Virus record (IMG/VR): IMGVR_UViG_3300013127_000029
Coordinates: 1-24,956 of that record
Source of the DNA: a virus
Reading direction: 5' to 3' (one strand)
Length of the DNA stretch: 24,956 nt
Within the stretch, counting starts at the first letter, position 1. Each line of letters starts with the position of its first letter. Below are positions 1-24,956 of this stretch, in pieces. Made by a program: the position numbers and the translations under genes. Below the pieces are notes generated by a model that saw only the letters and a program-made list of their open reading frames with translations, searched no databases and had not been told where the DNA came from.

Positions 1-249
1 GGCGAATGGTATGTCACCGAAGCCAAGCACTCTTTCGACCAGGGGTACACCACAGAACTTTCGATGCACCGTCGAAGGATCAAGACCAAAGGCAAAGCCA
101 AGGAAGTTACCGTTGGCGTGTTCGCTGGCGCTGAGGATATCACAGCGACAAATACCAGAGGTGGAAAGAACGTTGAAAAAGTTACCCTCGACCGTGGTCG
201 GTTCCAACTTATAGGCAACGTACCAGAGGACATACCAGGACAACCATGA
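1..249 (+). CDS. Baseplate hub / gpD-like late control protein, C-terminal fragment
   Basis: This gene is open at the left edge, so only its last 82 codons are visible, ending at TGA 247-249. The fragment begins with residues GEWYVTEAKHSFDQGYTTEL followed by a basic segment. That arrangement (a V-x-x-x-x-H-x-F-x-x-G-Y-x-T-x-L strand pair followed by positively charged residues) is what the C-terminal end of phage gpD/gp27-type baseplate hub proteins looks like. In that family the protein forms the trimeric hub on which the tail spike sits. The next gene encodes a spike and overlaps this one by ATGA, which fits. The family call is inference from a short piece; another hub or LysM-type tail protein is possible. 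Confidence 0.6.
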   Translation, partial: GEWYVTEAKHSFDQGYTTELSMHRRRIKTKGKAKEVTVGVFAGAEDITATNTRGGKNVEKVTLDRGRFQLIGNVPEDIPGQP

Positions 250-872
250 GCGGCGAATTTGGTAAATCAGCTTTCTTCGACAACCAAAATGATCCACAAG
301 AACCCAGGGTCTTTGGATTCTATTGGGGTATCGTCAAGAACAACACAGACCCGGACAACCGGGGACGTGTGCGCGTCCAAATCCCGGGACTCATCGCAGT
401 CGAGAGTACGTGGGCGGAACCGGTTGGTGCGCCCGGAGGCGGAACACGGCACGGCATGTTTGCTGTGCCGAAGGTCAACGCGCCTGTTGTTGTCGGGTTC
501 ATTCAAGGTGACATTGACGAACCGTTCTACATGGCAGGACCGCAGCGTGACACGGAGGAAGTGGACGACGCGCACCCGGACAACATCATCATCCAGTCCA
601 AGAACTTCCGCATCCTTATGGATAATCGGGACGGTCAACGTGTGCTGCGAATCGAAAACTTGCAGCCACAAATCACAGACCAGGCCACAAAGGACCTCGT
701 TCAGTCCTACATTGAAATCGACATGAACGCCGGGGACAACGGTGGGTCGCAAGGAATCCGAATCCACAGCGCAACTGGCACAACCATCAGCTCAGCTGGG
801 GGCATTGCGCTGGATGCGCCCGTGGTGACCATCAAAGGTCGGGCTGTCGTAACAACCCCGAGGGACATCTAA
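246..872 (+). CDS. Baseplate spike protein, gpV/gp5 OB-fold type
   Basis: This 208-residue protein is a likely central baseplate spike that caps the tail tube and punctures the host envelope. Residues about 20-110 match the OB-fold pattern of phage P2 gpV and the T4 gp5 N-terminus: a G-x-V-K-N-N-x-D-P-D-N-x-G-R-V-R-V-Q-I-P-G motif, then a W-A-E-P-V-G-A strand, a G-x-F-x-V-P turn and a final V-V-V-G-F-I-Q-G-D-x-D-x-P-F-Y-M-A-G segment. The C-terminal third (from about residue 150) is short beta repeats rich in I, V, T and G, as expected for the trimeric beta-helix stalk. It has no lysozyme domain. Its start overlaps the upstream hub gene (ATGA), and its stop overlaps the next start (TAATG). 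Family call is confident. Confidence 0.85.
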   Translation: MSGEFGKSAFFDNQNDPQEPRVFGFYWGIVKNNTDPDNRGRVRVQIPGLIAVESTWAEPVGAPGGGTRHGMFAVPKVNAPVVVGFIQGDIDEPFYMAGPQRDTEEVDDAHPDNIIIQSKNFRILMDNRDGQRVLRIENLQPQITDQATKDLVQSYIEIDMNAGDNGGSQGIRIHSATGTTISSAGGIALDAPVVTIKGRAVVTTPRDI

Positions 873-1687
873 TGGCATTCGTACCATGCCCCATAATTTT
901 TCCCGGTGCGACCGAACCACCACAGGTCACCATCCCGGGCTTGGGCACTCTTCGCGCAATGAAGAGTCAACTCGATCACGCCCCACGTTCGTATGACTTG
1001 GCGGCGATGCTGCTCGCACAATTGAACCCGCTCATGGCGCCGTTCAACTTTGTTTTGAAGATCGTTGAAGTCGTCTTCTCGATTTTCAAAGCAGTGAAGG
1101 CAGCGGGCAACCCATACAAGCTGGCCAAACAGATTATCAAAACCGCAAAACTCATGGCGTTGCTCACGCTCTTCGCGCCCAACATTGCATGGGTTCGGCT
1201 TGTGCGCGACATGATCGATTTGTGTGTTGCGATTCTGAATGGCTTCGTCGCAATTATCGCTGCGTGGGTCCGCGACATACAAGCGATGCGCAATGCGTTT
1301 GTGGTTCGCGAAAGTCTGCCCGAGGACTTCGAGATCGTCTCGATGATTCGTTGCACGAAAGGTCTGTTCACGGTGAACATTGACGGCGTGAACGACACCC
1401 TCGCAGCATTCGCAACTGCATTGTTCCTCATCGGCCAACTGATGGAAATCTTGAGCACTTTCTTGCCAGGCAAGATCGTTGAGAATTTTGTGAACGCCAT
1501 CAAAACCATCGTTACATTGCCAGTAGCGTTCACGGGGCTCGGTGCGGCTGTCGAGGCTGCGGACAATGCTGTAGACCTGGATGCAATTTTGGTCCAGATG
1601 ACGGACCTATCCCTTACAATTTCCAACGCAGCTGGTGGGTTGGCTACCATCTCGCAGGCCATCACTGACGTCATCGGGGACGACTAA
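872..1687 (+). CDS. Hypothetical tail/baseplate protein, helical and hydrophobic
   Basis: This 271-residue protein is not recognised. It is rich in hydrophobic helices, for example around residues 50-75 (FNFVLKIVEVVFSIFKAV), 90-125 and 170-190. A proline-rich N-terminus (PCPIIFPGATEPPQVTIPG) precedes them. Segments such as LALLTLFAPN-like runs and LCVAILNGFVAIIAAWV could be membrane spanning, but the position between spike and gp25-type wedge genes argues for a virion component, or possibly a baseplate chaperone or tail-membrane interaction protein. It joins its neighbours by TAATG upstream and an abutting TAA-ATG downstream, so it is translated as part of the baseplate operon. Function is unknown. 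Confidence 0.8.
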   Translation: MAFVPCPIIFPGATEPPQVTIPGLGTLRAMKSQLDHAPRSYDLAAMLLAQLNPLMAPFNFVLKIVEVVFSIFKAVKAAGNPYKLAKQIIKTAKLMALLTLFAPNIAWVRLVRDMIDLCVAILNGFVAIIAAWVRDIQAMRNAFVVRESLPEDFEIVSMIRCTKGLFTVNIDGVNDTLAAFATALFLIGQLMEILSTFLPGKIVENFVNAIKTIVTLPVAFTGLGAAVEAADNAVDLDAILVQMTDLSLTISNAAGGLATISQAITDVIGDD

Positions 1688-2095
1688 ATGAAAAAGGTTG
1701 CGTACCAAAGAGACTTCCTGGACCGAGGCGTGGCGCTACCCGTTGCGCGGCGTGGCGGGACAGACTACGTCCGGGCGCAGGGTGGGCAACTCATCAACAT
1801 GGCGATTCGCCAGATCCTCAACACGGACCGGTACGAGCTGCCGTGGAATCCTGAGTTTGGAACCAATCTCAGACGGCAGAAGAACAAGCTGCTGAATGAG
1901 GACTTCAAGACGTACGTGGTCAGCGAGCTGACCCGGGCGCTTACGACTTTCGAGCCCCGGATTCAGGTCGTTCAAATCTCGGTGCAGGTCCGCGACACGA
2001 CCGCAACCGTTCGTGTAGAATGGCAAGTCATCGATCGTAACGTGCCCGGAAACCAGGTTCTTGTTGGCCCAGATGCCGTAGAGGTCTCGATTTAA
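1688..2095 (+). CDS. Baseplate wedge protein, gp25/gpW family
   Basis: This 135-residue protein belongs to the gp25/GPW family, a conserved component of contractile-tail baseplates that docks the first sheath ring onto the wedge. The diagnostic core is LPWNPEFGTNLRR at about residues 51-63, preceded by the helix G-G-Q-L-I-N-M-A-I-R-Q-I-L-N-T. It is followed by a helix and two beta strands (IQVVQISVQVRDTTATVRVEW) typical of the family fold. Length matches the usual 110-150 residues. The ATG directly follows the previous stop, and its TAA overlaps the ATG of the gpJ-type gene, so the wedge genes are translationally coupled. Confidence 0.9.
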   Translation: MKKVAYQRDFLDRGVALPVARRGGTDYVRAQGGQLINMAIRQILNTDRYELPWNPEFGTNLRRQKNKLLNEDFKTYVVSELTRALTTFEPRIQVVQISVQVRDTTATVRVEWQVIDRNVPGNQVLVGPDAVEVSI

Positions 2096-3666
2096 TGGCA
2101 CTCATCCCACAGCCAATTCTCGATTTCAGCGACAAAGACTTCGCGTCATTGCGATTGCGCTTGCAGGGTCTTGCGCGATCTCTCCATCCCGAATGGACGG
2201 ACTTCAATGACGCCAACTTCGGCAACATCCTGCTGGAGTTGATGGCATTTACCGGTGACGTGATGACGTTCTACCAGGACGCCCAGGCCCGGGAACAGTT
2301 CTGGCCGACCGTAACGCGCCGCATCTCGGCAATACGCCTGGGGCGGCTCATCAACTTCACCATGCCAGGACCGACTCCGGCGACGGGCGAAGTCCGCTTC
2401 CAGCTGCGGGCCGCCCAGGCGACGGACGTGCTCATCCCGGTTGGCACCCGGTTGCGGTCGAGCGACCCGTTGAACCCCCGGCCCTACATCACGACCAACA
2501 CCGATGTCGTGAAGATCCTCGCCGGTAACACGTCGGTCATGGTTCCGGTGGAGCAATCCGAGCGCGTGTCAGGCGAGATGTTCGACTCATCGGGTGGACC
2601 AAACCAGGAGTTCGTGCTGGAACGCCTCCCCTACATGGATGGGTCTGCGGTTGTCACGGCGTCCAACGGTCCGTACACCGTCATCCAGTCATTCATCGAC
2701 GTGCTGTCTGCCAATCCCCGCCGTTTTGTTGAGCTGGTGGACCAGGACGATCGCGCCCACATCCGATTTGGCAACGGCATCCTGGGGGAGATTCCACTCG
2801 GTGCAGTGTCCATCGACTACAAGGTCACGCAGGGTTCCGAGGGAAGCGTGGAAATTGGGCAGTTGAACCGCATCTCGGACCCCATCCTCGACTCCGTTGG
2901 TGCCACCGTCTCTGGCCTCACAGTCACCAACCTCACAGCGATTGCAGGCGGCGCTGACCGCATGACCGTCAGTCAGGCCCGCAGCTTGGCACCCGCGTCG
3001 CTGCGTGCCCTCAACCGCTCTGTCACCCGCCCGGATTTCCAGACCCACGCTGCCGAAGTCTCCGGTGTGGGCCGCGTCGTGATGCTGACCTCCAACGAGG
3101 ACGGCGCCGTCCAAGAGAACTCTGGCCTGTTGCTGGTCGTCGCCCGCGGCGCTCGCTTGGATTCGGGGCTGTTCAAACCTGCCGCGCCATCGCAGCAGTT
3201 GTTGGCCGCAGTGATCAACCAAGTCACGGTCGTGAAGCCCGCGACAATCACGTTCCGTGTGGATGCGATCGGTGCGCCGTTTCTCGATGTGAACCTTTCG
3301 ACGTACGTCCACTTCTCGAATGGCGCCGACAAGGCTGCCACCGCAGAAGAAATCGTCAACGCGCTCGAAGACTTCTTCGCCAGCAACTTGGCGAACGGCA
3401 CCGACAATCCCGCCGTGGATTTCGGCGCCAACATCCTCAACGACCAAGCAGTTCCTGTTGCCGAGATTGCGTGGAGCGACGTCCTCAACGCCATCCGTGA
3501 CGTGAACGGTGTGCGTCGAATTGATGACGGTGACAATGGTTTGCGCCTGAACGGTTTGCGCCAGAGCTTGGTGCTTGGACTGCGTGAGTTCCCCCGTTTG
3601 CGCCAGGTTCAAATCTACGACGCAGCCAACAACACCATCCTTCTCAGCGTGGACGTGGGCGTTTAA
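2095..3666 (+). CDS. Baseplate wedge protein, gpJ/gp6 family (baseplate J-like)
   Basis: This 523-residue protein matches the baseplate J-like family (P2 gpJ, T4 gp6), which forms the baseplate wedge backbone. The N-terminal section (about 1-90) has the family pattern: a D-F-S-D-K-D-F motif, a long helix, then E-L-M-A-F-x-G-D-V-M-T-F-Y-Q-D-x-Q-A-R-E. The hallmark is the strand-turn IRFGNGILGEIPLGA around residues 222-237, followed by a YKVTQGSEGSVEIG strand. The C-terminal half (about 300-520) carries the domain with A-x-S-L-R-A-L-N-R-S-V-T-R-P-D-F and the alternating strand/helix modules of the ring-forming region. Both ends overlap neighbours by TAATG. Confidence 0.9.
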   Translation: MALIPQPILDFSDKDFASLRLRLQGLARSLHPEWTDFNDANFGNILLELMAFTGDVMTFYQDAQAREQFWPTVTRRISAIRLGRLINFTMPGPTPATGEVRFQLRAAQATDVLIPVGTRLRSSDPLNPRPYITTNTDVVKILAGNTSVMVPVEQSERVSGEMFDSSGGPNQEFVLERLPYMDGSAVVTASNGPYTVIQSFIDVLSANPRRFVELVDQDDRAHIRFGNGILGEIPLGAVSIDYKVTQGSEGSVEIGQLNRISDPILDSVGATVSGLTVTNLTAIAGGADRMTVSQARSLAPASLRALNRSVTRPDFQTHAAEVSGVGRVVMLTSNEDGAVQENSGLLLVVARGARLDSGLFKPAAPSQQLLAAVINQVTVVKPATITFRVDAIGAPFLDVNLSTYVHFSNGADKAATAEEIVNALEDFFASNLANGTDNPAVDFGANILNDQAVPVAEIAWSDVLNAIRDVNGVRRIDDGDNGLRLNGLRQSLVLGLREFPRLRQVQIYDAANNTILLSVDVGV

Positions 3667-4721
3667 TGCCGCAGAATTTCCAAAACCCTTCGTACGAAAT
3701 TCCGGGCCTTGACGTTGGCGTGGCCCTGGATTGGGGCGTGACCATCCTGAACTCGTTTGTGGAGTTCTCGCGGTTCACCCGTGGCGACGCCGTGGGAATC
3801 ATCTCGGTCTTCAACGCGATCATTCCCTTGGGTGTCAGCGTCATCGACAACGAGGACGGCACGCTCACCTTGACTTCGGCGGTCGGAACGACCGAAGCTG
3901 TTGAATCCTTTGCTTTCGGCTGGAAGGGCAACCAGTTCTACCTGTTTGCGTTCCCGCCCAACTTCCTCCTTGGTGCGCTGATCTCAGGTGCCAAGCGAGT
4001 TGAGGACCTGGAAGATGGGTTCGGCGTAGACCTGAACTTCATCACGGATGTTGGCGCCACGACAACTGTGATACCAATCAAAGACGGCACACTGGTGCCG
4101 AATGCTTACGTGGGTGTGCCCCTTGAGGTGAACGGCTTGCGGCGCATCGTCGTGTCCAACACCGCTACGGCATTCACAGTTTCTGTGGCGCTGCCGATCG
4201 CGCCCAATGCGAACAAGGCTGTGCGTGTGCAGTACGGGCCGACCAACGACGTTGGGTTTCTGTCGTCCTTCACGGGCTTGGCGGGTAACGATGGTTTCAA
4301 CGAAACCTTCAATGGCGGCTGGCCCGCAGGTGCGCCGCCCACATTCCAAGAGGCGTTCGACCCGGCCTTGTTGTTGGGCTCCAACCTCAACAACGTCTTC
4401 CTCAACGGCTCGGCGCTGCCGTCTGGCCAATTCGCAAACGACGTACGCTTCCGCGTGTTCCAAGTCGGTCCGACCGGATCACCCAACGGACTGGTGATGA
4501 GCTACCGCAATCGGTTCGGCTCCCTCATCAACTCGTTCCCCATCACCTTCACTGTTCCCCTGGGCACAGCCATCCCACCCGAAGGTATCGACGTACCCCT
4601 TCAAGCCTTCAACTTCGACGGCATCCAGGATCTTGTTGCCATGTCCGAAAGTTCCCCGCCGTACAGCACCTACGCCATGGTTGCCAACCCCGGCCTTGAC
4701 TTGGAAAGGGCGGACTTCTGA
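3666..4721 (+). CDS. Hypothetical virion protein, baseplate operon
   Basis: This 351-residue protein is not assigned to a known family. It is beta-strand rich, Gly/Asn/Phe-rich and low in charge, as expected for an extracellular virion protein. Around residues 205-235 it has a repeated aromatic pattern (DGFNETFNGGW, then FQEAFDPALL) that resembles the F-E-x-x-W motifs of short tail appendage proteins; the next gene also begins with NETFESNW. The central portion (about 130-180) reads like a small Ig-like or carbohydrate-binding fold. Its position immediately after the gpJ-type gene, where gpI usually lies, suggests a baseplate or fibre-attachment role. It is coupled to both neighbours by TAATG and TGATG overlaps. 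Confidence 0.8.
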   Translation: MPQNFQNPSYEIPGLDVGVALDWGVTILNSFVEFSRFTRGDAVGIISVFNAIIPLGVSVIDNEDGTLTLTSAVGTTEAVESFAFGWKGNQFYLFAFPPNFLLGALISGAKRVEDLEDGFGVDLNFITDVGATTTVIPIKDGTLVPNAYVGVPLEVNGLRRIVVSNTATAFTVSVALPIAPNANKAVRVQYGPTNDVGFLSSFTGLAGNDGFNETFNGGWPAGAPPTFQEAFDPALLLGSNLNNVFLNGSALPSGQFANDVRFRVFQVGPTGSPNGLVMSYRNRFGSLINSFPITFTVPLGTAIPPEGIDVPLQAFNFDGIQDLVAMSESSPPYSTYAMVANPGLDLERADF

Positions 4722-5188
4722 TGGGCAACGAAACGTTTGAATCTAATTGGAGCAACAACCAGACCGCCCAGTTCGCATTCGTGGATGCGAACTTGGAGCG
4801 TTCTGAGTTCGATGAAGTCCTTGCGGCAAGACTTGATCTGACAACCAACACGTACACGCACATTGCCAACGTGGTGGGCGGCGGGCGTCGTTTGTCCATT
4901 CGTGTGACCGAACCAACGGGTACAGTCGCCAACTCGCCCGCTGACATCTCGGTGGATTGGGTGGATTTCAATTCCGGCCCTGCGGCCAACGTGATACAAA
5001 TTCCGCAGAATACCGCGCAAAACACGCAATACATCATTGCGACCCCGCCCGCGAATGCGCCGTTCAGCATTCTGCTTCTGTCTACTTCCGATAACTTTTC
5101 CGCAGGTGAAGCGGAAGCATATATCTCTCGTGCAAATGTCGAGTCGTTTGAAGTTGAATGGCCCGCACCCACCCCAGGTTTGGAGTAA
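4721..5188 (+). CDS. Hypothetical virion protein
   Basis: This 155-residue protein is of unknown function. It starts with NETFESNWSNN, echoing the FNETFNGGW motif in the preceding protein, which suggests the two share a small module or contact the same partner. The remainder is predicted beta (strands at VVGGGRRLSIRVTE, ISVDWVDFNSG and FSILLLSTSDNF) with no signal peptide or membrane segment. The start overlaps the previous stop in a TGATG. The stop at 5186-5188 lies six bases before the next start. The best inference is a small tail or baseplate accessory subunit. Confidence 0.75.
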   Translation: MGNETFESNWSNNQTAQFAFVDANLERSEFDEVLAARLDLTTNTYTHIANVVGGGRRLSIRVTEPTGTVANSPADISVDWVDFNSGPAANVIQIPQNTAQNTQYIIATPPANAPFSILLLSTSDNFSAGEAEAYISRANVESFEVEWPAPTPGLE

Positions 5189-5193
5189 AGATC

Positions 5194-5904
5194 ATGGCAG
5201 CTGTAGATTGGATTGAGATGGCGAACAGCTTGGATGCCAACACCCTCGCCCGAGGTGTGACGGCAGGTACGACCAAGCCGCAAAGCAACCCGGGCAACAA
5301 CTTCGTTTACGGTTGGAACTCGTTGCTCTCCACGGTGGGCGCGCACGGGCTCTACGTGGACAAGCCGTCATTCAACCCACTGCGCAACGATGCGAACAAC
5401 CCGACGGGCGGTTCCATTCGCGCAGCCATGAAGCGGGGTGTTGGTGGCGGCGGCACGTTGAACGTCGGATTCACACCGATGATCTGCATCAACATGCAGG
5501 GCGCCGATGTTGTGTCGTCGGGCTATCTGCTCGGCCTTGAGGACGCGGACCCCGCACGCATCGTGCTCGTGAAAGGTGCACCGGTTTCGGGCCTGCCTTC
5601 GAGCACGGCACTCCGGGTGTCATCACAAGCAGTGCAAGCCAACACGTGGGTGCACTTGCGCCTGGACGCCATCTTCAACGCCAACGGTGACGTGGTGTTG
5701 AACGTGTTCCAGAGCACCGGCAACAACGTCGAGACGCCGAACTGGCAACCCGTCCCTGGCATGGACTCGTTCATCGACGATGCCATCGCCGTGAACACCG
5801 GGTCGCTTCCGTTCGCTGGCGGATTTGCGGGCTTTGCTTTCTACACGAAGGACTTGCAAAAGCGCGCCTACGTTGATCACATCGAAGTCTTGCGGCAGAA
5901 GTAA
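5194..5904 (+). CDS. Hypothetical virion protein, possible jelly-roll/LamG-like fold
   Basis: This is a 236-residue protein. I chose ATG 5194 rather than the in-frame ATG 5158, because 5194 has a GGAG Shine-Dalgarno at 5182-5185 and follows the previous stop by five bases, whereas 5158 would overlap the upstream gene by 31 bases. The C-terminal half has the strand pattern W-V-H-L-R-L-D-A-I-F-N-x-N-G-D-V-V-L-N-V-F, then F-A-G-F-A-F-Y-T-K and Y-V-D-H-I-E-V, which resembles concanavalin/LamG-like jelly rolls that describe a surface-exposed sugar-binding domain. The family assignment is inference by fold pattern only. Confidence 0.75.
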   Translation: MAAVDWIEMANSLDANTLARGVTAGTTKPQSNPGNNFVYGWNSLLSTVGAHGLYVDKPSFNPLRNDANNPTGGSIRAAMKRGVGGGGTLNVGFTPMICINMQGADVVSSGYLLGLEDADPARIVLVKGAPVSGLPSSTALRVSSQAVQANTWVHLRLDAIFNANGDVVLNVFQSTGNNVETPNWQPVPGMDSFIDDAIAVNTGSLPFAGGFAGFAFYTKDLQKRAYVDHIEVLRQK

Positions 5905-5933
5905 ACAATCACGGCCAGCAGAAGCTCTCCATC

Positions 5934-6884
5934 ATGCCCGCGCTACGCAACACCCCGTTCGACAATCTCCTTGGTGCCTACCAGGGCAGGTTGCGTCCGG
6001 GCGTTGCGCCCGCAGCTGACGGGTCACATGTCTGGTGTATGGGCATGGACCTCACCCCCCGGGCAGAGGCGCTTCGCCATGGGGATTACATCCAGATCGA
6101 CCAGCAGATTGATGTCACGGACATCACGTACCTGCGGGCACAGGTCTGGATGCGGCAGTCGGTCAACCTCGACCGGCGCACGTTCCCCAATACGGTTGAG
6201 TTCGTCGCCCTGAACTCGTCCACCATCACCAACGTGGTGAGTGGCAGCCCGGGCATCCCGGCGCGGGTGACGACGGCAGGGAAACACTACCTCGTCACGG
6301 GCGAGACGGTCGTCATCCGAAATGTGGTGGGCGTCCTCTTTGTGAATGGGCGGTTCACAGTGACCCGCATCAACGACTTCCAATTCGACCTGGACGGCGT
6401 TGAAGGATCAGGGACCTACGTTTCCGGGGGTAGCCTCGGGCGGGGCGAGCGCATCTACACCCCGGCTGGCTGGACCAAGGAAGAGTACCAACGGACGCTC
6501 GACGTGTCGGGATCAAACTTCGCCAACAACAACGGTCAGTACCGCGTCCTCGGGTTCCAGGCGCAGCCGGGCGTTGACCCGCCGCGCCTGGCCTACGTCG
6601 AGCGCCCCACCGGCACCCCCATCACGGCAGACGACATCGCGACTTCCCCGAGCCTGGCTGTCACCGGGCGCGGCAACCGGTGGAAGATTTCGCTGATGGT
6701 CGATACGGGCGGCGGGTTCGTCGAGCGATCCCGCGTCGTCCAGAACATCTCCCAGGGTGGGTTCTTCCGAACGGACTTGGGCGCCTACGTTCGCCGCCTG
6801 ACAGGTCCCCAGAATTTCGCGATTCGATGTACACTGGTGCAGCACGAATCGAACAATGTGTACAACCTTCCACCCCAACCGTAA
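5934..6884 (+). CDS. Hypothetical virion protein, beta-rich
   Basis: This 316-residue protein is unrecognised. The start at ATG 5934 is the first after the previous stop, with a 29-base gap and no strong Shine-Dalgarno (only AGAAG at 5920-5924). Residues about 75-150 contain a compact beta domain with the sequence FTVTRINDFQFDLDGVEGSG, similar to short ubiquitous beta-sandwich inserts in phage tail proteins. The region after residue 230 includes W-K-I-S-L-M-V-D-T-G-G-G-F-V-E-R-S-R, again strand-like. The position inside the tail operon makes it structural, but its precise role is not evident. Confidence 0.75.
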   Translation: MPALRNTPFDNLLGAYQGRLRPGVAPAADGSHVWCMGMDLTPRAEALRHGDYIQIDQQIDVTDITYLRAQVWMRQSVNLDRRTFPNTVEFVALNSSTITNVVSGSPGIPARVTTAGKHYLVTGETVVIRNVVGVLFVNGRFTVTRINDFQFDLDGVEGSGTYVSGGSLGRGERIYTPAGWTKEEYQRTLDVSGSNFANNNGQYRVLGFQAQPGVDPPRLAYVERPTGTPITADDIATSPSLAVTGRGNRWKISLMVDTGGGFVERSRVVQNISQGGFFRTDLGAYVRRLTGPQNFAIRCTLVQHESNNVYNLPPQP

Positions 6885-6893
6885 GTTGTAGCC

Positions 6894-7148
6894 ATGCTTC
6901 ACACAGGAAAGTCAGTTGTCGAGTTCTCCGCGCAGGGTGCAACCCACTCGCGCGTCAAGCTCGTGAATCCTGAGACGGGGGTGGGCATGGCTGTGATTGA
7001 GTTCGAGAACGCCGAACCCGTCATTGAGCTGGACGACATCATCGAGATGGAGTCCCCGATCCGCCATTACCTCGTGAAGTCGAACTGTATCAAGACCGCT
7101 GCCGGGTTGATTGCAATGGTTCACGCAACCCCGACAAACTACCCCTAG
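6894..7148 (+). CDS. Small hypothetical virion protein (84 aa)
   Basis: This 84-residue acidic beta protein is unrecognised. Strands alternate clearly (KSVVEFSAQG, RVKLVNPE, VGMAVIEFENA, PVIELDDIIEM, YLVKSNCIK, GLIAMVHATP), giving a single small beta-barrel or sandwich. There is no signal peptide or membrane segment. It lies nine bases after the preceding stop and eleven bases before the next start, so it is part of the same message. It could be a baseplate or fibre adaptor, but no motif proves this. Confidence 0.7.
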   Translation: MLHTGKSVVEFSAQGATHSRVKLVNPETGVGMAVIEFENAEPVIELDDIIEMESPIRHYLVKSNCIKTAAGLIAMVHATPTNYP

Positions 7149-7159
7149 AGGAGAACACC

Positions 7160-8296
7160 ATGCCGCTTCCCGTACTGGTAAAAACTTGGCGCTTCAACTC
7201 GCAGCAAATCGCTGCACCTGGAAGCGCGCACGACACCCATAGGCTGGCTTGGTGGGCTGTTTACAATGCGCTGCGTGGCCAAACGTACAACAACACTGGT
7301 GCGCTTTCGTGGACGAACTCTTCGGGTGTTGGTGCTGCTGCACCGTCAGTGTTGTGGACCACTGACCGAAGTTGCAACTCGCTGGTTGCAGGGACAGCTG
7401 GTGACAACGTGAATCGTCTTCTTACGTTCGCTGACATTGTTCATGCCAGCGATGGCGCGAGTGCGCACAGTTGGGGTGTGTTGAAAAACACAGCGATCGG
7501 TGCAGAACTCTGCATGGATTTTATGTCCGACAATTTTAACCCTAGCGCTTTACACAGCAATGGTTTCATGACCAGCATGTTGGCTTTTCCAACAGGCGGA
7601 ACCACAACCGCCAGGCCGACAGCAACTGACGAGAATCGTATCTTCTCCGCCACCACGCAGGGGTACGATGCAGCTTCCAAGATCTGGTTGGGCGACTCTC
7701 CCAATTCCGCCCACGTCGTCCATACCTGGGCGTCCACTGACGGCGAGTGCTGGCGAATCGTCATTATGCGCGCAGGTTACTCTGTGTTCCAGCTTCTTAT
7801 TGAGAAGCCTCAATCGCCTGTTGTCCTTCTTGGTACTCCAAATCATACGTGGAATGGTTTGGATCAACCTTATGTGGCGTATGCGCACGGTGCTGCAACC
7901 GATGGCCCGGCGTTTCGTGTTTCGCAGTACCCCTACTGGCACCTTGCGCAAGAAAGACTTGGCACCCATATGGGGAACTTCGTTGACACGACCCAGTCTG
8001 TCGCAAAGCGTGCGCGCCTCAGCACTGAGTTCGACATGTACGCTCCAGCTGTGCCGCTGACCCGAACAGGTAGATCCGACTTCACGAACAAGTTCCCTGC
8101 CAGTCCTTTGGCGATCATCAGCCAGGAAACTGGATTCAAAGGTCGCATGGGTGTGATGACTGATTTGTGGGCCGGTACAGATACCGATCAGGGTGTTGCT
8201 GAGGGGGACAACTACCCAGATGATCTCACACGCCAGTTTGTTGCCCTGGGTGCGTTCATCTATCCCTGGAACTCAACGGTCATGCTGACCAGCTAG
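7160..8296 (+). CDS. Hypothetical tail/virion protein (378 aa)
   Basis: This 378-residue protein has a strong Shine-Dalgarno, GAGGAG at 7148-7153, seven bases before ATG 7160, one of the best ribosome sites in the operon. The sequence is beta-rich with many Trp and His residues (W-A-V-Y-N-A-L-R-G, HSWGVLKNT, VVHTWASTDGECWRIVIMRAG). It ends with FVALGAFIYPWNSTVML, a hydrophobic tail often seen in proteins that assemble into oligomeric appendages. Codon use is slightly less GC-rich than the wedge genes. I do not recognise a family, but its size and location suggest an abundant baseplate-peripheral or fibre component. Confidence 0.75.
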   Translation: MPLPVLVKTWRFNSQQIAAPGSAHDTHRLAWWAVYNALRGQTYNNTGALSWTNSSGVGAAAPSVLWTTDRSCNSLVAGTAGDNVNRLLTFADIVHASDGASAHSWGVLKNTAIGAELCMDFMSDNFNPSALHSNGFMTSMLAFPTGGTTTARPTATDENRIFSATTQGYDAASKIWLGDSPNSAHVVHTWASTDGECWRIVIMRAGYSVFQLLIEKPQSPVVLLGTPNHTWNGLDQPYVAYAHGAATDGPAFRVSQYPYWHLAQERLGTHMGNFVDTTQSVAKRARLSTEFDMYAPAVPLTRTGRSDFTNKFPASPLAIISQETGFKGRMGVMTDLWAGTDTDQGVAEGDNYPDDLTRQFVALGAFIYPWNSTVMLTS

Positions 8297-8304
8297 GAGG
8301 TCGC

Positions 8305-8904
8305 ATGGCCGACGAACCCCTAGACGAATACCCAGAAGTCATCACCGGCTTCTGGGAATCACCAAAGCGTCTCGACCCCAGAGCCGTTGAGTTTTACCCA
8401 GAAGTCATCACCGGCTTCTGGGAATCACCGAAACGGCTTGACCCCAGGGCCGTTGAGTTTTATTTGGACGTCGTCCCGGGGTTCTTTGAGACAGGGAAGT
8501 TGTTTGGTCCTCAACCAATCGAGTTCTTCGCCTTGCCCGTCCTTGAAGCGGCACCCACGCCACCTGATGGTGTGCCGCCTGTGGTTACGTACGACCCGCC
8601 ATCGGGAACCGTACTGTCCGCACCTGGCCGTGTAATCTCGATTCACGCCACAGACGAAACTGAAATTCTGCGGTTCATGATCAGCGTGGAACTCGCGCCT
8701 GACCCTGATACCGGAGAACGCGTTTGGGAAGTGGTGTACAACGGCGCACGCTTCTCTGACAAGTATGCCGCGTCCTTCTTCGTCACGAACACGCTCACCT
8801 CCAAGCTCGCACGCATCGTTCGCAATGGTGGCTTCGGTGTTGGAGAGAATCCCCGATTTGAAGTCATACTGTTCGACAAAGCTGGCAACATCGCTACGTC
8901 ATGA
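8305..8904 (+). CDS. Hypothetical virion protein with N-terminal 22-residue tandem repeats
   Basis: This is a 199-residue protein with a Shine-Dalgarno GGAGG at 8296-8300 before ATG 8305. Residues 9-74 consist of three tandem 22-residue units. The first two are identical over EVITGFWESPKRLDPRAVE, and the third is degenerate (LDVVPGFFETGKLFGPQPIE). Residues about 85-199 look like a single Ig-like domain (P-P-V-V-T-Y-D-P-P-S-G-T, then I-S-I-H-A-T-D-E-T-E, ending in E-V-I-L-F-D-K-A-G-N), common in phage tail proteins. It overlaps the gpI-like gene by four bases (ATGA), so the two are probably made in linked amounts and may interact. Confidence 0.8.
   Translation: MADEPLDEYPEVITGFWESPKRLDPRAVEFYPEVITGFWESPKRLDPRAVEFYLDVVPGFFETGKLFGPQPIEFFALPVLEAAPTPPDGVPPVVTYDPPSGTVLSAPGRVISIHATDETEILRFMISVELAPDPDTGERVWEVVYNGARFSDKYAASFFVTNTLTSKLARIVRNGGFGVGENPRFEVILFDKAGNIATS
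8329..8526 (+). repeat. Three tandem 66-bp in-frame repeat units
   Basis: Units lie at 8329-8394, 8395-8460 and 8461-8526. The first two differ at only a few bases (for example accaaagcgtct versus accgaaacggct) and encode the same 22 residues. The third has diverged at most positions but keeps the length and the aromatic pattern (Y..V..GF.E....P..IEF). This points to one old and one recent duplication. Confidence 0.9.
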
Positions 8905-10562
8905 GTTCACAAGCGCAATACACCGTCGTCCCACCCGTACCGCCGCTGGTCCCACCAGAGCAGTTGGCGCAGGACACGATTGCGTTTTTGAACGTGAAGC
9001 TGCCCACCATCTACATCGACGTTGCCAACGAAGTAGACGACGCAGACCTCAGCGGCCAGGTCTTCCTCAACAACCGCATCCCGCAACCGGCTGAGACTGA
9101 CGTTCCGATCAGCGCGCCCATCGAACTGATGGCGAACGTCATCAACGACACGGGCCTGAGTGCGGGCACCATCACCATCACCGACAAAGGTGGGACGGTG
9201 ATGGCTTGGACGCTGAGCGGGGGGTTCCACGGAACGTACTCAGCCTCTGTCCAGAATGGCATCATCAGCCAAGGTGCCGTTGGCGCAGACGAGTTCCGTT
9301 GGCAATTGATTCGGGCGACGCCTTGGACGTCCCAAGACCGGGTTGTCGTGCGCGTTCAACTGACGCCCACCGTCGGTGCTGCGATCGACGTGACCTACTT
9401 CTTCTTCATCGAAGATGTGACGGTCCCTGCCCTCATCCGGGCCGAGACGCGGGGCCTTCGTCGGTTGCGCCTGACGTTCAATGAGCCCGTCGTCATGTCT
9501 GCCGACGAAGGTGGGGCGTTACGCGTGCGCGACCTGTCCGGGCGACTGACGTTTGTCACCCCCAACGTCATCGAAGTCGAGACCCGCAACTTCCCCGCCG
9601 ACCTCACCGGAGAGTTCATCTGTGTGTCAGCTGCGGTCGAAGCGGTCAACAACCGGTACTACCTGGTGGACAGCTCCACGCAGGGGACGCCCAACGAGAT
9701 CACCACGGTCGAGGACACGGTCGTGACCGAAGGCCCGAACGTCGCGCACCGGTTGTTCTCCAGCCCGTACCATCTCCAGGCGATCATCGCGCCCGAGCGC
9801 ATTTACCCTGCGTTCACCCCCTGTGTGATCGGGGCCGTTCAAATCAACGACAGCACAGTCGAGCTGTTGCTTGACCAGCAACTGACGCCAAACCACACGT
9901 ACCAGATCACAGCCAACGGCATCGGGGACGCGGCCAACCCGACCAACATCCGGGACACGACGTCGCTGACCTTCACGTCAGAGGGCCTGCCCCGCGTCGC
10001 CGGTCGCGAGTTCTCGCTGTGGAACTTCATCCCTCAAGGGAGCAAACGGGACGACACCACGCGCGACATGGAGCGCCTGATCCGCATTCTCGACGAGCCC
10101 GTGCAGCTCATGCTCGCGGACATCGATCGGTACGACCGTGTCTACGATTTCGACACGGCAGAAGAAGCGTTCGTGGACGCCATGCTTCTGCACCTCGGCA
10201 ACCCCTACACGTTCTTCCGCAGCGACCTGGAAAAACGGAAGGTCGCCAGCCATCTCGTCGAGACCTACAAAGTCTCCGGCGCCGAAGCTGCCATCGAGCA
10301 AGCCATCCTCCAGATCCTCGGGTTCACCGCGGAGGTCCAGCCGTTCAATGACCTGGAAGGGCAGTGGATTCTGGGCGAAGGCGAACTTGGAGACGACACG
10401 TACCTCGGGCCGAGCAGCCAGTTTCTGCTTTACAGCTTCGAGATCGATGTGTTCGTGGACAGCCTCACGGATACTGAACGTGCGATCATCCAGGAAATCG
10501 GACACGCATGGCGACCGGCGCACACCCACCTCATCCGAATCAACGAAGTCGGTCCTCCGTAA
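8901..10562 (+). CDS. Tail protein I (gpI)-like C-terminus with N-terminal Ig-like region
   Basis: This is a 553-residue, two-part protein. From about residue 370 it matches the gpI tail-protein family: R-L-I-R-I-L-D-E-P-V-Q-L-M-L-A-D-I-D-R, then the hallmark F-D-T-A-E-E-A-F-V-D-A-M-L-L-H-L-G-N-P, R-K-V-A-S-H-L-V-E-T-Y-K-V-S-G-A-E-A-A-I-E, and I-L-Q-I-L-G-F. In P2-type phages gpI is a baseplate wedge protein next to gpJ that helps attach tail fibres. Residues about 1-350 are beta-rich Ig-like material (T-P-N-H-T-Y-Q-I-T-A-N-G-I-G-D at about 330 is typical of Big_5-like domains). At 553 residues it is much longer than ordinary gpI (about 180-250), because of this N-terminal addition. Confidence 0.75.
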   Translation: MSSQAQYTVVPPVPPLVPPEQLAQDTIAFLNVKLPTIYIDVANEVDDADLSGQVFLNNRIPQPAETDVPISAPIELMANVINDTGLSAGTITITDKGGTVMAWTLSGGFHGTYSASVQNGIISQGAVGADEFRWQLIRATPWTSQDRVVVRVQLTPTVGAAIDVTYFFFIEDVTVPALIRAETRGLRRLRLTFNEPVVMSADEGGALRVRDLSGRLTFVTPNVIEVETRNFPADLTGEFICVSAAVEAVNNRYYLVDSSTQGTPNEITTVEDTVVTEGPNVAHRLFSSPYHLQAIIAPERIYPAFTPCVIGAVQINDSTVELLLDQQLTPNHTYQITANGIGDAANPTNIRDTTSLTFTSEGLPRVAGREFSLWNFIPQGSKRDDTTRDMERLIRILDEPVQLMLADIDRYDRVYDFDTAEEAFVDAMLLHLGNPYTFFRSDLEKRKVASHLVETYKVSGAEAAIEQAILQILGFTAEVQPFNDLEGQWILGEGELGDDTYLGPSSQFLLYSFEIDVFVDSLTDTERAIIQEIGHAWRPAHTHLIRINEVGPP

Positions 10563-10590
10563 ATCGTGAAACACAGCAGAAGTTTGTGTG

Positions 10591-10606
10591 ACAAATCATG
10601 ATTTGT
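10591..10606. promoter_or_regulatory. Perfect 16-bp palindrome, possible operator
   Basis: The sequence ACAAATCATGATTTGT is a perfect inverted repeat in the gap between the gpI-like gene and the tail spike. It is AT-rich in a GC-rich genome and has no T-run, so it looks more like a protein-binding site than a terminator. No regulator can be matched to it from sequence alone. Confidence 0.4.
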
Positions 10607-10651
10607 TGAAGGAACCCCTGCATCAAAATTTGAAAAGAAAAACAAACATCT

Positions 10652-10676
10652 GCGGTTAACAACCGCTTGGTTTTCT
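10652..10676 (+). terminator. Terminator-like hairpin before the tail spike gene
   Basis: GCGGTT at 10652-10657 pairs with AACCGC at 10661-10666 around an AAC loop, followed by TTGGTTTTCT. This is a weak but plausible rho-independent terminator for the baseplate operon. A possible promoter, TTAACA (10656-10661), 17 bases, CACAAT (10679-10684), overlaps it and could start a separate tail-spike message; the overlap makes both calls tentative. Confidence 0.45.
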
Positions 10677-10713
10677 AGCACAATACGTTCCAACAACTGA
10701 GGTCACCTACCCC

Positions 10714-13700
10714 ATGGCAAATCGAAAAGACTTCTACTTCCGTCAACGCGTTCTCGAAGGTGAGATGGACGACGCCTTCGATGATGTTGAGAACGCAGAC
10801 CGTCAGCTTGCGCGCGACATCGGTTCGCAGCAAACGGCAGACACCGCGGGAGTTCCGATTTCCGACATCGTCACCGAGCCTGACGACTTCAATGCGATTC
10901 GCGGCGGCATCAACTCCGGGTTCATCATCTCCTTCGCGGGTGGCATCCCCTCGGGCGGCAACCCCCAACCCATCATAGGCGTCCGCGTATCTGCTGGCTC
11001 TGCCACGGACTGGCAAGGCCGACGCGTCTCGACACCGACTGACCTCATCGTAGATGTGACGTCCGAAGGCGACGCACCCGTTGGCGAAGGTGGGTCCACG
11101 GTGGGCGGTGCGGTTGTCACCCCGCCCGCGGGGCAAACCCGCATCGTGACTTTGATGGTTCTCTTCGATCGCGTGCTCACCGACGAGCGCGTGGACGGCA
11201 ACGCTGGGACGGTGCTCTACAACCAGGCCGAGTCCTTTGTCTTCCGCGCGAAGGCGGGCAACGCCAGCGTTGGAACCCCAACGCCGCCACAGGGTGACGC
11301 CGACGGAATCATCCTGGTGGACCTCCGTGTGACGGAGTTCAACACGGTCACCTCTTGGGACTTCTCCCGTCGTGGCGACTGGATTCGTACCTCGGTTGGT
11401 GTCGTAGGCGACATTGCTTCCACGAGTCAGATGCAGACCGGGACGCTCAACAACACGGGCACGGACTTCATCGTGCCCAACGCACGTCAAGCCATCCTGC
11501 GCTTGCTGCGTTCGTACGCTGCCACGGTTACGGACATCTCGGCGCACGTCGATAACGTCAACCCGTCTTCCACGCACACAGCCGCCAACATCGACTTCAA
11601 AGTTCCGGGCAGCAACTGGCTCGACGGTTCTTCGTTGGCTGCCCGTTTGCCGGGCGGCGGTAACACCGACGGTGTGCAAGGTGCTTTCCGTGAACTCATC
11701 GACGACCTTGCCGCGTCTGCGCTCAATAGCGACGGCGCCGGTCGCATGGGTGCGATGGCACAAATCGCAGGCCCAGTCGCGTACGCAGGCAACGCTCGAT
11801 ACAACGTCTCGGCAGGTTCGATTCGTTCGCAGATCAAGACCTTGCTCGACTCGATCGAGCAACAGGTCATGGATGTCACCGTTGGCGACGGTGTTGCCAC
11901 GTACGGCATGTTCAACACCTCGGACTTCGCTGGGGACTGGGGCGCCACTTTGCAGGCGGCGATCACCAGCGTCCCGTCTGGCGGCAGCGTGCGCGTCTAC
12001 ATTCTGAATCCAGGAACACTCAACGGCAGCACAGCCTGTGTCACGGGTAATCGCAATGTGTTCCTTCACGCACGGCCCGGCACGATCCTCAACATCACGG
12101 CCAACGTGATTGGCTTCCGCGCAACGGGTGCCAGTGCTTTCGTGCACGTCGAGAACCTGACGATTCGCAACTTGACGACTCCGACCCAGACCAGCGTCGA
12201 GTTCGCGGGCTTGTTCTCTGCCCGTAAGTGCAACTTCGCCAACGGCGTTCTGGGTACTACTGCGGCAAGCCGTAGTGTTTTTGAGGATTGCACACTCGGA
12301 GGACGCACAAACATTTTGCGAGGTGCGTTCATCAACGCCTCGTTCTTGAACTGCGATTTCGAGTTGTCAGGTCCAAACAACAACGACGCACTGTGGGATG
12401 GATCCGATGGGGCCGCAGACGTCCTGATAAATGCGCAATTCACGCGCTGCCAGTTCAGTGCCAAGAACGACGTGACACCCACGTTCTTCACCTACTTCCG
12501 TTTCTCTGATTTTGACGAGAACATTACGTTCGACAGTTGCTCGTTCAACGATGCCGCTAATGCAACAACCGCAGGTGCATCTGAGCGCAACTTTGCAGGA
12601 ACCGCACCACGCAACATCACGTACCGTGGTTGCCGAATAGATACACGCGGCGGCGTGTTCAACGCTGCGGGTGGTGGTGTGAAGGTCACCATCGCTGATT
12701 GCGACATCACGCTCGCAGGTAGTGGTTCGCAAACGGTGTTCTTGTTGCCCGCTTCGCAAACCGCAACGGACATTGACATCAAGGACAACCGCGTCCTGCA
12801 AACAGATTTCAACAACACCAAGCGGTTGGTGTACACGCTCGTGAACGCTACGATCGAACGCCTGTCGATTACGGGCAACAAATGCGTGGACCTCGACACG
12901 TTCTTTGAGTTCACCAAAGCCATGGAGGTGAACATCTCCCGCAACGTGATGGTCAACACGACCACAGGGCGCGGCAAGAATTTCATCAAGACACACAGCA
13001 CGTGGGCTGTCCGCAATTTCAGTGTCACGGACAACACCGTCAAGGGGCTCCAGTTCAACAGCACCAACCAACGTGCCATCGACATGCAGTCGGGCACTTT
13101 CGAGGATCTGTCGCTTCGACAGAACGTGCACATCGCCAACAACCGCTTCGAGGATATTGGTACGGCGCTTGGCGGCGGAACCACCGACAACGCGTACGCA
13201 ATCGACATCAACGCGTCGCTGTCACACCTTCAAATTACCGGCAATACGATTCGCACTGTCCAGTCGAACAACGAGGCAGTTGGTATCCGGGTGATCATTG
13301 CGGGCAACGTTGTCATCCACGGCAACACAATCACCAGTGTTGGCGACGAGTTTAACTGCGCAGCAACCATCCCGGCTGCCATTGTGCTCTTTGGCTGCTT
13401 ACGGGTGCGGTGCACCGACAACATTGGCTACAGCATTGGCCATGCTGGAACACTCGCTGCTACCGGGCTGTACTGGGCCGGTGATGCCACCAGCACCGAC
13501 GTGGTGGTGCACGGCAACTCCTTCACAAATTTGAGTGGTGTGGGGCCTTACGGCATCTACGCAGCGGGCAGCACCAAGCGCCTCAATATCCAAGGCAACA
13601 CGATTGGCGTGCTCCCTGAACTCGGGACCGGTATTGACCTGACTGACTCCAGCACCGACGGTACGTCCCAGGTCAACATCTCCCAGAACAACATCACTGG

Positions 13701-14364
13701 GGGTGACACTGGGATCGCTGTCTTCGTGGGTAACGGTGCCGCACCTGCGAACAGTTACGGACGTTACACCATCAACAGCAACACCATCTCCACGTTCAAA
13801 ATCAACGGCATCGCGCTCACCGGGGGCGCCAGCTCCCCCACGTGGACGGTTCAAGGTAACACGATCTACACGCACCTCTCTGGTTCCGGCATGCGCGGAA
13901 TCGTGGGTACAACGTTGCATAGGGCAGTGATCAGCGGCAACACGATTGAGTTCACGACAGGTGGCACAACAACCAATTTGATGGGCATCCGACTCACAGG
14001 TACCGGCTCCGAAATAAACGTTAACGGAAACACGATTGCGCTGACCGGAAGTAGTACTGGGCGTAAAGGCGTCTACGTGCACGCAGATTCGCAGATGGTG
14101 ATTGTCACCGGCAACCTAGTTTTCAGCCTGTCTCCCCTTGGCGTAGTCGGCATCCATCTCCACGATGGTTTCAGCGGCGGTGGCACCCTCCAGTGGGCTG
14201 CGTCAAACATGATCAACGTAGACCTCTCAGGTGTCGCGTTTCAAGATGACGCCGTCGGGAACAATTCAAGTTCTCCAATGGATACAGCTGGCGCAAATCC
14301 AGGTGTAACACCTGCAGCACTCAGTAGCATCGACCTGAACTGGCGCAGAGGCACGCACGTATGA
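10714..14364 (+). CDS. Tail spike protein with right-handed beta-helix
   Basis: This 1216-residue protein is the largest in the window and is the probable receptor-binding tail spike. Residues about 1-230 form an N-terminal attachment region beginning MANRKDFYFRQRVLEGEMDD. Residues about 250-400 are mixed helix and strand. From about 430 to 1180 the sequence is a long run of 20-28-residue coils with recurrent I-x-G-N-T-I or I-S-x-N-x-I motifs, as in pectate-lyase-like right-handed beta-helices that bind or cleave host polysaccharide. No catalytic residues can be assigned. The Shine-Dalgarno is GAGG at 10701-10704. The ATG follows a 151-base gap with regulatory signals, so the gene may be expressed apart from the baseplate operon. 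Confidence 0.85.
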   Translation: MANRKDFYFRQRVLEGEMDDAFDDVENADRQLARDIGSQQTADTAGVPISDIVTEPDDFNAIRGGINSGFIISFAGGIPSGGNPQPIIGVRVSAGSATDWQGRRVSTPTDLIVDVTSEGDAPVGEGGSTVGGAVVTPPAGQTRIVTLMVLFDRVLTDERVDGNAGTVLYNQAESFVFRAKAGNASVGTPTPPQGDADGIILVDLRVTEFNTVTSWDFSRRGDWIRTSVGVVGDIASTSQMQTGTLNNTGTDFIVPNARQAILRLLRSYAATVTDISAHVDNVNPSSTHTAANIDFKVPGSNWLDGSSLAARLPGGGNTDGVQGAFRELIDDLAASALNSDGAGRMGAMAQIAGPVAYAGNARYNVSAGSIRSQIKTLLDSIEQQVMDVTVGDGVATYGMFNTSDFAGDWGATLQAAITSVPSGGSVRVYILNPGTLNGSTACVTGNRNVFLHARPGTILNITANVIGFRATGASAFVHVENLTIRNLTTPTQTSVEFAGLFSARKCNFANGVLGTTAASRSVFEDCTLGGRTNILRGAFINASFLNCDFELSGPNNNDALWDGSDGAADVLINAQFTRCQFSAKNDVTPTFFTYFRFSDFDENITFDSCSFNDAANATTAGASERNFAGTAPRNITYRGCRIDTRGGVFNAAGGGVKVTIADCDITLAGSGSQTVFLLPASQTATDIDIKDNRVLQTDFNNTKRLVYTLVNATIERLSITGNKCVDLDTFFEFTKAMEVNISRNVMVNTTTGRGKNFIKTHSTWAVRNFSVTDNTVKGLQFNSTNQRAIDMQSGTFEDLSLRQNVHIANNRFEDIGTALGGGTTDNAYAIDINASLSHLQITGNTIRTVQSNNEAVGIRVIIAGNVVIHGNTITSVGDEFNCAATIPAAIVLFGCLRVRCTDNIGYSIGHAGTLAATGLYWAGDATSTDVVVHGNSFTNLSGVGPYGIYAAGSTKRLNIQGNTIGVLPELGTGIDLTDSSTDGTSQVNISQNNITGGDTGIAVFVGNGAAPANSYGRYTINSNTISTFKINGIALTGGASSPTWTVQGNTIYTHLSGSGMRGIVGTTLHRAVISGNTIEFTTGGTTTNLMGIRLTGTGSEINVNGNTIALTGSSTGRKGVYVHADSQMVIVTGNLVFSLSPLGVVGIHLHDGFSGGGTLQWAASNMINVDLSGVAFQDDAVGNNSSSPMDTAGANPGVTPAALSSIDLNWRRGTHV

Positions 14365-14693
14365 CGATGGAAGAACTCTTGGAGCAGTGCCTCAACTGTC
14401 AAGTCCCGACAGTTAAGGCACTGGCCAAGAAGGTCAAGACCAATTGGGACCAAGGTGTCGCCCCCAGCTCGAAGCAGATCAATGAACTCGCAAGCATGCT
14501 GGAGGACTTCAACTCGCCATGCACACGCGTGATGGAGGATGGACGGTGTAACGGTTGGTTGGCCAAGTACGGGCAGGAGTGCCAAATCCCATCACAGCCG
14601 CCACACTTCTGCCCCTTCAGCGCACGTGAGAACACACCCTCGACCTTCCCGCAGTGCCCGGGTTACCGTACAGTGGAGAGGAACCGAACATGA
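14361..14693 (+). CDS. Small cysteine-rich protein downstream of the tail spike
   Basis: This 110-residue protein overlaps the tail spike gene by ATGA, so it is translationally coupled to it. It has seven cysteines: C10, C13, C54, C63, C74, C84 and C99. The last five fall in a C-x8-C-x10-C-x9-C-x14-C spacing that could bind zinc. Residues 1-50 are helical (MEELLEQCLNC, QINELASMLEDF). Coupling to the spike is typical of tail-fibre assembly chaperones, but no chaperone family is recognised, so that role is inference only. An alternative start at ATG 14367 exists in the same frame. Confidence 0.7.
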   Translation: MTMEELLEQCLNCQVPTVKALAKKVKTNWDQGVAPSSKQINELASMLEDFNSPCTRVMEDGRCNGWLAKYGQECQIPSQPPHFCPFSARENTPSTFPQCPGYRTVERNRT

Positions 14694-14968
14694 CCGAGCC
14701 CGCACAAACCCTTCGCGTCTTCATTGTCCATCCGAAGAATCCGAATCACCCGCCCCGCCCGCTGGCGTCTGACTTTCAACTCGGCGGACGACGGACTGTC
14801 GAACGACGTGCAGAAGCCAAGAACCTGATCGCCAGCATGGGGTACGCGTTGCGCACGCTCAACGTGACGGCATCGGGGCTCGTCGCCTACGTGTACCCGA
14901 CCGAGCGCGTGCCCGGACAGACAGGCCGACTGCCCGGGTGGGTGCACCGCAAGCCCCCTACATCATAA
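14690..14968 (+). CDS. Small hypothetical protein (92 aa)
   Basis: This is a 92-residue basic protein of unknown function. ATG 14690 was chosen because it overlaps the preceding stop (ATGA) and has a strong purine-rich Shine-Dalgarno (GGAGAGGAA, 14673-14681). An in-frame ATG at 14654 would run 40 bases into the upstream gene. It reads as strand-helix-strand (LRVFIVHP, then a helix AEAKNLIASMGYALR, then LVAYVYP), a compact alpha/beta domain, with a proline-rich C-terminus. It ends just before a new promoter, so it closes this transcription unit. Confidence 0.65.
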   Translation: MTEPAQTLRVFIVHPKNPNHPPRPLASDFQLGGRRTVERRAEAKNLIASMGYALRTLNVTASGLVAYVYPTERVPGQTGRLPGWVHRKPPTS

Positions 14969-14977
14969 CCAAAGTGC

Positions 14978-15006
14978 TTGAATCGCTGTAGTTGTTCTGA
15001 TATACA
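14978..15006 (+). promoter_or_regulatory. Sigma70-like promoter with extended -10 for the RHH gene
   Basis: TTGAAT (14978-14983) and TATACA (15001-15006) are separated by exactly 17 bases, and the -10 is preceded by TGA, an extended -10 element. The expected start of transcription, six to eight bases after the -10, is at 15012-15014, on the ATG at 15014. No Shine-Dalgarno precedes that ATG. Confidence 0.6.
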
Positions 15007-15013
15007 TGGATGT

Positions 15014-15196
15014 ATGCCTGACCCGAGCGCCAACGCCCCTTACGCCGCCCCGCGCAGCTTTCGTCTTGATGACGATTCGCTGGTGATTCTCCGGCAGCTT
15101 TCCCAGAAGCTATCCATCTCTCAAGCCGATGTCGTGCGTTTGGCCCTTCGCCGGTTGGGCGAGGCCGAAAAGTTGAAAAAGCTCAAGTCTTCGTGA
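15014..15196 (+). CDS. Ribbon-helix-helix DNA-binding protein
   Basis: This 60-residue protein is a likely transcriptional regulator of the ribbon-helix-helix (CopG/Arc) type. After a disordered N-terminus comes the beta strand RSFRLDDD, then helix 1 (LVILRQLSQKL), a turn (SISQ) and helix 2 (ADVVRLALRRLGEAEKLKKL). This strand-helix-turn-helix order with hydrophobic heptad spacing matches the fold, in which paired strands of a dimer contact the DNA major groove. ATG 15014 was preferred over an in-frame TTG at 14978 because the TTG lies inside the -35 element. It forms a single-gene unit between a promoter and the terminator at 15221. Possible targets include the 16-bp palindrome at 10591. Confidence 0.7.
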   Translation: MPDPSANAPYAAPRSFRLDDDSLVILRQLSQKLSISQADVVRLALRRLGEAEKLKKLKSS

Positions 15197-15220
15197 CACG
15201 AAACGCATCTCGTAAATCCG

Positions 15221-15238
15221 CGCCAACCCTGGCGTTTT
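15221..15238 (+). terminator. Rho-independent terminator after the RHH gene
   Basis: CGCCA (15221-15225) pairs with TGGCG (15230-15234) around ACCC, followed by TTTTC. The hairpin lies between the RHH gene and the next promoter, making the RHH gene a separate transcript. Confidence 0.65.
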
Positions 15239-15248
15239 CAGTTTGTTC

Positions 15249-15277
15249 TTGCCGCCAGCTTTGTAGCGCGGTATGAT
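15249..15277 (+). promoter_or_regulatory. Sigma70-like promoter for the SspB-like gene
   Basis: TTGCCG (15249-15254), 17 bases, TATGAT (15272-15277). The expected transcription start, seven bases after the -10, is 15284, the A of the ATG. No Shine-Dalgarno is present. The string TGATATACA at 15274-15282 also occurs at 14998-15006 in the promoter of the RHH gene. Confidence 0.55.
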
Positions 15278-15283
15278 ATACAA

Positions 15284-15721
15284 ATGAAAAATAGCCGAAC
15301 CGTCACGGTCCTTTCCAAAGCTGCCTACATCAAGGAGCTGATCGCCCGAGATAAGATGGCCATTGTTTTCGGGCGCACCGACTACCCCGGTGTTGTGTTG
15401 CCGCCTCACTTGCACGGCAAGCCCTTCGCCGTGTTTGGATTCGACACCGCGGGATCCCCGCCCCTGTACAACTTCGTCATCGACGAGAACGGCATCGGGG
15501 CCGACATGACCTTCAACCCTTCGGTGGTTGAGAAGCCCGAGGACGTGATCTCCCGGTGCTACTTCCCCTGGTCGGCGGTTTACGCCGTGCTGGAAACCCG
15601 GCAGCGGAAGGGGCTCATGTGGCACGAGGACGCCCCGCCCGCTGGCGTCGCGCACGGTGTGCCGCTGGACATCATGGAAGCGCCTGACAACGTCGAGTTG
15701 CCCATCGTGATGAGCGCCTAA
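15284..15721 (+). CDS. SspB-like protein (ClpXP adaptor fold)
   Basis: This 145-residue protein resembles the SspB family, whose members deliver ssrA-tagged or other substrates to ClpXP. Residues 11-37 give a helix then a beta strand and turn (IKELIARDKMAIVFGR, DYPGVVLPP). Next come a strand pair (PFAVFGF, LYNFVIDENGIGADMTFN) and the signature CYFPWSAVYAVLE at about 92-104, followed by K-G-L-M-W-H-E-D-A-P-P. The last piece resembles the G-R-G-M-V-W-P-E-D-x-P-P ending seen in SspB of Myxococcota and related bacteria. The long acidic tail with a ClpX-binding peptide found in E. coli SspB is absent; the C-terminus is short and hydrophobic (VELPIVMSA). Its natural partner, an ssrA-tagged protein or a phage target, is unknown. 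Confidence 0.65.
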   Translation: MKNSRTVTVLSKAAYIKELIARDKMAIVFGRTDYPGVVLPPHLHGKPFAVFGFDTAGSPPLYNFVIDENGIGADMTFNPSVVEKPEDVISRCYFPWSAVYAVLETRQRKGLMWHEDAPPAGVAHGVPLDIMEAPDNVELPIVMSA

Positions 15722-15742
15722 CCCCAACCCCCCGGAGACAAC

Positions 15743-16156
15743 ATGCCTTCGCTATTCGTCGGGAACCTTCCCTACGCCGCAACCAACCACGACTTGGAAG
15801 CCCTTTTCCTCCAATACCAGTTCCAGCCCAAGTCGGTCCGCATCATCCTCGACCGGGAGACCAACCGGTCCCGGGGGTTCGGGTTTGTGGAGTTGGCGAC
15901 TGCTGACGAGTGCGCACGAGCGAAGCTCCAACTCGACGGGGGTTACTTCATGGACCGCCAAATGAACCTGCGCGACGCGGACTCGCACCCGCCGCGCTCA
16001 AACAACGGCCCGGGTGCCCGCCCAGCCCGGTCGTTCACCCCTCCAGCAAATGCCAAGAACGGCGCACCACGCTTCGATGACCGCAGCTCGAAACGCGATT
16101 CGCGACGACAGTCCCGCAAAGATCGCGAACGTGACCGAGACGACGATCGCTGGTAA
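15743..16156 (+). CDS. RRM-domain RNA-binding protein
   Basis: This 137-residue protein has one N-terminal RNA recognition motif followed by a disordered basic/acidic tail. RNP2 is LFVGNL (residues 4-9) and RNP1 is RGFGFVEL (residues 44-51), both near-perfect matches, with the aromatic residues that stack on RNA bases present. The alpha helices (NHDLEALFLQYQF, ADECARAKLQL) are in the expected places. The tail from about residue 85 is rich in R, D, S and P (for example DRERDRDDDRW), like RGG/RS-type linkers that add non-specific RNA binding. It lies 21 bases after the SspB-like gene, has a GGAGA Shine-Dalgarno at 15732-15736, and probably shares its promoter. RRM proteins occur in several bacterial phyla but are unusual in phages. 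Confidence 0.9.
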   Translation: MPSLFVGNLPYAATNHDLEALFLQYQFQPKSVRIILDRETNRSRGFGFVELATADECARAKLQLDGGYFMDRQMNLRDADSHPPRSNNGPGARPARSFTPPANAKNGAPRFDDRSSKRDSRRQSRKDRERDRDDDRW

Positions 16157-16232
16157 CTGGAAAGTCCAGACCTGCACAACCGCGAGTAGTCAGGAACCGC
16201 CCATCTGATGTACGCTGTCCACGAGGATAGCG

Positions 16233-16670
16233 ATGAAACCCCGATGGTTCTGGTTCCCGTTGTACGTGTGGGCCTTGCCGCCCGTGATTGTCGGCCTCGT
16301 TCTGGCGCTCTGGGGTGGCTGGCAGCGCAGCTCTTGGACCCAAGGTGTCTGGGTCATCCAGGTAAAAAAGATCGCAGGAGGCGAATGGGTGGCGGGCCAG
16401 ACGTGGAGCTGGCTCGTACTCGTGCGCGAGACCGGCGAGGCGCCCCGGCAATCGTTGCTCGTGCATGAGTTCGTGCACGTTTTGCATTGCCTGTTCTTGG
16501 GCGTTTTCTTCTACCTGTCTTATGGCTTGCACTTCCTGTGGAACCGGGCACGCAAGATGCCCTACCAAGAAGCGTACCGTGCCATCTGGACAGAGCGGAT
16601 TGCGTACCGCTACCAGGAAGAGTTCAACGAAGGCAAGCACCCAAACGCGTGGGGAGGGAGCGGGACATGA
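16233..16670 (+). CDS. Membrane protein with HEXXH zincin-like motif
   Basis: This 145-residue protein is likely inserted in the inner membrane. The N-terminus has a hydrophobic segment at about residues 8-28 (FPLYVWALPPVIVGLVLALW). HEFVH at residues 78-82 is a metallopeptidase zinc-binding HEXXH, immediately followed by a second hydrophobic helix (LHCLFLGVFFYLSYGLHFLW, about 84-103). E121 in the TERIAY motif is a candidate third ligand, and the preceding Y-Q-E-A-Y-R matches the pattern of small phage/bacterial zincin-like proteins (HExxH, then a helix, then A-Y-R followed by E-R-x-A-Y). A role in lysis or envelope processing would suit, but substrate and activity are unknown. A GAGGA motif lies about eight bases before ATG 16233. 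Confidence 0.65.
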   Translation: MKPRWFWFPLYVWALPPVIVGLVLALWGGWQRSSWTQGVWVIQVKKIAGGEWVAGQTWSWLVLVRETGEAPRQSLLVHEFVHVLHCLFLGVFFYLSYGLHFLWNRARKMPYQEAYRAIWTERIAYRYQEEFNEGKHPNAWGGSGT

Positions 16671-17338
16671 CGACAACACCACCGGCAGCTGGGGGTAATG
16701 ACCCCGGGACGTTCATGCAGAAGTGGGGCGCGCTGGTCAAAGTCGGCGGCGTCATCCTCACCATGCTCGGCACCAGCAGCGGTGCCTACATCCAGGCCAG
16801 CTCCGAGGCGAAGGAAACCGCGGACGTGGGGTACAGGACCATGGCCGCACGCGTGGCGAGCTTGGAGCAGGCGGCGAACTACCTCGACGCGGAGCTGTCG
16901 CTGTTGAAGGCCCGCGAGATCCTGGCCGCGCACAACGTCGCGCCCGCGGAAATCGCGAAGCTGCGAGAAATCTTCGCCAAGGAAGGGTTGGACTTGCCCC
17001 CCGCCACATCAAAGCCAGCAGAAGCTGTCACCCCCAAGAGGCGACGACCCTCCAGTGGATTCGGTGGCGGGTTCGGTCGGGTCGGTGGGGGGATGCCTCC
17101 CGTCGAGGGTGTGGTTCCCGAACCGGAGATGCCGCCTGACTACATGATCGCGCCCGAGGTTCTGGCTGAGATCGCGGACAGTGTGACGCGCGCCCGAGAC
17201 ACGAAGCTCAAGACCGCCCGCCCGCAATGGCTGGACAACGACGTGCCGCCCGAGATGCCGATGACGCTGGACGAGGCTGCGCGCCAGAAGGTCTGGCTCC
17301 AACACCCAGAACCGGAGCCCGCCCCGTCAGCCGAGTAG
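16667..17338 (+). CDS. Membrane-anchored coiled-coil protein
   Basis: This is a 223-residue protein. ATG 16667 overlaps the previous stop (ATGA) and follows a strong purine stretch (GGGGAGGGAG), so it is preferred over in-frame starts up to 16487 that would read 180 bases into the preceding gene. Residues about 24-44 (VKVGGVILTMLGTSSGAYIQA) form one transmembrane helix. Residues about 55-95 form a coiled coil (MAARVASLEQAANYLDAELSLLKAREILA). The C-terminal half is proline-rich and acidic with a Gly-rich patch (SSGFGGGFGRVGGG). The order membrane helix, coiled coil, proline-rich tail resembles i-spanin-like or holin-associated proteins, and pairing with the HEXXH protein supports a lysis or envelope role. 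This is inference. Confidence 0.65.
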   Translation: MTTTPPAAGGNDPGTFMQKWGALVKVGGVILTMLGTSSGAYIQASSEAKETADVGYRTMAARVASLEQAANYLDAELSLLKAREILAAHNVAPAEIAKLREIFAKEGLDLPPATSKPAEAVTPKRRRPSSGFGGGFGRVGGGMPPVEGVVPEPEMPPDYMIAPEVLAEIADSVTRARDTKLKTARPQWLDNDVPPEMPMTLDEAARQKVWLQHPEPEPAPSAE

Positions 17339-17686
17339 GCGGCCCAGGAAGGCGTACCCCTCTGGCGTCAGTGCTTGTGGGGGGTTTTCCTCGTCCTCTG
17401 TTCCGGCGACTTCCCGTGTTTCCCGGTTGCGGTAGAACCAGAGGACGGTGTTGTCGGGGAAGATTTCCACGTCGAAGATTTGCTTGGGGGAAGACCACGC
17501 CAGTTGGACAGCACCCTCGCCCGTCATTTGCGTGAACGGGGGCAGCACTTCCTTCTGGAAGTGGGCGCGGATCTCGTTCCACACACCGAGCACCTTGTGG
17601 ATGTGTTCAGGGGTGGCGAGATTCTGACCCTGGAGCTGGTCCAGAAACTCCAGCCATGTGTTTGTGGGGATGTTGTGGAGGGCCAT
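17327..17686 (-). CDS. Hypothetical protein (119 aa)
   Basis: This 119-residue protein is of unknown function and the last gene of the leftward transcription unit. It ends convergently with the coiled-coil gene, overlapping its last 12 bases; no terminator was seen between them. The first half is helical (IPTNTWLEFLDQLQGQ, IHKVLGVWNEIRAHFQKE). The second half has two or three strands (AVQLAWSSPKQIFDVEIFPDNTVLWFYRN), suggestive of a small alpha/beta domain seen in phage accessory genes. It starts three bases after the stop of the preceding gene. Confidence 0.7.
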   Translation of the reverse strand: MALHNIPTNTWLEFLDQLQGQNLATPEHIHKVLGVWNEIRAHFQKEVLPPFTQMTGEGAVQLAWSSPKQIFDVEIFPDNTVLWFYRNRETREVAGTEDEENPPQALTPEGYAFLGRLLG

Positions 17687-17688
17687 GG

Positions 17689-18036
17689 TCAGTCGAAGTC
17701 GTTGGCTTTCTGAGGTTCGATCGCAAAGACGTAGAACACGTCCGCGCCCGAAGGTGACGGCGGATCCTGCGCTGGTCCGGTGTCCACCTTGCTGATGAGC
17801 CCACCGAGTTCTTCGTACGTGCGGGAGCTGTCGCGCAGGAAGATGATTCTGCGCGTGGCGCTCTTGGCGTGCTGGTCGTCCATGTAGACGAGGCGCAGCA
17901 AGACTGGGCTCAACATGAAGGCGTCGATGAAGTACGCGCCTTCTGTTGCCTCAAAGGTCAGTATCGTCCCCTCCAGCACGGGTGGCAGGATGGGGATGGT
18001 GACCTTGCGGAAGACGACGCGTTCTCGCGGAGCCAT
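17689..18036 (-). CDS. Hypothetical protein (115 aa)
   Basis: This 115-residue protein is of unknown function. It is strand-rich at the N-terminus (RVVFRKVTIPILPP, TILTFEATEGAYFIDAFML, LLRLVYMDDQ) and basic around RRIIFLRDSSR. It has no signal peptide or membrane helix. A TATACT hexamer ends six bases before the ATG, in keeping with a leaderless start, and no Shine-Dalgarno is placed normally. Transcription would continue into the 119-residue protein gene two bases downstream. Confidence 0.7.
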   Translation of the reverse strand: MAPRERVVFRKVTIPILPPVLEGTILTFEATEGAYFIDAFMLSPVLLRLVYMDDQHAKSATRRIIFLRDSSRTYEELGGLISKVDTGPAQDPPSPSGADVFYVFAIEPQKANDFD

Positions 18037-18042
18037 GGCGGC

Positions 18043-18048
18043 AGTATA
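18043..18048 (-). promoter_or_regulatory. Possible -10 element for the 115-aa gene
   Basis: Reading leftward, TATACT at 18048-18043 is followed by six bases and then the ATG at 18036. The predicted transcription start coincides with the start codon. No good -35 is present at 16-18 bases, so the call is weak. Confidence 0.35.
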
Positions 18049-18063
18049 CCTGGGTTGGGGTTT

Positions 18064-18456
18064 TTAAGCAGCCTTCCCACCGTGCCGGTGAGACCGCGTC
18101 TCGTTGTAGCTCATCTTGAGCTTGATGAGGGTTTCGAGGTCGATGTTCATGGCGCTGCAAAGGTCCATGATACGAATGACTGCGTCGGCCAGCTCGACGC
18201 CGAAGCCATCAGGCTTGCCGCCCGTTGAGAACCGGGGCTCACGCAACGCCGGAGAATCCAGGTCGTGCCCGTAGATGCGCAGCTCTTCCAACGCCTCGCT
18301 CACTTCGCTGTGAACGAGAGCGAGTTTCATGCCAACGCCGTCCACTGTGCGCTTTCCGTCCCACCAGCCGTGTTCCTTGGCTGTCTTGTGGATGTATTGC
18401 TGCAACTGCGAAAGGTTCATGGGGGCAATGTCAGCTTTGATGTGTTCAGATTTCAT
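18064..18456 (-). CDS. MazG-like nucleotide pyrophosphohydrolase
   Basis: This 130-residue protein is of the all-alpha NTP pyrophosphohydrolase (MazG-like) superfamily, which hydrolyses nucleoside triphosphates to monophosphates; phage members are thought to adjust nucleotide or alarmone pools. Motifs: L-S-Q-L-Q-Q-Y-I-H-K near 15-24, K-L-A-L-V-H-S-E-V-S-E-A-L-E-E-L-R (44-60, carrying the E-x-x-E metal-binding helix) and F-G-V-E-L-A-D-A-V-I-R-I-M-D (85-98, carrying E-x-x-D). The terminal K-M-x-Y-N-x-x-R motif is also present. ATG 18456 overlaps the methyltransferase stop (ATGA). Upstream in-frame codons belong to the methyltransferase region in another frame and are not part of it. Substrate is not determined. 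Confidence 0.85.
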   Translation of the reverse strand: MKSEHIKADIAPMNLSQLQQYIHKTAKEHGWWDGKRTVDGVGMKLALVHSEVSEALEELRIYGHDLDSPALREPRFSTGGKPDGFGVELADAVIRIMDLCSAMNIDLETLIKLKMSYNETRSHRHGGKAA

Positions 18457-19079
18457 CGTGATTGTGACTCCGGTTTCATTGTGTACCACGCGGTTTCTCT
18501 TCGGAACCAACCCATGGGTCCGAACCGCTTGTTCAGATACGTCACCACACTGTTGTATGGCGAGAACACTCCGTCGATCACTTCGGCCCACTTGCCTGCA
18601 AGGATCCCGTTGGGGTGGACACGCGGATACCACGCGTCGATTTCCTTGGCAACGAAATCGGGTGCGTGCTGCGTGTCGAGGAAAACAAAGTCCAAGTACT
18701 CGGGAACGAAGGACTCGGCAGCCACAAACGTGTCGAGTTCCAGCAAGTCGTGCTGCGGGTTGCTGTGCTCCCGGCCCCGGGCGTAATGGTCGAACACCCG
18801 ACGGAAGTTGTGTTCCCCGTATTGCGACCACACCGTGTAATGCAAATCGCTGATATGGCGACGTGCTCGCGCAGGAATTGAGGTTTGGTCGAAGTTGTCC
18901 ACCATCGTCAACTGGATGTTCTTGTTGCTGTCTCGGATGAACTTCGCAAGTTGCTGCGAAGAACCCCCGAACAAGACCCCCACTTCTGCGAAACGCGCGT
19001 GCATTGGCGCCCGATTCACGACGAGGTTGAAGAACGTGGGACACGTGGCGTAACCAGGGACTCCATCAAGGAACAACAT
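18453..19079 (-). CDS. Class I SAM-dependent methyltransferase
   Basis: This 208-residue protein has a Rossmann-type methyltransferase fold. Motif I is AEVGVLFGGSS (31-41), binding the SAM methionine part. Motif II is TMVDNF (58-63), whose D61 should contact the ribose. D130-F-V-F-L-D135-T-Q-H138 is the motif after strand 4, typical of the Methyltransf_24 group where H/D residues bind metal or substrate. HPNGILAGKW (155-164) is the strand-5 turn, with LAGKW in place of the common aGHD. Small-molecule or sugar O-methylation is typical of this group, for example modification of glycans or nucleotides; the target here is unknown. It overlaps the zinc-finger gene upstream by 14 bases and the MazG-like gene downstream by ATGA. 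Confidence 0.8.
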   Translation of the reverse strand: MLFLDGVPGYATCPTFFNLVVNRAPMHARFAEVGVLFGGSSQQLAKFIRDSNKNIQLTMVDNFDQTSIPARARRHISDLHYTVWSQYGEHNFRRVFDHYARGREHSNPQHDLLELDTFVAAESFVPEYLDFVFLDTQHAPDFVAKEIDAWYPRVHPNGILAGKWAEVIDGVFSPYNSVVTYLNKRFGPMGWFRRETAWYTMKPESQSR

Positions 19080-19470
19080 TCTGCTTGGCTCGCTGAGCAG
19101 TGTACTCCGAACAGATGGCTACGACACGCTCGCAGGTATCTCGATCGAAAAGACCCATATGACAGGCCATGGGATGGATTCGCAGTTGTTTCGCCAGCCA
19201 AGTGTACGCGCGTGATCGGTTGGGGAAGACCTTCGTTTCCCACAGAGGATCAAACGCAGCATGGGCTTTTGTGCGTGCCTCACGTGTCGATGAATCCGCA
19301 GGTGTCCCCAACGGGTCGCCGTCTTCATGCGCGAAGTGGCGACAGCTACAGGTTTCCGTTGTGCAGACATAGAAGTTTTTGGCAGCAAGGAAGAGTACCA
19401 TGACCCCGCCGCAGTCGGGACACGGCAGCGTCCGACGGGTATCCACGGTCATTGACGGAAGCAGGGCCAT
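19066..19470 (-). CDS. DUF3268-like zinc-finger protein
   Basis: This 134-residue protein has an N-terminal zinc ribbon: C17-P-D-C20 and C36-T-T-E-T-C41-S-C43 with a nearby H. The C-terminal part (about 65-120) has T-K-A-H-A-A-F-D-P-L-W, A-Y-T-W-L-A-K-Q-L and C-H-M-G-L-F-D-R-D-T-C-E-R-V-V, which is the pattern of the DUF3268 zinc-finger family found in phages and mobile elements. The biochemical role of the family is not established as far as I know. It overlaps the nuclease gene by one base at 19470 and the methyltransferase by 14 bases, so it is in an operon with both. Confidence 0.75.
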   Translation of the reverse strand: MALLPSMTVDTRRTLPCPDCGGVMVLFLAAKNFYVCTTETCSCRHFAHEDGDPLGTPADSSTREARTKAHAAFDPLWETKVFPNRSRAYTWLAKQLRIHPMACHMGLFDRDTCERVVAICSEYTAQRAKQNVVP

Positions 19471-19877
19471 TACTTTGCGTGCCCGGCAGCAGCAAGCGCC
19501 TCAGCCAAATCCTCTTTGGTAACTGCGCACTGGACGTCCACCAGCCAGCGACCGTACTTCTCTCTTCCGTGCTGCCGCACGAGGACGGTATTGCCGCAGC
19601 TCGTGACCCAATTCACGACGAAGGCCCGGGCAGCCAGTCCGCGGGCTCGGTCCGGGCCGCGCATCTCGGGAGTGTCGAACCCCAGCAGCCGGGTACGTGT
19701 TTCAACGATGATGTCCCACCCGATGTTGATGTAGAGCGCGAAGGTGTCCCCGTCCACAACCCGGTCAACGGTCGCGGGATACCACTCCTGGCTGTCATAC
19801 CGGGGAGGTTGTTTCGCAATGGCCGATCCGCAACACAACAAAGCCAGCACAGTGCTCAGCATCAGTAGTTTTCGCAT
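19470..19877 (-). CDS. Staphylococcal-nuclease (thermonuclease) homologue, exported
   Basis: This 135-residue protein has an N-terminal signal peptide: MRKLLMLSTVLALLCCGSAIA, with cleavage likely after AIA at about residue 21. The SNase core follows: D42-G-D-T-F, then R63-L-L-G-F-D68-T69-P-E71 (catalytic Arg, Ca-binding Asp/Thr, catalytic Glu), R-A-R-G-L-A-A-R-A-F at 77-86, and K-Y-G-R110-W-L-V-D (second catalytic Arg). All key catalytic residues are therefore present, and a Ca-dependent nuclease of the periplasm or outside is expected. Length is normal. Its role might be degrading nucleic acid released in the envelope or DNA of competitors; this is inference. AGGA lies unusually close (three bases) to the ATG. 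Confidence 0.85.
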   Translation of the reverse strand: MRKLLMLSTVLALLCCGSAIAKQPPRYDSQEWYPATVDRVVDGDTFALYINIGWDIIVETRTRLLGFDTPEMRGPDRARGLAARAFVVNWVTSCGNTVLVRQHGREKYGRWLVDVQCAVTKEDLAEALAAAGHAK

Positions 19878-20097
19878 GGGTCCTTTTGAAAAAGCGGTCT
19901 GTGTCTCGGTGCGCAGCCCCCAGAGCGTCGTGGAAATCTCAGGGCTGGTTTAGAGAAGGAACGTGGGTCACAACAATCCACGCCGTCGAGCCTTGCATCG
20001 CAAAGTCCTTACTCCCCGACAGGAGTGAGTACCGAACATTCTCGCCACGAGTTAACGTAAATCTCCAAACTGCACTTCGACACACAGACCTAAATCC
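19878..20097. other. 220-bp intergenic region with an 8-bp hairpin
   Basis: No convincing gene is seen between the nuclease and the 99-residue protein gene. CTTACTCC (20008-20015) pairs with GGAGTGAG (20022-20029) around CCGACA. It has no T-run in either direction, so it is not a clear terminator. A leader or regulatory element of the nuclease operon is possible. No promoter could be identified with confidence. Confidence 0.4.
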
Positions 20098-20397
20098 TTA
20101 TTTGGGTTGGGGTGGCCAGCGCCGTTGCACTTCCCTTGCAGGCTCCGGGCTGGTTTGTACATGTTGCAACGGGACAGCCGCGTTGACAACCTCCGAAATA
20201 CAGACGATTTCCTTGGCCCCATCGACAAGGGCCTCGTGTTCCCGCATCGCTTCGTCATAGACAAGCAGCTCTTGTGGGGTGAAGTTGGGGGCGACCAATC
20301 GCTGGATCAAGCCGACGCGCAGGTCGAGCAGTTGGTCGAACAGCTCGTGGGCCGACTGACGTTGGGGCGACATTTCTTCAAAGGGTTTCATTGCCAT
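20098..20397 (-). CDS. Hypothetical protein (99 aa)
   Basis: This 99-residue protein is unrecognised. It is largely helical (QSAHELFDQLLDLRVGLIQRLVA, TPQELLVYDEAMREHEALVDGAKEI), with a disordered proline-rich end. No motif gives a function; it could be a small regulatory or inhibitor protein. It begins three bases after the stop of the upstream gene; an alternative ATG at 20391 would remove two residues. No clear Shine-Dalgarno is seen, so it is probably translated by coupling. Confidence 0.7.
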   Translation of the reverse strand: MAMKPFEEMSPQRQSAHELFDQLLDLRVGLIQRLVAPNFTPQELLVYDEAMREHEALVDGAKEIVCISEVVNAAVPLQHVQTSPEPAREVQRRWPPQPK

Positions 20398-20400
20398 GGT

Positions 20401-20958
20401 TCAGTGTCCGTAGTTGAAGCCGTAGAAGTAGACCTTGCCGTCGATGGTGATCTGGTCGTCGTGGAACCCGCAGCAGCCACGCGCCTTCGCTTTGCGGTAC
20501 CGGCGTCTGTCCGGGGCGTTGTCCTTCCGTGCCCACCGAAGGTTGTCCACGCAGTCGCGACCTTCGGACGCGGTTCGGATTGCAGCCGAGAGAGTCAAAC
20601 CGATCGACGCACCGTATTGCGTTTCAGGTGACTGGAGGTGTGCGGTCGCTTTTTCGTATCGGTGCTGGTAGCGCCGTTGTCGGAGAACGTGGCACGCGTG
20701 GACCTGGTTGCGCCCATTCAGCAAGGTTCGATGCGCTGTTATACAGCCGATACCTTCGACGGCCACGCGCTTGTAGACTTCACGCCAGTACGTTTTCGAC
20801 ATCTCATCGAAGTTGACGGTCTTGGCGAATCGAGCCAAGTTGAGCGGGCAAACGCGGGGGTGGTCTACGTGTGCTTCCAACGGAAGCTCTTGGCCGCACA
20901 AGCACGCGTGTGTGTTCTGCGGGTTGATGAAGTGCCAGGAGTAAGGAAAGTCGCGCAT
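20401..20958 (-). CDS. Conserved-type phage protein with C-terminal CCGFHD...NYGH signature
   Basis: This 185-residue basic protein is of unknown function. The N-terminal part has a cysteine/histidine cluster (HACLCGQELPLEAHVDHPRVC, C19, C21, C37 with three His) that could bind zinc. The middle is helical and Arg/His-rich. The C-terminus, G-C-C-G-F-H-D-D-Q-I-T-I-D-G-K-V-Y-F-Y-G-F-N-Y-G-H, resembles a short domain I associate with small phage proteins of unknown role. Nucleic-acid binding is plausible from composition but unproven. It follows the 66-residue gene by three bases. The Shine-Dalgarno is weak. Confidence 0.7.
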   Translation of the reverse strand: MRDFPYSWHFINPQNTHACLCGQELPLEAHVDHPRVCPLNLARFAKTVNFDEMSKTYWREVYKRVAVEGIGCITAHRTLLNGRNQVHACHVLRQRRYQHRYEKATAHLQSPETQYGASIGLTLSAAIRTASEGRDCVDNLRWARKDNAPDRRRYRKAKARGCCGFHDDQITIDGKVYFYGFNYGH

Positions 20959-20961
20959 GTG

Positions 20962-21162
20962 CTACCGGGATCCAGAGGGACGGGTTACTTCAAAGACGTC
21001 CTTGGACATGGCGCTGTACCGGTCTGGGTCTGCGGTGTGTGCCGCCGCGCAGTACTGTTGTTCATCTTTGGACAACCTTCCCCCTGTTTTTGACAGACAC
21101 CGAAGCTGGAACACGTAGCCCCAGTCGATGGTGTCAGTTGGCTTGTGCTTTTCTGTTGCCAC
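20962..21162 (-). CDS. Small hypothetical protein (66 aa), GTG start
   Basis: This 66-residue protein reads W-G-Y-V-F-Q-L-R-C-L-S-K-T-G-G-R-L-S-K-D-E-Q-Q-Y-C in its middle and ends in D-V-F-E-V-T-R-P-S-G-S-R, a phage-like small domain of unknown role. I chose GTG 21162 because an upstream ATG at 21243 would translate the T-arm and acceptor of a tRNA-like element (21166-21216). The candidate Shine-Dalgarno AGG is seven bases before the GTG, within the 3' acceptor strand of that element (CAGGTCT). Translation may therefore depend on its unfolding or processing. Confidence 0.6.
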   Translation of the reverse strand: MATEKHKPTDTIDWGYVFQLRCLSKTGGRLSKDEQQYCAAAHTADPDRYSAMSKDVFEVTRPSGSR

Positions 21163-21165
21163 TTG

Positions 21166-21216
21166 AAGACCTGCCAGGGCTCGAACCTGGACAGAGCACT
21201 CCACCAGTGCAGGTCT
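21166..21216 (-). ncRNA. tRNA-like element lacking an anticodon arm
   Basis: Reading leftward: acceptor strand AGACCTG (21216-21210), a small D-like hairpin CACT-GGTGG-AGTG (21209-21197), a CTCTGT linker, a perfect T-arm CCAGG-TTCGAGC-CCTGG (21190-21174) and the fully complementary acceptor strand CAGGTCT (21173-21167). The T-loop matches the TTCRANY consensus. Between the D-like hairpin and the T-arm only six bases remain, so there is no anticodon arm, and no CCA is encoded. The fold could be an RNase P or RNase Z recognition site, or a cis-acting element: its 3' acceptor strand contains the ribosome-binding AGG of the next gene, four bases upstream of which it ends. It might also be a decayed tRNA. 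Confidence 0.55.
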
Positions 21217-21221
21217 ATAGC

Positions 21222-21263
21222 GGACGGCGCCCGGTATACCCAACAGAGCGCCATCCTTTTTTT
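21222..21263 (+). terminator. Strong rho-independent terminator pointing rightward
   Basis: On the plus strand GGACGGCGC (21222-21230) pairs over nine bases (one G-T) with GCGCCATCC (21248-21256), followed by seven T residues (21257-21263). The loop contains the palindrome GGTATACC. In the minus-strand transcript the same hairpin is preceded by an A-run and has no T-run after it, so it should terminate rightward, i.e. antisense, transcription only. No plus-strand gene is seen immediately before it. Confidence 0.55.
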
Positions 21264-21309
21264 ACATCAGCGAACCGCAACACGTTTAAGTCGGTCTTTC
21301 AGCTTTAGA

Positions 21310-21386
21310 CGTGACGTGCTTCCATTACACTACTCGCTCATATTGGAGAGCGAGGCCGGACTCGAACCAGCATTTTCATGTTGGGG
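21310..21386 (-). tRNA. Circularly permuted tRNA gene, Gly-like
   Basis: Reading leftward the 3' half comes first: CCCCAA CATGA AAAT (21386-21372), T-arm GCTGG-TTCGAGT-CCGGC (21371-21355), acceptor CTCGCTC (21354-21348), T73 and an encoded CCA (21346-21344). After four bases (ATAT) the 5' half follows: acceptor GAGCGAG (21339-21333), perfectly complementary, TA, then D-arm GTGT-AATGGAA-GCAC (21330-21316) with A14, GG and A21 in place. U73 with CCA, the D-arm sequence and the C-C-A-A before CATGA suit tRNA-Gly (anticodon NCC). The candidate anticodon stem TCACG/CATGA has one C-A mismatch and C at position 33, so the anticodon is uncertain. A normal-order 5' half upstream was looked for and not found. 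Confidence 0.55.
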
Positions 21387-21473
21387 AAAACCAACGATCG
21401 ATTTGCGGCGTGATGGTTTGTGTAAGTTTGGGAGAATAACTTGAGTCTGAGTCGCCTGTTCAGGTCAGCTTTC

Positions 21474-21535
21474 GCTGTCGCGTCTACCATTTCGCCACCT
21501 CCGCGTACAGTGCGGAGGGAAGGACTCGAACCTCC
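21474..21535 (-). tRNA. Circularly permuted tRNA gene, Leu-like
   Basis: Reading leftward: T-arm GGAGG-TTCGAGT-CCTTC (21535-21519), acceptor CCTCCGC (21518-21512), discriminator A (21511), a six-base linker CTGTAC, then the perfectly complementary acceptor GCGGAGG (21504-21498), TG, and D-arm GCG-AAATGGTAGA-CGC (21495-21480). The 5' half GCGGAGG-TG-GCG with this D-loop is characteristic of bacterial tRNA-Leu, and A73 agrees. The sequence before the T-arm (about 21575-21536) may supply a long variable arm and contains CTCAGAA, a possible CAG anticodon loop, but I could not pair it with the expected stem in the 5' half. No CCA is encoded. The two halves are adjacent in swapped order, the defining trait of permuted tRNA genes. 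Confidence 0.6.
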
Positions 21536-21591
21536 AGGTCTGAACGAAGCGTATCACCTTCTTTCTGAGATTGAGCTTGTCTCCAAAATCG

Positions 21592-22329
21592 TTAGCCGAG
21601 CAGCCAGCCGAGGATGTTGTCACCCACGTTGATGCGTGCCACGTCAGCATTGTTGGCTGTCTCGCGCGCCTTCTTGACGGCGTCAATCAGCCGGTGAATC
21701 TTCGCAACCAAGTCCGTCTTCGCACGCAAGGGGATTGCGCCCGAGTACTTGGTCGTCCGCCAGTGACCAACCGTCACGTCGCGGGTGATGATCTCTGCCT
21801 TACCCGGGTGCTCCGTCGTAGGCTCCAACAAGACGAGCTTGTCCTGAACCTTCTGCGTGCGCACCGTGCGTGCTTCGCGGGAAGCCCACAGGCCGAGCTG
21901 TTCGTTCTTCGTCCAGTCCGTTGCGATGTCGAGTTCCGGCAACGCATTGATGAAGGTCTGGATGTCTACGAGTTCCTTCTCCAAGTACAGGAGGAAGGGA
22001 ACCGGGGCATCCTTCACCAACACAACGCCGTCGATTTCAACGGACGCACGTGCAGTGGGTTGTACGTTGCCGTAGTCCTTGGACGCGACGATGTCCATCT
22101 GCTCGGTGAAGGCATGGCGCATGCTCTGGAGCACACTTGATATGTCGAACTGCACCTTGGTGCGTTCTTCATCCAAGTGTTCACCCTCGGCGTTGACCGG
22201 TTCGTATTGACGTACAAAGCCATTGAAGAGGAGGGGCTTCTTCGTCAGGTGGTGAAGGTCCGTGATCGTCTTCTGCGTACGAGCACGCACTCCCTTTTCT
22301 ACCGCAACTATCTGATTGAGTTTTTCCAT
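21592..22329 (-). CDS. DUF7873-like phage/bacterial protein
   Basis: This 245-residue protein of unknown function closely fits the pattern of a widespread uncharacterised family that I associate with DUF7873: L-N-Q-I-V-A-V-E-K-G-V near the N-terminus, T-D-L-H-H-L-T-K-K-P-L-L-F-N-G-F, then V-P-F-L-L-Y-L-E-K-E-L-V-D-I-Q-T-F (about 110-126) and the C-terminal Y-S-G-A-I-P-L-R-A-K. A helix-rich end (LVAKIHRLIDAVKKARE) follows. The family number is from memory. It has its own sigma70-like promoter, a short leader and a weak AGG site six bases before ATG 22329. The RNA region lies directly after its stop, so both are probably on one transcript. Confidence 0.75.
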   Translation of the reverse strand: MEKLNQIVAVEKGVRARTQKTITDLHHLTKKPLLFNGFVRQYEPVNAEGEHLDEERTKVQFDISSVLQSMRHAFTEQMDIVASKDYGNVQPTARASVEIDGVVLVKDAPVPFLLYLEKELVDIQTFINALPELDIATDWTKNEQLGLWASREARTVRTQKVQDKLVLLEPTTEHPGKAEIITRDVTVGHWRTTKYSGAIPLRAKTDLVAKIHRLIDAVKKARETANNADVARINVGDNILGWLLG

Positions 22330-22347
22330 GTGTGACCTCGAAAACGC

Positions 22348-22377
22348 ATAGTACTACAAACGCGCTACGAAAGTCAA
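22348..22377 (-). promoter_or_regulatory. Sigma70-like promoter for the DUF7873-like gene and RNA region
   Basis: Reading leftward, TTGACT (22377-22372) and TACTAT (22353-22348) are 18 bases apart. The expected transcription start is about 22341, giving a leader of about 12 bases before ATG 22329. This is the best -35 match in the window. Confidence 0.55.
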
Positions 22378-22410
22378 CACCGTTTCAAGCAAAGCCAGCA
22401 GAAGTGCTCA

Positions 22411-22764
22411 TCAGGCTTCGACGACGACTTGCTGGCGGTACACGCGACGACGATCGCCCCCGCTGTCGGTCACATAGATGGTGATCATCGCCGTGCCCGG
22501 TGTGAGCAAAGCCGTGTCGGCTGCGGTGAGTTTGAGATCAGCCTGGCCGCGCGTGCCGGGGTTTGCCTGGTTGCGAAGAACCATGTCGGCTTCAGTCTTG
22601 ATGATGACGGGCGGACGAATGACGTTGCCCTTATTGATCGCAATCTCCAGTTCGATGGGCAAACCCGTCAGGTCCACGCGGTTGGTCGTGGCGCACTCGG
22701 TCACCGTTATCAACAAACTCTCAACAGTTCCCGGGACGATCGTGATTGAACCTGTGATGGCCAT
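22411..22764 (-). CDS. Virion protein, small Ig-like/BppU-like
   Basis: This 117-residue all-beta protein is without charged motifs or signal peptide. It has the layout of small phage proteins with a BppU-N-like or Ig-like domain: G-S-I-T-I, then V-D-L-T-G-L-P-I-E-L-E-I, a polar stretch, and A-M-I-T-I-Y-V-T-D before a C-terminal strand V-Y-R-Q-Q-V-V-V-E. Such proteins occur near tail fibres or neck components. ATG 22764 is preceded by AAGGAG at 22779-22774, which overlaps the stop codon of the upstream gene. The family assignment is by pattern only. Confidence 0.65.
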   Translation of the reverse strand: MAITGSITIVPGTVESLLITVTECATTNRVDLTGLPIELEIAINKGNVIRPPVIIKTEADMVLRNQANPGTRGQADLKLTAADTALLTPGTAMITIYVTDSGGDRRRVYRQQVVVEA

Positions 22765-22776
22765 GACGTTTGCTCC

Positions 22777-23244
22777 TTAACACACGCAATGTTCGACGAG
22801 AAGTGTTGCTGTCAACTCAGCTTCCGTTTCCAAGGTTGCGCTCAATCCCGTGGATTCCAGCGTAGCAACAAACACCTGTTCTTCGATTGTTGCTGTGTAC
22901 TTCGGCACCGCTTCCAGATTTGCCCGCATCTCTTCAAATGATACCAGGGTTGCCACGAGGACGGCTTCTTCCAACGTCGCTTCGAGGTCGAAGAGCGTGG
23001 CGGTCTCCAGGGTGGCAAGCATCTCTTGGTTCGACGCCAGGGTTGCCGTCCATTCAGTGATGACGGTTTCCGCGGTCGTGACGAGCGTGGCAGACCAGTC
23101 CCCGGTGGTTTCCAGGGTCGCCAACAGCTCGTTGATGGACGCGAGGCACGCCTTGACCTCGACCGTGTCCACGACACGGGAGCCCCAGCCGAGCGTCGTG
23201 ACGAGTCCACCCTGCGAGCCCCAGCCGAGGGTTGTGATACTCAT
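22777..23244 (-). CDS. Repeat protein of about 10-residue ATLE units
   Basis: This 155-residue protein has an N-terminus that duplicates TTLGWGS (residues 4-10 and 16-22). From about residue 40 to the end it is a chain of ten or eleven units of nine to fifteen residues, each with the core A-T-L-E/V or variants (ATLETTGDW, ATLVTTAE, ATLASNQ, ATLETATLF, ATLEEAV, ATLVSFEE, ANLEAV, ATIEEQ, ATLESTG, ATLETE). Such alternating strands suggest a beta-solenoid or fibrous fold, and its placement between two virion-type genes suggests a head or tail fibre-like protein. It overlaps the upstream gene by ATGA and ends with EHCVC, two cysteines. Confidence 0.75.
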   Translation of the reverse strand: MSITTLGWGSQGGLVTTLGWGSRVVDTVEVKACLASINELLATLETTGDWSATLVTTAETVITEWTATLASNQEMLATLETATLFDLEATLEEAVLVATLVSFEEMRANLEAVPKYTATIEEQVFVATLESTGLSATLETEAELTATLLVEHCVC

Positions 23245-23795
23245 GTGCCACGCGTCCTTCGCGACGGTGCGGCTGTCTGCTGGACGATGTTGTTGCCGTT
23301 CTTGTCAGCGACGGAGAAGGTGAGCAGGACCGTGGTGTTGTCGTCGTCGTAGAGAACCCAGTTCCCGAGGTTGCCGTCCGCCAACTCCAGTCGGTTGCGG
23401 AGGATCTTGTTGGTGAGCACCGAGCGGGCGTTGGTCTCCTGCATGCTGGCACCCACCGATCCGACGATGTTGTGCGGCGCGAGCGGCGCGTCGAGCACGG
23501 CGTCGGGGATGAGCGTGGCGGGCTGCCACTTCTCCATCTCCCGAGTGTACCGGGGATTCTCGACCGTACGCGCCGCGTTAGAATACGTAATGAACAACAC
23601 GTCGTAAACGAGGGCTGGAACTGACGGGGGTGTCCAGAGTCCGCGGTATCGCCCGAACTGCGAATGCACCAGGTCGATGGTGTCAACCAAAGTCCCGTTC
23701 GTGTAGACGCGTGCGCGTGGGTACTGGTTGATGTCGCCATCTTCCAGGTTCAACGTCAGGTAGACGTTGGCGCCAGGGGTGAAAATTACGCTCAC
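23241..23795 (-). CDS. Phage structural protein (184 aa), GTG start
   Basis: This is a 184-residue protein, mostly beta, with the arrangement Y-P-R-A-R-V-Y-T-N-G-T-L-V, W-T-P-P-S-V-P-A, Y-D-V-L-F-I-T-Y-S-N and R-Y-T-R-E-M-E-K-W. That order (extended strand, aromatic-Pro turn, second sandwich, then a helical linker into a C-terminal beta domain) is common among phage virion proteins near fibres, though I know no named family. The only start is GTG 23795, with GGAAA about nine bases upstream. It overlaps the ATLE repeat gene by ATGA, indicating linked expression. Confidence 0.7.
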   Translation of the reverse strand: MSVIFTPGANVYLTLNLEDGDINQYPRARVYTNGTLVDTIDLVHSQFGRYRGLWTPPSVPALVYDVLFITYSNAARTVENPRYTREMEKWQPATLIPDAVLDAPLAPHNIVGSVGASMQETNARSVLTNKILRNRLELADGNLGNWVLYDDDNTTVLLTFSVADKNGNNIVQQTAAPSRRTRGT

Positions 23796-23847
23796 GTTTG
23801 GGTTTCCAGCACATCAACAGTACAACAACACCGGTTCTTTCGGAGGG

Positions 23848-24084
23848 TCACTGGCACAGCTCGATGCAATCTTCTCGCGCGCAGTTGGTCCAAAACCAAT
23901 GACCTGCCAGGAGACCCATCACAAACGAAATCCCGATGACGACCGCGAGGCGTTTACGCCCCCAGGCACGAATGACTTCACTGTAAGTGTCACCTTGGGT
24001 GCGGTTGAGTGCGAGCACGAGATCGATGGCTACGACGATTGCTGCAACCAGCCCTGTCAACCACCATGCGTAATTGGGCACCAT
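23848..24084 (-). CDS. Holin-like small membrane protein
   Basis: This 78-residue protein has two transmembrane helices, about residues 5-26 (YAWWLTGLVAAIVVAIDLVLAL) and 46-65 (LAVVIGISFVMGLLAGHWFW), linked by a polar segment of 19 residues with several basic residues. The size and topology match class II holins, which permeabilise the membrane at lysis. It has three cysteines near the end (C68, C73, C77). ATG 24084 has a strong AGGAGACGGAG Shine-Dalgarno; in-frame starts further upstream would enter the next gene. Other small membrane proteins are equally possible, since no lysozyme is nearby. Confidence 0.55.
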   Translation of the reverse strand: MVPNYAWWLTGLVAAIVVAIDLVLALNRTQGDTYSEVIRAWGRKRLAVVIGISFVMGLLAGHWFWTNCAREDCIELCQ

Positions 24085-24098
24085 CTCCGTCTCCTTGG

Positions 24099-24566
24099 TT
24101 AGTTCTCGGGCTCCGGCAGATACGACACTTTGCAATCCATCTCGGTGTTGGTCGAAGAACCCTGCGCCCGGCGACAGCGCAGTTGCATCTCCAACAGCAT
24201 CTTGCGTGTGATGCGGTGCTCGACCCGCAGAGCGTCTTTGAAATCCTCGCGAGCGTTCTTCACGTCGTTCTTGTAGGCGACGCCACCACCCAGGGTCACG
24301 AGCCCTGGCTCCAGGTGAAGCGCAGGGTCTGTTGCCTTGGCCCACACGAGCGTCATGCTGGTCACGCCACCCAGCATGAACGTCAGCACGGCAATCATCG
24401 CCGGAAGCGGGATGTGAATCTGACTCACCGGAATGGATTTCTCTTCGGGCGGCGGCATGACGATCGCGCCTGAGTGCGTCGGGCTCATTGGGCGCACAGG
24501 GAACGTGGGCATGTTAACCCCCGTTATCGGCGTCGGCGTTCTGTCGTCATCATTCCATCGGGGCAT
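24099..24566 (-). CDS. Single-pass membrane protein with coiled-coil tail
   Basis: This 155-residue protein has a proline-rich N-terminal 45 residues, a single transmembrane helix at about 55-76 (MIAVLTFMLGGVTSMTLVWA) and a C-terminal polar helix (KNDVKNAREDFKDALRVEHRITRKMLLEMQLRCRRAQ). It could be an i-spanin-type or holin-partner protein, as it precedes a small two-helix membrane protein, but lacks a diagnostic motif. It begins three bases after the stop of the preceding gene. It parallels the coiled-coil membrane protein at 16667-17338 in design but not in sequence. Confidence 0.6.
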   Translation of the reverse strand: MPRWNDDDRTPTPITGVNMPTFPVRPMSPTHSGAIVMPPPEEKSIPVSQIHIPLPAMIAVLTFMLGGVTSMTLVWAKATDPALHLEPGLVTLGGGVAYKNDVKNAREDFKDALRVEHRITRKMLLEMQLRCRRAQGSSTNTEMDCKVSYLPEPEN

Positions 24567-24568
24567 GG

Positions 24569-24841
24569 TCAGCCTCCTACTACGGTTTTCAGCGCGGCAA
24601 GGTTTGCGGTGTTCGCTTCCAGGTTCTTTTCGTACCCTTCAATCAACTGGGCCTTGAGGCGAAGGCCGACCGGGACATGCAGGCTCCTGATTGCGTCGTA
24701 CACGGTCGCAATCATCTTGGTGTGTTCCTTAAGTAGCATGATGTCGTTGCCGAGAAACGTCAGTAACTCACGATTGTCCAGATGTCCGAGGGGGATGCCT
24801 TCGGTCGGGGTGTTGTCGTCGTGTCCGTTTCCTGATGCCAT
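24569..24841 (-). CDS. Hypothetical helical protein (90 aa)
   Basis: This 90-residue protein starts at ATG 24841, preceded by AAGGAG eleven bases away; a longer reading to 24955 would run over the previous gene and is not favoured. The sequence is one or two long helices (ELLTFLGNDIMLLKEHTKMIATVYDAI and GLRLKAQLIEGYEKNLEANTANLAALKTVV). No membrane helix or motif is present. It is the first of a small group of membrane-associated genes, which may be its functional context. Confidence 0.6.
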   Translation of the reverse strand: MASGNGHDDNTPTEGIPLGHLDNRELLTFLGNDIMLLKEHTKMIATVYDAIRSLHVPVGLRLKAQLIEGYEKNLEANTANLAALKTVVGG

Positions 24842-24864
24842 GTGTACTACAACTCCTTGTAAAG

Positions 24865-24956
24865 TTACTGCCGCGTGTCCACGATCAAATTGAGCTGGGC
24901 GACAGTCGAGCACTCCATGATTTGTACTTTCAGCAAGGTGCCTGAAAGCCGACAAC
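24865..24956 (-). CDS. Partial gene at right edge, C-terminal end only
   Basis: A minus-strand frame is open from the right edge to TAA at 24867-24865. The last codons read ...CRLSGTLLKVQIMECSTVAQ then LNLIVDTRQ-stop. The alternating hydrophobic strands and the Shine-Dalgarno of the next gene immediately after this stop support a real gene, but 30 residues are too few to identify it. Confidence 0.5.
   Translation of the reverse strand, partial: CRLSGTLLKVQIMECSTVAQLNLIVDTRQ

What the first reader, a model, noticed from the sequence alone, without database searches (positions are those of the whole stretch)
21474..21535. Circularly permuted Leu-like tRNA gene in a phage
On the minus strand a complete T-arm (5 bp, TTCGAGT loop), acceptor 3' strand CCTCCGC and discriminator A come first. 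A six-base linker and the exact complement GCGGAGG, a TG spacer and a tRNA-Leu-type D-arm follow. Acceptor pairing is 7/7, and the canonical conserved bases are present on both sides. The order is 3' half then 5' half, so a linear tRNA would require joining at the anticodon side and cutting in the linker. Permuted tRNA genes are known from some algae and archaea. I do not know of established phage cases but cannot check. The anticodon arm is not resolved.
Basis: partly seen in the sequence, partly recalled or inferred. Interest (0 to 1): 0.85.

Follow-up and report, generated by a model that had tools for sequence, protein, structure and literature searches.

The report
Paired phage tRNA-mimic Y RNAs
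What looked like a back-to-front tRNA gene in a phage is one of two neighbouring small RNAs of the "Y RNA" type that imitate tRNA, and this pair travels with an uncharacterised protein (DUF7873) through many phages and actinobacteria, a partnership for which I found no description.

Summary
On the minus strand, T-arm + CCTCCGC + linker + GCGGAGG + D-arm is present at 21480-21535 with 7/7 acceptor pairs. Two strict hits occur in the window against 0.025 expected in shuffles. The "permuted tRNA gene" reading is not supported. 3'-half-then-5'-half is the known topology of the tRNA-like head of bacterial YrlA-type Y RNAs, which is circularly permuted relative to tRNA. No anticodon loop exists. Element 2 continues into a covarying Y-stem (105 bits, E=7e-27, with a model built without the window). 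Both elements sit directly behind a DUF7873 gene. In 156 testable DUF7873 loci from viral contigs and bacterial genomes, 146 carry such an element within 600 nt downstream (0 of 780 shuffles). DUF7873 co-occurs with Ro60 across actinobacteria (5 of 6 vs 3 of 192 genomes), yet most phage records examined lack a detectable Ro60 gene. The flanks of element 1 carry an unexplained six-nucleotide "UNA" periodicity. Best reading: a DUF7873 ribonucleoprotein module built on two Y-RNA-like tRNA mimics, a new variant of a known kind. No paper I could search describes the DUF7873 link, but the key Y RNA papers were not held.

The parts
21592..22329 (-). DUF7873 (PF25283) gene, 245 aa, directly upstream of both RNAs; unknown function
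   Evidence: Pfam E=3.8e-81; AlphaFold model pLDDT 93.4, pTM 0.78; no Foldseek match at E<=1e-3 in PDB or BFVD
21424..21587 (-). Element 1 (type 1): Y-RNA-like RNA with Leu-like permuted tRNA head and flanks carrying hexamer-periodic UNA units
   Evidence: covariance model R2 built without the window: 66.4 bits, E=7.4e-11, full length
21519..21535 (-). Element 1 T-arm GGAGG-TTCGAGT-CCTTC
   Evidence: sequence
21512..21518 (-). Element 1 acceptor 3' strand CCTCCGC
   Evidence: 7/7 with 21498-21504; covaries in relatives
21505..21511 (-). Element 1 loop ACTGTAC closing the acceptor end (discriminator-like A; no CCA here, though N-CCA in 45 of 111 distinct type-1 relatives)
21498..21504 (-). Element 1 acceptor 5' strand GCGGAGG
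21480..21495 (-). Element 1 D-arm GCG-AAATGGTAGA-CGC
21551..21574 (-). Element 1 5' flank, hexamer units UCAAUC UCAGAA AGAAGG UGAUAC
   Evidence: 7 of 8 U/A positions; family-wide period of 6 nt
21427..21450 (-). Element 1 3' flank, units UCAGAC UCAAGU UAUUCU CCCAAA
   Evidence: matches family consensus UCAGAC UCAGAU UAUUGC UCCAGA
21271..21411 (-). Element 2 (type 2): YrlA-like RNA with permuted tRNA head on a Y-stem
   Evidence: covariance model R1 built without the window: 105.4 bits, E=7e-27, full length; Rfam YrlA 23.8 bits, E=0.021, below its gathering score of 69
21355..21371 (-). Element 2 T-arm GCTGG-TTCGAGT-CCGGC
21348..21354 (-). Element 2 acceptor 3' strand CTCGCTC
   Evidence: 7/7 with 21333-21339
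21340..21347 (-). Element 2 loop TCCAATAT, with a CCA after the discriminator position
21333..21339 (-). Element 2 acceptor 5' strand GAGCGAG
21316..21330 (-). Element 2 D-arm GTGT-AATGGAA-GCAC
21372..21411 (-). Element 2 5' strand of the Y-stem, with conserved AUCGA
   Evidence: helices 1 and 3 of A4 covary
21271..21315 (-). Element 2 3' strand of the Y-stem, with conserved CUUAAACGUG

Best explanation
The locus encodes two small non-coding RNAs of the bacterial Y RNA (YrlA) kind behind a DUF7873 gene. In each RNA the T-arm, the acceptor stem closed by a short loop, and the D-arm fold into a tRNA-like head. The strands leave the head where the anticodon arm would be and form a handle. Nothing has to be spliced: the permuted order is the finished topology of a tRNA mimic. 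Element 2 carries the Y-stem that in known Y RNAs is held by the ring protein Ro60. Element 1 has a different handle made of six-nucleotide UNA units on both sides of the head. Most likely DUF7873 is the dedicated protein partner, holding at least element 1, and the particle works with Ro60, the phage's or the host's. As in the known Ro60-Y RNA-PNPase particle (RYPER), the tRNA-like head would present or gate RNA for decay or repair. Shown here: the head, Y-stem covariation of type 2, linkage of the pair to DUF7873, co-occurrence with Ro60. Inferred: protein binding, and the role in tRNA/RNA decay or repair.
For: Permuted heads with covarying acceptor and T stems. Y-stem of type 2: helices 1 and 3 of A4, not used to select sequences, are 95% and 85% paired, every pair changes on both sides, covariation score of the whole structure 0.816 vs 0.24 shuffled. 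Window elements match models built without them. 146 of 156 testable DUF7873 loci have a strict element within 600 nt downstream; 0 of 780 shuffles, 0 on the reverse strand, 1 of 454 upstream pieces. Ro60-linked loci carry elements that match both Rfam YrlA (52.1 bits, E=6.5e-9 at best) and R1 (E to 3.6e-13). Co-occurrence DUF7873 x Ro60: 5 of 6 vs 3 of 192 Actinomycetota genomes, p=1.4e-7, or 2.8e-6 without the chosen centre; the one control genome that rings, Deinobacterium chartae, is the same for both. L091 has Ro60 and DUF7873 side by side; L196 and L197 hold both, each with its own RNA pair. Known permuted topology of Y RNA: PMC11472068.
Against: Rfam YrlA scores only 23.8 bits for element 2 (gathering 69) and does not report element 1, though Ro60-linked actinobacterial Y RNAs also stay below 69. 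No Ro60 in the 25 kb window, in 0 of 7 DUF7873 phage records and in only 6 of 29 viral records. Element 1 has no clear Watson-Crick handle in relatives. No expression or binding data. DUF7873 has no recognisable fold. The co-occurrence test is not corrected for phylogeny or genome size.
Confidence: 0.85

Rival explanations
1. True permuted tRNA genes: the precursor is cut in the linker and the halves are joined at the anticodon side to give a working tRNA-Leu.
For: Head has all tRNA landmarks, 7-bp acceptor, and N-CCA directly after the acceptor in 45 of 111 distinct type-1 and 34 of 122 distinct type-2 relatives; phage loci often lie in tRNA arrays.
Against: No anticodon loop or conserved anticodon; the strands continue into a covarying Y-stem in type 2. 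No group I intron match in the region. Acceptor stems differ freely between loci, and the two elements of one locus do not look like two decoding tRNAs. The same topology is the mature state in Y RNA.
Confidence: 0.05
2. Ordinary Ro60 Y RNAs: both RNAs simply bind Ro60 (the host's, where the phage has none) and DUF7873 is a bystander or minor accessory.
For: Type 2 resembles Ro60-linked Y RNAs; Ro60 co-occurs with DUF7873.
Against: The ordered pair is behind DUF7873 in nearly all loci, whereas Ro60 has its own separate RNAs in the same genomes; type-1 flanks lack a Ro60-type stem and carry a hexamer pattern.
Confidence: 0.3
3. Decoys: the heads are baits for host tRNA-cleaving defences or tRNA-modifying enzymes, protecting phage translation; the proteins only stabilise them.
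For: 44 of 80 viral DUF7873 loci hold tRNA genes, 4.2 per ~8.7 kb, against 0.4 in bacterial loci, where most calls are false. Competitive inhibition of an anticodon nuclease by YrlA was proposed for Salmonella (PMC7790460).
Against: The head lacks an anticodon loop; the module is also conserved in bacterial chromosomes, where a defence-escape role is less obvious.
Confidence: 0.2
4. Chance or decayed remains of a tRNA cluster.
For: A third tRNA-like remnant without anticodon arm lies next door (21166-21216).
Against: 0.025 hits expected per window, 2 seen; heavy compensatory change across phages and bacteria.
Confidence: 0.01

Closest known systems
YrlA (Rfam RF02553), bacterial Y RNA-like, partner of Ro60/Rsr
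   Same: T-arm, closed acceptor stem and D-arm in circularly permuted order; open end continues into a long stem with a conserved internal loop; occurs in bacteria and phages
   Different: here a fixed pair of two RNA types follows DUF7873, often with no Ro60 found in the record; acceptor stem 7 bp with N-CCA in many; type 1 has hexamer-periodic flanks in place of a recognisable Y-stem; below the Rfam cut-off
Permuted tRNA genes (red/green algae, Thermofilum; from memory)
   Same: 3' half precedes 5' half with an intervening linker
   Different: no anticodon arm and no sign of an intron or splice motif at the anticodon end
Permuted two-piece tmRNA (alpha, beta, cyanobacterial)
   Same: T-arm and acceptor 3' strand precede acceptor 5' strand
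   Different: canonical D-arm with GG, no tag reading frame; Rfam tmRNA models give only 12-14 bits over the T-arm/acceptor stretch
RYPER (Ro60-Y RNA-PNPase) particle
   Same: proposed type of action: tRNA-like head on a protein-bound handle
   Different: PNPase link not tested; DUF7873 is not part of the described particle

Membership tests
YrlA / bacterial Y RNA | tRNA-like head in circularly permuted order | tested here: met
   both elements, 7/7 acceptor, T-arm before D-arm; order as in the YrlA consensus and 6CU1 (PMC11472068)
YrlA / bacterial Y RNA | long stem formed by 5' and 3' ends, with conserved internal loop | tested here: met
   element 2 only: R1 105.4 bits, stem helices covary
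YrlA / bacterial Y RNA | same stem in element 1 | tested here: inconclusive
   flanks conserved in sequence with 6-nt period, little covariation
YrlA / bacterial Y RNA | score at or above Rfam RF02553 gathering cut-off (69 bits) | tested here: not met
   element 2 23.8 bits, element 1 not reported; Ro60-linked actinobacterial RNAs also only reach 52. So it is called YrlA-like here, not filed in RF02553
YrlA / bacterial Y RNA | encoded near Ro60 | tested here: inconclusive
   none in the 25 kb fragment; 0 of 7 and 6 of 29 relatives' records; adjacent in L091, 8-11 kb apart in L196 and L197
YrlA / bacterial Y RNA | binds Ro60 | not testable with these tools
   needs pull-down
Permuted tRNA gene | anticodon stem and 7-nt loop with anticodon after rejoining | tested here: not met
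   type-2 alignment shows stem, then unconserved internal loop, then Y-stem
Permuted tRNA gene | processing to a joined tRNA | not testable with these tools
   needs RT-PCR/RNA-seq
Permuted tmRNA | tmRNA model match and tag ORF | tested here: not met
   ARAGORN none; Rfam tmRNA models 12-14 bits vs cut-offs 70-84

The most novel reading that the evidence does not exclude
DUF7873 is an oligomeric RNA-binding protein that reads a six-nucleotide UNA code on both sides of a tRNA mimic, one subunit per hexamer, making a new class of tRNA-mimic ribonucleoprotein that phages carry in place of, or to redirect, Ro60.
Probability: 0.3. Interest if true: 0.78.

Novelty: new variant of a known kind. Interest (0 to 1): 0.6.

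Why it matters
It removes a false claim (permuted tRNA genes in phages) and puts a testable system in its place. DUF7873, a protein family with no assigned function, is tied to a conserved pair of tRNA-mimic RNAs in phages of actinobacteria, cyanobacteria and proteobacteria and in actinobacterial chromosomes, and it co-occurs with Ro60. The role of bacterial Ro60 and Y RNAs is still largely open. A third component and Ro60-free phage versions give a direct genetic handle.

Tried and rejected
Searching IMG/VR with the window protein alone found no confirmed relatives; a broad DUF7873 alignment was too diverse for pattern search. Group I intron / permuted-intron explanation: no Rfam intron match in the region up to E=10. 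ARAGORN calls of tRNA-Phe/Leu/Ala/Ser starting 24-40 nt after DUF7873 in bacterial loci are false: the anticodons are inconsistent and that pairing does not covary. Fold searches of DUF7873: Foldseek top hits are Cas7 (E=3e-3, TM about 0.15, not credible); VIA-align best is TolC (Z 8.4, rmsd 10.7, 5% identity), too weak to use; PDB sequence profile search nothing. Watson-Crick pairing between the hexamer flanks of type 1: little covariation. Blastn of the window against phage records: no match. The primary Y RNA papers (Chen 2014, Wang 2018, the Sim and Wolin reviews) were not held.

Full report
Observation. ARAGORN and Rfam at gathering thresholds report nothing. A strict scanner finds these two hits and no others in the window; dinucleotide shuffles give 0.025 per window.

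Lead. A permissive Rfam scan gave YrlA (RF02553) over 21409-21271, full model length, 23.8 bits, E=0.021. The alignment shows the YrlA consensus in the order T-arm, stem-loop, D-arm, so permuted order is normal for that family. PMC11472068 states that bacterial Y RNA (6CU1) superposes on tRNAs with a circular permutation. PMC8394870 describes YrlA as a basal stem formed by the 5' and 3' ends plus a tRNA-like domain, with the stem tethering Rsr (Ro60) and the head tethering PNPase.

Relatives. A pattern scan of IMG/VR found two viral contigs with the same permuted order. One of them, L004, has the elements directly behind a DUF7873-like gene, as in the window. DUF7873 (PF25283, window 21592-22329, E=3.8e-81) has homologs in 73 phage records. 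In all seven first examined, unannotated stretches downstream of the gene hold one or two permuted elements. A DUF7873 alignment brought in 80 of 255 viral loci and 80 of at least 394 bacterial genome loci, mostly actinobacteria. 73 of 80 viral and 79 of 80 genome loci have at least one element within 900 nt. With strict criteria it is 146 of 156 loci within 600 nt, against 0 of 780 shuffles, 0 on the reverse strand and 1 of 454 upstream pieces. The usual order is type 1 (Leu-like D-arm, T-arm median 98 nt after the stop codon), then type 2 (short D-arm, median 248 nt). Window elements 1 and 2 are types 1 and 2.

Structure. Type 2 (A4, 37 sequences): 30 pairs, all with changes on both sides, 94.1% of cells paired (shuffled 64.1%), covariation 0.816 (shuffled 0.240; slid versions at most 0.18). 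T and acceptor stems were selection criteria, so their pairing percentage is not independent. The Y-stem helices were not selected for and are 95% and 85% paired. The larger alignment also shows a 5-bp stem at the anticodon-stem position with a 4-nt variable loop. There is no anticodon loop: an unconserved internal loop leads to a 9-bp helix, then AUCGA / CUUAAACG, then a lower helix. Type 1 (A5, 39 sequences) has the head only as covarying structure. The models, built without the window, find element 2 at 105.4 bits (E=7e-27, 21411-21271) and element 1 at 66.4 bits (E=7.4e-11, 21587-21424).

Relation to Ro60. The window (25 kb fragment) and 7 of 7 DUF7873 phage records lack TROVE; 6 of 29 viral records and 14 of 25 bacterial genomes have it. 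In 198 Actinomycetota genomes, 5 of 6 with DUF7873 have TROVE against 3 of 192 without (p=1.4e-7; 2.8e-6 without the genome chosen as centre; not corrected for phylogeny or genome size). Ro60-linked loci carry type-2-like RNAs. In Nonomuraea aridisoli (L196) and a phage contig (L197), Ro60 and DUF7873 lie 8-11 kb apart, each with its own pair. In L091 Ro60 lies just upstream of DUF7873.

Hexamer pattern. The 5' flank of type 1 is a run of U-N-A units every 6 nt. The chance of a second UNA at +6, +12 and +18 is 0.48, 0.32 and 0.26 against about 0.05 at other spacings and in type-2 flanks. At least 7 of 8 positions match in 94 of 116 loci against 9 of 580 shuffled flanks. Flank-to-flank covariation is weak, so a protein-reading register is one explanation; it is not shown. 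DUF7873 is predicted with high confidence (pLDDT 93.4) but without a credible structural relative.

Conclusion. The thing is not a permuted tRNA gene. It is a pair of tRNA-mimic, Y-RNA-like RNAs in a DUF7873 module. Mechanism (inferred): DUF7873 and/or Ro60 hold the handle, and the tRNA-like head presents or gates RNA for decay or repair, or acts as a bait in tRNA-rich phage regions. No paper in the searched library mentions DUF7873, and none was found on permuted phage tRNA genes or on Streptomyces Y RNA with Ro60. The key subscription papers on Y RNAs were not held, so earlier mention cannot be excluded.

Noticed in passing
window 21166-21216, minus strand: Third tRNA-like element in normal order but without an anticodon arm (AGACCTG ... 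CAGGTCT, 7/7 acceptor, complete T-arm); Rfam tRNA only 16.9 bits (gathering 29).
   Followed up: partly
window 21222-21262, plus strand: G+C-rich hairpin with a long loop followed by seven T: terminator-like for plus-strand transcripts that converge on the minus-strand RNA pair.
   Followed up: no
L003 (IMGVR_UViG_3300036851_000252) 1-420: Three permuted tRNA-like units in tandem, with conserved flanks GTTGCGTAG..TACTTCA / ACGACTTTNTCTC, in a contig that also encodes Ro60 about 25 kb away; a different array-type Y RNA arrangement.
   Followed up: partly
L101, L117, L130, L102 and others, about 24-40 nt after the DUF7873 stop: ARAGORN calls pseudo-tRNAs (Phe-GAA, Leu-GAG, Ala-AGC, Ser-AGA) made of the type-1 flank plus its T-arm; genome annotations may carry these false tRNA genes.
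   Followed up: yes
window 19066-19470 minus and 19470-19877 minus: DUF3268 zinc-finger-containing protein next to a staphylococcal-nuclease-like endonuclease; plus-strand gene 2095-3666 is baseplate J-like, so the window is probably a contractile-tailed phage.
   Followed up: no
L196 and L197: One genome holding four Y-like RNAs as two pairs, one pair next to Ro60 and one next to DUF7873.
   Followed up: partly
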